Shown here one piece after another: positions 1 to 64,000 of a stretch of 64,000 bases of DNA (the first letter of the stretch is position 1; each line of letters starts with the position of its first letter). Made by a program: the position numbers and the translations under genes. The notes beneath the pieces are model-generated. The model saw nothing but the letters and a program-made list of their open reading frames with translations. It searched no databases and was not told the DNA's origin. The stretch covers positions 1-64,000 of the forward strand of contig CAILEM010000072.1 of the NCBI GenBank assembly GCA_903833215.1. Reading direction: 5' to 3'. Source of the DNA: an uncultured Armatimonadota bacterium (GTDB taxonomy: Bacteria; Armatimonadota; Fimbriimonadia; Fimbriimonadales; Fimbriimonadaceae).

Positions 1-3
1 TCA

Positions 4-1911
4 ATGCCCTTATTCAAGAAATCAAAACCGTCGCTAGAGGATTTAGAAAGTTTCACAACTTCAGAATTGCCATTCTGTTCTTTCTTGGAAAACTCGAACT
101 CCACCCACACAAAACCTCATAGAGCCCGAAGTCATAGCCGACGTTTGACGGTCGCGAGGCTGCTTGGCGTCGCAGCAGCAGGATTGAGCATTGCGGCTTC
201 TGCGAATGCCAACGTTTTGATGCAGGCGTTCTATTGGGACGTTCCTTCGCCGGCGGCGGGAAATGCCACCGCACCCTATTGGTGGGATCATCTCAACGCG
301 CAGGCGAACACGATCAGAACCCTTGGCTTTACGGGCTTGTGGATTCCACCTGTTCTGAAGGGTGCTGCCGGTGGGTATTCCGATGGATACGACCCGTTTG
401 ACGACTATGACATTGGTTCCAAGAACCAGATGGGGACGATCACGACGCGATATGGCACACGCGAACAGCTTGAAAAGTGCTGCGCCATGCTACGTGCCAA
501 CGGTCTAGAAATCTACTGCGATATCGTGGACAACCATCGAGATGGCGATCCCGGCAACTATGCGTTCAACTACTTGGATGCCTACGGCAACGCAAACGCA
601 GGTCGGTTTGGCAAGTCTTTGTACGACTTCCACCCGAACGTGTCTCAAGACCCGAATGTTCCCCAGGGTTCAGGTGAAAATTTTAATGCTTTTGGGCGCG
701 ATTTGGCACCCATCAATGGCCCTGGTCAGTGGATTTACAACGGCCTCAATAGCGCAGGCGACTGGTTAACCAAGGCGCTTGATCTTCAGGGCTATCGGCT
801 CGACGATGTCAAAGGGATGTCAACCAACTGGCTCAATCCGTTCCTCAATTACGGTGCCATGAGCGGCAAATTTGCGGTTGGTGAGTACTACGACACCAAC
901 CTCGGTAGCATCCAATACTGGGTCTCGACGATGATGGGTGGACGCGCCAGCGCATTCGACTTCCCTCTTCGCGACATGCTCAAGAACATGTGCAACAACC
1001 CGGGTAGCTTCAACATGGCAACCTTGGACCATGCTGGGTTAGCTGGCGTCGACCCAACTCACTCGGTGACGTTTGTCGAGAACCACGATACAGATCGCTC
1101 GGATGCCATCGTCCAGAACAAGGCGCTCGCCTATGCCTACATCCTCACCTCGGAAGGCTACCCGTCCGTTTTCTATAAGGACTGGAGCGGCGATGCTGGA
1201 TGCTACAACATGGGCTCGACGATCAACAATCTGGTTTGGATCCATGAGAAGATCGCGAGCGGCACCACCACCCAGCATTACAAGAACAACCTGGTGTTCG
1301 TTTATGAGCGAAACGGCGGCAGTCACCTGTTGGTCGGACTCAACAATAACATCGGCTTTGGTTACAACCTAACGTGCGCCACTGGCTTCGGTGCTAACGT
1401 TCACCTCCACGACTACACCGGTCACGCCGGTGACATCTGGACCGACGGCAGCGGCAACGCGACATTGAGCCTTCCCACCGCGACAAACGGTATGGGATAC
1501 GTCTGCTATGCTCCGGTGGGTATCAGCGGCGGCTTTACAGCATCGCAGTTGAGCACGACCCAGGAATATGCGGGCGCGCAAGATCTCGATATCAAACCGG
1601 CTGACAACACAGCCCTCGTGCAGGTTGGCCGCATATGGGTTGCAGCCGGCAAGTCAATCAGCGGTGCTCTGTACTACAGTACAACCAGTTGGACGGGCAG
1701 CACCAACATCTATCTTGAGTTGGATAATCCAAACGGATCGATCCAGACGACCAAGACCTACACGTCGGGCACCGCGCAAGGAGCCGCGATCACAGGCACG
1801 GCAGCGACGACGGGTTGGTACACCTTCAAGATACGTTCGAACAATACGCCAGCCGGGAATCTGAAGCCGGCTTATTGGTTGAGGGCGACCTATACGTCTT
1901 CACAGACCTAG
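4..1911 (+). CDS. Secreted alpha-amylase family protein (GH13)
   Basis: Predicted extracellular alpha-amylase that hydrolyses alpha-1,4-glucans. The catalytic barrel starts near residue 70 (VLMQAFYWD). The four GH13 regions are visible: DIVDNH (173-178), GYRLDDVKG with nucleophile D267, FAVGEYYD with acid/base E294, and FVENHDT with D362. A C-terminal beta-sandwich of about 120 residues (from ~510) resembles a PPC-type domain and may bind substrate or be processed. A hydrophobic export signal (residues ~49-70) follows an unusual 45-residue charged leader. A TTG at 145 would remove this leader and give a normal signal peptide, so the true start is uncertain. The frame is also open to the left edge, so the gene could begin outside the window. 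The family is certain; the exact substrate is inferred. Confidence 0.9.
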   Translation: MPLFKKSKPSLEDLESFTTSELPFCSFLENSNSTHTKPHRARSHSRRLTVARLLGVAAAGLSIAASANANVLMQAFYWDVPSPAAGNATAPYWWDHLNAQANTIRTLGFTGLWIPPVLKGAAGGYSDGYDPFDDYDIGSKNQMGTITTRYGTREQLEKCCAMLRANGLEIYCDIVDNHRDGDPGNYAFNYLDAYGNANAGRFGKSLYDFHPNVSQDPNVPQGSGENFNAFGRDLAPINGPGQWIYNGLNSAGDWLTKALDLQGYRLDDVKGMSTNWLNPFLNYGAMSGKFAVGEYYDTNLGSIQYWVSTMMGGRASAFDFPLRDMLKNMCNNPGSFNMATLDHAGLAGVDPTHSVTFVENHDTDRSDAIVQNKALAYAYILTSEGYPSVFYKDWSGDAGCYNMGSTINNLVWIHEKIASGTTTQHYKNNLVFVYERNGGSHLLVGLNNNIGFGYNLTCATGFGANVHLHDYTGHAGDIWTDGSGNATLSLPTATNGMGYVCYAPVGISGGFTASQLSTTQEYAGAQDLDIKPADNTALVQVGRIWVAAGKSISGALYYSTTSWTGSTNIYLELDNPNGSIQTTKTYTSGTAQGAAITGTAATTGWYTFKIRSNNTPAGNLKPAYWLRATYTSSQT

Positions 1912-2235
1912 TCGGTATCCATAAACGCCAACGGCGTTTTGTCCTCACAGCCTAGGGTTGCGTTGCGAAGCAACGCTACCCTAGGAAAGGGGGATCGTCA
2001 TTGGAAAACCCCAACGGGGTTTCGTCCGGGATAGGGACAAATTAACGCAGCCACACCGCGAACCATGTGACAGTTTCTGTCTATCCCACCATCAGCAAGA
2101 CTAGCTCCAAGGTTTCCAGACGGAACGCCTTTGGCGTACGAATCGTTGTGTTGTGTGTTCCAGGGAAGCCCCGGCAACGGGGCATCCCTTCGCTTTTTGG
2201 AGACGATTGCCTTTGGCGAACCGGAAGGGTGCTGC
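1912..2235. repeat. Hairpin-rich intergenic spacer, no gene
   Basis: No credible coding sequence lies in this 324-base spacer. It is packed with short inverted repeats. At 1923-1939, AAACGCC and GGCGTTT flank AAC. At 1951-1985, CCTAGGGTTGCGTTGC pairs with its complement around a GAA loop, with one T-T mismatch. At 2006-2022, AAACCCC and GGGGTTT flank AAC. At 2125-2137, ACGCC and GGCGT flank TTT. At 2163-2188, GGGA-A-GCCCCG pairs around GCAA with one mismatch. Two of these share the loop AAC. The spacer separates convergent genes, so one or more hairpins may end transcription. The density suggests REP-like extragenic repeats. Confidence 0.6.
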
Positions 2236-3096
2236 TTAGTACCCCTTGCCCGCCAGATAGCCTTTCATGAAACCCACGCATTGGGCGACTTCGGGGAGGG
2301 AGTTGTCCATGTGGTATTCGTATTCGACGGAAACGGTGCCTCGGAATTTCTGGCGGTGAAGTTCGTCGAGGATGGCCTTCACATCGGAGACGCCACTACC
2401 GTAGGGGACGTCATGGCCGTTTGGTGTGAACTCGTTGAGGTCCTTAAGGTGGCAACTCATGATTCGCCCCTTCAGAATTCGAAGGGCGTCGATGGGTTTG
2501 ATTCCGGAGCGAACCCAGTGGCCAGTATCCGCGCAGGAGCCAATGCGAGCGTCGTGATTCTTGCACACGGCTAAAACGTAGTTGGGATCCCACATTTTGT
2601 AGTTGGGATTGTTCGTTTTGGGGTGATCGTGAAAGCCAACCCGTATATCGAATTCCTTCACCATCTTGTCGATGGTATCAATCGCTTCGGTGGATTCAGT
2701 GTTGATGATGCCAATCCCAAGCGACTTTGCCCAGGCAAACAGCTTGCGGGCTTCGGCCTCATTCTTGTCGATACCAGCCACACCGTACGCCACCACGCTC
2801 ACATCGTATTTGGCGAGTTGCTTCTTCAGAGCATCGGTTGCGGTGGCATCCATTCCTGGCCCGACATGCGCCCCTGGGTAATCCTTTCCTAACGCTTGGC
2901 CAGGAAAGAGTTCAATGTTGTGTCCACCTGCGGCGGCTACCTTCTCAATCGCCTCCATCGTGGAAAACTCTGTGAAGGTCCAAGCCTGAACGGACAATAG
3001 CATTCCGCCCGTACGGGGAGCAGTTTCAATTTGACTGTACGCTGGAATGAGGCATAACACGGCGCTCAATGAGGCCAAGCATCGGAAATTCGACAT
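2236..3096 (-). CDS. Exported sugar phosphate isomerase/epimerase-like protein
   Basis: TIM-barrel protein of the xylose isomerase-like superfamily (286 aa). The N-terminus carries a signal peptide ending near AYSQ, so it probably acts in the periplasm or outside. Barrel motifs seen are HNIELFPG, RVGFHDH, GSCADTGHW and SVEYEY, which supply the acidic and histidine residues that bind a divalent metal in this fold. Homologs isomerise or epimerise free sugars or inositols. The substrate cannot be read from sequence. It converges on the amylase gene across a hairpin-rich spacer. No strong Shine-Dalgarno site precedes the ATG at 3096. Confidence 0.8.
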   Translation of the reverse strand: MSNFRCLASLSAVLCLIPAYSQIETAPRTGGMLLSVQAWTFTEFSTMEAIEKVAAAGGHNIELFPGQALGKDYPGAHVGPGMDATATDALKKQLAKYDVSVVAYGVAGIDKNEAEARKLFAWAKSLGIGIINTESTEAIDTIDKMVKEFDIRVGFHDHPKTNNPNYKMWDPNYVLAVCKNHDARIGSCADTGHWVRSGIKPIDALRILKGRIMSCHLKDLNEFTPNGHDVPYGSGVSDVKAILDELHRQKFRGTVSVEYEYHMDNSLPEVAQCVGFMKGYLAGKGY

Positions 3097-3153
3097 GTGG
3101 TCATTCTATCGCGATTCAGGTTCGAGCGACAGCATCGCTATGTCGATTGCCAG

Positions 3154-3516
3154 TTAGGCAGCTCGGCTCGTTGACATCGCTTGAGATCTCAGGGCTTGGA
3201 GTTCCATAAGAAGCTCGGCATTCTGGCGTTCCAGCTCCGCCACCTTTAGCGATGCAAGGTGTTTCGAATATTCGGCGACAGCTTGGGTCCTTGACGATGC
3301 ACCGTATTTTCGGAGAAGCCGACGCCAATAGGTTGTGACCGTCTCTCGAGATAGGCAGAGGGCTTGGCTAATCTCGTTATCCGTATAACCGCGGGCAGCA
3401 AATTCCATCAGTTCCACATCTCGGAAACCGAGCTTAATTTTCTGAGTAACTCGACCGCCACGCGTCTGCCGGACCTCGGGGCGATTATTAACAGTATTGC
3501 AAGCGACAAGATTCAT
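3154..3516 (-). CDS. LuxR-type HTH regulator with C-terminal coiled coil
   Basis: Small DNA-binding protein of 120 aa. Residues ~28-88 form a LuxR/GerE-type helix-turn-helix: an FRDVELMEFAARGYTDNEIS segment followed by LSRETVTTYWRRLLRKYG. The last 35 residues (VAELERQNAELLMELQALRS) form a short coiled coil, likely for dimerisation. It lacks a receiver or PAS domain, unlike its paralog at 15605-16237, which shares the GYTD and TYW signatures. Target genes are unknown. Confidence 0.75.
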   Translation of the reverse strand: MNLVACNTVNNRPEVRQTRGGRVTQKIKLGFRDVELMEFAARGYTDNEISQALCLSRETVTTYWRRLLRKYGASSRTQAVAEYSKHLASLKVAELERQNAELLMELQALRSQAMSTSRAA

Positions 3517-3882
3517 TAGATACAGCCTAGACTCCCTGCCGACTGCCTATCAAGCCGCTATTTTCAACACATCCAAACCGGGGTACAGAAAATGGGGGGT
3601 ACTGACAGGTGATTTACACGATGCCCCCTACCACGCGTTCAGGATACAAAGGTCACTGAAGTCGCCTAAAAGAGATGTGTGCAGGAAGATGGTTTCTGCT
3701 GAGAGACTGGGTATCAGCTAATATCAATTCGTCATGTAACCATCAGTGGCCGTGCCGCCTCTCACGATATATCGCCCTCAATTTCGCTATTGTAATTTCC
3801 CGATTGGACTCGCCACACAAGGGCTTTTTAGCAGCCAAACCAACCAAGCGATACTATTATCGGCTCTTGAAGAGATAAACAA
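3517..3882 (+). other. Intergenic spacer with upstream region of the MmcQ/YjbR gene
   Basis: This 366-base stretch holds no convincing gene. A GGGGG...CCCCC pairing around 3595-3640 could form a weak long-range hairpin but matches no RNA family I recognise. A TACTAT hexamer at 3852-3857 could be the -10 box of the gene starting at 3883, but no good -35 box is visible. Confidence 0.3.
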
Positions 3883-4254
3883 ATGGCAACCCTAGATGAT
3901 GTTCGAAATATCGGATTGAAGCTCCCAGGAGTCACGTGTTCTGAGGATCGCTTTGGCCTTACGATGATCGTAAAGGGCAAGGCCAAAGGAATTGTTTGGA
4001 GCTGGTCTGAACGAGTTCATCCAAAGAAGCCGAAGGTCATCAACGATAGTGTGCTTGCTATCGTTGTCCGGAACCTCACCGAGAAGGACATCCTGTATGA
4101 CTCTTATCCCGAATTGTTCGTGACAGATCCGCACTACAACGGCTTCCCTGCTGTCCTCGTGCGGATTGAGGCGATTGGTGTGGAATTGCTCGAAGACTTG
4201 ATCGTGGAGGCATGGCGAACGAAGGCGCCTCCAAACGTGGCTCGAGAAAATTAA
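3883..4254 (+). CDS. MmcQ/YjbR family protein
   Basis: Short alpha/beta protein (123 aa) of the MmcQ/YjbR family, which has a CyaY-like double-wing fold often labelled DNA-binding. Family features are the opening helix with LPGVTCSEDRFG, the VVRNLTEKDILYDSYPELFVTDPHYNGFPAVLV core and the C-terminal LEDLIVEAWRTKAP. A purine-rich AAGAGAT precedes the ATG. The biological role of the family is poorly defined. It overlaps nothing functional; the next gene is read in the same direction. Confidence 0.8.
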   Translation: MATLDDVRNIGLKLPGVTCSEDRFGLTMIVKGKAKGIVWSWSERVHPKKPKVINDSVLAIVVRNLTEKDILYDSYPELFVTDPHYNGFPAVLVRIEAIGVELLEDLIVEAWRTKAPPNVAREN

Positions 4255-4376
4255 GGTGCGAGGTGCCTCGCTTCTCGCTGCCGTTCTGCCTGACCAAGTC
4301 GGTTAAGCAAAGCACGCCTTGCCCCGACACCGGAATTGTTTGCAACGTCCTGCTTAGCTCACCCATCTTATATTTG

Positions 4377-4688
4377 ATGTACGAATATCGCATGGTCCAA
4401 ATTCCGGTCAATGTTGTCGCCGATGCGGGGGCTCATGGGAAGGCAGGCGTTTACTACATGCAGCAACTCGTGAACTTCGGTGCCGAGAAGGGCTGGGAGT
4501 TTTATCGGATCGATACTCTCGGCATTCCTCAGCACGAAATGAGCTGCCAGGTCATAACCTTTAGGCGCGAGGCAGCTCCACCCGTTCATCCCACCGTGGA
4601 GCCGCGCCACCAACCGCATTTCCAGGTTCCAGAAGCGCCCGTTTCGGACTCAGGCGAACCAGTTGAAGAAAAGCCGTGGTGGCGCTGA
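4377..4688 (+). CDS. DUF4177-like small protein
   Basis: The frame is open from 4212, but only the part from the ATG at 4377 looks like a protein (103 aa). It starts MYEYRMVQIPVNVV and continues with LVNFGAEKGWEFYRIDTL, the pattern of DUF4177-type proteins, in which an aromatic strand is followed by a helix and a GW-E turn. The last 35 residues are proline- and acid-rich and end in WWR. The 55 extra upstream residues overlap the MmcQ/YjbR gene, lack family similarity and are taken as noncoding. Function is unknown. Confidence 0.6.
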   Translation: MYEYRMVQIPVNVVADAGAHGKAGVYYMQQLVNFGAEKGWEFYRIDTLGIPQHEMSCQVITFRREAAPPVHPTVEPRHQPHFQVPEAPVSDSGEPVEEKPWWR

Positions 4689-4693
4689 CAAAG

Positions 4694-7048
4694 CTACCCC
4701 AGCGTCACCTCAACCTTCATCGTTTCACCAGGCAGACCTAAAGGTGCCCGATTCCCAATTACTTCGACACCGTTGACAACCATTGACTTGACCCCGTGGC
4801 ATACATGGGCTGTGTTGGTGACTTCGATGTCGTAGTTTGTGCCCCGGAATTCCCGGCGGACTTTGAATCCATCCCAATCGGCAGGAATGGTTGGATCGAT
4901 CACGAGGCCATCGTAATCGGCTCGAATGCCCAAGATGTACTGGGAGACGGAGACGAAGCCCCAAGAAGCAGTTCCTGTCAGCCATGAATTTCGAGCACGA
5001 CCGAAGTGGTAGGGATGCTCTTTGCCGGTGATGAATTGCGAGTAGACATACGGCTCCATGGAGTACTGGTCGGCGGTGTCGTTCTTGGCAGCGGGCAAGA
5101 ACGACAGGTACAACCGCATCGCTTCTTCACCACGTCCAAGCATTCCCTCGGCAACCACGGCCCACGTGTTGGCGTGGCAAAAGATGCCAGCATTCTCCTT
5201 CAGGCCGGGTGGGAAGGAAGTCACCGCACCAATTTCCAAGTCTTCTTTTTGGAAGGCTGGATAGTTAATGACAATACCATGGGGAGTTGCGAGGTGCTCG
5301 TGGAGGCTGTCCATCGCCTTCACAGCTCGCTCGCGCGAACCGACATCACCAATGACAGCCCATGTTTGACTGTTGATGAAGATGAACGACTGCTCGCTTT
5401 GACGTCCCCCTAGCTTCTTACCGCTATCCAGATAGCCTCGCAGATACCAATTACCGTCCCAAGCGAGACGTTCGATGCAATCTCGCATGACATCGCGTAC
5501 GAGGATCCAGGGCCGTGCGATCAGCGGCTTGCCGATTCTGGCGGTGAGGGTCGCAAGCTCTTCAATTCCCTTGAGGAAAAGGAAGCTGCTGAACAAACTT
5601 TCGCCTTTGCCACGCAAATTGATGCAGTCGTTCCAATCCGCTCGGAGTCCGAGCAGGAATCCGTGGGGACCAAGATGCTCACTCGAAAACTCGAGTGCAC
5701 GAAGCATGTGTCCCAAAACCGTTGCCTCGCTCTTATCGGCAAACTCCACGACTTCATCGAGGAAATCGAAATCCCCGGTTTCTCGAATGTAGGCGGGAAT
5801 CGCGATAAGGAGCCACAAGTGGTCATCGCTGTAGACGTCTTCCTGTATGTTGTGCGGGCCCTGTTTCCACTCCAGCGGTTGAACACCGTGCATGGCCGCG
5901 CCACTTGAATACTGGGCACGGAGGAGGTCCACCAGTTTGGCCCTAGATCGGTCTGGGCTCATGTGAACCGCACCGAGGATGTCCTGATTGCTATCTCGGA
6001 ACCCAAGGCCATCCCTTCCACCTGCTTCGTTGAAGCTTGCGCTTCTTGACCAGTTGAAAGTGGTCATGCACTGGTACTGATTCCAGACATTGACCATCGA
6101 ATTGACCATCTCGGAGGGCGTGTCGCACTGATACTTGCTTAGGTGAGCATCCCAGTAAGCCTTGACACCTTGGAATTCGCGTTCTACAGCCTGTGGATCA
6201 CGGTACAAGTCTTGGCACTGCTTGCCAATCGTCTTGGCATCACCGATGCCGCACACATAGCAGACTCGATAAGTCTCACCTGGCTTGAGGGTAACCTTGT
6301 TCTGGACAGCACCGCATGGCGTACCGCCAATCGCGATCGATCCGAAACATTCACCGCGCTCGACCGCTTTGGGGCGACCTTCTTCTCTGTACTGGCCCAA
6401 GAAGACATCGCGGTCGGTGTCAAAAGACGCTACGGGTTGGGTCGAAGCTAAAAAGCCTTTGGGCTCGCGAGATGGCCAAAGGTGGGTGGTGTAGTCTACG
6501 ATGTCGTCGGCATAAGCCATGCGGCAGGTGTACAGGATGTACTGGAAATTTGTGAGGTCCTGCATCATGTCCCAGAAGCAGAACTCCGCATAAGCGAAAA
6601 CAGAAAGGGACCGTTCTCGGTCACTGTGATTCGTTACCGTCGTTTCCCAAATCTCAAAATGCTTGTCGATGGGAACGAAAATCCGGAGGGACGACTCGAT
6701 ATTGTCGTATTGAGATTCGAAGATCGAATACCCAAGGCCATGGCGGCACTCGGTTTTGAATTGATCAAGTGGCTTGGCAACGGGTTGCCAAGTCGCTGAC
6801 CAAAAGTCGCCGGAAGTGTCGTCACGAATGTAGACGTATCGACCAGGACGGTCGGTGGGAGTGCTGTTAAAGCGGAATCTTAAGAAACGCCCGCTCTTTG
6901 CCGAGTCTTTGAATGCATAACCGGCGGCATTGTTGGAGATGATGCCGCAGTACCCGCTGGTGCCCAGGTAGTTCACCCAAGACATCGGTGTGTCTGGGTT
7001 GTCGATCACATATTCTCGCCGCGCATCATCGAAGGTGCCATAGCGCAT
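4694..7048 (-). CDS. GH94 disaccharide phosphorylase (cellobiose phosphorylase-like)
   Basis: Cytoplasmic inverting phosphorylase (784 aa, full family length) that splits a beta-linked disaccharide with phosphate into a sugar 1-phosphate and a free sugar. Family marks in order: MRYGTFDDARREYVI start, WVNYLGT, WNQYQCMTTFNWSRSASF, GLGFRDSNQDILG, the catalytic RADWND (469-474) whose Asp is the general acid, and the phosphate-site region near SWLTGTASW. The central block resembles cellobiose phosphorylase more than chitobiose phosphorylase, so cellobiose or a related beta-glucoside is the likely substrate; this is inference. A strong AGGAGG lies 9 bases before the ATG. No signal peptide is present, so substrate must be imported. 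It could share a message with the MFS transporter upstream (73-base gap). Confidence 0.9.
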   Translation of the reverse strand: MRYGTFDDARREYVIDNPDTPMSWVNYLGTSGYCGIISNNAAGYAFKDSAKSGRFLRFRFNSTPTDRPGRYVYIRDDTSGDFWSATWQPVAKPLDQFKTECRHGLGYSIFESQYDNIESSLRIFVPIDKHFEIWETTVTNHSDRERSLSVFAYAEFCFWDMMQDLTNFQYILYTCRMAYADDIVDYTTHLWPSREPKGFLASTQPVASFDTDRDVFLGQYREEGRPKAVERGECFGSIAIGGTPCGAVQNKVTLKPGETYRVCYVCGIGDAKTIGKQCQDLYRDPQAVEREFQGVKAYWDAHLSKYQCDTPSEMVNSMVNVWNQYQCMTTFNWSRSASFNEAGGRDGLGFRDSNQDILGAVHMSPDRSRAKLVDLLRAQYSSGAAMHGVQPLEWKQGPHNIQEDVYSDDHLWLLIAIPAYIRETGDFDFLDEVVEFADKSEATVLGHMLRALEFSSEHLGPHGFLLGLRADWNDCINLRGKGESLFSSFLFLKGIEELATLTARIGKPLIARPWILVRDVMRDCIERLAWDGNWYLRGYLDSGKKLGGRQSEQSFIFINSQTWAVIGDVGSRERAVKAMDSLHEHLATPHGIVINYPAFQKEDLEIGAVTSFPPGLKENAGIFCHANTWAVVAEGMLGRGEEAMRLYLSFLPAAKNDTADQYSMEPYVYSQFITGKEHPYHFGRARNSWLTGTASWGFVSVSQYILGIRADYDGLVIDPTIPADWDGFKVRREFRGTNYDIEVTNTAHVCHGVKSMVVNGVEVIGNRAPLGLPGETMKVEVTLG

Positions 7049-7121
7049 GAGAGCAAATCCTCCTCGAACTGCTTCTAGGGTGTTACCCCATTTGACCGCT
7101 CATACAGCCAGAGATTCACAT

Positions 7122-8243
7122 TCATTTCTTAGAGGCGAAGCCAGCAAGAAGGACGATGGTGAGTGAGAGAATTACCACCAGCGCAAGAGCCTCTCGGAGC
7201 GACCACTGCTTTGCCATAAAACCAATCAATGCTGGCCCCATGAGGAATGCGGTGTAGGCCATCGTCGCAATCGAAGCGATTGCATGATCGGGGTTGTCGC
7301 CACCCAAACGACCGCCAAGGCTAAATGCGATGGGTGCTACGATCGCCATTCCCATTCCCACCGATGCGAAGCCGATGATCGTCAGCCAAGGCAGGCCGAA
7401 CCATAAAGCGCTACCCATTCCAATGGCTGTAATAAGGCCGCAGACTCGCAAGGTAGGTGTCGGGCCCCAACGATGGAGAATGGAGTCACCTCCAAATCGA
7501 GTTAGGGTCATCGATAGAGAAAACGCCAGATAGCCCAAGGTGGAACCGGACGGCGACAAATGCAGCTCATTACGCATATAGATCGCACTCCAGTCCCCCA
7601 TCGCTCCCTCGCTTAGAAATGCACAGAATGCTATGAGACCGACAGCGAGCACCGATTTCTCGGGCAAGGCAAAAGCAGGTGGAACACGGTCTTTTACAGG
7701 AGTCGACTGCAGCATCTGGGGCAAGATCCAGAGAAGAATCGCAGTGTAAACGAGCCCCGCGCCGATGAAGTGTGCTTGAACGCTGACGCCAGCCTTTAGA
7801 ACAACCCATCCAACTCCGGCCCAGAATAAACCACCCAAACTGAACATCCCATGGAGCGAAGACATGATCGGCTTCGGTTGAAGTTTCTCCACCCCTACGC
7901 CGTTTGTGTTCATCGACACGTCCATCACAGCGGTACAGATTCCAAAACAAAACAGGGCGGCCATCAGAGCTGGACGTGTCGGTGCCAAACTCACCAGCGC
8001 CAAGAAAAAGCAGCACCCGAAACCGGACGTTACCGTTGCGACATGGCTACCCAATCGCGCACAAAACCGACCGGCTGTGGCAACGCCACCCATCGCTCCG
8101 AAAGCACAACACAGTAGAGCCAAGCCTATTTGGGCTTCATCAAGGTTGAGGGCATGCTGAATATCGGGGATGCGGCAGGCCAAACAGGCGAAGAACGCGC
8201 CGTTGACAAAGAAGGCAAGCGAAACCGCCCTACGCGCCCTCAT
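7122..8243 (-). CDS. MFS transporter
   Basis: Integral membrane protein of 373 aa with about 12 hydrophobic helices, typical of the major facilitator superfamily. The segment GLALLCCAFGAMGGVATAGR between helices 2 and 3 fits the MFS loop, and the central SVLAVGLIAFCAFLSEGAMGDWSAIYMRNE resembles the sugar/efflux-type YbjJ subgroup. It is encoded just upstream of the GH94 phosphorylase on the same strand, so import of the disaccharide is an attractive but unproven role. GGGAG precedes the ATG. Confidence 0.85.
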   Translation of the reverse strand: MRARRAVSLAFFVNGAFFACLACRIPDIQHALNLDEAQIGLALLCCAFGAMGGVATAGRFCARLGSHVATVTSGFGCCFFLALVSLAPTRPALMAALFCFGICTAVMDVSMNTNGVGVEKLQPKPIMSSLHGMFSLGGLFWAGVGWVVLKAGVSVQAHFIGAGLVYTAILLWILPQMLQSTPVKDRVPPAFALPEKSVLAVGLIAFCAFLSEGAMGDWSAIYMRNELHLSPSGSTLGYLAFSLSMTLTRFGGDSILHRWGPTPTLRVCGLITAIGMGSALWFGLPWLTIIGFASVGMGMAIVAPIAFSLGGRLGGDNPDHAIASIATMAYTAFLMGPALIGFMAKQWSLREALALVVILSLTIVLLAGFASKK

Positions 8244-8317
8244 TGACTCCCGGATTCATCTTGAACAGTGTACTTGGCGATGGCACCGGTGGCGCGGTAC
8301 ACCATCGAATTCAAGAG

Positions 8318-8448
8318 CGGCCCACGCAGTCGGCGGTGATCGTACCGACGCCGTAGCCGATGGACTTGTTTTGCGCCTGGCGGGTCATCTCGGGATGTCA
8401 TCACAAGTTTCCGAACGTCGGTACGATCACCGCCGACTACGTGGGCCG
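8318..8448. repeat. REPIN-like inverted repeat, family A copy 1
   Basis: Two 33-base arms, 8318-8350 and 8416-8448, are inverted copies with one mismatch, separated by 65 bases. The right arm contains CGTCGGTACGATCACC and is preceded by GTTTCCGA. Near-identical right arms recur at 27004-27031 and 27868-27893, each facing a decayed left arm. This is the architecture of REPINs or small MITEs: two inverted palindromic units mobilised in trans. No RAYT-type transposase is in the window. The copy lies in the divergent spacer between the MFS and alcohol dehydrogenase genes. No gene is seen in the remaining bases of that spacer. Confidence 0.8.
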
Positions 8449-8501
8449 TTGTAGCCGACATGAGACGACCGCCTCCAAAATCTCGTTGAATCTATCAACC
8501 C

Positions 8502-9548
8502 ATGAGTATTCCAACGCTTGCTTACGCCACTCACTCGCCCACTTCTGCCCTCGAGCCATGGTCGCTTGAACGACGTCAACCGGGTCCAAAGGACGTTTTG
8601 ATCGACATCCTTTTTTGCGGGGTCTGTCACTCAGACCTTCATCAAGCACGCGACGAATGGGGAGGATCGATTTTCCCAATGGTGCCAGGGCATGAAATCG
8701 TAGGGACCGTAATCAAAGTTGGGTCAGAGGTCTCCAAGTGGAAAGTGGGCGACACGGTGGGAGTCGGCGTCTTTATTGACTCCTGCCGAGAGTGCAACCC
8801 ATGCAAAACTGGAGAGGAGCAGTACTGCGAGAACGGGATGACAGGCACATACAACGCCATGTCGCGTGATGGGAAGTCTGTGAACTACGGTGGCTACTCA
8901 ACCCAGATCACGATGGACCAAGACTACATTGTCAGCATTCCGGAGGGATTAGCTTTGGATAGCGCGGCACCTCTGCTTTGCGCCGGCATAACAACGTATT
9001 CCCCGATTCGTCATTTTGGAGTGAAGGCTGGAGATCGCGTCGCAATCGTTGGTCTCGGTGGATTGGGACATATGGGAGTCAAGTTCGCCAAAGCGCTGGG
9101 TGCACATGTCACGATCCTGAGCCACTCAGCTTCGAAGAAAGCAGACGCCGAAAAGCTGGGAGCAGACGACTTCGTGGCAACGAGCGATCCCGTGGCCTTC
9201 AAAGCCAAGAAGTCGAGCTTTGACTTTATTCTCGATACCGTATCCGCGGATCATGAGATTGAAGAGTATCTGGCGCTGCTCGCGCTCAACGGCACAATGG
9301 TTCTAGTCGGCTTACCCAATCCGAGCAAGGTAGGTGCGTTCGCGCTTGTGGGCAAACGACGATCGCTCGCTGGTTCGATGATTGGTGGAATCCGAGAGAC
9401 CCAAGAGATGCTGAATTTCTGCGCTGAACATGGCATTTCGGCGGATGTGGAAGTTATCCCGATGTCCTATATCAACGAAGCCTATGATCGAATGCTCAAA
9501 AGCGACGTCCGATACCGATTCGTGATTGACCTTGCTAGTCTAAAATAG
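8502..9548 (+). CDS. Zinc-dependent NADP alcohol dehydrogenase (YahK/CAD-like)
   Basis: Medium-chain dehydrogenase/reductase (348 aa) that interconverts aldehydes and alcohols with NADP(H). Catalytic zinc ligands are C42 (CGVCHSD) and H64-E65 (GHE). Structural zinc ligands C95, C98, C101 and C109 form the usual four-cysteine lobe. The dinucleotide fold begins at GLGGLGHMGVKFAKA, followed by HSASKK, which favours NADP. Length and motifs match the cinnamyl-alcohol-dehydrogenase/YahK group, which takes broad aldehyde substrates. The DinB gene follows after 11 bases and may be co-transcribed. Confidence 0.9.
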   Translation: MSIPTLAYATHSPTSALEPWSLERRQPGPKDVLIDILFCGVCHSDLHQARDEWGGSIFPMVPGHEIVGTVIKVGSEVSKWKVGDTVGVGVFIDSCRECNPCKTGEEQYCENGMTGTYNAMSRDGKSVNYGGYSTQITMDQDYIVSIPEGLALDSAAPLLCAGITTYSPIRHFGVKAGDRVAIVGLGGLGHMGVKFAKALGAHVTILSHSASKKADAEKLGADDFVATSDPVAFKAKKSSFDFILDTVSADHEIEEYLALLALNGTMVLVGLPNPSKVGAFALVGKRRSLAGSMIGGIRETQEMLNFCAEHGISADVEVIPMSYINEAYDRMLKSDVRYRFVIDLASLK

Positions 9549-9559
9549 CGTTAATCGCT

Positions 9560-10054
9560 ATGAAACTTCGGCGCGCACTTAAGGGTCAGTATCACGCATC
9601 GCTCGCGATGGTTCGTCAGGCTGTAGAACGGTGTCCAGAAGGTCTTTGGCTATCTGGACATCCTTCCCGGCCCTACTGGCGGATTGCGTATCACGCAATT
9701 TTCTACGCGCATCTGTACTTAATGCCAAGCGAATCTGATTTTCGCGCTTGGGAGCATCATCAAGAACGCGTCAACTCCCTCGCGACCGAGGAAGCGAGTT
9801 ACGACCACGTCACGCCTTACACAAAATCCCAGATCCTCGAGTATTGGGCACAAGTCGATGGCATGGTCGATGCAGCGGTAGATCTACTGGATCTAGACGC
9901 CGCGACATGTGGATTCCATTGGTACAACATGCCCAAACTCGATCACCAGATCTTGAATATTCGCCACATTCAGCAGCACGCAGGGCAACTGTCTGAACTT
10001 TTGATGGCAGATGGTATTGAAACAGACTGGACCGGCTCCTTAAGAGATCTCTAA
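9560..10054 (+). CDS. DinB-like four-helix protein
   Basis: A 164-aa protein of the DinB/YfiT-like fold. Histidines placed for a divalent metal triad are seen in WRIAYHAIFYAHLYL and NIRHIQQHAGQLSELL, the second being the family's most conserved helix. DinB-fold proteins bind metals and include thiol transferases, but most members are uncharacterised. It follows the alcohol dehydrogenase closely in the same direction. Two more DinB-fold genes are present (22080-22661 and 39449-39961). Confidence 0.75.
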   Translation: MKLRRALKGQYHASLAMVRQAVERCPEGLWLSGHPSRPYWRIAYHAIFYAHLYLMPSESDFRAWEHHQERVNSLATEEASYDHVTPYTKSQILEYWAQVDGMVDAAVDLLDLDAATCGFHWYNMPKLDHQILNIRHIQQHAGQLSELLMADGIETDWTGSLRDL

Positions 10055-10126
10055 CTGGCCGTAACTTTGCCAAGTTCAACCCGTCAAACGAACGAGCTCA
10101 ACCGCCTGTTTGAGTTGGAGGAATGA

Positions 10127-12136
10127 ATGGCTTCAGTTTGTTTTCGGTCACGATCAATAATTCTTGCCCTGTCGATCGGACTTCTTGGAATCTCTGGGAT
10201 CAGTCAGGCGCAACGCGGGACTTCTAGCGCGGGAGAAGCTCGCGCACGATTCCTGGCAAATTTGGGGCAGATTCCTACCGCCAGAGAAGTTGTCGTCGAA
10301 GACTTCATCAATTATCACCAGCACGAGATCGGCGCGCCAAAAGCAGGTCAAGCAGTCGGTTTGGATGTCCGCTGGGGCAATGAATCGGTCTCAAGTAATG
10401 GCGAGGCGATCCTTCAGGTTGGCTTAAGCACTTCACTGGTGCATGACAGGCGACAGCTCCGTCCTCTAAATCTGACCATCGTCATTGACAAAAGCGGGTC
10501 GATGGCGGACGACAACAAACTCGTCCGAGTCAAACAGGCCCTCCTTACCCTTGTTTCCCAGTTGCGATCCAAAGACGTTTTGTCGATCGTTGCTTTCGAC
10601 TCAGAAGCTGAGGTCATTCTTCCTTCCCAGCCGGTAGAAGACCGTGAGAGTATTCGAAACGTCATAAACAGCCTGGAGCCAGGGAGCGCGACCAATCTCA
10701 ATGGCGGTCTCATGTTGGGCTATAAGGAAGATCTCAAGCATTTTCAGAAGGATGCGACCAATAGGGTCATCTTGTTGACCGACGGAGTTGCCAACCGAGG
10801 AGAAACCGACCCCGAGAAAATTGCTCGATCATCCGCCAGCTTCAACGACCGGGGCATTGACCTGACGACAATCGGAGTTGGCCTTGATCTCAATAAGGAT
10901 TTGCTCCAACGGCTTGCAAAGAGTGGACATGGGATGTTCCACTTCATTTCCGACTCCCAAGATATTGAGAAGGTTTTCGTCCAGGAGCTTCAAAGTCAGA
11001 TCTCGCCGGTTGCATCCGATGCCCGCCTCGAGATTAATTTCGGATCCGGATTGAAGTTCGACCGGGCGTTCGGATACGACGGGCATCGTTCAGATCATTC
11101 CGTTCGATTCAGCCTTGACACCATGAACAGCGGAATGACAGAAGTCGTGCTGCTAAGGTTTAAGGCAAATTCTGAGCAGGCAGAAAACACTCAGCTTCCT
11201 GTCAAGATTCACCTCACGTATTACGACATCGACCGAAGCAAAACCGTCGAGGTAACTGAGTCGTCATCGATCACTTTCGCTGAGGGAAAGAAGCGCGCAA
11301 CACTTGAAGACAGCTCAGTCGGCAAAGACTATGCGATCGCCGTCTTGGCACAATCCATTCACGACATGGCTGCCTCATGCGAGGCTCACAATTATCGTCA
11401 AGCCCAAGTCACTCTGGAAAAGGGAATCAGCTATGTCACGCGTCGATACCCAAATCTCGAGGATGGCGACATCAAGCGCACGTTAAAAACGGCGATGCAG
11501 TATCAGGCGATCCTGCGACGAACGTATCCCGAAAGCGACGGCCCATCCGCACCTGAATTGGACCGAGACGTTCCTGTCACCGGCAGCAATTTGATTCCGA
11601 ATGGAGACCTTTCGCTTGGCAATATCGGCTTCCTAAGCCCAGAGCTGAACTACACTTCTGGCTCAGACAATTGTCTGTGGGCGAGTGGCTACACAATCGC
11701 CAAGGCGTTCAACAGTCCGCAACTCCATCGTCTCGTTGACGATCAGTCTTTTTCGGCCCCCAAGCAACCCAATGGAAACGAACAGGTGATGTTCGCGAAC
11801 GCAGGAGGAACCACTGCACTTGTGGTTTGGTCGTCGGTCGTCAAATGCCGACCCAACACGCCCTATCGTCTGAGCTTTCAGTGCATTAGCCTCAGCCGAG
11901 GCGAGCAGTACATTCCAAGTCTGGAAATTCGTGTCAATGGGCAACGAAGCGACGCCCAACTTGCCAAATACGGAAGCTACGTCGAAATCAGCATGAACTG
12001 GAATTCGAAGAGCTCCAAAATGGCAGATATCAGTATCGTGAGGATGCCCATGGGCCATAACGGAGGCCTCATCGGGATTGCGAATATCGAGATGAAGCCC
12101 GCCCATCAGCAGGAGAGACTGGTCGGTTACGGCTAG
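10127..12136 (+). CDS. Secreted von Willebrand factor A domain protein
   Basis: A 669-aa protein with signal peptide (cleavage near ISQAQ), so exported. Residues ~40-95 match the N-terminal region found before VWA domains of the YfbK type (VEDFINYH). The VWA domain (~110-295) has a complete metal-ion-dependent adhesion site: DKSGSM (121-126), T189 in SATNLNGG and D219 in LLTDG. A beta-rich segment and a DUF3520-like helical part follow (~300-480). The last 180 residues (from IPNGDLSLGNIGF) resemble a carbohydrate-binding jelly roll. Such proteins mediate adhesion or protein assembly through metal-bridged ligands. No partner gene is obvious: the neighbours are DinB and a convergent glycosidase. 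Confidence 0.8.
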   Translation: MASVCFRSRSIILALSIGLLGISGISQAQRGTSSAGEARARFLANLGQIPTAREVVVEDFINYHQHEIGAPKAGQAVGLDVRWGNESVSSNGEAILQVGLSTSLVHDRRQLRPLNLTIVIDKSGSMADDNKLVRVKQALLTLVSQLRSKDVLSIVAFDSEAEVILPSQPVEDRESIRNVINSLEPGSATNLNGGLMLGYKEDLKHFQKDATNRVILLTDGVANRGETDPEKIARSSASFNDRGIDLTTIGVGLDLNKDLLQRLAKSGHGMFHFISDSQDIEKVFVQELQSQISPVASDARLEINFGSGLKFDRAFGYDGHRSDHSVRFSLDTMNSGMTEVVLLRFKANSEQAENTQLPVKIHLTYYDIDRSKTVEVTESSSITFAEGKKRATLEDSSVGKDYAIAVLAQSIHDMAASCEAHNYRQAQVTLEKGISYVTRRYPNLEDGDIKRTLKTAMQYQAILRRTYPESDGPSAPELDRDVPVTGSNLIPNGDLSLGNIGFLSPELNYTSGSDNCLWASGYTIAKAFNSPQLHRLVDDQSFSAPKQPNGNEQVMFANAGGTTALVVWSSVVKCRPNTPYRLSFQCISLSRGEQYIPSLEIRVNGQRSDAQLAKYGSYVEISMNWNSKSSKMADISIVRMPMGHNGGLIGIANIEMKPAHQQERLVGYG

Positions 12137-12148
12137 GATCCTGAATCC

Positions 12149-14110
12149 CTATTTCACAGTCGGGAAGGAGGAGATTCTCAGAAGCGCGGCACCCATTGGA
12201 ACCAGGGTGATGGGCACTTCTGGTGTCTCAACCGTGAGTGGGCTCTTCGGGAGGATCGCGACGAGGCCGTATTCGTCGAGTGTCCAACTCGGAATCTGTT
12301 TGCCTGTGGTTTGGATCTCAAGGGGAGTATTGGGCAACGAGAATGGATAGTTATCTTTGGGCCAACCGCGTTTTACAACTTTGAACTTAGGCTTTTGAGG
12401 CAATCCAAAGTTCCAGTCGGACTTCGGTAGGATCTCGTAGGTCGGCCACTTTGATTGGTCGACACCAGGCTTCCAGCCAGAATCGTGTTGCGACGTTTGG
12501 GTTCCATCGACGATGTTGTGGGCTTGCTCGATTTTGAGGCTGAAGGTGAGTGCACCGTAATCGACGCTCACGGAATTCTTCATCTGGTCCCAGACTCGAA
12601 CTCGGGGGTGCATGGGCAACCGAAGCGTGATTGCGTCGCCGGTAGTCCACTCCTTGAACACTCGCACATACTGGCCAGCCGCCACCTGGGTAGAAACACC
12701 GCTGACCATAATCTTTGCACCATTGGCCCAAGTTGGAATCAGCAGGTACAGGGGAAACTCTGCCGATTGCGACACTTCCAAGTTCATCCGAACGACGCCT
12801 TCAAACGGATACTTGGTCGACGTATGGATCGTCACCTCAGATCCTGAACCAACCGTCGCCTTTACTGATCCTTCGCTAAACGTCAAAGCAGCAAGGCCAT
12901 TATCTTGGGTAGCCATCCAGGTCCCTTCAAGGAAGTTCACCCAGGCGCCGGTGTGGTTGTGTTGGCAACATCGACTGCTAAATGGGTTCATCAGCAGATA
13001 CGGCCCATCGTTCTCGATCCCAGGAGAATGGTCGGCAGCATCGCTGACGGCCATATTGGGAGCCACCAAGTATCTCAACGAACGATAGTCTTCTGTGAAG
13101 GCGGCGGGTAGCGTATTGAAGGCGACATCTTCTGAGTTCGCCGTCCACTTTGGATCCGCGGTAATTGCCGTCATAAAGTTGTTAGATGCCAGCTGCTCTA
13201 CGAGAGCGCACGTTTCGATGGCTTGGTGAGGGTCATCATGGCCGGGACGACAATTCTCGTCACCACCAAACATCCCGCCTGGGACTTCCCCATACTTCTC
13301 GCGGATAAAATCAAAATTCCGATACGAGGCTTCCAGGTCGGCAGGATCGCCGCTTTGCTGGAAGTAGGTCGCGGGCGTTCGAAAACTCTCGGCGATGTTG
13401 ACGTTATGGAAGTTCGGTAGCCGTCCTAGCTGTCGCCAATTCGCCGAATTTCGATCTATCTTCGTGGCCAGTTCCAGCAGAAATTCATCGCCGGTAAGGT
13501 TGTAAAGCCAGTAGACGCTGGCAAGGTTGTCTCCACCCCGACTGTTTTCCCAGTAGTCCTTCAGGAATTGATCTTCAGGAATCGTCAACTGCCACTTGAA
13601 GTAGGCAGTCATGCACTTGATCACGCGCTCGTCTTGGTTGAATTCGTACCATGCTTGCAGCACTTGGAGCATAAGCATCTGGCCCCAAAGGTCTCGGAAG
13701 CCGCGCTTGTGGTTATGAACCGGGCCAAAATCGCCGTTCACCCTTTGAGAGCGAATCGTTCCCTCGACCCAAAACTGAGTCTCGGAAATCATCGCTGGAT
13801 CATTGAGTACAAATGCAACGCGTGCATACCCTCGCAGCCAGTAAGGGAGTTCCTCCCACCCATACTTCCCTGTCCCATCCTCACTGAGCCAAGCGTTTCC
13901 TTCTTTTGTCAGCCAGATGGAAATCTCGCCAAGGTGACCGGTCAGGCCATCACGTTGCAGTTCGAGACACTTTCGGAGCCAGCCTTCGGGAGCGAAAGCA
14001 CTTACGGGCAGTTTGACGAGTGGAACCGGAAGCAGGGGAATTCGATTGCCGACGTAGTGAGAATTTCCGTAGCTAACCGGCGGACGAATAATTGACGTGA
14101 TTTCAAGCAT
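12149..14110 (-). CDS. GH127-type beta-L-arabinofuranosidase family protein (DUF1680)
   Basis: Large (alpha/alpha)6-barrel glycosidase of the GH127/DUF1680 group. Barrel signatures include GHLGEISIWLT, ELPYWLRGYARVAF and FRDLWGQMLMLQVLQAWYE. The E-x-C motif in AIETCALVE and the double cysteine in SSRCCQHNHTG correspond to the zinc-cysteinate active site known from HypBA1, where cysteine acts as nucleophile. No signal peptide is evident, so it probably acts on imported arabinosides. The start is set at the ATG at 14110 (653 aa), which begins MLEITSIIRPP; the frame stays open to 14167 but the extra 19 residues look unrelated. The specific substrate is inferred. Confidence 0.8.
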   Translation of the reverse strand: MLEITSIIRPPVSYGNSHYVGNRIPLLPVPLVKLPVSAFAPEGWLRKCLELQRDGLTGHLGEISIWLTKEGNAWLSEDGTGKYGWEELPYWLRGYARVAFVLNDPAMISETQFWVEGTIRSQRVNGDFGPVHNHKRGFRDLWGQMLMLQVLQAWYEFNQDERVIKCMTAYFKWQLTIPEDQFLKDYWENSRGGDNLASVYWLYNLTGDEFLLELATKIDRNSANWRQLGRLPNFHNVNIAESFRTPATYFQQSGDPADLEASYRNFDFIREKYGEVPGGMFGGDENCRPGHDDPHQAIETCALVEQLASNNFMTAITADPKWTANSEDVAFNTLPAAFTEDYRSLRYLVAPNMAVSDAADHSPGIENDGPYLLMNPFSSRCCQHNHTGAWVNFLEGTWMATQDNGLAALTFSEGSVKATVGSGSEVTIHTSTKYPFEGVVRMNLEVSQSAEFPLYLLIPTWANGAKIMVSGVSTQVAAGQYVRVFKEWTTGDAITLRLPMHPRVRVWDQMKNSVSVDYGALTFSLKIEQAHNIVDGTQTSQHDSGWKPGVDQSKWPTYEILPKSDWNFGLPQKPKFKVVKRGWPKDNYPFSLPNTPLEIQTTGKQIPSWTLDEYGLVAILPKSPLTVETPEVPITLVPMGAALLRISSFPTVK

Positions 14111-14231
14111 AGTGACGACGTGCCGCCAGTTTACTTTTTCGACTGCTCGTTGAGAGAGCTTGACCACACGCTCATTAGCTGAGGTTAACTTTCATTATTG
14201 CCAGCACGATCCATTTGCGGCAAATAAACTT

Positions 14232-14750
14232 ATGAATTTCAAAGTTGCTCAGGCTATGCATGCTCATGCGATCCACAATATGCGCGTAGCATCTAGCCTT
14301 GATCTGGATTCAAAACTTGGCCCCGGCTATTGGAGCCATCCTACAAAGCTTGGATCCGTGAAAGAGCGCATCAAGCTCGGCGATCCGGACGAACTCAGGA
14401 GGAAGACGATATACGTCGCGTGTGACGGCGGCATAGTGGTGGGCTCCGTTTCGGTCGCGTCCTTTCTACCAAGTTTCTGGAAAGCCTCCTATTGGTCTGA
14501 TCCAAGGGCCAGAGCTCTGGGGGTATTCGATTTGGTAGTCCCTCCCGAGCGACAAAAGCAAGGCATCGGACGTTTTCTTATGTCAAGCGTTTAGCAGCTG
14601 GCACGTGAACATGGTTTTGAATATGTACGATTGGATGCGTATTCCGAAAATCCAAATTCGGTGTCTTTTTATCGAGCGATTGGCTACGAAAATTCAATCG
14701 AAATCAGCGTTCGCGGGTGTCCGATTCAGCTCTTTGAACGGGCACTGTAA
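14232..14750 (+). pseudogene. GNAT acetyltransferase interrupted by an in-frame TAG
   Basis: One continuous reading frame encodes a GNAT fold but contains TAG at 14592-14594. Before the stop, VFDLVVPPERQKQGIGRFLM is acetyl-CoA-binding motif A with its Q-x-x-G-x-G turn. After the stop, the frame goes on with REHGFEYVRLDAYSENPNSV and SFYRAIGYE, the classic motif B and C-terminal strand, and ends at TAA 14748-14750. The truncated 120-residue product would lack half of the cofactor site. A single C-to-T change in a CAG codon would explain it. Sequencing error and stop readthrough are the alternatives. The frame is open from 14160, but the ATG at 14232 is the likely start. Confidence 0.8.
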
Positions 14751-14753
14751 AGC

Positions 14754-15362
14754 TTAGGCGAGTTCAACCTGAGAACGTAAACCAGGTGACGCAACCCAAA
14801 GGGCCTTTTCGGTGCACACCACCATGATGTCGTCATCTGCTTTCGTTGCCGTCAAAGCAATTGCCATTTCGACTTCTGATCCGTCCTTTCGAATCCCCAT
14901 GATCGGGGGATGGTAACCCATTTCTCGCTTTCGAACGCTCATCAAGAACCCAACGCGATAAGCACTATGAATGGAGCGAATCGACTGAGGTACGAGATCT
15001 TCAACCGTCAACTTGGACATTTCCAGCTTTGTATATCCAAAAAGATGACAAGCGACCTCATTAAATTCCTTGATCGCCCCATTCCGCCCATCAATCACCA
15101 AGATCGCTTGAGGTGACACGTCCATCAGAGCGTGCAGGCGCGCTGCCAGTGACAAATTGATCCGTTCCTGGCGCTTTTTCAATGCCCTTTCATAGAGCAT
15201 CCCTGCGTCGTCCGAGTCTTCAGCTGCTCGCGCTTCGATACGTTTGAGTGAACGTGAGAAAACAGCGGGTGATATTTGTAGACGCCGACAAACTTCATAG
15301 TCCGCCAAACCCTCGCTAAGGGCACGCAGAACTTCCTGATCAACTTTTGAGAGTTTCTTCAT
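14754..15362 (-). CDS. HTH-PAS regulator
   Basis: Orphan regulator with an N-terminal LuxR-like helix-turn-helix (LSKVDQEVLRALSEGLADYE, then RRLQISPAVFSRSLKRIE), a helical linker (~50-80) and a PAS domain from LHALMDVSPQAILVIDGRNG to the C-terminus. The PAS core has FNEVACHLFGYTKLEM and PPIMGIRKDGSEVEM. It presumably senses a small ligand or redox state and alters DNA binding. A GTG or ATG further upstream (frame open to 15383) is possible; ATG 15362 (MKKLSKVD) fits the domain start best. It converges on the broken GNAT gene and is divergent from the related gene at 15605. Confidence 0.75.
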   Translation of the reverse strand: MKKLSKVDQEVLRALSEGLADYEVCRRLQISPAVFSRSLKRIEARAAEDSDDAGMLYERALKKRQERINLSLAARLHALMDVSPQAILVIDGRNGAIKEFNEVACHLFGYTKLEMSKLTVEDLVPQSIRSIHSAYRVGFLMSVRKREMGYHPPIMGIRKDGSEVEMAIALTATKADDDIMVVCTEKALWVASPGLRSQVELA

Positions 15363-15604
15363 GTTGGGTGGGCAAGACACCAAATCTGGCTGAAACGGCC
15401 AAAACAGTTCGGCTCATTATATGACAAATTGGTTCCGCTTCATCCAACAAAACTCTCAGAAATGCGCGGAGTGATTGTAGTAGTTTCGAGCGGAGTCGAT
15501 CTCTAAGTGTCCCAATTTCCGTGGTCAAAATGAGCTTGTGACTGTAAACACAGCATCGCCAGGACCGCTAGGTGTAATGTATAGCGAGTGGTGAGTTAAG
15601 ACTC

Positions 15605-16237
15605 ATGCAACCAGACCATCCTGAATCCATTTTGTCGCCTCGGGAGTACCAACTCCTCCGCCTTGCTGCGGCTGGATATACGGATATGGCGATAGCTGAG
15701 CAACTCGGCATTAGTGAAGCCACTGTCGGCACGTATTGGGGTCGGGTACGTATTAAGTTTGGCCCCTATAGTCGAACCGAATTAGTCGCGATCATGATGC
15801 GGGCTGAGAGCAACGCTGCCTATGAGAGCCTTAGGCTTGAAAAAGCGGAAGAACTAGAAAGCCTACAACTGAAACTCACCTCTGGTGGTGCCATTTCTCC
15901 TCGCCTTCTGCTTGAAAGTTCGCCCGACGCAATCGTCCTAGTCTCGGCAAACGGGTTCATCGAGTTCGCAAATCAGGCTGCACACGACCTCTTTGGCTAT
16001 TTCGGCAGCGAAATGGAGGGGCTTAGTCATAGCGCCCTTATTCCTCTACGATATCGTGACAAACACGACGAGTTGAGCACAGGTTTTCTCAAGGAACCCG
16101 CCAGAAAGCGAATGGGTCTGCATTTGGAGACTCCCGCCGTCAACAAGTTGGGAGACGAATTCCCCATCTGCGCCTCCATTTCGGCAGTCGAGAGCTCCGA
16201 CGGGCCGATTGTGATGTGCGTTGTGCGAGCGGCGTAG
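15605..16237 (+). CDS. LuxR-type HTH-PAS regulator
   Basis: A 210-aa regulator with an N-terminal LuxR/GerE helix-turn-helix (SPREYQLLRLAAAGYTDMAI and LGISEATVGTYWGRVRIKFG) and a C-terminal PAS domain starting at LLLESSPDAIVLVSANGFIE. The HTH is closely related to that of the PAS-less protein at 3154-3516 and shares the PAS layout of the divergent gene at 14754-15362. The 242-base divergent spacer probably holds both promoters. Signal and targets are unknown. A GC-rich hairpin with a T run lies directly after the stop. Confidence 0.75.
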   Translation: MQPDHPESILSPREYQLLRLAAAGYTDMAIAEQLGISEATVGTYWGRVRIKFGPYSRTELVAIMMRAESNAAYESLRLEKAEELESLQLKLTSGGAISPRLLLESSPDAIVLVSANGFIEFANQAAHDLFGYFGSEMEGLSHSALIPLRYRDKHDELSTGFLKEPARKRMGLHLETPAVNKLGDEFPICASISAVESSDGPIVMCVVRAA

Positions 16238-16238
16238 T

Positions 16239-16266
16239 GCGCCGGCTACCCTATTAGGCGCTTTTT
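16239..16266 (+). terminator. Intrinsic terminator after the HTH-PAS gene
   Basis: GCGCC (16239-16243) pairs with GGCGC (16257-16261) across a 13-base loop and is followed immediately by TTTTT. It begins one base after the TAG stop of the preceding regulator gene. Confidence 0.6.
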
Positions 16267-16662
16267 CTGGCCCCGCCACGCATTCGTCGGGTTGTTTCTA
16301 ACCTGACGACGTTCATCCTCCGTACAGCTCGTTATTCCATTCCTTCGGTTTGTTTGTGTTCGAGGGCGGGGTAGGACGCTTGCACCGCTGGGTGCTGTCT
16401 CTCCTCCACGTCCCGAACAGTCGCTTTTTCGTTCGTCATCGCTGGGCACCCGATCAACTCGCGCCTTCGCGCTCATACAGGACCGGTAACCGCCCTTAAA
16501 GGAATCGAAATGAGTCTCTCCGAAGGTAGAGACTTACCGCAAATGCGACGTACGCGGAAACGCCTACGAATATGGCCAAAACCCAGATCCGTCGGCGTCG
16601 AGATGACGCGAATCTAGAATTCGACAAATTGCTCTCTGCTTTGTCGCATTAATCAGACTTCC
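16267..16662. other. Gene-poor spacer
   Basis: About 400 bases with no supported gene. The minus-strand frame at 16246-16476 runs through the terminator, has arginine-rich low-complexity content and no recognisable domain. A 26-codon plus-strand frame at 16572-16652 (MAKTQIRRRRDDANLE start) lacks a ribosome site. A small hairpin, GTCTCT paired with AGAGAC near 16513-16532, is visible. I see no match to RNase P, SRP, tmRNA or 6S RNA on either strand. Confidence 0.3.
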
Positions 16663-17607
16663 CTACAAGACCCTTTCCAGCTCTTCCAACTCATCCGCCG
16701 ACAGCCGGAATGCCATCGCACCGATAATGCCGTCCACTTGGGTTGGAGTACGGATTCCTACGATGGCACCGGTGACAGCGGGAAGCCTTAGGGTCCAGGC
16801 GATTGCGGCCTCGCCCGCAGTTCGACCGTGTCTGGCACCGATTTCGGCGAGCTTGTTGGCAACGGCAAGGTTTTTCGTTAGCTTGGGCTCTTGGAACTCT
16901 TCGCTTCGGCTGCGCCAGTCATTTTCGGGCAGAGCGGCGGCACGTTCATGAGTCATCTTCCCTGAGAGGAGACCCGACGCCATCGGAGAGTAGCCTATCA
17001 CTCCAATTCCCTGCTCCAGGGCGTATGGCAGAATCTCGTCTTCGATACCCCGCCTTAGGATGGAATATGGTGGCTGGAGAGATGTGATGGGTGCAATCGC
17101 TTGGGCACGCTTGAGTTGCTCGACGTTGAAGTTGCAGACTCCTATGTGTCGAACTTTGCCCTCCTTCTTCAATTCGACGAGGGTCGACCATCCTTCTTCA
17201 AGGTCCTCCTCCGGCTCTGCCCAGTGAATCTGATATAAGTCGATCACATCAAGCTTAAGTCGAGTCAAGGATGCTTCAATTTCTCGGCGAATGGAATCCG
17301 ACTTGAGGCTCTTTGAGATCTCTCCCTGCTCATTCCACACACGCTCGCACTTCGTAAAAACGTACGGCCGATCTGACATCCCATCAAGGGCTTTGGCAAC
17401 GACTTCTTCGGAGTGCCCGAGGCCATAAACGGCGGCGGTGTCAATCCAGTTAATTCCCGCATCAAGTGCCTTGTGAATTGCCTCAATCGAGTCATTATCA
17501 TCCTGGTTGCCCCAGGCAAATCGGTAACCAGGCCCTCCCATGGCCCAAGCCCCAATTCCAATGGGTGTCAATTCCAGATCGCTGTTCCCCAACCGTGCGG
17601 TATTCAT
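16663..17607 (-). CDS. Aldo/keto reductase
   Basis: NADPH-dependent (beta/alpha)8-barrel oxidoreductase (314 aa). Family marks: GIGAWAMGG, NWIDTAAVYGLGHSEEVVAKAL with catalytic Asp and Tyr, the Lys in YVFTKCERVW, the IDLYQIHW strand carrying the active-site His, and the C-terminal cofactor-binding GAIVGIRTPTQVD. It resembles the YajO/general-stress AKR subgroup. Physiological substrate unknown. Spacing to neighbours is large, so it is probably a single-gene transcript. Confidence 0.9.
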   Translation of the reverse strand: MNTARLGNSDLELTPIGIGAWAMGGPGYRFAWGNQDDNDSIEAIHKALDAGINWIDTAAVYGLGHSEEVVAKALDGMSDRPYVFTKCERVWNEQGEISKSLKSDSIRREIEASLTRLKLDVIDLYQIHWAEPEEDLEEGWSTLVELKKEGKVRHIGVCNFNVEQLKRAQAIAPITSLQPPYSILRRGIEDEILPYALEQGIGVIGYSPMASGLLSGKMTHERAAALPENDWRSRSEEFQEPKLTKNLAVANKLAEIGARHGRTAGEAAIAWTLRLPAVTGAIVGIRTPTQVDGIIGAMAFRLSADELEELERVL

Positions 17608-17751
17608 TTGCGAAAGTCTACGACTTTAGAGCAGAGGATGTGTCCCAAAGGGAGCGGCTTCAACTAGGCATTCACCGACTATTTTCTGCAAAAGCGGATC
17701 TGATTAACGATCATCGTCGTCCAAAGGCCGCAACCCACCCAGGAGATCACT

Positions 17752-18525
17752 ATGCTAAGGACCACATTTTGTATCGCGTTGACCGTCGGTATCTGTTCGT
17801 TTGCCAACGCTCAGCCCGTAAAGCTGGATAACCATGTTGGCACGACAGACGCTTGGGCGAGTCTGGTTCGAAAGGGCCATAAAATCACATTTCAAGGTCG
17901 CGTAACAGGGGTTCTCACTTCAAAGCGTGATTTACTCTCCGCTAACGAAGTTCTACTTCTCGTTCGAAACGCCGATGGCGGTGGAACGACAACCGTAGAC
18001 GTCGGGCCGCGGTGGTTCATCGACCATCAAAGTGCAAAGATTCGTGTCGGCGACAAAGTTCAAGTCACAGGAACCAAGGTGATGGTTAGTGGTCACGGGA
18101 TGATCATTTCTTCCTTCATTCGCCTACGAGATCAAGGTGGGCCTGTCCTTACATCTCGAAGGCTGAATGGCACTGCGTATTGGGTCGCGACGGAAACCGC
18201 CGACCGATCTCAAGTGGCAGCAAGCGCCACAACGATTGATGGAACGTTTGCTGACTTCGGAACCTACAGCCAAGACAACGTTATTCACAGCAGTGGGATT
18301 CTGCAAACTGCCGACGGACGCATGACGATCGACTTGGGGCCACAGTGGTACTACCAGGGCCAGAACCTGTCCTACCAAATCGGCCAACGCGTCTTCGTTG
18401 TGTCAGGGCCCAATCCGTTTACTGTCGGTGGAAACCTGACGGTCTACCCAAGCTACAACATCTATCAAGGGCAGCAGGTCTATAACCTCAGGGATACCAA
18501 CGGGAATCCAATCTACGGCAACTAA
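17752..18525 (+). CDS. Secreted protein with two related OB-like repeats
   Basis: A 257-aa protein with a clear signal peptide (ICSFANAQ). Two halves share a pattern: TTVDVGPRWFIDHQ then VGDKVQVTGTKV in the first, MTIDLGPQWYYQGQ then IGQRVFVVSGPNPF in the second. Each looks like a small beta-barrel of OB type, as in periplasmic DNA- or metal-binding proteins. Neither function nor partner can be named. AGGAG precedes the ATG by a normal distance. A perfect 11-bp inverted repeat follows the gene. Confidence 0.7.
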   Translation: MLRTTFCIALTVGICSFANAQPVKLDNHVGTTDAWASLVRKGHKITFQGRVTGVLTSKRDLLSANEVLLLVRNADGGGTTTVDVGPRWFIDHQSAKIRVGDKVQVTGTKVMVSGHGMIISSFIRLRDQGGPVLTSRRLNGTAYWVATETADRSQVAASATTIDGTFADFGTYSQDNVIHSSGILQTADGRMTIDLGPQWYYQGQNLSYQIGQRVFVVSGPNPFTVGGNLTVYPSYNIYQGQQVYNLRDTNGNPIYGN

Positions 18526-18539
18526 CAGAAATCCAAACA

Positions 18540-18574
18540 ATGGACAGAATGACCGCTTAGCTAATTCTGTCCAT
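18540..18574. terminator. Bidirectional terminator between convergent genes
   Basis: ATGGACAGAAT (18540-18550) and ATTCTGTCCAT (18564-18574) form a perfect 11-bp stem with a 13-base loop. It lies between the stop codons of convergent genes and is followed on the plus strand by a T-rich stretch. Confidence 0.6.
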
Positions 18575-18599
18575 GGTTCATGGCGCGGTTTTGTTCACT

Positions 18600-18968
18600 C
18601 TAATCGCTTTCGTTCAAGTGAAGAGGTAGTGAGGGAATCTCTTTCACCGGTCGAATTTCAATGGTGCCGATCTTGGCCACCGGATGCTGGGAGGCGATGC
18701 TGATCGCCTCATCAAGATCTTCTGCCGCGACGAGCAAGTAACCTGCCAGTTGCTCCCGCGTCTCCGCAAACGGTCCATCGGTGACTAATCGCTGTCCATC
18801 TCTCAATTGGACGCTCGTGGCGGTACAGGTTGGGTGAAGAATTCCCCCCGAAACGTATTGACCGTTTTCCATAAGACGCTCGGCGAGGCCATCACAACCT
18901 TTAGCGGTGTGATCAGCGATTCGGGCAGGAGAGTTCTCGTCCACATAGACCAGAAGCATGTAATTCAT
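18600..18968 (-). CDS. YCII-related (DGPF) protein
   Basis: A 122-aa YCII-fold protein. The DGPF tetrapeptide (VTDGPFAETREQLAGYLLVA) and the MNYMLLVYVDE start are diagnostic of the family that accompanies ECF42-type sigma factors. Its role is unknown; a small-molecule-handling ferredoxin-like dimer is the usual structural reading. It lies 25 bases after the GyrI-like gene and downstream of the sigma factor gene on the same strand, the expected genomic setting. Confidence 0.88.
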   Translation of the reverse strand: MNYMLLVYVDENSPARIADHTAKGCDGLAERLMENGQYVSGGILHPTCTATSVQLRDGQRLVTDGPFAETREQLAGYLLVAAEDLDEAISIASQHPVAKIGTIEIRPVKEIPSLPLHLNESD

Positions 18969-18993
18969 CTCACTTCAAATACTCAAACTTGCT

Positions 18994-19470
18994 TCAGCAG
19001 ATCGAGTACCAGATTTCAATATCTCCTTTCCCTTCCTGTGGGTCGAAATGAGGGCCGTAAACCTCGATCACGACATGGTCGTCTGGAGGAGCTTCGCCAC
19101 TTGATGGCAGCCACTGATTGTGGATGGCATCGATGGTTAGGCAGATTTTGGAGACATGCTCCGAATGAGAAAACACCGCGTATCGATGGGGCGGCAAGGA
19201 AAACGTCGTCAATTCGGGCGGCACTGGGCCAGATCCGTCAACCTCAAAGCCTGCGAAATAGCGAAAGCCGCCATCGAACATTCCATAAGAAATACCGTAG
19301 GCATCGCCTCCCGTTTGGCCAGGAATGTTTCCCATGTGGCGGCCAACTTGATGCCACTGGCCCGGAATGTCACCGATAGCTTGATATGAGTAGGAGGCAT
19401 CGTTTCCGACCAGCAACTTTGCTCCTGCGTCGACGATTCGAATTGGTGAAATACTCATTTTTTTCTCCAC
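18994..19470 (-). CDS. GyrI-like / AraC effector-binding domain protein
   Basis: Stand-alone effector-binding domain (158 aa) without a DNA-binding part. Family features are the PPELTTFSLPPHRYAVFSHS strand pair, the IHNQWLPSSG turn and the C-terminal IEVYGPHFDPQEGKGDIEIW with acidic residues. Such domains bind hydrophobic or cationic small molecules. GGAG lies before the ATG at 19470. It probably forms an operon with the YCII gene behind a consensus -10 box at 19522-19527. Confidence 0.8.
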   Translation of the reverse strand: MEKKMSISPIRIVDAGAKLLVGNDASYSYQAIGDIPGQWHQVGRHMGNIPGQTGGDAYGISYGMFDGGFRYFAGFEVDGSGPVPPELTTFSLPPHRYAVFSHSEHVSKICLTIDAIHNQWLPSSGEAPPDDHVVIEVYGPHFDPQEGKGDIEIWYSIC

Positions 19471-19521
19471 TGGATGCTGCTAGCCCACCTTGAGCCAGTC
19501 CCTCACATTGGGTTTACCACG

Positions 19522-19538
19522 ATTATATTTACGTAAAT
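19522..19538 (-). promoter_or_regulatory. Promoter -10 box and palindrome upstream of the GyrI-like gene
   Basis: On the minus strand TATAAT occupies 19522-19527. A perfect palindrome, ATTTACGTAAAT (19527-19538), abuts it inside the spacer where RNA polymerase would sit. No -35 box is recognisable at 17 or 18 bp, which suits a promoter controlled by a regulator bound at the palindrome. Predicted from sequence only. Confidence 0.4.
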
Positions 19539-19627
19539 GTCTTCTGCTCCCCGAGAAATTGTCGAATGAGCGGATCGAAATTCGACACGCAAACAAATTT
19601 TGTTAGAAAACAGTCGCCTCTGCGAAA

Positions 19628-20872
19628 TCACTCGTTGAGGTCATTGATTCTCGCCCGCAGAAATCTGCGTTCGGGTTCCTGTTGAGTCAGTTCTAGCGCC
19701 CTCTCATAAGATCGTTTTGCCTCGGTTCTCTGTCCCAATCTTCGGCAGAGGTCTGCACGGGCCGAATGGGCCAAATAGTATTGGTCAAGCTCACCCCGAC
19801 CCAAGATGGCGTCGATAATCTCAAGTCCCTGAGTAGGACCATCGGCCATTGCCACCGCAACTGCCCGGTTTAGCTCAATGACCGGAGATGGATGAATTCG
19901 CAATAGGACGTCGTACAAACTGATGATCTGGGCCCAATCTGTTTCGCTGGCCACCGTTGCTTCGGAATGAACGGCGGCAATGGTTGCTTGTAGCGTGTAG
20001 GGGCCAAACTGTCGGGACAACAGAGCGCTCTGGACGAGTTGCTGCCCTTCCTTGATCAGATCCTGATTCCAAAGAGTCCTGTCTTGGTTTTCCAGCAGGA
20101 CAAGGTCGCCATGAGGTGAGCTACGTGCCGCGCGTCGAGATTCCTGAAGCAACATGAGCGCAAGCAAACCCGTCACCTCAGGTTTGGGGAGGAGTTGTTG
20201 CAGCAATCGGCCGAGTCGAATGGCCTCAGCAGAAAGATCGGCACGGGTGACGCTATCCCCAAATGTCGCGGAATAACCTTCATTGAACACCAAATAGACT
20301 ACTTGCAAGACGCCTTCCAACCTCTCAGCCAACTCGTTAGTTGAAGGCACGACATAGGGGATCCTTGCTTCCCGAATCTTCTGCTTCGCGCGAACGATTC
20401 GTTGAGCCAAGGTTGTTGGGGAAACTAAGAGACAACGTGCAATTTCTTCAGTGGTAAGCCCGCAAACTTCGCGTAACGTGAGTGCCACTCGGGCTTCCGC
20501 AGACAGGGCCGGATGGCAGCAGGTGAATATCAACCTCAGATCGTCGTCCCTCACCTCGTCTGCAGATTCGAAAGCTCTCTCTGACGTGGACTCAAGCGTG
20601 TCCACAATGGCACTGAGGGAGGTATCAACCTTCGCCCGACGTCGGATCACATCAATTCCCTTGAATCGACCTACTGAAACGAGCCAGGCCCTGGGATTTG
20701 CAGGCACACCTTGGGTTGGCCATTGCTCAAGTGCAGCGGCAAACGCGTCCTGCAGCGCCTCCTCGGCAAGGTCAAAATCGCCGAGCAGGCGAATCAATGT
20801 GGCAAGAATCTGACGCGAATCATTGCGATAAGCCGCATCAACCGCGGATCGGACAGAGTCGTCACTAGAAAT
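19628..20872 (-). CDS. ECF42-type RNA polymerase sigma factor
   Basis: Extracytoplasmic-function sigma factor with the long C-terminal TPR-like extension typical of ECF42. Region 2 runs through LGDFDLAEEALQDAFAAALE and region 4 through LTTEEIARCLLVSPTTLAQR. The extension (~190-410) includes RIHPSPVIELNRAVAVAM and helical repeats such as YYLAHSARADLCRRLG. The first ATG, GTG or TTG codon is TTG 20797, but the family N-terminus (AVDAAYRNDSRQILATLIRL) is encoded upstream of it in frame. The only fitting start is ATT at 20872, 6 bases after AGGAAGG, giving about 414 aa. AUU starts are rare. It lies upstream of its usual YCII partner on the same strand; the mechanism of control is unknown. Confidence 0.85.
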   Translation of the reverse strand: MSSDDSVRSAVDAAYRNDSRQILATLIRLLGDFDLAEEALQDAFAAALEQWPTQGVPANPRAWLVSVGRFKGIDVIRRRAKVDTSLSAIVDTLESTSERAFESADEVRDDDLRLIFTCCHPALSAEARVALTLREVCGLTTEEIARCLLVSPTTLAQRIVRAKQKIREARIPYVVPSTNELAERLEGVLQVVYLVFNEGYSATFGDSVTRADLSAEAIRLGRLLQQLLPKPEVTGLLALMLLQESRRAARSSPHGDLVLLENQDRTLWNQDLIKEGQQLVQSALLSRQFGPYTLQATIAAVHSEATVASETDWAQIISLYDVLLRIHPSPVIELNRAVAVAMADGPTQGLEIIDAILGRGELDQYYLAHSARADLCRRLGQRTEAKRSYERALELTQQEPERRFLRARINDLNE

Positions 20873-21078
20873 GACGCACCTTCCTAGATATTCTTCGATA
20901 GATCAAGATCCGTTTGCTCCTTTGCTACTGGCTTGCGACGGGCTCACTGTTCCGCAGGCGTCAATAAGGTACACCGATTGGTGACGCTCTAGGCCAGTAA
21001 CCCTTAATTTCTTGTCAGCCTAACTCCTATCCAAACGCGATCTGCGCTACTCTATTGGGTCTAGAGTTGGAATCAAAG

Positions 21079-22101
21079 ATGAAAGCAAGCTTCTGGGTCG
21101 GGTTAGGAATTTGTGCATCTGCGGCAACTGCCACAGCTGTCTATCGATTTGACAAGCGGCAAGCGCCGCCAATGGATCTCTCCAAGTACGTACCGTACAC
21201 GGCCAAGGCTGGAGATGGAGACTACATTCTTGATCCCCCCTTCAAGAATGCACCCGAACTGACACCAAGAAACGATGTTCCGAAGGGCAAGGTTTTCCAC
21301 TTGGTGATGGACTCAACCGAGAGCAAAATCTATCCTGGAATAAGCAAGAATTCTCCTGGGAAGATCACTCCCTATAAAAGAAATGTCACGGTGTACGTTC
21401 CCAGCCAATACGTCGAAGGCAGCGCTGCACCGTTCCTCGTGTCCCAAGACAGCATGGGGCGCGGCGAAATCCCGACGATTCTCGACAACATGATCGCTGA
21501 CCATCGTTTGCCAGCGATGGTTGCGATTTTCATCGATTCCGGCGGTAGTGATGCTCAAGGAAGCCAACGCGGCTTAGAGTACGACACTCTCTCGCCTTGG
21601 TACGCCCAGTTTATTGAGTGGGAAGTTCTTCCGAAGGTTTCGAAAGAGTGCCATGTTTCCTTTACAAAGGACCCCAATGGACGCATGACGATGGGTGGAA
21701 GTTCTGGCGGTGCCTGCGCCTTCACGATGGCCTGGTACCGGCCTGACCTGTATCATCGTGTTTTGACCTATTCGGGAACTTACGTTAATCAGCAGTGGCC
21801 GCCTGATCCTGAAAACCTTCATGGTGCTTGGGCATACCACGAATATTTGATTCCAAAGAGCAAGAAGAAGCCACTGCGAATCTGGATGGAAGTAGGTGCC
21901 AACGACCTGCGCCCTAATGACCCAGAGTCGACGCTTCACAACTGGCCGCTCTCAAACGTACGTATGGCTGCTGTCCTCAAGGCAAGGCATTATCCCTACC
22001 AATTTGTGTTCGTCAACAATGCCGTGCACGTTGATGGGGGCGTCGTTCGACAAACACTTCCTCAAGCCCTAGAATACGTTTGGAAGGGATACCGTCCATA
22101 G
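21079..22101 (+). CDS. Exported esterase (enterochelin esterase/esterase D-like)
   Basis: Alpha/beta hydrolase of the putative-esterase family (340 aa from ATG 21079; frame open from 21055). An N-terminal hydrophobic signal or anchor (SFWVGLGICASAATATAVYR) suggests export. The nucleophile elbow is MGGSSGGACA, with the acid likely in EVGANDLRPND and the histidine in FVNNAVHVDGG. The lid region carries YKRNVTVYVPSQY, usual for the first core strands. Substrate may be a siderophore or carbohydrate ester; not determinable. Overlaps the next gene by 22 bases. Confidence 0.85.
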   Translation: MKASFWVGLGICASAATATAVYRFDKRQAPPMDLSKYVPYTAKAGDGDYILDPPFKNAPELTPRNDVPKGKVFHLVMDSTESKIYPGISKNSPGKITPYKRNVTVYVPSQYVEGSAAPFLVSQDSMGRGEIPTILDNMIADHRLPAMVAIFIDSGGSDAQGSQRGLEYDTLSPWYAQFIEWEVLPKVSKECHVSFTKDPNGRMTMGGSSGGACAFTMAWYRPDLYHRVLTYSGTYVNQQWPPDPENLHGAWAYHEYLIPKSKKKPLRIWMEVGANDLRPNDPESTLHNWPLSNVRMAAVLKARHYPYQFVFVNNAVHVDGGVVRQTLPQALEYVWKGYRP

Positions 22102-22661
22102 CCAAACGCTTCAGCCCAAATCATCTTTCGTTTGTCTTTGACGGATGGGATGGATACCACCGCAGCATTGTGAACGCCATTGCTCCCCTTACTACGGAGC
22201 AACTGGCGTTCCGAAGCTCCCCAGAAATGCGATCAGTCGGGGAACTCGCTTTGCACATTGCGGATGGACGTGTCGACTGGTTTCGCCGAATGGACGCCCC
22301 GTTAAGTGCTGCACTGTGGGAAGAAATCGATCAACGCCTGGGCTTCTCGACATTGGACGCGGTTTCCCTGTGTTCTTGGCTCGATAGAACGTGGGCGATG
22401 GTTGCTGCCACGTTAAACCAGTGGTCGGTGAAGGACCTGTGTGAGTCCTATCGTCATTCCTATCAAGGAAAGGACTTTGCGGTCTCGAAGCAATGGACCC
22501 TCTGGCGGATCATGTCGCACGACATTCACCATGGCGGTCAACTGAGCGAAATGCTGGCTTGCCAGGGCATTATTCCGTTTGAGTTGACGCATTTGGGTGG
22601 CCATTTGACAGAGCCGCCGCTATGGAGTCAATCGCAGAAAATTAGTCTGCCCCAGACGTAA
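22080..22661 (+). CDS. DinB-like four-helix protein
   Basis: DinB-fold protein of 193 aa. Metal-type histidines occur in VGELALHIADGRVDWFRR and in WRIMSHDIHHGGQLSEMLA, the conserved last helix. The TTG start at 22080 lies inside the esterase gene, implying translational coupling. The family includes bacillithiol- and mycothiol-dependent transferases, but activity cannot be assigned. Confidence 0.75.
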   Translation: MEGIPSIAKRFSPNHLSFVFDGWDGYHRSIVNAIAPLTTEQLAFRSSPEMRSVGELALHIADGRVDWFRRMDAPLSAALWEEIDQRLGFSTLDAVSLCSWLDRTWAMVAATLNQWSVKDLCESYRHSYQGKDFAVSKQWTLWRIMSHDIHHGGQLSEMLACQGIIPFELTHLGGHLTEPPLWSQSQKISLPQT

Positions 22662-22783
22662 ATTCAGCCTCAAACGCTTCGCATTTCTGACCTTCCTGCA
22701 TGTCCTGTTTTTCATGGACACGGAAGATAGCGCGGCACATAAATCGTGCTTGACCACACACTGTCGGCAGGTCAAAGCACACA

Positions 22784-23893
22784 ATGCAGTTCCCACATGT
22801 GGATCCCATTCCCATACCTGCACCGGTATGGCTCATGAAAGCGTTAAGTATCTTGACGCTCACCCTACACTTCTTTGCCGTTCAACTTTTGATCGGCAGC
22901 TTAGTTGCCGTCATTTACTTTAGCGTTAAGGCAAAAGGCGGTAAGGACGCTGCCAGTTCAGTTGCGGCGCTGGCAACTGCTCGACGGTTGCCTATCATCA
23001 TGACGTTCGTAATCAACCTCGGTGTGCCACCGCTGTTGTTCGCTCAAGTCCTCTACGGCCGAGCTTTTTACTCAAGCAGCATCTTGCTTGGAGTGGAGTG
23101 GCTCGCGGTTGTCTTCCTGGTAATGGCTTGCTACTGGCTGCTTTACAGAACAGCCGATAGAACCCTCAACGGAAAACCGGTTCACTGGCAAGCTGGCGGA
23201 GCACTGGTCCTAGCCGCATTGGTGGGCCACATCTACGCCTCAGTCATGACCCTCATGCTGAAACCAGAGGTTTGGCAAGAGATGTACGCCAAGACTGCGA
23301 CAGGTTTGCAGAGCGCTCCTCACGATCCAACGCTTGAACCACGATTACTTTTCGTGCTCGTTGGCGGACTTCTCCTCGGTGGTCTATGGTTGACGTTGCA
23401 CAGCAAGATGCAGACCATCGCCTCTGACGCGGGAGATCTACTTCGACGCACGGGAAGCATCATGGCTGTAGCCGGCGCGGTAGGTGAGCTCGTCGTCGGA
23501 TTCTGGGCGTATAGCGTTCAGCCTGCCGAAGTTCAAACGGGTCTTCACACAACGTTCTACACCGTATCCATGGGTATCTGGGGCGTGGGCTTCATTCTTG
23601 CCCTCCTCGGAGCAGTGATCCTCGTCGGACGCAAGGCAAATCCCGTTCTATTCTCCTTCGTCGGAGCGCTAGGTGCTTTCCTTGGTCTCGCCGGTGCAGT
23701 CATCGTTCGCGACGGAATCCGTGATGTAACCCTGCTTCAGAAGGGCTTCGACGTCTGGAAGCGCGTGGAGTACTCGAACTGGTTCGTCATTGGACTGTTC
23801 CTTCTTCTTCTCGTCCTCGGCATCGTAGCGATCGGCTGGCTTCTGCTGGTCATGAAGGCAGCGAAGCCTGTTCAAGAAAAGGTGATCTCATGA
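22784..23893 (+). CDS. Membrane subunit, divergent cytochrome bd-superfamily (CydA-like) paralog
   Basis: Polytopic membrane protein of 369 aa, about 9 helices, first gene of the respiratory operon. Its helix 1 places H29 (LTLTLHFFAVQLLIG) where CydA has its active-site heme histidine, and LGVEWLAVVFLVMACYWLLY places E105 at the CydA E99 position. The second glutamate of that helix is replaced by M114. Near the C-terminus VRDGIRDVTLL may replace the R/E-x-x-R-Q/K-P segment. This looks like a decayed paralog of the protein at 25457-26833, which could form a CydA-CydA' type heterodimer with it. The assignment rests on motif position only. Its stop overlaps the Rieske start by 4 bases. Confidence 0.6.
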   Translation: MQFPHVDPIPIPAPVWLMKALSILTLTLHFFAVQLLIGSLVAVIYFSVKAKGGKDAASSVAALATARRLPIIMTFVINLGVPPLLFAQVLYGRAFYSSSILLGVEWLAVVFLVMACYWLLYRTADRTLNGKPVHWQAGGALVLAALVGHIYASVMTLMLKPEVWQEMYAKTATGLQSAPHDPTLEPRLLFVLVGGLLLGGLWLTLHSKMQTIASDAGDLLRRTGSIMAVAGAVGELVVGFWAYSVQPAEVQTGLHTTFYTVSMGIWGVGFILALLGAVILVGRKANPVLFSFVGALGAFLGLAGAVIVRDGIRDVTLLQKGFDVWKRVEYSNWFVIGLFLLLLVLGIVAIGWLLLVMKAAKPVQEKVIS

Positions 23894-24375
23894 GCAAAAA
23901 CCCATCGAATAATCCCAGCATTGAGCCGGTAGAAGACGAGATTAGTCGAGCGAGCTTTATCAAAGTCACCGTAGGCGGGATGTGTCTCGCCTACGCGGCC
24001 GCCATCGGTTATCCCGTTTATCGCTACCTCAATTCCCCTGTCGCACGTGAGGCCGCGATGTCGGCAGTTACCGATGTCGCTCTTCCGGGAGCAGACAAGC
24101 TTCCGCTCGGCGGCGTTCTCCTGTTTAAGTTCGGACCGTATCCTTCAATGCTCATTCATCACAAAGATGACAGTTGGGTGGCATTTGACTCGGTCTGCAC
24201 GCACCTGGGTTGCACGGTTCAATACCACCCAGAGCAAGACAAGATCGTGTGCGCTTGCCACGGCGGCCAATACGATTCTCACACAGGCGCGAATGTAAGT
24301 GGACCGCCACCGAAGCCGCTTACCAAATTCAACGTTAAGGTTGCGACCGGCACCGTGACAGTTACGAGAGCATAG
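23890..24375 (+). CDS. Rieske 2Fe-2S protein of a bc-type complex
   Basis: Membrane-anchored Rieske iron-sulfur protein (161 aa). A single N-terminal helix (FIKVTVGGMCLAYAAAIGYP, ~23-42) anchors it. Cluster ligands are C103 and H105 in CTHLGC and C121 and H124 in CACHGG, with C108 and C123 forming the stabilising disulfide. It takes electrons from quinol at cytochrome b. ATGA overlap with the gene before, and cytochrome b starts 1 base after its stop, so the three are one operon. Confidence 0.95.
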   Translation: MSKNPSNNPSIEPVEDEISRASFIKVTVGGMCLAYAAAIGYPVYRYLNSPVAREAAMSAVTDVALPGADKLPLGGVLLFKFGPYPSMLIHHKDDSWVAFDSVCTHLGCTVQYHPEQDKIVCACHGGQYDSHTGANVSGPPPKPLTKFNVKVATGTVTVTRA

Positions 24376-24376
24376 T

Positions 24377-25444
24377 ATGTCGAAGATTTACGATTATCTG
24401 GATGAGCGTCTTTCCATCACAGAATTGAGGAAATTCGGTGAGAAGAAGACCGTCCCACTTCACAAATACTCGTTTTGGTACTACTGGGGAGGCATCTCGC
24501 TACTGTGCTTCTTAATTCAGTTGATCACAGGAATCCTCCTGATGATCTACTACAAGCCAGGACCAGACGCCTACAACTCCGTCAGAGCAATCACCTACGA
24601 CGTTGACTTTGGTTGGCTCGTTCGCTCAGCTCACAGTTGGTCCGCCACCATTTTCCTTCTGTCGGTTTTTGTACACATGTTCTCTGTGTACTTCATGAAG
24701 GCTTACAAAAAACCACGAGAATTTGGTTGGTGGTCCGGAATGGCCCTGCTGATTCTCGGTCTCCTCTTTGGGTTTAGCGGTTATCTACTGCCGATGGATG
24801 AGCTGTCTTTCACAGCAACCAAGGTCGGTCTGGCGATTCCAGAGAACATTCCTGTCGTTGGCCACGCAATTGCGAACCTCATGCGGGGTGGCCTCGAAGT
24901 ATCAGAGATCACTGTTCAGAGATTCTTTGCTTGGCATGCGGTTGTTCTTCCGCTGCTGTACTTACCTCTGCTGATGTTCCACCTGTTTCTGGTTCAGAAG
25001 CACGGCAATGCGATTCCCGAGAGTGAGGAAGCGGTACCTGTGGCCCAGCGCAAGACGATTCCATTCTTCCCCAACTTCCTTCTCAAGGACTTGGCGATGT
25101 GGCTCTTCACCCTCAATGTCGTCGCAGTGATGGCCTCTCTATTCCCACCTGACCTAGGCAAAATGGCGGATCCGCTGGGACCAGCACCGGTTGGCGTACA
25201 TCCCGAGTGGTACTTCATGAGTTCGTTCGAAACTCTGAAGCTCATCGGTCGAGTCATCACGGGAACGATCGGCGAAGCGGTTGGGATCACGATCTTCACA
25301 CTCGGCATGGTGCTCTGGTGCCTCATTCCGTTCTACGACGTTAACACACCTGGCGGGCTTAAAGGCAAACGCGCAACCTACTTCGGTCTGTTCTGTCTCG
25401 GCGTCTTACTTGTCACGACTTTACTTGGCTACTTCGTTGGCTAG
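24377..25444 (+). CDS. Cytochrome b of a bc-type complex, b6 and subunit IV fused
   Basis: Eight-helix cytochrome b (355 aa) of a quinol-oxidising bc-type complex. Heme ligands are H86 and H100 on one helix and H187 and H202 on another. The second pair has 14 residues between ligands, the b6-type spacing. The quinol-site motif appears as PEWYF in HPEWYFMSSFETLKL, in the part that matches subunit IV. Both halves are in one chain, as in many bacteria. No cytochrome c1 or f gene is in the operon; the cytochrome c fused to the next gene could take its place. Confidence 0.93.
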   Translation: MSKIYDYLDERLSITELRKFGEKKTVPLHKYSFWYYWGGISLLCFLIQLITGILLMIYYKPGPDAYNSVRAITYDVDFGWLVRSAHSWSATIFLLSVFVHMFSVYFMKAYKKPREFGWWSGMALLILGLLFGFSGYLLPMDELSFTATKVGLAIPENIPVVGHAIANLMRGGLEVSEITVQRFFAWHAVVLPLLYLPLLMFHLFLVQKHGNAIPESEEAVPVAQRKTIPFFPNFLLKDLAMWLFTLNVVAVMASLFPPDLGKMADPLGPAPVGVHPEWYFMSSFETLKLIGRVITGTIGEAVGITIFTLGMVLWCLIPFYDVNTPGGLKGKRATYFGLFCLGVLLVTTLLGYFVG

Positions 25445-25456
25445 GAATCAACCCTT

Positions 25457-26833
25457 ATGAATTATCCGGTTTGGGAAGTACAAGGTATTGGATTACCTTG
25501 GGTAGTCGGGATCATAGCGATCTTCCACGTCATGATCTCTCAGTTTGCAGTCGGTGGGGGCCTGTATTTGGCCCTCGTAGAGCGGAAAGCGATTAAGGAT
25601 GGGCGCAGTGATTGGTTCCCTCTGATCAAAGCTCACTCCAAGTTCTTTCTGCTATTGACCGCGGTCTTCGGCACCGTATCCGGCGTTGGTATTTGGTTTG
25701 CCATCGGCTTGATTCAGCCGGAAGCAACAAGCACCCTCATTCACAACTTCGTTTTTGGTTGGGCGATTGAATGGGTGTTCTTCCTCGTTGAGCTGGCCTC
25801 AGCAATCGTGTATTACTACACTTGGGATCGCATCCCTCAAGCTCTACACCTCAAAGTCGCGTGGCTCTATGCAGGCGCTTCGGTCTGCACCTTGGTAATC
25901 ATCAACGGCATTCTGTCGTTCATGCTGACCCCAGGAGATACTTGGCTTGGCGTTGCTGGCTCCGGTCACGAATCCACCTATTTCTGGAATGCGTTCTTCA
26001 ACCCGACTTACTGGCCGAGTTTGATGATCCGCTGTCTGGTCTGTGGTTCGCTAGCAGCAGTGTGGGCATTGGTCACCTTCTCTCGATTGGATGTCGAAGC
26101 CTATGGCAAGACTCGAACCGAGCTCATTCGATGGACAGTCCGTTGGCTCATTCCGGCATTCATTCTTATGCCGATCGCATTCCTTTGGTATGCGGCAATG
26201 ATTCCAGCCACCAACAAGCATTTGCTTGAGCTTGGTATGGCAACAATCGGTTCTGGTGCGTTCACGCAGGTGACTCGCATTGCCCTTCTCAGCATTATGA
26301 GTTCGGCGACGATCGCTGCCGTGGCGTACCTGTTTGCTTACAAGTATCCGCGCGACTTCAGCTCCGGGCATGCAATCGCGATCGTTGGTATCGCTTTGGC
26401 CGCCACAGCTTCAACGGAATACGCCCGTGAAGCGATTCGCAAGCCTTACGTTATCGGCAGCCACATGTACTCGAACGGCGTTCGCGTACATGATGTCGAC
26501 AAACTTAATCAGACTGGGTTCTTAACTCAGTCGATGTGGACTCCGACGGGCGCTGCCGTGACCGACGTTCAACGCGGAAAGGCAATGTTCGCTGGTCAGT
26601 GTATGTACTGCCACACGGTGAACGGATACCGCTCGATGAAGCACTTCCTAGAAGGCCGCGATGCCAAGGCAATCGGCAACATCCTGACGATGCTTCGCCA
26701 AAACAAGGTTGACTCCCCTTATCATGCCTACATGCCACCCCTCGTCGGCACTACCGAAGAGGTCGCAGCGTTGCAGACCTATCTGCTAACGCTCAATCAA
26801 GCCGCACCCGCCGGCTCCGTCGCACGAAAGTAG
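25457..26833 (+). CDS. Cytochrome bd-superfamily subunit (CydA-like) fused to cytochrome c
   Basis: A 458-aa membrane protein with about 9 helices and a C-terminal cytochrome c. CydA-type residues are kept: H24 (IFHVMISQFAVGGGLYLAL), E105 and E112 (AIEWVFFLVELAS) and E335 in REAIRKPYVIG, matching E. coli H19, E99, E107 and E445 at the oxygen site. The b558 ligand H186 is replaced by arginine (R202 in MIRCLVCG) and there is no Q loop, so quinol is unlikely to bind. CMYCH (392-396) binds heme c, with a candidate Met ligand in the YMPPLVG segment. This matches bd-superfamily families described as lacking the quinol site. It would accept electrons from the bc core and may reduce oxygen. Last gene of the operon. 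Confidence 0.8.
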   Translation: MNYPVWEVQGIGLPWVVGIIAIFHVMISQFAVGGGLYLALVERKAIKDGRSDWFPLIKAHSKFFLLLTAVFGTVSGVGIWFAIGLIQPEATSTLIHNFVFGWAIEWVFFLVELASAIVYYYTWDRIPQALHLKVAWLYAGASVCTLVIINGILSFMLTPGDTWLGVAGSGHESTYFWNAFFNPTYWPSLMIRCLVCGSLAAVWALVTFSRLDVEAYGKTRTELIRWTVRWLIPAFILMPIAFLWYAAMIPATNKHLLELGMATIGSGAFTQVTRIALLSIMSSATIAAVAYLFAYKYPRDFSSGHAIAIVGIALAATASTEYAREAIRKPYVIGSHMYSNGVRVHDVDKLNQTGFLTQSMWTPTGAAVTDVQRGKAMFAGQCMYCHTVNGYRSMKHFLEGRDAKAIGNILTMLRQNKVDSPYHAYMPPLVGTTEEVAALQTYLLTLNQAAPAGSVARK

Positions 26834-26842
26834 TCATCGATC

Positions 26843-26884
26843 AAATAGGGTGGTATCTGGTTAGCAGATACCACCCTATTTTGC
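26843..26884 (+). terminator. Strong terminator of the respiratory operon
   Basis: A perfect 17-bp stem (26843-26859 with 26865-26881) with a 5-base GTTAG loop. The stem contains GGGTGGTATCTG and ends in TTTT. It starts 9 bases after the stop of the last operon gene. Confidence 0.85.
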
Positions 26885-26897
26885 ATACGTACCCGCC

Positions 26898-27031
26898 CTC
26901 GTAGCCGGCGATGGTTGTCCCGCCGCAACGGCATTCCTGCTTGCATGTGCCTAAAGGGGTAGATCGGGACGCCCCGTTGCGGATGTGCCTCAAGGTTTCC
27001 GGACGTCGGTACGATCACCGCCGACTACGAG
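26898..27031. repeat. REPIN-like inverted repeat, family A copy 2
   Basis: Right arm 27004-27031 is nearly identical to those of the other two copies, including the TTTCCGGA lead-in. The left arm 26898-26925 is its inverted match at 22 of 28 positions, so it has decayed. A second inner pair, GCAACGG and CCGTTGC, lies at 26925-26931 and 26974-26980. Located just after the respiratory operon terminator. Confidence 0.7.
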
Positions 27032-27077
27032 TCTGGTTGGTATTTCGGGTTTGGCACTATCAGCGTGGACTCCCGTT

Positions 27078-27701
27078 TCAATTCAACCATTGGCGGATTT
27101 TCCCTGTGCACTTTGCACAGAATTTGCTGGATGAATCGGGCATCAATCCCTTCCCTTTTCCATCGACCATGATGCATTTCGCGTCAGGGCAGTGTGGAAG
27201 GCCCAAGGTGTGGCCGATTTCGTGGACCGCTGTTTTGCCGATTTGACGCCGCGCTCGGAATGACGACACGACACAGTTCGCCCCACCGAGTTGGCCCAAA
27301 CCCATAATTCCGTAATCCTCATGCCCGTGAGCTGGCGTTGAGATATCTTTGTCGGTCACGACAATCACTTTGCTTAGCCCAACCTTTGGGGCAGACACCA
27401 TGATCTTCTCTGCTCGATACCTTGATCGAGGCGAATAGTAGGCGGATTTGAGCATATCAACCCCCTTCAACTCGATTACCGAGAGCTTGAATGTTTGCTC
27501 GAGAGCGTTCTCCACGTCGTCGAGTGTTTGCCGCTTTGGGTTGCCCATCGGCAACACGGCCATCCCCAAGAGAGTTCGGCGATCGGCGCGTGATGTGTGG
27601 ACGCCTGAATTGCAGCCGCTGGAGATAATCAGGGCGAGGGATGCGGGCAGGACGACACAGCTGGCCCAAGGTTTGGATTTTCTTTGTCGCAACCTATTCA
27701 T
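27078..27701 (-). CDS. Archaemetzincin-like zinc metalloprotease, lipoprotein
   Basis: Predicted zinc protease (207 aa) of the archaemetzincin family (M54). The full signature is present: HEIGHTLGLPHC with the catalytic Glu and three His, a C-x4-C-x-M segment (CPDAKCIM, Met-turn) and a C-terminal CAKC that with the earlier cysteines forms the structural zinc site. The N-terminus is a lipoprotein signal with lipobox ISSGC, so the enzyme is probably membrane-tethered outside the cytoplasm. Most archaemetzincins have no export signal, which makes this unusual. Substrate unknown. It is flanked by two copies of the same REPIN-like repeat. Confidence 0.85.
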   Translation of the reverse strand: MNRLRQRKSKPWASCVVLPASLALIISSGCNSGVHTSRADRRTLLGMAVLPMGNPKRQTLDDVENALEQTFKLSVIELKGVDMLKSAYYSPRSRYRAEKIMVSAPKVGLSKVIVVTDKDISTPAHGHEDYGIMGLGQLGGANCVVSSFRARRQIGKTAVHEIGHTLGLPHCPDAKCIMVDGKGKGLMPDSSSKFCAKCTGKIRQWLN

Positions 27702-27770
27702 CTATCAGTAGAGACATGAAGCACCCTTCCGACGGTTCATAACCCAATTCACAACAATTCACACCCACTT

Positions 27771-27893
27771 CGTCGGCGGTGACCGTCCGACGAACGGTAG
27801 GACCAGACACGCACCGCCTCGGCCCGGCATTCACCCAAAAATCACACAAATTCTGCACGTTTCCGGACGTCGGTACGATCACCGCCGACTACG
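27771..27893. repeat. REPIN-like inverted repeat, family A copy 3
   Basis: Right arm 27868-27893 (CGTCGGTACGATCACC and following bases, preceded by TTTCCGGA) faces a left arm at 27771-27792 that matches it in inverted orientation apart from one missing base and one mismatch. It fills most of the divergent spacer between the archaemetzincin and proS genes. Confidence 0.7.
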
Positions 27894-27987
27894 GGGCTGG
27901 GTGGTGGATCGGGTCGGTTGTGGCAATCTGACTCTGTGTGGGGCAATAATCTTTGTGCCCCACGTTTGAATCCTCGGGCATTTGTTT

Positions 27988-29760
27988 ATGAGAGTCTCTA
28001 ACCTATTTGGCGATACGCGCCGTGATGCTCCGGCTGAAGAGTCGATTGCTTCGCAGCAGATGATGGTCCGTGCTGGGTACGTCGACAAACTGGCGACGGG
28101 CATCTTCACGTACATGCCGCTTGCCTACCGCTCCATCCGAAAGATTGAGCAGATCCTTCGCGAGGAGATGGATGCGATTGGCGGTCAGGAACTCAATATG
28201 CCCGTGGTCCACCCGGCGGAGATATGGCAGCGCACAGGTAGGTGGTTCGAGATTGACGACTCGATGGTGCGATTCAAAGACCGTCGTGGCCACGATATGG
28301 CTCTCGCGATGACCCACGAGGAAGTCGTTGGGCAACTCGCGGCGTCGTTCGTCCGGTCATATCGCCAGTTGCCGATGCTGATCTACCAAATGCAGACGAA
28401 GTTTCGAGACGAGGCAAGGGCGCGCGGTGGCCTCATTCGAGTGCGGGAGTTCATCATGAAGGACTCCTACTCGCTCGATATCAACGAAGCAGGTCTCATC
28501 GAGCAGTATGCGAGGCATTACCACGCCTACCACCGTATCGGACTGCGAGTTGGCCTTCCCCTCGTTGCTGTCGGCAGCGACGTGGGAATGATGGGCGGTA
28601 AACAAGCTCACGAGTTCATGTACCTGACCCCGATCGGCGAGGACACGCTTGTGATCTCTGAATCTGGCGACTACGCTGCCAACCAAGAGGCCGCCGTGTT
28701 TCTCCGCGAACCATTCGATGGTGGCGAACCAGTTCCAATGCAGGAAGTCGAAACGCCGAACACAACGACCATCGCTGCACTAGCAAAGCTTCTCGACGTA
28801 TCGACGAAGCAAACCGCCAAGGCTGTTTTCCAAGTTGCGAACTTCTCTGGAGACAAACCCGACCATCTGGTGTTGGCCCTCATTCGGGGAGATCTCGAAG
28901 TGAACGTCACCAAACTTCGGAACATAATCGGGGCGATGGGACTGCGGCCAGCCCAACTCGACGAGATCGACGCAATTGGCGCGGTGGCCGGCTATGGTTC
29001 GGCAGTTGGGATCAAGAGGGAGCGAGTGATTGTCGTCGCCGACCCGTCTGTCGTTGAAGGGACCAATATGGTCGCAGGTGCCAATAAACCTGGCTGGCAC
29101 CTTACAGGAGTCAACTACGGCCGAGACTACACGGCAGACATCGTGTCCGATATTGCCGAAGCGCTTGAGGGCGCAATTAGCGTCGTTTCAGGCGACAAAC
29201 TCATGCTCCAAAGAGGCATCGAGGTCGGAAACATCTTCCAACTCGGAACGAAGTACACCGAAGCAAACAAAGCCTATTTCACTGATGAGAACGGCGAGGC
29301 GAAGCCGATTCTCATGGGCTCCTACGGAATCGGAGTTGGAAGATTGTTAGCGTGTGTGGCCGAAGAGCATCTTGATGAAAAAGGGCTTTGCTTCCCTATC
29401 TCCATTGCCCCATACCATGTGTCGTTGATCTCTCTCTGTCGTCAATCCGAACGTCCAGAAGCACTCTATCAGGATATGCTTGACGCCGGACTGGAAGTGC
29501 TGTTCGATGATCGCGAAGCCTCCGCAGGTGTGAAATTCGCCGACTCCGAGTTGCGCGGACTACCCATACAGGTTGTCATTTCCGAGCGGTCGCTCAAAGG
29601 TGGCAACGTTGAGATCGCCCTGCGTAAGGGTGGCGAGCGGGAGTTCGTTCCGGTTGAAAATGCGGTGGCGTTCCTCCAAGCGAAAATCGCAGAGATGTTT
29701 GCTGCCATCAACGCAACCGTGGGCACCGCGCCTCACTGGCAGCAGAAGGCTACGTCATGA
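27988..29760 (+). CDS. proS: Prolyl-tRNA synthetase
   Basis: Class II aminoacyl-tRNA synthetase charging tRNA-Pro (590 aa from ATG 27988), cytoplasmic. Bacterial-type layout: motif 2 region (FRDEARARGGLIRVREFIMK), an editing insertion domain (~235-400) that hydrolyses Ala-tRNA-Pro, with TAKAVFQV and LVLALIRGDLEVN, motif 3 (MGSYGIGVGRLLACVAE) and a C-terminal anticodon-binding domain. Length is normal. A TTG two codons upstream (27982) is an alternative start. The next gene overlaps its stop by 4 bases (ATGA). Confidence 0.97.
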   Translation: MRVSNLFGDTRRDAPAEESIASQQMMVRAGYVDKLATGIFTYMPLAYRSIRKIEQILREEMDAIGGQELNMPVVHPAEIWQRTGRWFEIDDSMVRFKDRRGHDMALAMTHEEVVGQLAASFVRSYRQLPMLIYQMQTKFRDEARARGGLIRVREFIMKDSYSLDINEAGLIEQYARHYHAYHRIGLRVGLPLVAVGSDVGMMGGKQAHEFMYLTPIGEDTLVISESGDYAANQEAAVFLREPFDGGEPVPMQEVETPNTTTIAALAKLLDVSTKQTAKAVFQVANFSGDKPDHLVLALIRGDLEVNVTKLRNIIGAMGLRPAQLDEIDAIGAVAGYGSAVGIKRERVIVVADPSVVEGTNMVAGANKPGWHLTGVNYGRDYTADIVSDIAEALEGAISVVSGDKLMLQRGIEVGNIFQLGTKYTEANKAYFTDENGEAKPILMGSYGIGVGRLLACVAEEHLDEKGLCFPISIAPYHVSLISLCRQSERPEALYQDMLDAGLEVLFDDREASAGVKFADSELRGLPIQVVISERSLKGGNVEIALRKGGEREFVPVENAVAFLQAKIAEMFAAINATVGTAPHWQQKATS

Positions 29761-30797
29761 CCTTCACGAAACCCAGGCGGCTCTCCGTCGGAGACACGAT
29801 TGCCGTTGTTTCTCCCTCATGGGGCGGGCCCAGTAGGTATCCGAATGTGTTCGACATGGGAATTCAGAACATCGAGTCGCTGTTCGGGCTGAAGGTCAAG
29901 GAGTATCCGACGGCTCGGATGGACGCCCAGTTCACATATGAGCATCCTGAGGTCCGCGCCAAGGACCTTAACGACGCCTTTGCTGATGACGAAGTCTCAG
30001 CGATCTTTGCTAGCATCGGTGGAGACGATTCGGTCCGACTGCTTCCTCTCCTAGACCTCGATTTGATCCTGGCTCATCCGAAGGTCTTGATGGGCTATTC
30101 GGATACAGCGGTGCTGAACAGCTATCTGTGCAGCCGAGGTCTGGTCACTTTTAACGGCCCGAGCGTGATGGCTGGATTCGCACAGATGCAGCACTTACCC
30201 GCCGAGCTTGTCGAAAACGTGAAGCAGGTTTTATTTCAACCGTCGCATCGACTGGAATATGCCCCCTACTCTCATTGGGCGAACGACTATGTCGACTGGG
30301 GCACGCCTGGATATGACGGCGTCCGCAATTTGAGTCCGAATACAGAGGGTTGGCACTGGTTGCAAGGCGAAGGCGTGGTGACCGGTGCATTGTATGGCGG
30401 TTGCATAGAGGTTTTCGAGTTCACAAAGGGCACCCGATTCTGGCCATCGCCCGAATTCTTCGACGGCAAGATCCTGTTCTTTGAGACCAGTGAGGATAAA
30501 CCGAGCGTCGCTAACCTAAAGTATATGCTCCGCAACTACGGCTCGATGGGCGTCCTCGATCAAGTCAGCGCCCTAATGTTCGGCCGAGCCAGATCGTTTA
30601 CCGATACCGAGAAAGTCGAATTAGAAGAGACGATTGTGCGGGTTGTCGCCAAAGAGTTCGGACGACCCGACATGCCCATCGTCGCCAACATGGACTTCGG
30701 CCACACCGACCCCCAGTTCATCATGCCGCTAGGAATCCAAGCCGAGATCGACTGCCAAAAGCGGACCTTCGCCCTGGTTGAAACCGCAGTAGTTTGA
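29757..30797 (+). CDS. S66 family LD-carboxypeptidase / MccF-like peptidase
   Basis: Cytoplasmic serine peptidase (346 aa) of family S66, which includes LD-carboxypeptidases of murein recycling and MccF, which detoxifies peptide-nucleotide antibiotics. The N-terminal GDTIAVVSPSWGGPSRYP, FASIGGDDSVRLLP and the nucleophile S115 in MGYSDTAVLN are typical. The GGDDS and long C-terminal domain (LFFETSEDKPSV) are closer to the MccF-like branch. Coupled to proS through an ATGA overlap, which could make it a helper against aminoacyl-nucleotide toxins; that is inference. Confidence 0.88.
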   Translation: MTFTKPRRLSVGDTIAVVSPSWGGPSRYPNVFDMGIQNIESLFGLKVKEYPTARMDAQFTYEHPEVRAKDLNDAFADDEVSAIFASIGGDDSVRLLPLLDLDLILAHPKVLMGYSDTAVLNSYLCSRGLVTFNGPSVMAGFAQMQHLPAELVENVKQVLFQPSHRLEYAPYSHWANDYVDWGTPGYDGVRNLSPNTEGWHWLQGEGVVTGALYGGCIEVFEFTKGTRFWPSPEFFDGKILFFETSEDKPSVANLKYMLRNYGSMGVLDQVSALMFGRARSFTDTEKVELEETIVRVVAKEFGRPDMPIVANMDFGHTDPQFIMPLGIQAEIDCQKRTFALVETAVV

Positions 30798-30897
30798 TGC
30801 CGAAGCATGGATAGGGGAGAGGCGTGCCTCATTTGCGCTGTGGCTTCGCTGAAAATAGGGTTACACTGCCGCCCGTCGATGTCAAAGAACTCCTAGA

Positions 30898-31045
30898 CAC
30901 TGCCAGCGATGATGCCTCCAGCCGGAGCCATCGGCGGAGCCTGGAGGCTCGTGATCAAGTGCTCGGCTGGCCAACGTATCTTCGCCCCCAGAAGCAGGTG
31001 GTTCAAGCCTCCAGGCTCCGCTTTCAGCTCCGGCTGGAGGCATCA
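30898..31045. repeat. Inverted repeat, family B copy 1 (two units)
   Basis: Unit 1 (30898-30949) is an imperfect palindrome beginning CACTGCCAGCGATGATG, with GCCTCCAG and CTGGAGGC ends. Unit 2 (31006-31045) is its inverted partner. The pair is separated by 56 bases, again a REPIN-like layout. A third unit at 53573-53624 matches unit 1 over about 50 bases in opposite orientation. No gene is seen in the rest of the 30798-31068 spacer. Confidence 0.7.
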
Positions 31046-31068
31046 ACGACTTTGGTATGTGACCTGCC

Positions 31069-32097
31069 TCAGACAGGATTTGGGTTGCGGCTGAAGCCGT
31101 TTTGATGCCAGTAGGGGTAGGCCTTGGGGGTTTGGCTGGCGGCGTCTAGCTTGGCGACTTGGGCGGGGGTGAGATTCCAACCGATGGCGCCTAGGTTGTC
31201 TCGGAGCTGCTCTTCGGTTCTAGCACCAATGATGATCGTGGAGACGGTTGGACGCTGGAGGAGCCAGTTGAGAGCTATCTGGGGCACCGTTTTGCCGGTT
31301 TCGGCAGCAACTTCATCGATCGCGTCGACGACTTGGAACAGATACTCTTCGGGTACTTGGGGACCGGCTCCAGCCGTTACCGGATTCTTCAGACGGGTGT
31401 TATCGGGAACGGACTGCCCACGACGCAGCTTGCCGGTGAGTCTTCCCCAGCCGAGTGGACTCCACACCACTGCACCGACGCCCTGGTCAATTCCGAGCGG
31501 CATTAGCTCCCACTCGTAGTCTCGTCCGATGAGCGAATAGTACGCCTGGTGCGCCACGTACCGAGATAGGTTGTGCTTCTCCGAATAGGCGAGCGACTTC
31601 ATCAGATGCCAGCCAGAGAAGTTGGAACAGCCGATGTACCGCACTTTACCGCTGCGAACGAGGTCATCGAGGGCATTCAGGGTTTCATCGATTGGAGTCA
31701 AGGCATCGAAAGCGTGCATCTGATACAGGTCGATATGGTCCGTTCCCAGACGGCGCAGGCTATCTTCACACGACTTGATGAGGTGATAGCGAGAGGAGCC
31801 AACGTCATTTGGTCCTGGTCCAAAAGTGAAGGTAGCTTTGGTTGATACCAAGACTTCGTCGCGACGACCTTTGATGGCTTGGCCCAAAATCTCTTCCGCC
31901 AACCCCAATGAGTAGGTGTCGGCCGAGTCAAACATATTGAGGCCAGCTTCCAAGCAGATATCCACCATGCGGGTTGCGTGGGCAACGTCGCTATTGCCAA
32001 AACCCTGGAAGAAGTCCCCCTTGCCTCCAAATGTCCCGGTGCCAAAACTCAAGACGGGCACTTTTAGCCCCGATCCGCCTAGCTTTCTATATTCCAT
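31069..32097 (-). CDS. Aldo/keto reductase
   Basis: NADPH-dependent aldo/keto reductase (342 aa), cytoplasmic. Key elements: SFGTGTFGG, NMFDSADTYSLGLAEEILGQ with catalytic Asp and Tyr, the Lys in VLVSTKATFTFG, the DHIDLYQMHAFD strand with the active-site His, and ILIGARTEEQL-type cofactor binding near the C-terminus (TIIIGARTEEQLRDNLGAIG). Not closely similar to the shorter AKR at 16663-17607. It lies 47 bases downstream-to-upstream of the S9 peptidase gene on the same strand. Confidence 0.9.
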   Translation of the reverse strand: MEYRKLGGSGLKVPVLSFGTGTFGGKGDFFQGFGNSDVAHATRMVDICLEAGLNMFDSADTYSLGLAEEILGQAIKGRRDEVLVSTKATFTFGPGPNDVGSSRYHLIKSCEDSLRRLGTDHIDLYQMHAFDALTPIDETLNALDDLVRSGKVRYIGCSNFSGWHLMKSLAYSEKHNLSRYVAHQAYYSLIGRDYEWELMPLGIDQGVGAVVWSPLGWGRLTGKLRRGQSVPDNTRLKNPVTAGAGPQVPEEYLFQVVDAIDEVAAETGKTVPQIALNWLLQRPTVSTIIIGARTEEQLRDNLGAIGWNLTPAQVAKLDAASQTPKAYPYWHQNGFSRNPNPV

Positions 32098-32144
32098 GTT
32101 TCAATCCTTCCCTGTTGTCTACGGCCAAATGCACCCCGAAGTCG

Positions 32145-34364
32145 TTAGCGCTTGCGGCGGTATCCCGGACCAATCACGCGTTCGAATAACCCGAAGATGC
32201 GTCGGTACTCATCCGTCCAGCTTGCCGGCAAGTTAAAGGCATGATCCTCCACCGGATAGGGCGCGACAGACCATCCTGTTTTGCCTAATTCTATCAGCCG
32301 CTCGATCAGTCGCACCGAATCCTGAAAAGTCACGTTCGTGTCGACCATTCCGTGGCAAATCAGCAATTCTCCCTTCAGCCCCTCGGCATGATAGATTGGC
32401 GAACTGAACCGATAAGCTTCTTTGTCGTCTTGCGGCAAGTTAAGAATGTCTGAGGTGTAGCCGTGATTGTAGTTTGCCCAATCACTAACGGGCCGCAAAG
32501 CGGCACCGGCGGCAAAGACATCGGGAGTGGTGAACATCGCCATGAGGGTGATAAAGCCGCCGTAGCTTCCGCCGTAGATCCCGATTCGGTTCTTGTCGAC
32601 TCCCAAGTTTTTGATGAGCCAGTTCGCGCCATCAACTTGATCATCAAGGTCTTTTCCGCCCATGCGTCGATAGATCGCCGTTCTCCACGCCTTCCCGTAA
32701 CCAGCTGAGCCACGGAAATCGATATCGAGAACGGCGTACCCCTTGTCGGCAAGCAAGTGGTGGAACATGTACTCGCGATAGTAATGGCTCCATCCGTCAT
32801 ATACGTTCTGCAGGTATCCGGCGCCGTGGACAAAGATGACGGCGGGCCCGCCTCGATGCCAGTGCGCGGGCTTATAGAGCCGGGCGGGAACAGGCGTGCC
32901 GTCACGTCCGGGGATCATAATCACGGTCGGGTCGACCCATGGATAGGACAGCCACTCTTCAGTCGGCGTCTGCGTCACCTGAACACCATTCACGAAAAGT
33001 TCCGCTGGCCGATTTGGTTTGGATCGAACCACCGCCACATCGACGCCGTTTGGCGCAATTGCGAAGGTCGCGTCCTCGTCGGCCGAGTAATCAGCAAGCT
33101 TCACCCTTGGGCCACCATCGAAAGGAACAGCGTCGATATGCCGCTTGAATGAGCTTCCTTCCGATGAAACGAAGATGAACCGCTTTCGCTCAACATCTTG
33201 GGTTACGTGTGAAACTTCGAACGGACCGTCGGTAAGATTTTTGACATCACCAGTGGCGGGATCGACCGTCATCAAGTTGGCAAAGCCTGTCTTTTCAGAT
33301 TCGAAATAGACGCGCGAGCTATCTGGAAGCCATCCCTGCATAGACCGAGCAGGGCCGCCGATCCAAGCATCATCGTGTTCGTTCCAAAGCACGCTGGTTT
33401 TGTCGGTGGCCGGATCAAAACCGACAAGCCAGGCATCCTTGTGGTCCTCAGATTCGGCCCAAGTCACTGCATGTTTACCATCGGGTGCCCAACGCAGAAT
33501 TGGAACACGTCCGGCTCTTGGACATGCGATCTCGATCTTCTTCCCCGTTTTGACGTTAACAATGAGAAGATGATTGCGCGTTTGGGCCTCACCGACCTTT
33601 CCGTAACCCTCAATCATTTCGGGATACCCACTTCGTGTAACATAGTTCGGCACGTCGCTCGGCTTTCCAGCCACGGCTGGTTGTGTAATTCTGAGCACGA
33701 CGTGCGACCCACTAGGTGAAACGCCATAGCTACGTAACCGGGAGGCACTCCCACCACGTCTTGAACCTCCGCCAGGCTGAGAGCGCCCCGAAGGTGGATA
33801 GGTCTTGAAGAGTTCCGCCTCCTCTTTGGCCAAGGCCGCTTCGGCGGCAGTATCGACGATCTGGCCTTCTTCTTCCGGCTTGATGTCGGTGAGTTGCTCA
33901 ATTTTGCCGTCGGCCACGGTGGCTTTGAAGAGGTTTCCGTCGTGAACGTAAATTGCAGCGTCACCTCCAAGTGCCAACTCCACGTTCTCTTTGGCGTCCG
34001 TCGTGTGGGTCACCTGGATTGGCCTTTTGGATTTTGGGTCCCGAATGAAGATGTCGCTCTTTTCAATGTAAGCGGTCTTCCCTGTTGAAGTGAGACTTGG
34101 AAAGGAATACGGCTTCTCCGCAAACGGTCGCGTTCCTTCCAGTGCCAATCCGGTCCCGTCCCGCTTGACGATGTACGCCTTCGCTGATGGATCTGCCGAC
34201 CCATCCGCTTTAGCCCACGAGAATCGAAGCTCGGAACCATCGGCTGACCAGCGCAATCCGTTGGGAGCGTGTCCAACCAGGGCGGGTCCGCGCATGATGG
34301 ACTCGATCGTCAGGGGAAATTTCGCCGTCTTAGGTCCAATCAGCAGCAGCAGAGGAAGGAGCAT
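32145..34364 (-). CDS. S9 family prolyl oligopeptidase-like peptidase, secreted
   Basis: Exported serine peptidase (739 aa). An N-terminal signal (MLLPLLLLIGPKTA) is followed by a TolB-like beta-propeller (~30-470) and a C-terminal alpha/beta-hydrolase domain of the DPP IV/acylaminoacyl peptidase type. The triad is visible: Ser in GIYGGSYGGFITLMAMF, Asp in CHGMVDTNVTFQ and His in VEDHAFNLPASW. It releases short peptides or acyl amino acids. Start taken at ATG 34364, because the 12 residues encoded further upstream spoil the signal peptide. Divergent from the S15-type hydrolase gene across 46 bases, suggesting shared peptide-use control. Confidence 0.9.
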   Translation of the reverse strand: MLLPLLLLIGPKTAKFPLTIESIMRGPALVGHAPNGLRWSADGSELRFSWAKADGSADPSAKAYIVKRDGTGLALEGTRPFAEKPYSFPSLTSTGKTAYIEKSDIFIRDPKSKRPIQVTHTTDAKENVELALGGDAAIYVHDGNLFKATVADGKIEQLTDIKPEEEGQIVDTAAEAALAKEEAELFKTYPPSGRSQPGGGSRRGGSASRLRSYGVSPSGSHVVLRITQPAVAGKPSDVPNYVTRSGYPEMIEGYGKVGEAQTRNHLLIVNVKTGKKIEIACPRAGRVPILRWAPDGKHAVTWAESEDHKDAWLVGFDPATDKTSVLWNEHDDAWIGGPARSMQGWLPDSSRVYFESEKTGFANLMTVDPATGDVKNLTDGPFEVSHVTQDVERKRFIFVSSEGSSFKRHIDAVPFDGGPRVKLADYSADEDATFAIAPNGVDVAVVRSKPNRPAELFVNGVQVTQTPTEEWLSYPWVDPTVIMIPGRDGTPVPARLYKPAHWHRGGPAVIFVHGAGYLQNVYDGWSHYYREYMFHHLLADKGYAVLDIDFRGSAGYGKAWRTAIYRRMGGKDLDDQVDGANWLIKNLGVDKNRIGIYGGSYGGFITLMAMFTTPDVFAAGAALRPVSDWANYNHGYTSDILNLPQDDKEAYRFSSPIYHAEGLKGELLICHGMVDTNVTFQDSVRLIERLIELGKTGWSVAPYPVEDHAFNLPASWTDEYRRIFGLFERVIGPGYRRKR

Positions 34365-34410
34365 CTTGACACGATACTCGGACCATCCACTCAAGAGCAA
34401 ACCTGGCGGT

Positions 34411-36333
34411 ATGCTCGAAATCTTGAAAAGCGTGAAGTTCTCCAGCCTCAGTGTTCCCCGCTCCTTGCTTTTGGGGCTCGCCGTTCTTTCCTGTCTGTGT
34501 CACGTTTCGCCTGCGCGGGCAAATACTGACCTAAAACAGGCGCGTGAGCAAGATCGGTATTTGAAGGCGGAGTACGACGTACCAATGCGCGACGGGGTCA
34601 AGTTACACGTCGTCGTGTATTCGCCGAAGTTGGTTTCGGGCAAACACCCGATTTTGATGGAGCGAACGCCGTACAGCGCCGGACCTTACGGGCCAACGCA
34701 GTATGCGGGGTTCGGAGGAAGCCCAAAGTTCCAGACGAGCGGCTACATCTTCGCCTATGCGGATGTCCGCGGGCAGTATCTCAGTGAAGGACAATTCGTC
34801 AACGTCCGCCCCCAGCTGAAGCCGGGCGAAAAAGGGATCGATGAAAGCACCGACACCTACGACACCGTCGACTTCCTGGTGAAGCACGTTGCCAACAACA
34901 ATGGCAACGTGGGTTTGATTGGAATTTCCTATCCCGGTTTCTATGCGGCGGCGGGCGCGATCAATACCCATCCCGCGATCAAGGCAGTGTCACCGCAGGC
35001 GCCGGTAAACAACTGGTTCATCGGCGACGACGTTCATCACAACGGTGCGTTTTTCATCCAAGACAACTTCAACTTCTCGCTAGGCTTTGATAACCCAAGG
35101 ACCGGGCCTGAAAAGTCGCACGACGGAATTAACATCAACCGCGAGCAGAAGAGCGACTATAAGTTCTTTTTGGATGCAGGCACTGCATACGGCCTTGAGC
35201 GGATCTACCTCAAGGGTGCGATTCCCTATTGGAATGAACTGATTGAGCATCCCAACTACGACCAATATTGGAAAGATCGTGCGATCCAAGATCAATTCAA
35301 AAATGTTCACTGTGCGGTCTTGACAGTCGGTGGGCTGTTTGACGCGGAAGATATGTGGGGCGCACTCAACTTGTATCATGCCTCGGGCAAGAACAACCCC
35401 GGCATCCCAAATTTCTTGTGCATGGGCCCTTGGTTTCATGGCATGTGGGCAGGAAGGGACGCGACTACTTTCGGCGATTTGAACTTTGGCATGAACACGA
35501 GCCGATGGTTCCAAGAGAATATCGAGTTCCCTTTCTTCGACCACTTCCTGCGTGATGCAAGCCAAGCCTTGGACCTACCCAAAGCGACGATTTTCCTTAC
35601 TGGCGCGAACAAGTGGCTGCAGTTTGCCGAATGGCCACCCAAGGGGCTGAACCCAATCAAGCTGTTTCTGGGGGAAGGAAAAACCCTTCAAGCGGTAAAG
35701 CCAAAGACGGCAGGGGCCGACTCGTATGAGAACGACCCAGCGAACCCAACGCCATATCTGGCCGACTACAAGACGAGTACCGAGCGCACGACCACTTACA
35801 TGATCGATGACCAGCGATGGGCAGAGGCTCGGTCAGACGTTCTGACCTACAAAGGCGATGTGCTCGACAAAGACCTTACCGTTGCTGGCCAAATTGATGT
35901 TGACTTCTGGATGACAACGAACGGCACCGACGCCGACTTGGTTGTGAAAGTGATTGATGTTTGGCCTTCAGACTCCACGCAACTGACAAAGTCAGGTCAG
36001 AGCATGGCGAACTACGAGCAGGAGCTACGTGCCGACATCATGCGCTGCCGATTCCGCGATTCGTTGGAGACACCCAAGCCGATCGTGCCCGGCCAGCCGA
36101 CGCGCGTCCACTTTAAGCTCAACGAAGTGATGCACCGATTCTTGAAAGGTCATCGGATCATGGTTCAGGTCCAAAGCAACTGGTTCCCACTCGTCGATCG
36201 AAACCCCAACAACTTCGTGGATACCTATCGAGCCAAGCAATCGGATTTCCAGAAAGCCACGATCTCGATCCTTCACGATCCAGCCCATGCGTCCAGCCTC
36301 ACCTTCGGTGAATTCAAAGGCGATAGCGACTAA
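34411..36333 (+). CDS. CocE/NonD (X-Pro dipeptidyl-peptidase S15) family hydrolase, secreted
   Basis: Exported hydrolase of 640 aa. The reading frame is open from 34090, but the part before ATG 34411 is antisense to the peptidase gene; from this ATG a signal peptide (LLLGLAVLSCLCHVSPARA) follows. The alpha/beta-hydrolase core has DVPMRDGVKLHVVVYSPK, MERTPY, the nucleophile elbow GISYPGFYAAAG and the partner motif VGGLFDAEDMWGAL with the acidic residue. The C-terminal jelly roll (~430-640) is the X-Pro dipeptidyl-peptidase/CocE C-domain. Members hydrolyse esters, acylated antibiotics or X-Pro peptides; the substrate here is not known. Confidence 0.88.
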   Translation: MLEILKSVKFSSLSVPRSLLLGLAVLSCLCHVSPARANTDLKQAREQDRYLKAEYDVPMRDGVKLHVVVYSPKLVSGKHPILMERTPYSAGPYGPTQYAGFGGSPKFQTSGYIFAYADVRGQYLSEGQFVNVRPQLKPGEKGIDESTDTYDTVDFLVKHVANNNGNVGLIGISYPGFYAAAGAINTHPAIKAVSPQAPVNNWFIGDDVHHNGAFFIQDNFNFSLGFDNPRTGPEKSHDGININREQKSDYKFFLDAGTAYGLERIYLKGAIPYWNELIEHPNYDQYWKDRAIQDQFKNVHCAVLTVGGLFDAEDMWGALNLYHASGKNNPGIPNFLCMGPWFHGMWAGRDATTFGDLNFGMNTSRWFQENIEFPFFDHFLRDASQALDLPKATIFLTGANKWLQFAEWPPKGLNPIKLFLGEGKTLQAVKPKTAGADSYENDPANPTPYLADYKTSTERTTTYMIDDQRWAEARSDVLTYKGDVLDKDLTVAGQIDVDFWMTTNGTDADLVVKVIDVWPSDSTQLTKSGQSMANYEQELRADIMRCRFRDSLETPKPIVPGQPTRVHFKLNEVMHRFLKGHRIMVQVQSNWFPLVDRNPNNFVDTYRAKQSDFQKATISILHDPAHASSLTFGEFKGDSD

Positions 36334-36471
36334 GAGAGCTCTCACATACGTGCTCGCTGGCCTGGGAAACAGACGCCTAAGGTGTGGACGCTGACGTCGA
36401 TTTGGACCGCTCACCCCGGTCCTGTTCCATATCTTGAGATGCCACCTGGAACTTTTGGAAGTAGAGATAAC

Positions 36472-37020
36472 CTAATCCCCATGAAGCATCGCATGAAGCT
36501 TCAGAATTGTATTCCAGTTTCTGGCGGTGCCGTTCGCAGTGAGTTTGTTCCACCCCGGTGTCCGGCCAATGGTTGATGTCCCGATGCCATTGGGGTAGGT
36601 GACGTACAGGTGCTTTGAACCGGCACGAATCTCCTCTGGTCCCATGATTGCCCCTTGAACACGATCTACGTCGTACGCCAAAGGCATCTCATTCAAGAAG
36701 TGAACAACCAGATGGCTAGGGTCAGCCAGAGCCATGGGCGTGAAGGGATTGAACTCGATCACTTCCGTCCATTCTTCGGCAGTCCGGACAAAGAAGGCGA
36801 CATCTAGCCCAAGTCGTGCTTGGCACTCCGCCTGTAATTGAATTTCGAGATCTCGGCAACTTGAAGCATAGCCTATGAAGGCGACATTTCCACTCTGCAA
36901 GAGCGTCTTGGCATCGCAATAACCCAACTCGGAAAATACTCGAGCTAATTCGGCCATCTTGACCTTGTTGCATCCCCCAACATTGATCCCTCTTAGGAGC
37001 GCTACGTGTGTTTTCACCAA
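36472..37020 (-). CDS. DUF1697 family protein
   Basis: A 182-aa protein of family DUF1697. Hallmarks are HVALLRGINVGGCNKVKMAE at the start, KTLLQSGNVAF, and GWNKLTANGTARNWNTILKL at the end. The fold is ferredoxin-like pairs, and function is undetermined. It stands alone between the S15 hydrolase and the pseudopilin gene. Confidence 0.88.
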   Translation of the reverse strand: MVKTHVALLRGINVGGCNKVKMAELARVFSELGYCDAKTLLQSGNVAFIGYASSCRDLEIQLQAECQARLGLDVAFFVRTAEEWTEVIEFNPFTPMALADPSHLVVHFLNEMPLAYDVDRVQGAIMGPEEIRAGSKHLYVTYPNGIGTSTIGRTPGWNKLTANGTARNWNTILKLHAMLHGD

Positions 37021-37046
37021 CTTATTTTAACGGCTGGAGAAGAAAC

Positions 37047-37101
37047 AAAAAGACCGAGCGCGAACTGGAGAGGAGAGGGTCCCCGTTGTCCGCGCTCGGT
37101 C
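37047..37101 (-). terminator. Intrinsic terminator of the pseudopilin gene
   Basis: On the minus strand GACCGAGCGCG (37101-37091) pairs perfectly with CGCGCTCGGTC (37062-37052) over 11 bp around a 28-base loop, followed by TTTTTGTTTC. It lies 33 bases after the pilin stop codon. Confidence 0.8.
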
Positions 37102-37133
37102 AATGATTTGTCGGTTGGCTGTCTAGCTAGATC

Positions 37134-37502
37134 TTAGAGAACGAGCGAGAAGGTAGCTGGAGTCCAAGTTCCGCAGGCTGTACCAGCGCTGGCAGAAACA
37201 GTAGCTGTTGTGCCGGAAGCTGTGATCGAGTAGCCCGTGGTGGTACCTGTGCAAGGGTTGGATGGCAAGGAGCCGCCCATGTCTGTTGCATAGTTAGCAA
37301 GTGTCGTGTCGTATGCGTTAGCTGTGATAGCCTTGCCCTGAACTGCAGTTGCGAGTGCTCGAGCGTTGGTGTTGGCTGCGCCCTGTCGGCTGGCGTTAAC
37401 CGAGCTGAGGTACGAAGGAAGAGCGATGGCAGTCAGGATGCCGAGAATGAGAACGACGACGAGAAGCTCGATGAGCGTGAAACCTTTGCGATTCTTAACC
37501 AT
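37134..37502 (-). CDS. Type IV pilin-like pseudopilin
   Basis: Prepilin of 122 aa. The leader MVKNRKG is cut before F8 of the canonical FTLIELLVVVLILGILTAIA segment, with the invariant Glu at position +5 of the mature protein. The hydrophobic helix is followed by a short globular, Thr/Ser/Ala-rich head with two cysteines (NPCTG and TACGT) that may form a C-terminal disulfide loop, as in PilA pilins. AAGGA precedes the ATG. No assembly genes are nearby, so it must use a pilus or type II secretion machine encoded elsewhere. It has its own strong terminator, suggesting high expression of a single gene. Confidence 0.9.
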   Translation of the reverse strand: MVKNRKGFTLIELLVVVLILGILTAIALPSYLSSVNASRQGAANTNARALATAVQGKAITANAYDTTLANYATDMGGSLPSNPCTGTTTGYSITASGTTATVSASAGTACGTWTPATFSLVL

Positions 37503-37682
37503 TTTGTTTTTCCTTTGAGACCAACCGATCAGGCTTGTCTGATGAGTAATAGTTTGTGACGAAAGAAGATTCTCCTCAAGTCGCTATTAAGAGGTCATCG
37601 GTTGCAGGTAGCACAATTCCAACAGGTAATAATGCTAGGCATGCGGGAATTAACTCCCGGTTAGGCTCCACAATAAAGGCGA

Positions 37683-38474
37683 ATGAATCCAAGCATCACC
37701 CAATCGCTGCTTATGGCGAAGCACCTTCGAAATCGACAGCCAGACAATCCTGCGTGGACACTCGCTCTCGATAGGTACTTCCTCTCTGCTGCCTACGAAA
37801 AGCCCGAGGGCGACCCGTTGTTTGCTGGACCGGATGATCTGCCTTACTATGCGTTCCGTTCAGCGAGAAGCTATGACGTTGAACAAATTCCCCTGCAAGA
37901 GGCCATGGATAACGCTTTGCATTGGGCTACGGGTGGAGCGGTGTACCCAGGCGGAGGCGTGCAAGAGTGGATCTATTCGCCCGGCGACCTGGTGTCTTTG
38001 GTCACTTGTGGCACGTCAGTTTTCCAATGGCAAGGCTTTTGGGGATTGGATCCAGTTTTGGCAGACTATCAAGACGGCGGAGGCGTTTCCGTTGGGCGTC
38101 CGAGCCCAGAATTCATGTCGCCATTGGCGGCAAGGTGTCTTGAGAGCATTTTGAGAAGGATTTATCGAGCTGAAGACGGACTCAAGGACAAAGTCCCCTC
38201 GGTTGCTGTACTACGACCCAACGCTCGCACAAAGCCCGAGCAGGCCAGCGAGCTCCTAATCAATGCCTATGTATCCGACTTTGCTTCACGCGAACGCGCT
38301 GAAGGATTCCAGACATTCGTACGTCGGTTCCTCCCTAGCCACCTCGCTCGACGGTTGATCACATTCGACACGCAACTCGTTCCTGAAGAGAACTTCGCGT
38401 CGCTTGCCGATCTTGCAACTGAAGCTGGCCTGCAACTCGTCCCCGAAGTGGAGACGCAAGCACAAAGCGGCTAG
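37683..38474 (+). CDS. Uncharacterised protein
   Basis: A 263-aa soluble protein, not recognised. It starts MNPSITQSLLMAKHLRNRQ after a plausible AAAGGCGA ribosome site. The middle has a Gly/Trp-rich stretch (GGAVYPGGGVQEWIYSPGD and FQWQGFWGLDPVLAD), and the C-terminal third is helical with FRR/FLPSHLARRLITFD. There is no signal peptide or membrane helix. Codon use is like its neighbours, so it is very likely real. It converges on trhO with 1 base between the stops. Confidence 0.7.
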   Translation: MNPSITQSLLMAKHLRNRQPDNPAWTLALDRYFLSAAYEKPEGDPLFAGPDDLPYYAFRSARSYDVEQIPLQEAMDNALHWATGGAVYPGGGVQEWIYSPGDLVSLVTCGTSVFQWQGFWGLDPVLADYQDGGGVSVGRPSPEFMSPLAARCLESILRRIYRAEDGLKDKVPSVAVLRPNARTKPEQASELLINAYVSDFASRERAEGFQTFVRRFLPSHLARRLITFDTQLVPEENFASLADLATEAGLQLVPEVETQAQSG

Positions 38475-38475
38475 A

Positions 38476-39372
38476 TTAGGCTTTCTTGGGACCGTGGCGT
38501 TGCCAAAGGTCCCGACAGGCCTTGCTGCAAACCGGTCCCCAAGTAGGGTCGCATGTCGCACAGACGAAATACTCTGCATCACAGCGATCACAGACGTTCT
38601 TTGTCTCCGCGGTTAATCCACAGCCGGGGCAAATTCCAAAACGGGTTGATGGCTTGAGATTGTGGTCGACAGCGACTCGCTCATCGAATACAAAGCACTC
38701 GCCTTCGTAGTAGCCCTCCGGATATTCCGCTAAGTAACCCAGAATGCCATCGCGAAGCTGATAAACATTCTCGTGGCCCCTCGTTCTCATCTCCAGAATG
38801 GCCTTCTCGCAACGAATACCACCCGTGCAATAGATATAGACAGGCACGCCTTCTGGAATTTCGGTCTTCTCGAGATACTCGCCCCATTGGGAGAAATTTT
38901 GGATTTCCGGGTCAATGGCACCCTTGAACTTCCCTACCATAGTCTCGTATTTATTCCGAGTATCGATCACTAATTTGGGCTCGGACGAGGCCATTGCATC
39001 ATGCCACTGCTTCGGCGTCAGGTGATGGTCTTGGGTCGTTTCGGGCACCAAATCTCTTCGCTTCAATCCGACAATTTCAGCGCGCAGTTGAACTCTAACA
39101 CGATGGAAAGGAGGCTTTTCGGAAGTAGAGTCCTTGAACGTGATGTCCGTGGCGTTCATCAGAGACCATACGTATTGCTTGAACTTCTCAATGGCTGGCT
39201 GATCCCCGGCTACGGTTCCGTTGATACCCTCTTCCGCAAATAGCACCAGACCCAGAACGCCATTCTTGGTCATGAATTCATGCATCTCTGCCTGTAACGT
39301 CGAGAGCTTATCTGCCTCGATGTGAATGAAGCGATAGAAGCAAGTTACGTACCAAACTGAAGCGGCGACCAC
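38476..39372 (-). CDS. trhO: tRNA uridine-34 hydroxylase, rhodanese family
   Basis: Oxygen-dependent tRNA U34 hydroxylase (YceA/TrhO; 298 aa), an early step toward 5-oxyacetyl- or methoxy-uridine in the wobble base. N-terminal ferredoxin-like domain (FYRFIHIEADKLSTLQAEMH and FAEEGINGTVAG) and rhodanese domain with C182 in YCTGGIRCEKA. The C-terminal 60 residues carry paired cysteines (CPGCGL, CDRCDAEYFVCATC), which is usual for the longer TrhO proteins and may bind zinc. The start is GTG at 39372, with AGGAGG 12 bases upstream, a longer spacing than normal. Confidence 0.92.
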   Translation of the reverse strand: MVAASVWYVTCFYRFIHIEADKLSTLQAEMHEFMTKNGVLGLVLFAEEGINGTVAGDQPAIEKFKQYVWSLMNATDITFKDSTSEKPPFHRVRVQLRAEIVGLKRRDLVPETTQDHHLTPKQWHDAMASSEPKLVIDTRNKYETMVGKFKGAIDPEIQNFSQWGEYLEKTEIPEGVPVYIYCTGGIRCEKAILEMRTRGHENVYQLRDGILGYLAEYPEGYYEGECFVFDERVAVDHNLKPSTRFGICPGCGLTAETKNVCDRCDAEYFVCATCDPTWGPVCSKACRDLWQRHGPKKA

Positions 39373-39448
39373 AACAAGAAGGTACCTCCTAGAAGCCTAA
39401 TGTGAGATATTGAAGCTAACCGAAGGCGCAACTGGATACTATTTCGAA

Positions 39449-39961
39449 ATGAGTTCCGAATTGCAGCAACAACTTGAATCCATGACTCTCGGGCAGTGGC
39501 AAGCGCGATTGATTGTAAAATCCGCCAAGATCCTCGCAACATTCGTGGAGTCGACTGACCCAGAACGCCTCAAATGGCGACCCTCCATTGGTGATGAGTC
39601 GAGCACGCGCTCGGTGCTTGAGCAAGTTGGAGAGTGCATCTTTGCCAATATTCGGTTTCGACACATCTTCTTGGGACAGGAACCGCCTGCACCGCCTGAG
39701 GAATGGGACACCTTTGCTTCGGCTGAAGACGCTAAATTACAGCTTATCGAGTCGGCCACCGAACTCGCCGCTATTGTGGCGACCCTGGATTCGGCATCTT
39801 TGGCGAAGGAATACAAAACTCACCGTGGGCTCATGCCAGGTGCTCTTGCCATGCAATTCCCCGTCCGTAACATGACCTATCACATGGGTCAGATCAACAT
39901 GATCCAGCTCCTGTACGGTGATAGTAATTTTCACATTACGGACGAATTTGTAACCTTCTAG
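39449..39961 (+). CDS. DinB-like four-helix protein
   Basis: A DinB-fold protein (170 aa from ATG 39449; frame open from TTG 39410). Helices include TRSVLEQVGECIFANIRFRH and, late, VRNMTYHMGQINMIQLLYGD, where the final histidine of the fold is kept. The first metal histidine is replaced in the VLEQVGE helix, where most DinB members have H, so metal binding may be altered. Function unknown. It converges on msrA with an 8-bp hairpin between them. Confidence 0.7.
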   Translation: MSSELQQQLESMTLGQWQARLIVKSAKILATFVESTDPERLKWRPSIGDESSTRSVLEQVGECIFANIRFRHIFLGQEPPAPPEEWDTFASAEDAKLQLIESATELAAIVATLDSASLAKEYKTHRGLMPGALAMQFPVRNMTYHMGQINMIQLLYGDSNFHITDEFVTF

Positions 39962-39970
39962 AGATCGGCA

Positions 39971-39994
39971 GATGCCCCATTGCAGAGGGGCATC
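39971..39994. terminator. Bidirectional terminator between DinB and msrA genes
   Basis: GATGCCCC (39971-39978) and GGGGCATC (39987-39994) form a perfect 8-bp GC-rich stem with an 8-base loop, placed between convergent stop codons. A long T run is absent. Confidence 0.6.
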
Positions 39995-40000
39995 ATCACT

Positions 40001-40651
40001 TTATGAACCGTGTCCGATTGGGCAGAAGTGGGTGCCGTGCTTTTCGTCGTATTGCTGGTGATAGTCTTCGGCAATGAAGAACGGTTGTGCCATTCGGATT
40101 TCGGTGACGATTTTGTGCTTTAGTTTGCTCTGAGCGACGACCCTTGATGCTTTGGCAGCTTTGAATTGCTCAGGTGAATAGCACCAAATGCTGGATCGAT
40201 AGTTGTCGCCAAAATCAGGCCCCTGGCTATTCAAGGTCGTGGGGTCGTGGTTCTCCCAGAAGACGGTGAGTAGCTTCTGATAGGAGACTTTGGCGGGGTC
40301 GAATTCTACCAAAACGGTCTCCGCATGTCCCGTCGTGTGGGTGCAGACTTGCTCGTAGGTTGGGTAACTCACCGACCCACCCGTATAGCCAACCGCAGTT
40401 GCTACGACCCCAGGAACCTGTCGGAAAATGTCTTCCGTTCCCCAGAAGCAGCCACCACTGAAACTCGCAATCTGATCGTTTCCTTTTGGTTTGAGTTTGC
40501 CGAGCCCAACTTTAGAAATGTTGCCTGGATCGGTTCCGACCTTCACTCCGGAAGTTGGAGGCTGAGGCGTTGCAACCGACATGGCACACCCCATTGCTAA
40601 CAGCACCGAACCAAGCCCAATCACCGCTACTGCAAATGTTCTTCTCTTCAT
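40001..40651 (-). CDS. msrA: Peptide-methionine (S)-S-oxide reductase, lipoprotein
   Basis: MsrA repairs methionine sulfoxide in proteins using thioredoxin-type reductant. The catalytic Cys is C68 in FSGGCFWG, followed by TAVGYTGG and the partner residues in SYPTYEQVCTHTTGHAE and VEFDPAKVSY. A C-terminal Cys in GTHFCPIGHG can be the resolving cysteine. The first 22 residues form a lipoprotein signal (LLAMGC), so the enzyme is predicted to work outside the cytoplasm. No msrB is adjacent. Confidence 0.92.
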   Translation of the reverse strand: MKRRTFAVAVIGLGSVLLAMGCAMSVATPQPPTSGVKVGTDPGNISKVGLGKLKPKGNDQIASFSGGCFWGTEDIFRQVPGVVATAVGYTGGSVSYPTYEQVCTHTTGHAETVLVEFDPAKVSYQKLLTVFWENHDPTTLNSQGPDFGDNYRSSIWCYSPEQFKAAKASRVVAQSKLKHKIVTEIRMAQPFFIAEDYHQQYDEKHGTHFCPIGHGS

Positions 40652-40796
40652 GGTTATGTTCCCTTTATATACGATCCTGGCAACGCATTCAATCCATCTG
40701 GAACAGAAATGATTGCCTTGAAGTCAGACCTACGTCTTCCTAAGACCTGGACTTCGATTTTAGTTCCGGCTTCCAATTACGAAAGGTCAACAAAAA

Positions 40797-41879
40797 ATGT
40801 CACCCATCAAATCAGTAACCCTCGCCGGGCTTATGCTCGCCTCATTGTCAGCGTTTTCACAAGCGAATCAGACCCCGATTCGAGTTGTCGTGGACGGCGA
40901 ATCGATCTACTTTTCAGATCAGCAACCAGCCGAAAGCAACGGTCGCGTTCTTGTACCGCTTCGTGGCGTTTTTGAGAAACTGGGTGCCAACGTAGACTGG
41001 GATCCATCAACTCAGACGATTACGGCGCAAAAGAACCGCACGCGGGTTCGACTTTCCATTGGTCAGCTTGATGCATCCGTCGATAACCGTCCCGTGCATA
41101 TGGATGTTCCGGCAATCTTGGTTGGCGGAACGACAATGGTTCCCCTTCGGTTTGTGAGCGAAGCACTAGGAGCCTATGTCACCTGGAACGCTACTTCGCA
41201 CGAAGTCGATATTCGGAAGTCAACCGACTTCAATCTGCCGCGGGAGCGGGACGGAGACCGCCAACGGGTTGACACCCCTCCAACACGCGTCATTCCCGTT
41301 CAACCCCGACGAGACCGCCCTCAACTCAGCAGCGTTCCCGCTGATACGGTTATTCCATTCGAACTCAACACGCGCCTATCATCGCGAGTTGCTCAGAGGG
41401 GAGACCAGTTTACAACGACGCTGATGACAGATGGCACTCGCCACTACTATGATCTGCCTGCTGGCACCAAAGCTTTCGGTCATGTGAACTTTGTTCGAGC
41501 CCGAGACCGGCAGAATCCGGGCATTATCGAACTCCAATTCGACTATATGATTCTTCCCAACGGGCGGAAGGTCAACCTGTTCGGAAACTTAGTGGGACTT
41601 GATGATGCAAGCGTTCGCCGCTTGCCCAATGGAGCAATCATTGCCAGAGGCAATGAGCGCCATGACCACGTTATGTTCTCGGGCTCGGGAGACGGCCTCG
41701 GTTTGGTGTTCGGCTTCAAGGAGCAGAAGGGCGGAATTGAGATAGATCTCGGCCGTCTCGTCGAAGGCGCACTTAGGAACAAGCCCCCACGTACTGACGT
41801 ACGAGATGTCGAACTTCGCCCTGGCACTCAGCTTGGATTCAGACTCTACAAGGACATCGCTATCCCGCGACTCCGCTAA
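40797..41879 (+). CDS. Secreted protein with copper amine oxidase-like N-terminal domain
   Basis: A 360-aa exported protein (signal ending near SAFSQA). Residues ~25-140 are the copper amine oxidase N-domain (stalk) module with two halves: VLVPLRGVFEKLGANVDWDP and MVPLRFVSEALGAYVTWNAT. This domain is a wall- or envelope-associated binding module and is not an oxidase by itself. The C-terminal half (~180-360) is beta-rich, with RLSSRVAQRGDQFTTTL and YDLPAGTKAFGHVNFVRARD, and resembles periplasmic conjugation/TrbI-like barrels; this comparison is weak. Single gene. Confidence 0.8.
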   Translation: MSPIKSVTLAGLMLASLSAFSQANQTPIRVVVDGESIYFSDQQPAESNGRVLVPLRGVFEKLGANVDWDPSTQTITAQKNRTRVRLSIGQLDASVDNRPVHMDVPAILVGGTTMVPLRFVSEALGAYVTWNATSHEVDIRKSTDFNLPRERDGDRQRVDTPPTRVIPVQPRRDRPQLSSVPADTVIPFELNTRLSSRVAQRGDQFTTTLMTDGTRHYYDLPAGTKAFGHVNFVRARDRQNPGIIELQFDYMILPNGRKVNLFGNLVGLDDASVRRLPNGAIIARGNERHDHVMFSGSGDGLGLVFGFKEQKGGIEIDLGRLVEGALRNKPPRTDVRDVELRPGTQLGFRLYKDIAIPRLR

Positions 41880-41886
41880 ATCCAAC

Positions 41887-42525
41887 TCAAGGCAGACGGT
41901 CGCTGATCCAATCACGAACGTCTGCCAAGCTTTGCTCGCTAATTTCGTGAGCCATCGGATATTCCTTATATTCGACTGGCCATCCCATAGATTCCAATTT
42001 TTCCCGCATGTACCTAGAACCCTGAACAGGAAGCACCCCATCACTCGTCCCGTGCTGAATCAAGATGGGTAACGCCTTGGTAGCGGTAAGCAATTCTTGA
42101 GGTAAAAAGTCTGGCAACAGCCGACCACTCATTAGGAGAATTCCGGAAACAAGCTCTGGCTCCGCCAAAGCCACTCCTAAGCTCATGATTGCTCCTTGGC
42201 TGAATCCACCAAGCAATATCTGGGAGGGTTCAAACCCTAGCGCCTCCGGTAGTAAGCGAAGCGACTCAATCAAGATTTCGCGACTTGCCTGAACCTGTTC
42301 AGCATCAACTCGTATTCCGTCAGCTTCCCACTGAATCTCAAACCAAGCGTAACCTCCGTTTCCATATTCAATCGGAGCCTGAATGCAGACAATCAAGAGT
42401 CTTGGGTCCAATTCAGGAGCCAATCCCATGAGGTCATGCTCATTCGACCCCAACCCGTGAAGTAGCACGAGGACAGGAGGCTGGTCCGTTGGAGCGAGGG
42501 GCTGGCGAACGATGGCACTGAGCAT
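41887..42525 (-). CDS. Phospholipase/carboxylesterase family alpha/beta hydrolase
   Basis: Cytoplasmic serine esterase (212 aa). The family start VLVLLHGLGSNEHDLMGLAP supplies the oxyanion hole. The nucleophile is in LGGFSQGAIMSLGVAL, the aspartate in GTSDGVLPVQ and the histidine in YPMAHEIS. This matches the YpfH/carboxylesterase 2 group (short-chain esters, acyl-protein thioesterase-like). It converges on the preceding gene with 7 bases between. Confidence 0.9.
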   Translation of the reverse strand: MLSAIVRQPLAPTDQPPVLVLLHGLGSNEHDLMGLAPELDPRLLIVCIQAPIEYGNGGYAWFEIQWEADGIRVDAEQVQASREILIESLRLLPEALGFEPSQILLGGFSQGAIMSLGVALAEPELVSGILLMSGRLLPDFLPQELLTATKALPILIQHGTSDGVLPVQGSRYMREKLESMGWPVEYKEYPMAHEISEQSLADVRDWISDRLP

Positions 42526-42621
42526 TGAGACGTAGTTTATTCCTGATTGTCTTGGTTGGGATGAAGGATTTTCTCAATTCGCTTTCCTAGATTGGGTTGG
42601 AACGGGTTAAGATGATGGGTC

Positions 42622-43890
42622 ATGAAGGCTGCCCCTCCAAATATCCAGATCTACGGGATCACGATTTTGGCCGTGATTGCACTAGGGACTGCGTTTCAAA
42701 GTACGAAAAACGCTTTCAAGGCATCGGAAGATCGCGTCTTCAGTTTCGTGCCAAAAGTTCAAGTTGATGTGCTCCAACAGGAGGCAGCAGAGACGGGCAA
42801 AGAAATACACGTGTCAGACAATGGGCAGGAGATCCTTAACTACAAATGTCGACCGACCGATGCTGCGATTGCCGTCCTCTCTGTGAGGAGCAAAGATACC
42901 GGCGAGGCTATCGCACCTCATTTCGTAAGCGCAACGGATCCAGAGGGGCATCAGTACCTTGCCAGCATTCGGTCCACGGGAAAGGTCAGCCTCCTGAGTC
43001 TGCAGACTGGTTTTGGAGTTCGCCCCAGTTCTGTTTCAGTGAAGCTACTCATGGGGCCGATCAATTCGGCTGAAGCGCAATCCACGATCACGCTTACAAA
43101 GATCGCGGAACCTCATCGCCTTCTATCGCCTCCTTTAGGCAAAATGGCGGAGGATGCGGCAAAAATCGCAACGGCGACCTTTCACCATGACCTCAAAACC
43201 CTTAAAGTCGAATCAACAGAACAACTGCTGCCCAATCAGGCGATTCTGCCGAAACTCCTCGAAACGTCCTATGGTGCTGGCCTGAGACTAAGGGCTGGAC
43301 AACCCTATGTCAGCATGATGTTCCCCGCCGATTCAGGCAAAGACCTCGATGCCGTGAAAGTGCAACTTGATAGAGTTGAATATAGCGAACAAGAAACTGA
43401 GTTGATCTACAAGAACGCGATTGTGAAGACCCAGGATGGAGTCCGATATATCGAATTCCCCGATCGGGAGCGTATTGGGGCCTTTCCGGGTTATGAAGCT
43501 TGGGTCAGTTCTTCACGACCACCTCCAGGGAGGGGATTGCTTGTCAAGAACACCGGAAACCGGGGCACGATATCTATCCGTGCAAGGCCGATCATCAGCG
43601 CAAAGAAGAAGAGAGAATCGGGATTCTCAGCGCCGCCCATCTTCAATTTGGTGAGCGTGTCGCCGCGGCCCGAAACGATGGGCTTTGGTTCCGTTCGCGT
43701 GGAACTCTTTGGTCCAATGGCCAACGGCTCATTCAGCAACGGATTTATTGACGCCATCACCGCAGACGGTCCCTTGAACACAAAGACGCCTCAAAATATC
43801 CCTGAATTGAAGGTTGTGATTCGAGTGCGAACGCCAAAGCTGGTGTCAAGTCGCACGGTGGTCTTGCCTGTGAAGCACGCGATGAACTAG
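42622..43890 (+). CDS. Uncharacterised membrane-anchored protein
   Basis: A 422-aa protein with one N-terminal hydrophobic segment (IYGITILAVIALGTAF) and a long extracytoplasmic part. The body is beta-rich: an opening domain (YKCRPTDAAIAVLSVRSKD) and a C-terminal half with FSAPPIFNLVSVSPRPETMG and VVIRVRTPKLVSSRTVVLPV. No catalytic motif or known domain is recognised. It could be an envelope structural or binding protein. It is followed by an inverted repeat that overlaps the end of the convergent gene. Confidence 0.65.
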   Translation: MKAAPPNIQIYGITILAVIALGTAFQSTKNAFKASEDRVFSFVPKVQVDVLQQEAAETGKEIHVSDNGQEILNYKCRPTDAAIAVLSVRSKDTGEAIAPHFVSATDPEGHQYLASIRSTGKVSLLSLQTGFGVRPSSVSVKLLMGPINSAEAQSTITLTKIAEPHRLLSPPLGKMAEDAAKIATATFHHDLKTLKVESTEQLLPNQAILPKLLETSYGAGLRLRAGQPYVSMMFPADSGKDLDAVKVQLDRVEYSEQETELIYKNAIVKTQDGVRYIEFPDRERIGAFPGYEAWVSSSRPPPGRGLLVKNTGNRGTISIRARPIISAKKKRESGFSAPPIFNLVSVSPRPETMGFGSVRVELFGPMANGSFSNGFIDAITADGPLNTKTPQNIPELKVVIRVRTPKLVSSRTVVLPVKHAMN

Positions 43891-43892
43891 CT

Positions 43893-43928
43893 GGAGCTAC
43901 ATGGCATAGGGTCGATTCATGTAGCTCC
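43893..43928. terminator. Inverted repeat at the convergent gene ends
   Basis: GGAGCTACATG (43893-43903) and CATGTAGCTCC (43918-43928) form a perfect 11-bp stem with a 14-base loop. It lies just after the plus-strand stop and includes the last codons of the minus-strand gene. Likely a bidirectional terminator; no clear T run. Confidence 0.5.
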
Positions 43929-44298
43929 GGACGTGTGCCCCCGAGTATTTGTCAAGAATTGTCCATGCTCGACTTTCGTCAACGTCACCAGAGGGCAATG
44001 TGGCACCCAACACCGCACCTCCGAACTGAATCGTATGTTCGTAGCGAGCAACTAACTCACTATCAATCCCCTGCGTCTTCAAGTAACGGGTCACAGCCGT
44101 CTTTGCCGCATCCGGACCGCTCCCACTTCCGATTCCCATCACTGATTTTGCCAACGGCCCACTTCCATCGACTTTCCCAAAAGTGGGACCATGCACCACG
44201 CTTAAGTCACCGTGATTGAGTCCGTGATCCAAAAGTGCCGCCGCAGCCTTACCTGCCAACTTACAGTCGCCAAAACACGCGTAGACCGTCGTTCTCAT
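43897..44298 (-). CDS. Small stress-protein-like protein
   Basis: A 133-aa protein starting MRTTVYACFGDCKLAGKAAA (frame open to 44328, but the extra 10 residues look foreign). The pattern of an opening strand, then KAAAALLDHGLNHGDLSVVH, a Gly-rich stretch (GIGSGSGPDAA) and a C-terminal region resembles the general-stress/YflT-like proteins with a two-strand, helix core. Identity is tentative. The 117-base spacer to the GH127 gene holds nothing else I can name. Confidence 0.55.
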   Translation of the reverse strand: MRTTVYACFGDCKLAGKAAAALLDHGLNHGDLSVVHGPTFGKVDGSGPLAKSVMGIGSGSGPDAAKTAVTRYLKTQGIDSELVARYEHTIQFGGAVLGATLPSGDVDESRAWTILDKYSGAHVRSYMNRPYAM

Positions 44299-44444
44299 CG
44301 TCTTGATCCCCTTCTCGGGCCGTACCACAATGGGTAACGTCCCCTCGCCGTAACGAATGGCGGGCGGGCCGAAGAAAATGTTCCGATGAATGGCAAATCG
44401 CCTGAGGAAAAATTCCCCACTCTCACTAAGCCTAAACGCTTAGC

Positions 44445-46364
44445 TCACATCTGCCTTACCCAGACCTGCATGTCCGTAGGACCTCGATTGCACCAAGCGT
44501 AATATGGAATGAATTTCGCTTTCGACTCAATCATTTCGGTACTCCCGACCGGCGAATAGAGTTCGTCAAATGCGATTTCCTTAATGGAAAGACCTTCCAC
44601 CATCAGAGTATTCACGCCTTCAAGCAGCTTTTCCTTTTGCACGATCACGGGCGCTTCAACGTCGGCTGAGAACAGTTGTGGTGCACAGCCGAAATCGGTA
44701 CGTTCAAGTGCGTAAACAAGTGGGCCGTTGCACAATGCCGCTCGTCCAAGGTTGTCCTTTACGCGTGGATCAGCTTCAACCCAATTCGGTTCCATACAGA
44801 GGTCGATCGTTAGGGTGTCGCCTTCAGTCCATGTGCGGTCAAACACTGCGTAGCCGCCCTCGTAATCAGCTGGTTCTTCTGCCGTCGGCAGATCGATCTC
44901 CATCTCAGAAGACCAAGCCGGAATGCGAAGCAGTAGTTTGAATTGCACGGGCTTCTTGGGCGAGATCGTGAGTTTGTATTTGCCCGACCAAGGATAATCC
45001 GACTCGATCTTCAGCTGGACAGGGACGCCATTAAAAGTCGCCTGCGCTTCGCAAGCAATCGGAATATGTACGTAAAATGCGTCGGAGGATACGCCGTAGG
45101 CATAGTTACTAACCGAGCCAATAAGGCGCGCAATGTTTGGCGGACAACAAGCACAGGTGAACCACGGCGTTCTCTCGTGCGTCCCCCGACTTTCAAGTGG
45201 GTTGGTGTAGAAGTAGTGATCTCCAGATAACGAGATTCCACTGAGAGCCCCATTAAATAGGGCACGCTCGATGACATCAACGAAATCGCCATCTCCAGTC
45301 ATCTCCAACATCTTGTGTCCCCAGAAAACAAGACCGCAGGAGGCGCACGTTTCGGCGTAAGCTGACAAGTTGGGGAGATCGAAGTCTGCGGTAAATCCTT
45401 CGTTTGAACTGCTGGGCCCAATACCGGCCGTCACATACATCCGCCGACCGGTAAGGTTGTTCCAGATCCTTAGCAGCGCTTGTTCAAGAGCAGTGTCGTC
45501 TTTGTCGTCACCCAATTCTGCGGCAGCAATGTACAAGTACATCGCCCTCACTGCGTGGCCGACGATCTCGGTGTGTTCTCTTATCGGCAGATGATCTTGA
45601 GCATACTGGCCGTCATATCTTCCTTGTTTTGTCAGCAACGAGCCAGTGCGGGGCCACAACGCTACCGACTCTGGATCTTGAAGCTCTGCCTCAAAGGGGC
45701 TTGGGCTGTGGCCACGCTCCTCAACCATCCACCGCGCAAACTCGAGGTACTTTGAGTTCCCCGTAGCCCCAGAAAGGCGAATCAACGCCAATTCAATCTC
45801 TTCGTGGCCGCAATAACCACGCCTTTTTCCCGGTCCGAAGACGGACATGACGAGGTCTGCAAACCGAATGGAGACATCCAGCAATCGTCGATCACCCAGG
45901 CATTCAAAGACAGCCACACCTGCTTCGATGAGATGTCCACCACAGTACATCTCGTGCATCATATTGAGGTTTCGCCACTTCAGTGTCGGGTGGAGTAATT
46001 GAAAGAACGTATTGATGTATCCGTCTGACTGCTGTGCGCCCGTCACTGCTTCGATGACGGCATTTAGGCACTCGCGGACCTTAGGGTCATCCCGGATGGT
46101 TAAAGCATAAGCGCACGCTTCGGCGTACTTATAGGCATCGCTGTCGTTAAACCACAGCCCCTCAAAAGTGCCTTCTTCTTTTCCCGCGGCGCGATTGAAG
46201 TTGGCTATTCTGCCAGTGGCCACAAGTTGGTCGAATTGGGTCGGCAAAGTTACATCGATTAGAACGCGCTGCCATCGCCCCCAAAACGAATCGGTGATCT
46301 TTACGTCAGAAAGGGGCAAGCTGTGCATGCGGCGCTGGAGCGACATGCCGTGGAGTTTATCCAA
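44445..46364 (-). CDS. GH127 beta-L-arabinofuranosidase
   Basis: Retaining glycosidase of family GH127 (639 aa) that removes beta-linked L-arabinofuranose, probably cytoplasmic because no signal peptide is seen. Residues E338 and C340 (AYAETCASCGL) and C406-C407 (TCACCPPNIAR) match the zinc-thiolate active site of HypBA1, with Cys as nucleophile; both segments are intact. Other family stretches are GTFEGLWFNDSDAYKYAEA and QQSDGYINTFFQ. It is closer to characterised GH127 than the protein at 12149-14110. ATGs at residues 7 and 13 are possible starts. The downstream M50 gene starts 28 bases after its upstream end, in the same direction. Confidence 0.9.
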   Translation of the reverse strand: MDKLHGMSLQRRMHSLPLSDVKITDSFWGRWQRVLIDVTLPTQFDQLVATGRIANFNRAAGKEEGTFEGLWFNDSDAYKYAEACAYALTIRDDPKVRECLNAVIEAVTGAQQSDGYINTFFQLLHPTLKWRNLNMMHEMYCGGHLIEAGVAVFECLGDRRLLDVSIRFADLVMSVFGPGKRRGYCGHEEIELALIRLSGATGNSKYLEFARWMVEERGHSPSPFEAELQDPESVALWPRTGSLLTKQGRYDGQYAQDHLPIREHTEIVGHAVRAMYLYIAAAELGDDKDDTALEQALLRIWNNLTGRRMYVTAGIGPSSSNEGFTADFDLPNLSAYAETCASCGLVFWGHKMLEMTGDGDFVDVIERALFNGALSGISLSGDHYFYTNPLESRGTHERTPWFTCACCPPNIARLIGSVSNYAYGVSSDAFYVHIPIACEAQATFNGVPVQLKIESDYPWSGKYKLTISPKKPVQFKLLLRIPAWSSEMEIDLPTAEEPADYEGGYAVFDRTWTEGDTLTIDLCMEPNWVEADPRVKDNLGRAALCNGPLVYALERTDFGCAPQLFSADVEAPVIVQKEKLLEGVNTLMVEGLSIKEIAFDELYSPVGSTEMIESKAKFIPYYAWCNRGPTDMQVWVRQM

Positions 46365-46391
46365 GAATCGATGCTTGCCAGTCGCGTTCTG

Positions 46392-47102
46392 TCAAGAACC
46401 TCGCTTCGAAGTCTTTGGCGCGGGCTTCCAACTCAACTTGAGGCTCCAAGCAACCATGACGAGGCTGAAAACAGCCCACCCCAGTGCCCAGATGAGCGAC
46501 GGAATTCCAGTGTTACTTTGCAGAATACTGGCGTCGGAATGCACCTCCGTCTCCGCACTGATCTTCACCAATGTAAAAAGGGACTGGAACGAGTTCAAGC
46601 ACTGTTGGAGGCCAAGAAACTGACATGAGAACATTAGCCAGCCTTGTTTGAGGAACATTGACATCAGGGCAAGGGCACAAATCCAACCTGCTCCCGAGAT
46701 TTCACCAACGACATCCCCACGCACCCAAACAACCATTGAGAAAGTGAGCAAGACAGCCAAGGTTGCCAGCATCGATCGAGCCGATTTCTCAGATCGGCCG
46801 AAGTACAGCATCGCTGCACCGAACACGGTTGCCCCCAAGTATCCTGCTGAGGCGACGATCAGGATATTTCCGCCAACGATGGGTGTCACGCCACCACCAT
46901 TTGCGTTCACCAAGATCTTCTCCACGTCGGCTCCGGTTGCCTGCGCGGTTAGGGCGTGACTAAGTTCGTGGAGATGCGTGTTGAGATACAGGACGGGAAG
47001 TAGCAGTTGCCGAAGGATCGGTACCAAGAAACCGGCCAAAGTGGCAAAACCGGCCACGAGCAGGGTGGTTTGATGGGGTCGGATCTTGATGTTCGACTTC
47101 AT
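46392..47102 (-). CDS. M50-type membrane metallopeptidase
   Basis: Polytopic membrane protein (236 aa, about 6 helices) with the zinc motif HELSH (~44-48) in NTHLHELSHALTAQATGADV, followed by a GGNILIVASAGYLGATVFG segment. This is the M50B-like layout, with the protease site at a membrane helix end. The characteristic second zinc ligand motif is not clear, so activity is probable rather than certain. Possible roles are site-2-type cleavage of anti-sigma factors or membrane protein processing. The gene upstream in the direction of transcription is the Nfu-type gene, which is divergent. Confidence 0.75.
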   Translation of the reverse strand: MKSNIKIRPHQTTLLVAGFATLAGFLVPILRQLLLPVLYLNTHLHELSHALTAQATGADVEKILVNANGGGVTPIVGGNILIVASAGYLGATVFGAAMLYFGRSEKSARSMLATLAVLLTFSMVVWVRGDVVGEISGAGWICALALMSMFLKQGWLMFSCQFLGLQQCLNSFQSLFTLVKISAETEVHSDASILQSNTGIPSLIWALGWAVFSLVMVAWSLKLSWKPAPKTSKRGS

Positions 47103-47274
47103 AACTGCGTTCCTGAATTCATACGGAGGGCCGATTCATTTCGGTACAGGTTGTAAGGCCAACAACGAAATTTCCGGCTGAGAATCATCAGAAAGCGATG
47201 GACATCGGCGAATTTCAGTAGCAAGATTGAGATAAGGAAGCGTAATTTAGCGTAGTCATCTTTGAAAAGGTTTT

Positions 47275-47556
47275 ATGTCCATCATTCGCAACCTGTTCCG
47301 AAAGCCTGACCTTGATCCTAGCGAGATGGGTCCCCTCTTTGAGCAAGTGAAGGCAGCGATGGAGAATGTGCAGGCCTATGCACGGTCTCATGGCGGTGAA
47401 ATCCGGCTTCTTGGGGTTTCAGACGAAGGTGACGTCAAGATCAAGTTGCACGGCGCGTGCCAAGGATGCCCAATGTCTGCCCTCACCCTGAAGCACGGCA
47501 TTGAACTCCACCTCAAGGAGCTTGTCCCTGGAGTAAGAAAGATCGTTCAGATGTGA
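47275..47556 (+). CDS. NifU C-terminal domain (Nfu-type) iron-sulfur protein
   Basis: A 93-aa stand-alone Nfu domain that carries or transfers 4Fe-4S clusters. The core reads YARSHGGEIRLLGVSDEGDV, then KLHGACQGCPMSALTLKHGI with the C-x-x-C cluster ligands. The N-terminal 15 residues are extra and charged. Function as an Fe-S carrier is known for the family. Its TGA stop abuts the stop of the opposing gene to give TGATCA. Confidence 0.9.
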   Translation: MSIIRNLFRKPDLDPSEMGPLFEQVKAAMENVQAYARSHGGEIRLLGVSDEGDVKIKLHGACQGCPMSALTLKHGIELHLKELVPGVRKIVQM

Positions 47557-48096
47557 TCAGTTATGGAGATACGGAGTCCACTTCGTGCTGGGGACGTGCG
47601 TACAGTCTGAAATCCTCGAAAGAAAGAAACCTAACGAGTCGCCAAACTCAGAAACGCTGAGCGTCGCTTTTGGCATGGTTGCGAGGGGCCCAAAGTTGCC
47701 CACAAACCCCACTTCAATGAGCGTGATAAGACTTGATTTCGTCTGCGGGTTCTCAGCAACCACTCGTGCCGTATCAACGGACGCCTTACGAGGGGTCATC
47801 GTAAAAGAGGGTTCAGCAGCCCGGTAAAGCCTCGATAGTTCCGCGACGACTTGAGCCTTTGTCACTGCGGAGCCAGAACTCTTGCTTATGCCCCCAGAAG
47901 ACACACTTACGTGAAGCACGGTCTTGAATAAGCCTCGAATTCGCGCGAATGTCGCCTCGGCTTCCGCCTGGGTCACCGGTGCGGTGCTAACCACCGGCTT
48001 GGCATGTGGAGTCCGTTTCGGTTTACCATCATCCTGCGCCTGGCAAATCGCCAGACAACCCAATACGGTAACGACCAAGCAAGTGAGAGTCTTCAT
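47557..48096 (-). CDS. Secreted protein of unknown function
   Basis: A 179-aa protein with a signal peptide (LTCLVVTVLGCLAICQAQ). The mature part begins with a Lys/Pro-rich stretch, then a helical region (AEAEATFARIRGLFKTVLHV) and a beta-containing region with SSLITLIEVGFVGNFGPLAT. Not recognised. Its start overlaps the end of mreB by 4 bases (mreB stop at 48093), so it is translated from the same message as murA-mreB. Confidence 0.65.
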   Translation of the reverse strand: MKTLTCLVVTVLGCLAICQAQDDGKPKRTPHAKPVVSTAPVTQAEAEATFARIRGLFKTVLHVSVSSGGISKSSGSAVTKAQVVAELSRLYRAAEPSFTMTPRKASVDTARVVAENPQTKSSLITLIEVGFVGNFGPLATMPKATLSVSEFGDSLGFFLSRISDCTHVPSTKWTPYLHN

Positions 48097-49112
48097 ATTG
48101 TGCTAACGGCGCCGCTCTGTCGAATCGCACCTAACTCCTCAAGAGCCCGACCCGTTCCGATTGCTACGCAGTGTAAAGCATTATCCGCCACTCGAACAGG
48201 AATATCGGTGACGCTTTGAAGCAATCGATCAAGTCCACGTAAAAGCGCGCCTCCACCAGTCAGTGTGATTCCCCGCTCGATGACATCGCTACCAAGTTCT
48301 GGAGGCGTCTCTTCGAGGACTGAGCAGAGCTTTTCTGCGATTTGTCGAACGGGTTCGCTCAAGGCTTCTCGAATCTCTTCGCTTGAAATTTCGACACTCT
48401 TCGGAAGTCCGGCGACAAGGTCTCGGCCCCGAATGTTCATCCTTAGCTCTTGAGCAAGGGGGTACGCCGAGCCAATCTTGATCTTGATCTCTTCCGCAGT
48501 TGGATCGCCGATCATCAGGTTGTAGGCGTTTCGAATGTGGCGAATGATCGCCTCATCCAGTTTGTTGCCACCAACACGAAGACTTTGAGAAAGGACGATG
48601 CCACCGAGTGAAATAACGGCGATGTCGCTGGTACCTCCCCCGATATCCACGACCATATTTCCACCAGGTGTGGAAATCGGTAACCCGGCACCAATTGCAG
48701 CTGCCATTGGCTCTTCAATGGTCATTGCGTTGCCGGCCCCAGCTTCCTTGGCCGCCTGAATGACCGCACGCCTTTCAACGTTGGTTACGCCGCTAGGGAC
48801 GCAAACTAAAGTCGTCGGCTTAAATCGAATCGGAAACTTGCCACCACACGTTTTCTGGATGATGTACTCAAGCATTTTGAGCGTTGTCGTGTAGTCGGCA
48901 ATGACTCCATCCTTGAGAGGACGAATGGCTGTGATATTCCCAGGTGTACGCCCGAGCATATCACGAGCCTCGTTTCCAACGGCGAGAACTTTTCCGTTAT
49001 TGGTATTCACCGCGACGACAGTCGGTTCGGAGAGTACGATCCCACGCCCACGTCTGTAGACGAGGATGTTTGCAGTGCCGAGGTCAATACCAATTTCAGG
49101 AACAAACTTCAA
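48093..49112 (-). CDS. mreB: Rod shape-determining protein MreB
   Basis: Actin-like ATPase (339 aa) that forms filaments under the membrane and guides lateral wall growth. ATP-binding motifs: GIDLGTANILVYRRGRGIVL (phosphate 1), MVVDIGGGTSDIAVISLGGI (phosphate 2) and GITLTGGGALLRGLD (adenosine). The true start is the TTG at 49112, which overlaps the murA stop as TTGA. The frame is open to 49190, but the added 26 residues are antisense-like and lie inside murA. Placement directly after murA links wall precursor supply to cell shape. Confidence 0.95.
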   Translation of the reverse strand: MKFVPEIGIDLGTANILVYRRGRGIVLSEPTVVAVNTNNGKVLAVGNEARDMLGRTPGNITAIRPLKDGVIADYTTTLKMLEYIIQKTCGGKFPIRFKPTTLVCVPSGVTNVERRAVIQAAKEAGAGNAMTIEEPMAAAIGAGLPISTPGGNMVVDIGGGTSDIAVISLGGIVLSQSLRVGGNKLDEAIIRHIRNAYNLMIGDPTAEEIKIKIGSAYPLAQELRMNIRGRDLVAGLPKSVEISSEEIREALSEPVRQIAEKLCSVLEETPPELGSDVIERGITLTGGGALLRGLDRLLQSVTDIPVRVADNALHCVAIGTGRALEELGAIRQSGAVSTI

Positions 49113-50398
49113 TGAGTAGGGTCGCCCACCTTGTTGCGCTTCTCTTGTGATGCGATACGTCGCATGTCGCCCCCAAGAGCAACAATGCACCCTTCGAGAT
49201 TGTCGTAACCGCGATCAATGAAGTGAATATTCTTGATGATCGTTTCGCCTTCCGCAGCCAAGCCAGCAAGGACAAGAGCAGCTCCCGCTCGAAGGTCGCT
49301 TGCAGAGACGGTAGCGCCCTTCAACCCAGACACTCCAGTAATAATTGACGTGCGCCCCTCTTGCATGATCGTGGCGCCCATTCGATTCAGTTCCTGGACA
49401 TGCCCGATTCGACTCTCGTAGATCGTCTCTTCAACGACACTCATGCCTTCGCAGAGGGTAAGGAGGGCCGACATCGGCTGTTGCATGTCGGTCGGGAATC
49501 CTGGGTAAGGCATCGTCTTGATTCGAACGCCTTTCATATTGGGTGATGCCTTCACTCGGAGCCAATCAGGCCCTTCGGATACATCAGCACCAATTTCTCG
49601 CAGCTTGTTGATAACAGCTGTTTGGTGCTCTGGGATGATTCCACGCACGGTGACATCGCCACCCGTAATCGCACCGGCGATAAGATAGGTACCAGCTTGG
49701 AGACGATCGGTCGGGATCGTGTAACCGCAAGCCTCAAGGTGCTTGCCGCCCTCAATCGTGATCGTGCTTGTGCCGGCGCCTTCAACCTTGGCACCCATTC
49801 GGTTCAAGAAATCGGCGAGGGCGGTGACTTCCGGCTCAACGGCGCAGTTCTGAATGACGGTGATGCCCTTTGCGAGGGTAGCCGTGGCCATAAGGTGCTG
49901 AGTCGCTCCTGCGCTGGGAACGTCTAGGTAAATCTCAGTTCCAACGAGGTTGGTGGCACGGGCGGTATAGCGTCCATCGGACAGATCCAATTCGGCACCG
50001 AGTGCGGTCAAACCCTTAATGTGAAGGTCTACTGGACGAGCACCGATCTTACAACCACCAGGGGCAGGGAGGGTTACGCAACCAATGCGGGCCAGGAGGG
50101 GACCTAGAAGGTAGAAGGATGTTCGAATGGATCGAACAACTTCCTCATCGGCTTCGCCGTCATGAAGCTCGGAGCAGTCAATGACAAGCGATCCTTCGCG
50201 CCACTGAACTTTCGCACCGAAGACCTCAAGTAACTTGGCTTTGGTTCGCGTGTCCGAAACGTTGGGCACGTTGTGTAGAATTGTCGTCCCTTCTGCGAGG
50301 ACTACTGCCGACATGATAGCCAGGGCTGCATTCTTGCTCCCGGCAACGTCGATCTCACCAAGCAGCTTCCTGCCGCCTTTAATTAGATATACACTCAT
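49109..50398 (-). CDS. murA: UDP-N-acetylglucosamine 1-carboxyvinyltransferase
   Basis: MurA (429 aa) catalyses the first committed step of peptidoglycan synthesis, transferring enolpyruvate from PEP to UDP-GlcNAc. The catalytic Cys is C116 in APGGCKIGARPVDLH, so fosfomycin should inhibit it. Other signatures are SKNAALAIMSA, NVPNVSDTRT and PGFPTDMQQPMSALL with RAGAALVLAGL near the C-terminus. GGAGGG lies 5 bases before the ATG, and a good sigma-70-type promoter lies at 50435-50463. Translationally coupled to mreB. Confidence 0.97.
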   Translation of the reverse strand: MSVYLIKGGRKLLGEIDVAGSKNAALAIMSAVVLAEGTTILHNVPNVSDTRTKAKLLEVFGAKVQWREGSLVIDCSELHDGEADEEVVRSIRTSFYLLGPLLARIGCVTLPAPGGCKIGARPVDLHIKGLTALGAELDLSDGRYTARATNLVGTEIYLDVPSAGATQHLMATATLAKGITVIQNCAVEPEVTALADFLNRMGAKVEGAGTSTITIEGGKHLEACGYTIPTDRLQAGTYLIAGAITGGDVTVRGIIPEHQTAVINKLREIGADVSEGPDWLRVKASPNMKGVRIKTMPYPGFPTDMQQPMSALLTLCEGMSVVEETIYESRIGHVQELNRMGATIMQEGRTSIITGVSGLKGATVSASDLRAGAALVLAGLAAEGETIIKNIHFIDRGYDNLEGCIVALGGDMRRIASQEKRNKVGDPTH

Positions 50399-50434
50399 GA
50401 AAACCCTCCGTCCGTGGCTGGTTCAAACACACCT

Positions 50435-50463
50435 AGTTTAGCGGGGTTTGACAATAATGCCAA
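50435..50463 (-). promoter_or_regulatory. Predicted sigma-70-type promoter of murA-mreB
   Basis: On the minus strand TTGGCA (50458-50463) and TAAACT (50435-50440) are separated by exactly 17 bp. The -10 box lies 37 bases before the murA ATG. No other good box pair is visible in the 140-base spacer. Confidence 0.6.
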
Positions 50464-50538
50464 GTTTACCGTTACTAGACGACCCAGGGAGAAACTCACT
50501 TCTAGTAATTTTACCAGCGTTTCCCCCTATGCGAACAA

Positions 50539-51090
50539 CTATGCAGACTGTTCAAAGTAAGTCTCTGTAGAGAATTCCTCGAAATACGGCAAAAACATCC
50601 TCCACTCATCCTTGCCTTGAGCCTTCAAATAGAGTGGAAGTGAGAGGTAAGGAACAAAGTGAGGCCGCTTCGGTTTGCGCGCCAATTTCATGTGAGCCTG
50701 CTGAGGCGTCTTGTCTGCTTTTTTAAGGTTACAGCGGCGACAACAAGCAACAAGGTTATCCCACGTGTGGGGACCACCTGCCCATTTGGGCAGCACGTGG
50801 TCAATTGTCAAGTCCTTCCCTTTCAGTCCGCAATACTGGCATGTGTAGCCATCCCGGGCCAAAACGGAGTGACGGGACAGACGCAATTGGGGCATTGGGC
50901 GACGCACTTGATATCGCATCTTGACAACGGAAGGTGCCGTGTACGGACCTCCGATCGTCGCTAGAGGCTGATGCCTGTTTTCAAGCACCTCTGCCTTGCC
51001 GAGAAGCAGCAGTGAAATAGCGCGTCGCATATTGCAGACATTGAGCGGCTCGTAATTACTGTTGAGAACCAATACTTCGTGCATTGACAT
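50539..51090 (-). CDS. HNH endonuclease domain protein
   Basis: A 183-aa protein with a C-terminal HNH (beta-beta-alpha-metal) nuclease fold: ARDGYTCQYCGLKGKDLTID with the first cysteine pair, DHVLPKWAGGPHTWDNLVAC with the catalytic His and Asn, and CCRRCNLKKADKTP with the second cysteine pair. The N-terminal half (EVLVLNSNYEPLNVCNMRRA) is the conserved extension of a widespread chromosomal HNH family whose role is unknown, possibly DNA repair or phage defence. GGGAG lies before the ATG. Own transcription unit between a terminator and the murA promoter. Confidence 0.88.
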   Translation of the reverse strand: MSMHEVLVLNSNYEPLNVCNMRRAISLLLLGKAEVLENRHQPLATIGGPYTAPSVVKMRYQVRRPMPQLRLSRHSVLARDGYTCQYCGLKGKDLTIDHVLPKWAGGPHTWDNLVACCRRCNLKKADKTPQQAHMKLARKPKRPHFVPYLSLPLYLKAQGKDEWRMFLPYFEEFSTETYFEQSA

Positions 51091-51154
51091 GTCCCGTTAC
51101 TCCCTTGCCGGTCTCCTCCGGCGAATGAATGCAACGACGCGAACATGACCCTCA

Positions 51155-51191
51155 GAAAAGAAAAAGACCCGTATGCGCACGCACACGGGCC
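51155..51191 (-). terminator. Intrinsic terminator after the metallophosphoesterase gene
   Basis: In minus-strand RNA a stem of about 11 bp (including G-U pairs) forms between 51191-51181 and 51176-51166 with a 4-base loop, followed by UUUUUCUUUU. The bases from 51192 to 51427 hold no gene that I can support, only shadow frames. Confidence 0.65.
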
Positions 51192-51427
51192 TCTTCAGCT
51201 TCCTTGGTTGCTATACGTATTATCGCAGTGTCCCGCCAAGCAGGGGGCCACCCAAGATTCCGCCGTATAGAGGAATTTCGCTTCGTCATCTCTTGCCTTT
51301 TACAGACGGACACCGCCATCAAAGTGTATCGAAAGGTTTTTACTATCGATGAAGAATTTGTTAAGGTGGTCGCCGGATTAGTGTACGACGGTTCTCAGAG
51401 ATCCAATCAAAGAATTCTTGAGCACGA

Positions 51428-52141
51428 CTAAGCCTGGATAATCTTTATGTCAGCCGGATCGTATATTTCTGGTAAGCCGACGGCAGTAAGTGGCCCCCCA
51501 ATACCGGCCCCAGTGTCAATCGCGACTTTATTTTTAAGGACGAGTGGCTTTCCGTCTCGGGTGGGTGTGTGGCCAAAAACGACGGTTCGGCCGTCAAAGT
51601 CATGGTCACTGGCAATGAACTCATATCGAATCCATAGGCGTGGGTCCGTGACAAAGTCAGCCATCGACCATTTCACTCCTGGAGGAAGCAGGCCGGCATG
51701 GACAAAATGGTAGGCAGTCTCTACGTGCTCAATCTTAGTCGCGCGAAGAAACTCCCAGTGTTCATAGCAGATGATCTCAAACCAGCGCCGTCCTCTTGGA
51801 GAGCCGTAAGAATGGAGCGTTTGCTGTCCACCTTCGGTAAACCAGTAGATTCCTGAGTCCGCATTTCCGCAGTCGTTTTCGAGGTCAAAGGCAGCATCAA
51901 AGCGGTGACGCGCGTCGAGCATCATCTGCTCATGGTTTCCCCTCAGGAAAACCGTATTCGGACGGCTCGCTTTCAATGACAGGAGTGTCTCGATGACTCC
52001 GGCCGTATTGGGACCACGATCAACATAGTCCCCTACGAAGACAAGAAGGTCGGCATCGGACATACCCTCTTCCTTCAATAAACCAAGCAAACTGCGGAGC
52101 TTATCTCTCTGGCCGTGGATATCTCCTACTGCGTAAATCAT
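51428..52141 (-). CDS. Metallophosphoesterase (PrpA/ApaH-like protein phosphatase)
   Basis: Calcineurin-like phosphatase (237 aa from ATG 52141; frame open to 52171). Dinuclear metal motifs: GDIHGQRDKL, VFVGDYVDRGPNTA, FLRGNHEQMM and, near the C-terminus, FGHTPTRDGKPL. This is the Ser/Thr protein phosphatase-diadenosine tetraphosphatase group. Cytoplasmic. AAAGG precedes the chosen start. No signal-transduction partner is adjacent. Confidence 0.9.
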   Translation of the reverse strand: MIYAVGDIHGQRDKLRSLLGLLKEEGMSDADLLVFVGDYVDRGPNTAGVIETLLSLKASRPNTVFLRGNHEQMMLDARHRFDAAFDLENDCGNADSGIYWFTEGGQQTLHSYGSPRGRRWFEIICYEHWEFLRATKIEHVETAYHFVHAGLLPPGVKWSMADFVTDPRLWIRYEFIASDHDFDGRTVVFGHTPTRDGKPLVLKNKVAIDTGAGIGGPLTAVGLPEIYDPADIKIIQA

Positions 52142-52268
52142 ATATGCCTTTACTTCACTTCTTTGGAGCAAGGAACCCTTGGAGTCTGGGAAAACGTCTT
52201 AGGTCTGGAGTATGAATTAAACGTTTGACGGCACCATGTCACGTTTTTTTGAGTTAGGCTAAATAAGC

Positions 52269-53450
52269 ATGAGGAATTTTCGAGACTTGGCCGGTATCGC
52301 TTGCCTTGCGGCAGGAGTTAGTTTGGTTGGATGTGGCGGTAACCAGGCGCAGGATATGTCCGGTTACAATTCCCGCTCAATGGATGGTCCTGCTTCCCAA
52401 GTGTCGTCTGGCACGTCCTTCGGAGCAGCCACGCTTGGGGCCAAGCTCATTCCTCTTCAAGGAAAGCCTTCATTCGTATTGGGTGTCAACGTCCCGAGTT
52501 TTGGCGGGCAGGTCGGACGAGAATTTGGCAAAAATGCCCTCCTTCCCGACTCTGAAGTTTCCTATAACGCTAAGCAGGTGAACACAAATCTGCAGGACAT
52601 CAGTTCGTCCGGATTCAATGTTGTCCGACTACGATTGTTTAGCAAGCTCGATGGGCTTAAAGTCGATGCAGCGGGCCTTGTCACCGGTGTTGATGAAGCC
52701 CTCTATAAAAATGTCTCCGACCTGCTCTCAAAGGCTGAGAACAGCAAAGTTCAAATCTATGTCTGTCTCTCCGGCCCCTGGACCGGAACAGCGGGCGTGA
52801 AGAACCCCCTAATGGATGTCGCTGCCCGCACCGCTTACCTCAAAAAAGCGGTTACCCCTCTCATCGGCAAACTCAAGGGGCGACCTAGCGTGTTCGCGGT
52901 TTCCATTTCTGATGGCATTGAGACGGAGATCGCGGGCAAAGACGGCAATTCAACGAAAGTGGGTGCCACTTGGGACCAAGCACGTGATTTTGTGAAAGCG
53001 AACCTGGATATCATCAAATCTGTCGATCCCCAGCGCCTCATCAGTTGCGGATCGGCTCTCCATGGCTGGCAAAACGTGAAAGCCGGAAAGCTCTCGCGAT
53101 TGGGCCTCGATTTCTACGATTTCCAGGTCCTTGATGACAAGGGCATTCTTCCCCCCTTCAAAGAGATCAAGGTTGACCGCCCTGCACTTATCGGATCATG
53201 CGGTCAGGATTCGAAGAAGTCCGACAACGCCGTCCAATCGAAGGCGATCATGACTCTGCTAGGCAATGCAGAAAAGCTCGGGTATGCCGGAGCAATTCTC
53301 AGTGAATACTCCAAGGATGCCGACAATCCTTTGGGTCTTCTCGACAAAGACGGGAAGCACCGGCCGGTCTTCGCTGATCTGCAGTCGTTTTCCGCGACCC
53401 TTGCGATGAATGCGACGACTGCGCCAATTGCAGGGCAGCCGAAGCTGTAG
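52269..53450 (+). CDS. Lipoprotein with a degenerate GH5-like TIM barrel
   Basis: A 393-aa lipoprotein (lipobox VGCGG near residue 22) with a low-complexity linker and then a barrel resembling GH5 glycosidases: FVLGVNVPSF, SSGFNVVRLRLFSKLDG, VQIYVCLSGPW and KGRPSVFAVSISDGIETE. In GH5 the corresponding strand ends in Asn-Glu, here Ser-Asp; the DFQVL strand lacks the usual His-x-Tyr; and the nucleophile position near LIGSCGQD has Ser-Cys in place of Glu. It may therefore bind sugar or cell wall without hydrolysing it. Assignment by pattern and hence moderate. Confidence 0.65.
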   Translation: MRNFRDLAGIACLAAGVSLVGCGGNQAQDMSGYNSRSMDGPASQVSSGTSFGAATLGAKLIPLQGKPSFVLGVNVPSFGGQVGREFGKNALLPDSEVSYNAKQVNTNLQDISSSGFNVVRLRLFSKLDGLKVDAAGLVTGVDEALYKNVSDLLSKAENSKVQIYVCLSGPWTGTAGVKNPLMDVAARTAYLKKAVTPLIGKLKGRPSVFAVSISDGIETEIAGKDGNSTKVGATWDQARDFVKANLDIIKSVDPQRLISCGSALHGWQNVKAGKLSRLGLDFYDFQVLDDKGILPPFKEIKVDRPALIGSCGQDSKKSDNAVQSKAIMTLLGNAEKLGYAGAILSEYSKDADNPLGLLDKDGKHRPVFADLQSFSATLAMNATTAPIAGQPKL

Positions 53451-53550
53451 TCTTGGATATGTCTCCTCCGATGCTCCGTTCGACCATCGTCAGACGGAGT
53501 CTGAAGGGTCGTGAAATATCCTGCTTTGGTAGCAGATAGATTTCGGGTCA

Positions 53551-53572
53551 CCCTCCCAAGAGGGCGGTTTTT
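53551..53572 (+). terminator. Terminator after the GH5-like lipoprotein gene
   Basis: CCCTC (53551-53555) pairs with GAGGG (53560-53564) across CCAA, followed by CGG and TTTTT. It ends one base before a family B repeat unit. Confidence 0.6.
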
Positions 53573-53624
53573 AGCCTCCAGGCTCCGCTTGCGCTTCGGC
53601 TGGAGGCATCATCGCTGAGCAGTG
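53573..53624 (-). repeat. Family B repeat, single unit
   Basis: In minus orientation this 52-base unit matches 30898-30949 over about 50 bases, including CACTGC..CAGCGATGATG and the GCCTCCAG/CTGGAGGC ends, with differences only in the loop and one indel. No inverted partner is seen nearby. Confidence 0.7.
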
Positions 53625-53662
53625 GCCGAGGTCGATCCAGACTATTTAGCCACTGGCAAACG

Positions 53663-55069
53663 CTACCACTTCGTTTCGACGGTGTAGATAACCTTCCGCA
53701 CTTCATTCGGCTTGAGAGTCACCATGAATTGCGCGGTGTTTGAGTCGAGCTTTTCGAAGTTCTGGCTCCTTTCCGTGATTGACCAGTCGCCCCAGTGTCG
53801 TTCGAGAACCGTGACAGTCTCATCGGATTCCTTACGGTTCCTGACCTCGATTTCAAAACTTTCTCGGACAGATCGATCAGAGATTCGAGTGAAATTCGTC
53901 CGTTTCCGCGTAGAAACGACGTCGAAAGATCGCCCAACGACGAGGGAGATCCTCTCATTTCGCGGGGTGTGATTGATTTGGTCTTCACCAAGCAACTGGA
54001 CCGAGCCAGATTTATCTCGCTGATAAACCTTCACTTTGCCTTTGGGTAGAGCTAATCCCAGCCCACTCTTCTCGTCATTCGTAAATTCAAGGCGAACCTG
54101 AGGTTTGACATCGCCAGTCCCTATTTCGCCTTCACCTGGATAGTACTGGCTCGTAATGGAGTCGACGATCAGCTTCTTCTCAATGGGAATGCCATGCCCC
54201 TCAAGGAGAGTCAACTGCTTCGTCTCATGGTTGCGAACGTTTGCTGGTCTTTCGAGCGAGTACAGATGGTATTCAAACAGCGACTCTTCAGCGAATCCAG
54301 CTTTCCCTCCCGCTGCACCCGAGGCGAGCATAGGTGCAAAATCTCGATTGACTCTTGGCTGAACCCGGTTAACATCTCCAGCAAGCAACTTCAGCTTCGC
54401 ATTGTCCCACGTCGCGCCGCTATTGTTGGTCAGGGTAACCCAGCCCTGCAAGTCACTCTTGCCAATTCCGTCAAGCGTTACCACGTAGTCTGCCGCCCAG
54501 TTGAGGCCTTGGCTGATGTAGCTCAATTCAACGGTGCTGTCGCCGGCGGTGGGGGCTTCAATGTCCCACATTAGGGTGGGTCTACTGATAAGCCCAGCAG
54601 GAACCTCCTTCACCTCGATTTCTCCGGTCGGATCCAGCACGATTCGGTTATCGTCGGTTCGAATCACCATACCGTTATAGGTCGATTGATTCTGCCCATC
54701 AGGGCTAGCAACGACTGAAGTCGGCGAACTAAGCAGTGTGCCTTCCAAGACATCTCGCTGAGTCCCAAATCTTCGAACAAATCGAACTTTCTGGCCAACC
54801 GATTTGTTGAGGATTGCCTGGGGGCTAATCAGGTCGTATTGGTAATTTTGCTCCAAAACGCTGAAGGGGTTGGAGCCAGCTTGGCTGTGAATGCTGACGC
54901 TCGTGGGTTCAATCATCGAAGCCACGTCTTCGATGTTCAAGTTCTGGCGTCCTTGCTTGAGGTGAATGCTACGAACTTCTTTTACGAGGCCAAAGCCCGA
55001 ATTATAAACAGTGATCTCAGTTTGGGACGGCGCTGTCGCCAGCCCCGCTACCGCAATTAGTCCAATCAT
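53663..55069 (-). CDS. DUF4139 protein, tandem copy 3
   Basis: Exported protein (468 aa from ATG 55069). Signal-like start (MIGLIAVAGLATA), then a DUF4140-like N-terminal part (TEITVYNSGFGLVKEVRSIH) and a DUF4139 beta-rich region with STVELSYISQGLNWAADYVV and DLQGWVTLTNNSGATWDNAK. The C-terminus reads YTVETKW, as in its neighbours. Function is unknown; the family includes proteins named mucoidy inhibitor A-like. Its ATG overlaps the stop of copy 2 in TAATG, so translation is coupled. Confidence 0.85.
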   Translation of the reverse strand: MIGLIAVAGLATAPSQTEITVYNSGFGLVKEVRSIHLKQGRQNLNIEDVASMIEPTSVSIHSQAGSNPFSVLEQNYQYDLISPQAILNKSVGQKVRFVRRFGTQRDVLEGTLLSSPTSVVASPDGQNQSTYNGMVIRTDDNRIVLDPTGEIEVKEVPAGLISRPTLMWDIEAPTAGDSTVELSYISQGLNWAADYVVTLDGIGKSDLQGWVTLTNNSGATWDNAKLKLLAGDVNRVQPRVNRDFAPMLASGAAGGKAGFAEESLFEYHLYSLERPANVRNHETKQLTLLEGHGIPIEKKLIVDSITSQYYPGEGEIGTGDVKPQVRLEFTNDEKSGLGLALPKGKVKVYQRDKSGSVQLLGEDQINHTPRNERISLVVGRSFDVVSTRKRTNFTRISDRSVRESFEIEVRNRKESDETVTVLERHWGDWSITERSQNFEKLDSNTAQFMVTLKPNEVRKVIYTVETKW

Positions 55070-56472
55070 TACCATTTTGTCTCCACCGTATAAATAACTT
55101 TCTTGACCTGATTCGGCAAGAGGTCCACCTTAAATTGAGCTGTATTGGAATCTAGCTTTGCAAATTCCTGGCTCTTCGATGTAATTGTCCAGTCACCGTA
55201 GTGCCGTTCCAGCACTTCTACAGACTCCGGCATTGCACTGCGGTTCCGCACCTCAATCTCAAAGGACTCACGCCAGGAATTTGACTTGATCCAATTGAAT
55301 GAGGTGCGCTTTCTGGAAGCGACCACATCGAAGGACCGGCCCATGACCAGCGAAACTCTCTCGTTGCGCGGCGTATGGTCGATCTGGTCCTCTCCCAAGA
55401 GCTGAACGGAACCCGATTTATCTCGCTGATAGACCTTAAATTTCCCTTTAGGCAGTGGCATTCCTAGCCCACTCTTCTTGTCGTTGACAAACTCCAGTCG
55501 AACTTGGGGTTTTACGTCTCCGGTGCCAATCTCACCCTCTGTGGGGAAATAGCGTCCGGATATCGAGTCCACAACCAGCCGCTTTTGAATGGGAATGCCG
55601 TGGCCCTCCAAGAGAGAAAGCTGTTTCGTTTCCCGATTGCGAACGGTGGCGGGTCGCTCAAGCGTGTACAGGTGATATTCAAAAAGAGTCTCTTCCTGAA
55701 ACTCCGTTTTTCCGCGAAGCCTTACACCCAAGGAGCGCCCCGTCGGCATCCTGATCTGCTCTCGGATCACGTTTACGTCGCCAGCAAGAAGCTTCAGCTT
55801 CGCGTCCTTCCAAGTCGCCCCACTGGAGTTGTTCAGCGTGACCCAACCTTGAACGTCACTCCCGCCAGTTCCATCCAGGGTAAGGACGTAGTCTGCACTC
55901 CAACTGAGGCCGTTGCTCACATAGCAGAGTTCCACCGATTGCTCATGGGCTCGCTCCGCTTGCACGTCCCACAGGAGGGTTGGTTTGCTAATGAGACCCT
56001 CAGGAACGGATGCAACATCAATCTCGCCAGTGGGGTTTAGCAAGATCCGATTATCGTCAGTTCGGATCACCATCCCGTTATAGGTCTGCTGACTTCCTCC
56101 TTGCGGATTAGCGACGATAGCGATGGGAGAACTGAGGAGTGTGCCCTCGACGACCTCTTTCAGATTGCCCACGCTCCGCACAAATCGAATCCGTTTTCCT
56201 ACGGATTTGTTTAAGATCGCTTGAGGACTGATGAGGTCGTACTGATAGTTCTGCTCAAGAACACTAAACGCATTTGCGTCAGTCAACCCGCGAATTCCAA
56301 CACTTGTGGGCTGAATCAGAGAAGGAACATCTTCGACGGAGATGGTTTGGCGTCCCTGCCTGAAACTGAACTTTCTCGTTTCTTTGACGAGGCCAAAGCC
56401 TTGGTTGTAAATCGTCAGTTCCGTCTGAGTTGGCCCAGACACCGCCAAGACGGCAGCAATCATTCCTATCAT
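55069..56472 (-). CDS. DUF4139 protein, tandem copy 2
   Basis: A 467-aa paralog of the flanking genes with the same domain order: signal (MIGMIAAVLAVSG), TELTIYNQGFGLVKETRKFS, NQYQYDLISPQAILNKSVG-type core (NYQYDLISPQAILNKSVGKR), a central RTDDNRILLNPTGEIDV block and the ending YTVETKW. AGGAG lies before the ATG. Copies 2 and 3 are most alike at SPQAILNKSVG. Role unknown. Confidence 0.85.
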   Translation of the reverse strand: MIGMIAAVLAVSGPTQTELTIYNQGFGLVKETRKFSFRQGRQTISVEDVPSLIQPTSVGIRGLTDANAFSVLEQNYQYDLISPQAILNKSVGKRIRFVRSVGNLKEVVEGTLLSSPIAIVANPQGGSQQTYNGMVIRTDDNRILLNPTGEIDVASVPEGLISKPTLLWDVQAERAHEQSVELCYVSNGLSWSADYVLTLDGTGGSDVQGWVTLNNSSGATWKDAKLKLLAGDVNVIREQIRMPTGRSLGVRLRGKTEFQEETLFEYHLYTLERPATVRNRETKQLSLLEGHGIPIQKRLVVDSISGRYFPTEGEIGTGDVKPQVRLEFVNDKKSGLGMPLPKGKFKVYQRDKSGSVQLLGEDQIDHTPRNERVSLVMGRSFDVVASRKRTSFNWIKSNSWRESFEIEVRNRSAMPESVEVLERHYGDWTITSKSQEFAKLDSNTAQFKVDLLPNQVKKVIYTVETKW

Positions 56473-56512
56473 TTGGTTCTCCTGCTCACTGAGCTATCGA
56501 AGGCTGTCAGTC

Positions 56513-57925
56513 TCACCATTTCGTCTGTACCGAGTATTCGACAGTTCGAACTTCGTTGGGCTTGAGTTCAACGAGGAACTGCGCCGTGTTGGAATCAAGC
56601 TTGGTGAACGGCTGAGATTTTTGGGTTATCCGCCAATCGCCGTAGTGCCTTTCCAAAACCGTTACGGTTTCGGGGACCTCTTTTCGATTCCTTACCTCTA
56701 TTCGGAATGTCTCTAGGAAGGAGGATGGGCCCAGCCTTTTGAACGACATGCGTTTCCGCGAAGTAACCACGTCGAATGAGCGTCCAACCACGATAGAGAG
56801 CCGCTCATTCCTTGGGGTGTGATTGATCTGATCTTCTCCAAGGAGCTGGACCGAACCCGATTTGTCCCGCTGGTAGACCTTGAGTTTTCCTTTGGGCAAC
56901 GGCATGCCCAATCCACTCTTCTTGTCGTTGATGAATTCAAGCCTTACTTGCGGTTTGATATCCCCCGTCCCAATTTCACCTTCACTCGGATAGTAGCTTC
57001 CGCCTATCGAGTCCACAATCAGCTTTTTGGTGATCGGGACACCGTGACCGGTAAGCAGAGACAGCTGCTTCGTCTCGTTGTTCCTAACGGTGGCGGGTCG
57101 CTCAAGCGTATAGAGGTGATATTCAAAAAGGGACTCCTCCTTGAATTCACTGGCCGCAGACTTGAAGAGCATGACGGCGTCGGCCGCTCGTCGATCGTAA
57201 TAGGTAGGAGCCTGAACTCGATTGACATCACCAGCAAGGAGTTTCAGTTTTGCGTCCTTCCAACTGGCCCCACTTTTATTATCAAGTGTGACCCAGCCTT
57301 GGAGATCGGATTTCCCGGCCCCATCGAGAGTGAGGACGTAATCGGCATTCCAATTGAGGCCCTGGCTGATGTAGCTCAACTCAACTGTGTCGTCGTAAGC
57401 TTTCGTTGCCTGCACATCCCACATCAAAGTTGGCTTACTGATCAACCCAGCGGGGATGGATCGCACTTCAATTTCTCCGGTGGGATCCAGGACGATCCTT
57501 CCATCGTCGGTTTGGATAACCATCCCATTGAAGGTCTGTTGGTTTGAACCATCTGGGTTTGCGACAATTGCGGTTGGGGAGCTTAGTAATATCCCTTCGA
57601 GGGATTCCCTGGTATTCCCTACGGTTCGCACAAATCGGATCTTCTGTCCTACGGACTTAGCCAGAATCGCGTGAGTGCTGATGAGGTCGTACTGATAATT
57701 CTGCTCTAGAACGCCAAACAGATTGGGGCTGGTCAAGCTCCGAAAGCTCACGCTCGTCGGTTCAATCCTAGAAGCGACGTCCGTAATGGATATGGGTTGT
57801 CGCCCCTTCTTGAAGGATATATGTCGAACTTCCTTCACAAGCCCAAAGCCTTGGTTGTAGATAGTTAGCTCTGTTCCATTTGAGGCTTGGATAGCTAAGG
57901 CAGCTGCCGCGATAACTCCGATCAT
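56513..57925 (-). CDS. DUF4139 protein, tandem copy 1
   Basis: First gene of the triplet (470 aa). Signal (MIGVIAAAALAIQA), then TELTIYNQGFGLVKEVRHIS, NYQYDLISTHAILAKSVG, RTDDGRIVLDPTGEIEV-like block (QTDDGRIVLDPTGEIEVRSI) and end VQTKW. GGAG lies close to the ATG. The 40-base gap to copy 2 has no terminator, so all three are probably one operon. Differences are greatest in the variable loop around ANRDF/YYDRRAAD, between the core blocks. Confidence 0.85.
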   Translation of the reverse strand: MIGVIAAAALAIQASNGTELTIYNQGFGLVKEVRHISFKKGRQPISITDVASRIEPTSVSFRSLTSPNLFGVLEQNYQYDLISTHAILAKSVGQKIRFVRTVGNTRESLEGILLSSPTAIVANPDGSNQQTFNGMVIQTDDGRIVLDPTGEIEVRSIPAGLISKPTLMWDVQATKAYDDTVELSYISQGLNWNADYVLTLDGAGKSDLQGWVTLDNKSGASWKDAKLKLLAGDVNRVQAPTYYDRRAADAVMLFKSAASEFKEESLFEYHLYTLERPATVRNNETKQLSLLTGHGVPITKKLIVDSIGGSYYPSEGEIGTGDIKPQVRLEFINDKKSGLGMPLPKGKLKVYQRDKSGSVQLLGEDQINHTPRNERLSIVVGRSFDVVTSRKRMSFKRLGPSSFLETFRIEVRNRKEVPETVTVLERHYGDWRITQKSQPFTKLDSNTAQFLVELKPNEVRTVEYSVQTKW

Positions 57926-58021
57926 TCGTTCTCCATTGGAACACCGACTCTAGTCTGTCGAATTCCAAAGATGAGTGACGGTGCCAAGCCAGATCGTTCT
58001 AGCAATTTCACAAAAATCATC

Positions 58022-58078
58022 TTGGAATTTTGCGTTTACCGTGGTAAATTATGTCCAGAGCGTTGACCACGGTCAACG
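58022..58078 (+). promoter_or_regulatory. Promoter and operator dyads of the BlaI-like regulator
   Basis: TTGGAA (58022-58027) and TAAATT (58045-58050) are 17 bp apart and form a plausible promoter. A dyad TTTACCGTGGTAAA (58035-58048) overlaps the -10 box, and a second one, CGTTGACCACGGTCAACG (58061-58078), lies just downstream. Both share TT(T/G)ACC-N2-GGT(A/C)AA. Two dyads around the promoter of a BlaI-family gene imply self-repression by a dimer at each site. Confidence 0.6.
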
Positions 58079-58087
58079 GGCAGACCT

Positions 58088-58480
58088 ATGGCAATTAAGA
58101 AGAATGAAATTCGAATGGGAAAGGTGCAACTTCGCATCATGCAGTTCCTATGGGATCAAGGCGAAGCGCCGGCGCGAGAGATATCCGATCACATCGCCAC
58201 GACCGATGCTATTTCTCATAGTACGGTTCAAACACTTCTAAGAAAGCTAGAACAGAAGGGAGCAGTCTCCCACGTTGAGCGGGACCGAATCTTCTATTTC
58301 TCTCCCATTGCGGATCGCTCGGATGTAACGACCTCAACAACTCGGGACTTTGTGAATCGGGTCTTTCAGGGTTCCGCGAGCAGCCTGGTCTCACACCTTT
58401 TGCAGCATGAGCAGATTTCGGCGGATGAACTCCAGCAATTGCGCGAGATGATCAACAAGGCCGAGGAGAAGCCGAAATGA
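58088..58480 (+). CDS. BlaI/MecI/CopY family repressor
   Basis: Winged-helix repressor (130 aa). The N-terminal DNA-binding domain has MGKVQLRIMQFLWDQGEAPA, REISDHIATT and STVQTLLRKLEQKGAVSH; the C-terminal helices (LVSHLLQHEQISADELQQLR) dimerise. In the classic system BlaR1 triggers cleavage or release of BlaI and derepresses a target such as a beta-lactamase. The stop overlaps the start of the M56 gene by 4 bases, and two operator dyads lie upstream. No beta-lactamase gene is in the window. Confidence 0.92.
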   Translation: MAIKKNEIRMGKVQLRIMQFLWDQGEAPAREISDHIATTDAISHSTVQTLLRKLEQKGAVSHVERDRIFYFSPIADRSDVTTSTTRDFVNRVFQGSASSLVSHLLQHEQISADELQQLREMINKAEEKPK

Positions 58481-60378
58481 GCCAAATAACTCAATACCTA
58501 GCGCCTTCTTTGATTGCATTTCTGCTCCAATCGATGACGGTATCGGTGGTTGCGCTTGTCACTGCCCAATGCTTCCAGCGCAAGGGCCCAGTGGCAAGGA
58601 AGGCGATCTACCGCGCTGGGATCGCCTCTGTTCTTGCTTTGCTCATATTAGGTCCGGGGTTGCGGCTTGTCGTTCGACCATGGTGGTCAATATCTTCGTC
58701 CTCAATCCAAAGTCAAATGACGAAGAGCAACTTGGCTCCGAGAGATTCTGGGTCGGCAACCGACAACTCTTTGCCACATAGCCAACCGGACTCTGTTGCT
58801 TTACCAGCTACGGGATTGCAGTCGACTGATTCTCAGGGAGGCGCCCTGCTTATCTCGCCTGACGTGGCGGTGTCCGTTCGACGAATTACCCCGTTTGAGA
58901 TCATCGGGCTCATTTGGCTGCTAGGTGCAGGGGCATATTTACTTGCGATTGGTTTTGGTTCGGGTTGGATCTATCGACTACGCAGGAAATCAGCGCCACT
59001 GAAGTCGACTGCCCTTGCCCCTACAATAGAGCACTTGTGTGCTGAACTGGGCCTTAAGCACGTCGCAGTTGCGACCTCACCCCTCGTTTCGAGTCCATTT
59101 GTGACTGGAGTGACGAGACCCTCGATTTTCTTACCCGAGGCCCTTGAGCTCAGCTTCGATGATGACCAAATCGAGGCGATCCTGTGTCACGAGTTAGTCC
59201 ATGTCAGGCAGAGGGATACCCTCTGGGCACTTATCTCGAGCGTTGCCTGTGCTCTCTCATGGCCAAACCCTCTGGTCTGGATCTTAGCGCGCAAACTCAC
59301 TCTCGTCAGTGAAGAAGTCTGTGATCAGCTTGTTCTTGAGACAGGAATCGCTACCACGACCTATGCAGGCAGCTTGCTGAAAGTTGCCGAGACCATCATG
59401 GCCACCCCGGCCGTACGGCTAGTCGGAGCCGGCGTATTCCCGGCTAAATCACAACTCGCAAAGAGGATTACCCTGATGCTCAATCGTTCCACGATAACTT
59501 CGACAACTCTGACCCAAAAACTACGTCTGCAAATCGCGATCGTCGCCGCCGTCGGTGCCGTAGGAGGATGCCTTTTTGTCTCGGCGGATGCGGGTGCAGC
59601 GACACTCTTTGTCAAAAAGGATGCGACTCCTATCGAAACCGTCAAAAGCGTCTTGAGTGACTTGAACAAGCACGACTGGAAGGCGGTATTTGGCCATTTT
59701 GAAGGCGCGAAAATTGATCAGGCAGCCGCGGGACTCGCCAAGATTGCGAGCGACCCGAAAAACCCGGTGCCTGACTTTGTTCTCAAATCGGTGAGCCTAA
59801 CTTCTACTTCAGGTGACAATGCAATCGGGAGAGTCATATTTGCCTTTAGCCCGAAGCTTGGCGGTGCGAAACTAGCGGACCAAAACGACGAAGTTCACTT
59901 CCACCGCACAAATGGAGATTGGAAGATTACTGACAGCAAGAACATCAACAACTTCTTCGATCAACTCGCAAGAATGGCGACAGATCCCGCCACCATGGGA
60001 CAAGCTCGAGAAGCAGCCAGGAGAACGGTTATTCTTTCAAACCTCAAGCAGATTTCCCTAGGCGTGGTTATTTACGCGAATGATTACAATGACGTGCTGT
60101 CGCTGAATCAGTCGAACATCAAGTCCAAGATTTATCCATACACGAAGACTGATAAGTTATGGCTCGATACTGACGGGAAGCCGCTTGATGTTCAGTTCAA
60201 CCCGGCGCTTTCAGGGAAGAAGATGTCTTCGTTCTCGTCACCATCGACGACTGTGATGCTCTCAATCGGCAAGCAAGGGCACCTCGTTTACTACGGAAAG
60301 AGCACTCCCGTTGCGTTCTTGGATGGTCACGTGAAGTTCGTTTCGCAGGCTGACGCGGCAAAGCTTCAGTGGAAGTAA
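58477..60378 (+). CDS. M56 (BlaR1-like) membrane protease with prepilin-like C-terminal domain
   Basis: A 633-aa membrane sensor-protease. Membrane helices lie at ~10-30, 45-65, 140-160, 250-265 and 350-368. The zinc motif H238-E239-L240-V241-H242 (CHELVHVRQRDTLW) belongs to M56. Residues ~370-485 (ETVKSVLSDLNKHDWKAVFG) form an exported NTF2-like or similar domain. The last ~130 residues (SNLKQISLGVVIYANDYNDV to VAFLDGHVKFVS) match the C-terminal half of DUF1559-type prepilins, including the H-X9-DG motif. No penicillin-binding sensor domain is seen. It presumably activates BlaI-repressor inactivation through a different signal. Confidence 0.85.
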   Translation: MSQITQYLAPSLIAFLLQSMTVSVVALVTAQCFQRKGPVARKAIYRAGIASVLALLILGPGLRLVVRPWWSISSSSIQSQMTKSNLAPRDSGSATDNSLPHSQPDSVALPATGLQSTDSQGGALLISPDVAVSVRRITPFEIIGLIWLLGAGAYLLAIGFGSGWIYRLRRKSAPLKSTALAPTIEHLCAELGLKHVAVATSPLVSSPFVTGVTRPSIFLPEALELSFDDDQIEAILCHELVHVRQRDTLWALISSVACALSWPNPLVWILARKLTLVSEEVCDQLVLETGIATTTYAGSLLKVAETIMATPAVRLVGAGVFPAKSQLAKRITLMLNRSTITSTTLTQKLRLQIAIVAAVGAVGGCLFVSADAGAATLFVKKDATPIETVKSVLSDLNKHDWKAVFGHFEGAKIDQAAAGLAKIASDPKNPVPDFVLKSVSLTSTSGDNAIGRVIFAFSPKLGGAKLADQNDEVHFHRTNGDWKITDSKNINNFFDQLARMATDPATMGQAREAARRTVILSNLKQISLGVVIYANDYNDVLSLNQSNIKSKIYPYTKTDKLWLDTDGKPLDVQFNPALSGKKMSSFSSPSTTVMLSIGKQGHLVYYGKSTPVAFLDGHVKFVSQADAAKLQWK

Positions 60379-60401
60379 GCACCTAGGTTCGAAAACACCA
60401 T

Positions 60402-60447
60402 CGATGCCTCCCCAGAAGCTCTGCGCGAACTTACTGGTGAGGCATCG
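60402..60447. terminator. Possible bidirectional terminator
   Basis: CGATGCCTC (60402-60410) and GAGGCATCG (60439-60447) form a perfect 9-bp stem with a 28-base loop in the 79-base gap between the M56 gene and the convergent dapA gene. There is no clear T run. Confidence 0.4.
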
Positions 60448-60457
60448 GGAATGCACC

Positions 60458-61342
60458 TTATGCCAAGGCTTTGGCGACGGCTGCCTTTTCGTCCTCGGTC
60501 AATTGGACCAGGGGCAGACGAACAGACTCACAGTCGAAGCCTTGCAGGCTCGTCGCGTACTTGACGGGAACGGGACTGGGATAGGCGAAGAGGGCTTTGT
60601 AAATTGGGATCAGTTTGAGGTGGATCTTTCGGGCCTTCACGGGATCGCTCGGGAAGGCATTGAGCATCTCTTTGATCTGGTCGCCCACAACGTGACCGGC
60701 AACACTCACAATTCCGTGCCCTCCGAGACTTAGTACCGGAAGTGTGATCGCGTCATCGCCACTGTAAACGCGGAACCCCTCTGGCGCTTGTGCACACACG
60801 TCTGTAATCTGAGGAATGTTGCCGCTCGCCTCTTTCACGGCAACGATATTTGGAATTTCGGCTAGCCTCAACAGAGTCGGCGTTTCCATGTTGATCGCAC
60901 TTCTTGGCATGATGTTGTACAGCATCACGGGTAGACCGGTTTCTTTGGCTACGGTCGAGAAGTGAGCGTACAGTCCCTGCTGGCCTGGACGGTTATAGTA
61001 CGGGTTGACCAGCATGATCCCGTGTGCCCCGAGCTTTTCACCCGCGCGAGTTAGGTCGATCGACTCGGCAGTATTGTAAGTGCCTGCCCCGAAGATAACT
61101 GCGGCTCGATTACCGACTGCTTCGAGGACAACTTCAAGAAGTTTTAGTTTCTCGTGCTCGGACAAAGTTGGAGATTCGCCTGTCGTTCCATTAACGACCA
61201 ATCCATCGTTTTTCTGTACATCGACAAGGTATTCAGCAAGGCGAGCAGCCTCGCTGTAGTTAACGCTGCCATCTTGGTTGAATGGCGTGAGCATCGCTGT
61301 AAGAAGCGTGCCCCAATCTCTCGGTCCGAAAAATGCACCCAT
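60458..61342 (-). CDS. dapA: 4-hydroxy-tetrahydrodipicolinate synthase
   Basis: DapA (294 aa) condenses pyruvate and aspartate semialdehyde, first step of the lysine/diaminopimelate branch that also supplies peptidoglycan. The Schiff-base Lys lies in NIVAVKEASGNIPQI. Other motifs are LVVNGTTGESPTL, GAHGIMLVNPYYNRPGQQG and YNIMPRSAINM with the Tyr/Arg of the substrate site. Cytoplasmic homotetramer in the family. A spacer of 127 bases separates it from cmk upstream; it could still be in the same operon. Confidence 0.95.
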   Translation of the reverse strand: MGAFFGPRDWGTLLTAMLTPFNQDGSVNYSEAARLAEYLVDVQKNDGLVVNGTTGESPTLSEHEKLKLLEVVLEAVGNRAAVIFGAGTYNTAESIDLTRAGEKLGAHGIMLVNPYYNRPGQQGLYAHFSTVAKETGLPVMLYNIMPRSAINMETPTLLRLAEIPNIVAVKEASGNIPQITDVCAQAPEGFRVYSGDDAITLPVLSLGGHGIVSVAGHVVGDQIKEMLNAFPSDPVKARKIHLKLIPIYKALFAYPSPVPVKYATSLQGFDCESVRLPLVQLTEDEKAAVAKALA

Positions 61343-61469
61343 TGTTTTGTTCTGGGGGTTTTACCCGCCTTCAGGCTTCTACGGGGGCAGCACAACTTGT
61401 GTCCGCGCCTACCGGAACAGTCGCCGTTCTCCGTTTTGATCTCGAACTGCGAGGTTCCGGACAATAAAA

Positions 61470-62150
61470 TTAGCTGACGAGCGAATCCAAAAGTGACTTG
61501 ATTTTCGTGACGACCTCGTCAACCGGAATGCCAGCACTTTCGACAATGACGGCGTCATCGGCAACTTTGAGGGGGCTATCTTCTCGAGTGATGTCCCGGT
61601 GATCTCGGTTTTGAATCTCTTGACGAACCGATTCGAAATTGCCTTCCACCCCTCGTTGGACAAACTCTAGCCGTCTGCGTTTCGCTCTTTCTTCAAGCGA
61701 GGCGGTGAGGAAGATTTTCAGGTCTGCGGCAGGGGCGATAACGGTCGTCGCGTCTCTGCCTTCGAGAATAACGCCACCGCCTTCGACGAGCAGCTTTTGC
61801 CTGGCAACCAACGCGCGCCTAACGGCAGAGTGAGCACTAATTGCGCTGGCAAACTCACTGATCTCGGGGGTTCGAATGAGGGCAGTCACTTCTTCTCCAT
61901 CGAGAAAAACCGGTTGGGGGTCTCCGTGTCCAAATTCGATGGTGGTTGATTCCATCAGTTCTGCAACTCCGACCTCATCCGACGGAGCCAACTCAGCTCG
62001 ACTGGCTTTCAGAGCCAAGCTGCGATACATCGCTCCAGTGTCCAAATAGCTCAGTTCGAGTTCCCTAGCCAGTGCTTTGGAGACCGTACTCTTCCCTGCT
62101 CCCGCGGGTCCATCGATAGCGATAACAACTTTTGAAAAATCTTTAGACAA
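61470..62150 (-). CDS. cmk: Cytidylate kinase
   Basis: CMP/dCMP kinase (226 aa). P-loop in IAIDGPAGAGKSTVSKALA, then LDTGAMYRSLAL with conserved Asp-Thr-Gly, the acceptor-site ILEGRDATTVIAP and the lid helix TASLEERAKRRRLEFVQRG. The start is TTG at 62150, and the gene overlaps the end of aroA by 8 bases. The aroA-cmk order is common in bacteria. Confidence 0.95.
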   Translation of the reverse strand: MSKDFSKVVIAIDGPAGAGKSTVSKALARELELSYLDTGAMYRSLALKASRAELAPSDEVGVAELMESTTIEFGHGDPQPVFLDGEEVTALIRTPEISEFASAISAHSAVRRALVARQKLLVEGGGVILEGRDATTVIAPAADLKIFLTASLEERAKRRRLEFVQRGVEGNFESVRQEIQNRDHRDITREDSPLKVADDAVIVESAGIPVDEVVTKIKSLLDSLVS

Positions 62151-63480
62151 TGGTGAGCCTCATAAGGTCGGATTCAAAATTTGGGTAACTGGTTGCGATG
62201 GACTCGGCCCCAGAGATCGTCGTCGTGCCCTGAGCCACCAAACCAGCAATAGCGAAGGCCATCGCGATACGGTGGTCACCGTTAGCTTCAATGTGGGCAG
62301 CCGTGAGGGCGGTCGGCCCTGAAATCGCCATCCCGTCTTCAAATGTTTCAACGACCGCACCCATGCGCCTCAGTCCGTCAGCAACGAGCTCAATACGATC
62401 ACTCTCTTTCACTCTAAGTTCGCGTGCATCGCGAATGATACTGGTGCCCATGCACTGTGTGGCTAAAACCGCTAGGACAGGAATCTCGTCGATCAGCCTC
62501 GGAACAAGCGAACCCTCAATGGTGAACGGTTGAGGATCACGCGCATAACCAATGATTGCGTCGGCGACCGGCTCCCCAAGTTCATCGCGATAATTCCCCA
62601 TCTCAAACGGCACTCGGCATTGCTCAAGGACGTCAAAAATGCCGGTTCGAGTTGGGTTCACGCTCAGATCCAAAAGTCCAAGTCGAGCCTCAGGCAAGAT
62701 CGCAGCGGCAACGATGAAGAAGGCGGCGCTACTTATGTCGGCTGGGACGGTGAACTCAAACGGATGTAACGTTTGAGTTGGATGAATCGCTACTGAAGGA
62801 TGGAGATGAGCTACTTTGGACGACGTATGATCTAGTGGATCATGGTCTGTTGTGTCGCCACTACGTACGACATGGGCACCCATTGCGCGAAGCATCCGCT
62901 CGGTGTGATCACGGCTCAAGCTTGGCTCGGTGACGGTTGTGACACCGGTTGCACGAAGCCCGGCCAGCAGACAGCAACTCTTTACTTGCGCACTGGCGAC
63001 GGGGCTTGTGTAGTCGATTGCCATGAGGCTCCCGCCGACAATCCTAATAGGGGGCGTATCCCCTTCGAAGGTTGCTCCCATGAGTCGAAGCGGCTCACCG
63101 ATTCGTTTCATCGGACGTTTGGATAGTGAAGCGTCTCCGATCAAGGTGCAATCCAGGTGTCGCGAAGCCAGAAGACCGCTGATCAACCGCATCGTCGTGC
63201 CGCTATTTCCACAGTCCAAATGAGACGTGGGTTGTTGCCATTCTTTCGGAGGCGTCAGTCGGACTTCTGTGTCACTCAACCAAAAGTGACGCAGCCCGAG
63301 TTGATTCATGCAGGCTAAGGTCGACTCGCAATCTTCGCCCCTCAGCGGTTGACGCACAATCGAATCGCCCGAAGCGATTCCGGCAAACATGTAGGCACGG
63401 TGGGTGAGGGACTTATCGCTAGGAGCACGAAGTTCGCCTTCGAGTGATGCGACCGGGTTGATTTCCAGAATAGAAGACAT
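62143..63480 (-). CDS. aroA: 3-phosphoshikimate 1-carboxyvinyltransferase
   Basis: EPSP synthase (445 aa from ATG 63480; frame open to 63543 with residues that do not fit). It transfers enolpyruvate from PEP to shikimate 3-phosphate. Motifs: APSDKSLTHRAYMFAGIA with PEP-binding Lys, LDCGNSGTTMRLISGLLA, SLSKRPMKRIGEPLRLMGA and, at the C-terminus, RVKESDRIELVADGLRRMGA. The SGTTMR segment carries Gly-Thr-Thr-Met; glyphosate class cannot be assigned from this. Downstream of tyrA, upstream of cmk. Confidence 0.95.
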   Translation of the reverse strand: MSSILEINPVASLEGELRAPSDKSLTHRAYMFAGIASGDSIVRQPLRGEDCESTLACMNQLGLRHFWLSDTEVRLTPPKEWQQPTSHLDCGNSGTTMRLISGLLASRHLDCTLIGDASLSKRPMKRIGEPLRLMGATFEGDTPPIRIVGGSLMAIDYTSPVASAQVKSCCLLAGLRATGVTTVTEPSLSRDHTERMLRAMGAHVVRSGDTTDHDPLDHTSSKVAHLHPSVAIHPTQTLHPFEFTVPADISSAAFFIVAAAILPEARLGLLDLSVNPTRTGIFDVLEQCRVPFEMGNYRDELGEPVADAIIGYARDPQPFTIEGSLVPRLIDEIPVLAVLATQCMGTSIIRDARELRVKESDRIELVADGLRRMGAVVETFEDGMAISGPTALTAAHIEANGDHRIAMAFAIAGLVAQGTTTISGAESIATSYPNFESDLMRLTIV

Positions 63481-63494
63481 AACTGAGTGGCAGC

Positions 63495-64000
63495 CTAGCC
63501 AGATCTCTCTTTCGCGTTTCGAGAGTGGGCAAAGAAGGCCCAAACACCATCGTACTCATTGTTGTCCAAATGAGCCTTGAGTTCGGCCAGCTTCTCTTGC
63601 GTCTCGTCAATCGCTTTGGAGATCTCGACACGGTTGGCGACGAATATCTGGGTCCACAGCGCAGGGTCAACGCCACCTACTCGTGTCAAGTCTTTCCACG
63701 ATCCACCGGTGACGTCAACTTGATGGGGTCCATCGGCCAGTTGGACAAGAACGCCGGCAAGGGCGTGCGGCAGGTGACTCACCAACGCGATTTCACGATC
63801 ATGCGCGTGCGGGTCCATGCTGACCAAAGAAGAACCCATTATCGTGATCAGTGATTCAACCTTCTTGACGGCGCTCAGTGCCGTGCTGTTTAGAGGGCAG
63901 AGAATCCATTTAGCCCCTCGGAAAAGCCAGGCAGACGCAAAGGCTGCACCAGTTCGCTCATGGCCAGCCATCGGGTGTCCGATCACAAAGTTGGGCTCAG
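63495..64000 (-). CDS. tyrA: Prephenate dehydrogenase, C-terminal part (runs off the window)
   Basis: Partial gene: the frame is open at the right edge and encodes the C-terminal ~168 residues only. IGHPMAGHERTGAAFASAWL is the conserved TyrA segment with the substrate His, and VSHLPHALAGVLVQLA is the dimer-domain helix. The end DVTGGSWKDLTRVGGVDPALW is typical of the all-helical half. The enzyme oxidises prephenate to 4-hydroxyphenylpyruvate for tyrosine. The nucleotide-binding half is outside the window. Gene order tyrA-aroA-cmk supports the call. Confidence 0.9.
   Translation of the reverse strand, partial: EPNFVIGHPMAGHERTGAAFASAWLFRGAKWILCPLNSTALSAVKKVESLITIMGSSLVSMDPHAHDREIALVSHLPHALAGVLVQLADGPHQVDVTGGSWKDLTRVGGVDPALWTQIFVANRVEISKAIDETQEKLAELKAHLDNNEYDGVWAFFAHSRNAKERSG

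Follow-up and report, generated by a model that had tools for sequence, protein, structure and literature searches.

A conserved four-gene operon of Armatimonadota that may couple a complex III core to a bd-superfamily oxidase-like protein with a fused cytochrome c

Two features of the locus described here are already published: bd-superfamily families without a quinol site, as the original prediction for this DNA had stated, and the occurrence of complex III genes next to genes for bd-like oxidases in Nitrospira. In the passages of PMC13189123 and PMC10839748 that cite Murali 2021, the bd superfamily is split into qOR, OR-C and OR-N, with the quinol site in qOR only, and the OR-C family is also named in a passage of PMC11707229. 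The CydAA' pairs of OR-N are thought to receive electrons from cytochrome c, and the donors, acceptors and partners of OR-N proteins, which are known mostly from sequence, are putative (PMC10839748). In Nitrospirales, OR-N5 genes are situated downstream of ACIII (PMC12342949), and N. moscoviensis has two bd-like oxidases, bd-like_1 and bd-like_2, beside a Rieske/cytochrome b cluster, an arrangement for which a III-IV supercomplex was proposed (PMC6606698). The bd-like protein of Nitrospina is described as having 14 transmembrane (TM) segments and, where the Q loop would be, three helices (PMC3578206), and CydA-cytochrome c fusions without CydB have been noted in delta-proteobacteria (PMC5322542).

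The window, a 64,000-nucleotide stretch of DNA from an uncultured member of the Armatimonadota, contains four plus-strand open reading frames arranged in a tight unit (22784-26833), which we refer to as A, R, B and D. There is a 4-bp overlap between A and R, and the R-B and B-D gaps are 1 bp and 12 bp, respectively. A 17-pair hairpin whose 3' arm is rich in U (26843..26881, + strand; dG -28.3 kcal/mol, z -7.4) lies directly 3' of D; it was absent from the list produced by a simple consensus scan and probably closes the transcription unit. The upstream neighbours encode an esterase and a DinB protein, and the downstream neighbour, on the opposite strand, an M54-type peptidase. As far as sequence can show, A-R-B-D is a single transcription unit, and the tight arrangement, together with Pfam and hhalign matches, bears out the original prediction that a bc core (Rieske protein plus fused b6-type cytochrome b) is co-transcribed with two bd-superfamily proteins. 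Also as predicted, the unit had no c1 gene and no CydB-like gene; nor did it have a gene for cytochrome f, the motif fused to D being its only c-type haem motif.

Like the OR-N proteins of Nitrospira and Nitrospina, the unit combines bd-superfamily membership, a lost quinol site and two CydA-type paralogues with complex III genes. Unlike in those organisms, the bc core lies within one four-gene operon, and the c-type cytochromes, which there are encoded by separate genes, are represented by a mono-haem cytochrome c fused to D. In addition, D has about 8 TM segments and a short loop, as against the 14 TM segments and three extra helices of the Nitrospina protein, which sets it apart from OR-N as represented by Nitrospina. 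The fusions of PMC5322542 resemble D in joining CydA to cytochrome c without CydB, but they are multi-haem and were set aside by their authors, and no A partner or bc core was described for them. Our literature searches, whose coverage was incomplete, found no description of an A-R-B-D unit. What appears to be new is that a conserved, minimal set of four genes places the cytochrome c on the oxidase, has a dedicated subfamily of cytochrome b and is spread across Armatimonadota.

The two central genes encode a recognizable bc core. Gene R (23890..24375, + strand) encodes a Rieske 2Fe-2S protein (PF00355, 1.1e-12) with the cluster motifs CTHLGC (103-108) and CACHGG (121-126), whose ligands are invariant in 25 sequences. 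Gene B (24377..25444, + strand) encodes a fused b6-type cytochrome b of 355 aa (PF00033, 5.5e-46; PF00032, 6.6e-6) with haem histidines H86, H100, H187 and H202 and a PEWY motif at 276-279. These hallmarks (Rieske ligands, the four cytochrome b histidines and the PEWY Qo motif) were conserved in 25-26 sequences.

Gene D (25457..26833, + strand) encodes a predicted bd-superfamily oxidase-like subunit of 458 aa with a C-terminal cytochrome c. The protein matched the CydA model PF01654 (Cyt_bd_oxida_I) at 1.3e-14 and 54.0 bits (curated cut-off 26.2), the D family scored 98% against canonical CydA in hhalign, and a profile built from 35 relatives matched Geobacillus CydA (5DOQ) with an E-value of 7e-13. 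In this profile alignment D residues H24, E105, E112, R192, E325, R328 and E321 correspond to 5DOQ residues H21, E101, E108, H186, E378, R381 and W374, respectively. In published bd structures, H21 and E378 are ligands of the two active-site haems, H186 is the ligand of haem b558 and W374 lies between the haems. Across 42 D sequences, spanning Armatimonadota, Thermus, Agrobacterium and Methylosinus, residues H24, E105, R192, E321, R324, E325, R328, P330, C382, C385, H386 and M426 were invariant and position 112 was E or D. Judged by this alignment, D retains both active-site haem-ligand positions, H24 and E325, and it shares with canonical cytochrome bd (CydAB, 5DOQ) the equivalents of E101, E108 and R381. 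The retention of H24, E105 and E112 claimed in the original prediction therefore holds in all or nearly all relatives. Its fourth oxygen-site residue, a glutamate, is also real, being invariant and aligned with E378, though it is E325 and not E335; similarly, the b558 histidine is indeed replaced by an arginine, but the residue is R192 rather than R202.

The D proteins nevertheless depart from canonical CydA in several respects. The second invariant glutamate, E321, occupies the position of the tryptophan between the canonical haems, so the active site of D is predicted to differ from the canonical one. With an invariant arginine at the b558 position, the canonical low-spin ligand is lost. R192 and E325 lie 133 residues apart, compared with 192 residues between H186 and E378 of 5DOQ, and about 22 residues make up the TM6-TM7 loop; together these values indicate that the Q loop, also missing in the original prediction, is gone from D. 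The cytochrome c domain (residues 370-458; 26564..26830, + strand; PF00034, 5.2e-4) carries the anticipated CMYCH motif at 382-386, has a single haem site and likely uses M426 as the axial ligand of its haem c. The lysine and arginine counts of the loops (4, 2, 2 and 2 in odd loops; 0, 0, 0 and 2 in even loops) predict a protein with its N-terminus outside, 8 TM segments and a periplasmic cytochrome c.

Together, the above-cut-off CydA match, the active-site ligand positions and the acidic and arginine residues place D in the bd superfamily, and the loss of the b558 histidine, the Q loop and the CydB partner places it outside canonical qOR. Because the Q loop and b558 ligand are missing, D would not be a canonical quinol oxidase. 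Whereas canonical cytochrome bd has all three of these features, the D-A pair has a fused cytochrome c and a CydA-paralogue partner. In the 2021 scheme of Murali, Gennis and Hemp, OR-C is reportedly one of two families without a quinol site, its members carrying cytochrome c, and on that basis D-A probably belongs to the OR-C family. Scans of viral contigs with the A and D alignments found nothing.

Gene A (22784..23893, + strand) encodes a protein of 369 aa with about 9 predicted TM segments that had no sequence match in Pfam, NCBIfam or the PDB. By hhalign, however, the A family scored 97.8% (E 1e-12) against the D family and 80% (1e-5) against canonical CydA from 30 Armatimonadota loci. The control comparisons were low, with 0.3% for CydB, 3.3% for cytochrome b and 0.1-1.5% for NrfD, ActC, COX1, COX3, ActF and CtaB. 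These profile comparisons identify A as a bd-superfamily member and a paralogue of CydA (the A' subunit) rather than a CydB-like protein.

In the A alignment, H29 is aligned with the first haem-ligand histidine of CydA, and R309, D310 and R313 are aligned with R324, E325 and R328 of D. Residues H29, R187 and R309 were invariant in 40 sequences, and Q88, Y117 and Y121 were nearly so. Position 310 held Asp throughout the four-gene group and Glu, His, Gln or Phe elsewhere. The original prediction had described A as a decayed paralogue that kept H29 and E105. H29 is kept in 40 of 40 sequences, but E105 occurs in only one of the 25 four-gene relatives, the window protein itself, the nearest relatives having Q, and we rejected it as an oxygen-site residue. 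The description as decayed is contradicted by the invariant residues and by the low non-synonymous divergence (about 0.22) between near relatives whose synonymous sites are at or close to saturation; on these data A is a maintained paralogue. The genes for A and D were neighbours or shared an operon at the four-gene loci and at nearly all two-gene loci, the gene pairing expected of a CydAA' type, and A may pair with D in place of CydB as a CydAA'-style dimer.

The structure models suggested in the original prediction were of poor quality. The AlphaFold2 models of A and D had pLDDT values of 52 and 44, each being built from an alignment of three rows (the window protein, L002 and L003). In Foldseek searches the A model had bd oxidases at the top (prob 0.80-0.92, E 0.1) and the D model retrieved ten CydA chains (best E 1e-3), and we have given these matches little weight.

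The missing database matches for A would be explained if A and D belonged to a non-haem polytopic family resembling CydA by chance. We consider this explanation extremely improbable, as D exceeds the Pfam cut-off and its profile matches 5DOQ, A matches both D and CydA with clean controls, and the ligand residues are invariant. For D, a non-haem identity is already largely refuted by these comparisons.

Homologues of D were found in 61 of 291 Armatimonadota genomes. We fetched 25 relative loci of the four-gene type, one of which was broken by a contig end, and A-R-B-D was intact in all 24 others. Among six further genomes it was complete in four, bringing the intact relatives to 28. One genome (G213) had all four genes with a stop noted inside the D match, and another (G080) had only R and B, without A-D and with a CcmF gene behind them. 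The four-gene form covers at least six families, and no other conserved genes were detected in the flanks of the four-gene loci. In a quick tree the D proteins of four-gene loci formed one clade (SH-aLRT 93), a pattern that fits a one-time event in which a bc core was joined to a D-A pair that already existed. In other Armatimonadota families D and A were adjacent, with R and B absent within the stretches read, and a bc-less D-A pair was also found by tblastn on plasmids of Thermus, Agrobacterium and Methylosinus (about 29% identity). Within one family (f1, about 85 genomes), D was present in 20 genomes and canonical CydA in 24, with both in 3; the apparent mutual exclusion of the two was not significant (p 0.16).

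The cytochrome b proteins encoded beside D were found to form a distinct subfamily, with 51-100% identity among matching members, the next matches being at 46% or below. This subfamily adjoined D in 31 of 32 genomes (Fisher p 6e-41, a value that overstates independence since the genomes are related), which supports a dedicated coupling of the cytochrome b subfamily with D. It is conceivable that D-A is co-expressed with the bc core yet separate from it, the two sharing a soluble cytochrome c pool and D-A being self-sufficient, as it would be in bc-less genomes. The pairs lacking R and B in other Armatimonadota, Thermus, Agrobacterium and Methylosinus favor that arrangement, as does the occurrence of R-B without D-A in G080. 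Given the one-to-one linkage of the cytochrome b subfamily with D and the lack of a separate c gene in the unit, we regard it as unlikely. The R-B pair of G080, located beside the CcmF gene, suggests that the bc core can work with another partner, which counts against the explanation that we prefer, a coupled four-subunit unit.

The host genome (6.2 Mb, 99.97% complete) has one COX1 gene, inside an ACIII-caa3 cluster. It also has a second b6-type complex, this one split and accompanied by a multi-haem protein of 1052 residues; no canonical CydA was found in the genome. As the host has the ACIII-caa3 chain, the four-gene unit would be an additional respiratory branch there. The genome of a relative, G248 (98% complete, 2% contaminated), contains the four-gene unit and complex I, and COX1, COX2 and canonical CydA were all absent from it. 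The unit is consequently the only recognized O2-reductase candidate of G248, in which oxygen respiration is putative. 2-Oxoglutarate dehydrogenase did not serve to mark an aerobic lifestyle in G248, since the host likewise gave no over-cut-off match to it.

These genomes also bear on the substrate of the D-A pair. With the same electron path, its haem pair could reduce nitric oxide, or scavenge O2, peroxide or NO protectively, a role that would be in keeping with the non-canonical active site, in which E321 takes the Trp374 position, and with a host already equipped with ACIII-caa3. Since D retains the oxygen-site glutamates E105, E112 and E325 as well as R328, and since the nearly complete G248 genome has no other recognized O2 reductase, we think such a role improbable.

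Gene content, gene order and their conservation, homology and residue conservation are all established by sequence, and based on them we consider it probable that the four genes together encode a self-contained quinol:oxygen oxidoreductase. The quinol, assumed to be menaquinol, would be oxidized at the Qo site of B, marked by the PEWY motif, and R would pass a single electron on to the cytochrome c domain of D in the periplasm, a domain that would substitute for c1 or cytochrome f. From haem c the electrons would reach a pair of high-spin haems, ligated by H24 and E325 of D, and would reduce O2 there, with A as the CydAA'-style partner at the place of CydB. Haem binding and O2 reduction by D-A, direct electron transfer from the Rieske protein to the haem c of D and the formation of a stable supercomplex are each what we infer from the genes. 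The strongest argument for this path is that D has lost its quinol site while gaining both a haem c and a dedicated quinol-oxidizing core, each change accounting for the other. Electrons might instead flow in reverse, from a periplasmic donor through D-A to the bc core, which would reduce quinone, an idea that has been published for the Nitrospina bd-like proteins (PMC3578206). As there is no donor oxidoreductase gene in the unit or conserved beside it, we view reverse flow as very unlikely.

The forward path, from quinol to O2, would resemble that of the actinobacterial bcc-aa3 supercomplex (PMC4505504) in that complex III is joined to an oxidase without a soluble cytochrome c. The actinobacterial oxidase is a haem-copper aa3 enzyme, whereas that of the unit would be bd-like, with its haem c on the oxidase subunit. 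In its fullest form, the proposal is of a quinol:O2 supercomplex of four subunits. Its complex III core would feed a copper-free oxidase of the bd superfamily directly via the cytochrome c fused to that oxidase, which would give a bd-type oxygen site a Q-cycle, and in some lineages the supercomplex would be the sole oxygen reductase; we hold the chances of this for and against to be evenly balanced.

What is known of the bd-superfamily families that lack a quinol site comes mostly from sequence. Here a single operon spells out the donor side, which makes the role of such proteins directly testable with four genes. The A proteins are in addition a family that currently has no matching Pfam model. 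If the proposed path is correct, the Q-cycle would make the unit more energy-conserving than canonical cytochrome bd, and the unit would bend the general rule that oxidases of the bd type bypass complex III and are less energy-conserving.

Analyses of the host genome identified further gene clusters besides the four-gene A-R-B-D operon. The genes for ACIII were directly contiguous with those of a caa3 oxidase cluster (locus L096:5856-18843, G000:C153), which is probably the main respiratory chain of the host. In addition, there was a second bc-like cluster (L095:1055-6316, G000:C116), whose products are a Rieske protein, cytochrome b6 and subunit IV as separate (split) proteins, and a protein of 1052 residues that carries many cytochrome c domains. 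Also present was a second NrfD-type cluster (L097:4123-6878, G000:C99), which includes genes for a multi-haem cytochrome and for a subunit of the ferredoxin type. Just past the hairpin that follows the operon, the minus strand encodes a lipoprotein-like M54/archaemetzincin-type peptidase (window 27078-27701).

Of 32 genomes with the Rieske/cytochrome b pair of the A-R-B-D type, G080 alone has it away from D. There, the pair (L130:4686-6324, C166) is without A and D and has a CcmF gene directly downstream.

No COX1 match was present in three near-complete genomes that belong to a single genus (G088, G089, and G090). Canonical CydA and a D-type protein co-occur in all three (L062 of G089; L100-L102 of G089, G088, and G090), and G089 has a D-A pair lacking R and B.

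Such bc-less pairs also occur on plasmids of Thermus thermophilus (L087:6235-8801), Agrobacterium (L088:9001-11564), and Methylosinus (L089:8983-11604). The Thermus pair neighbors a metal ABC transporter substrate-binding protein, while both alphaproteobacterial pairs adjoin a histidine kinase-like/response regulator pair, with methanobactin genes nearby in Methylosinus. The A partners on these plasmids are annotated as "hypothetical" or, in Agrobacterium, as "cytochrome C", yet the latter has no CxxCH motif.

Profile alignment placed A position 190 (residue numbering of the A protein encoded in the window) at the b558 ligand position. This residue is Phe or Tyr in the four-gene group and His in eight of the 15 A proteins outside it (e.g., L057, L059, and L088). 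In the bc-less pairs, A may bind one additional haem.
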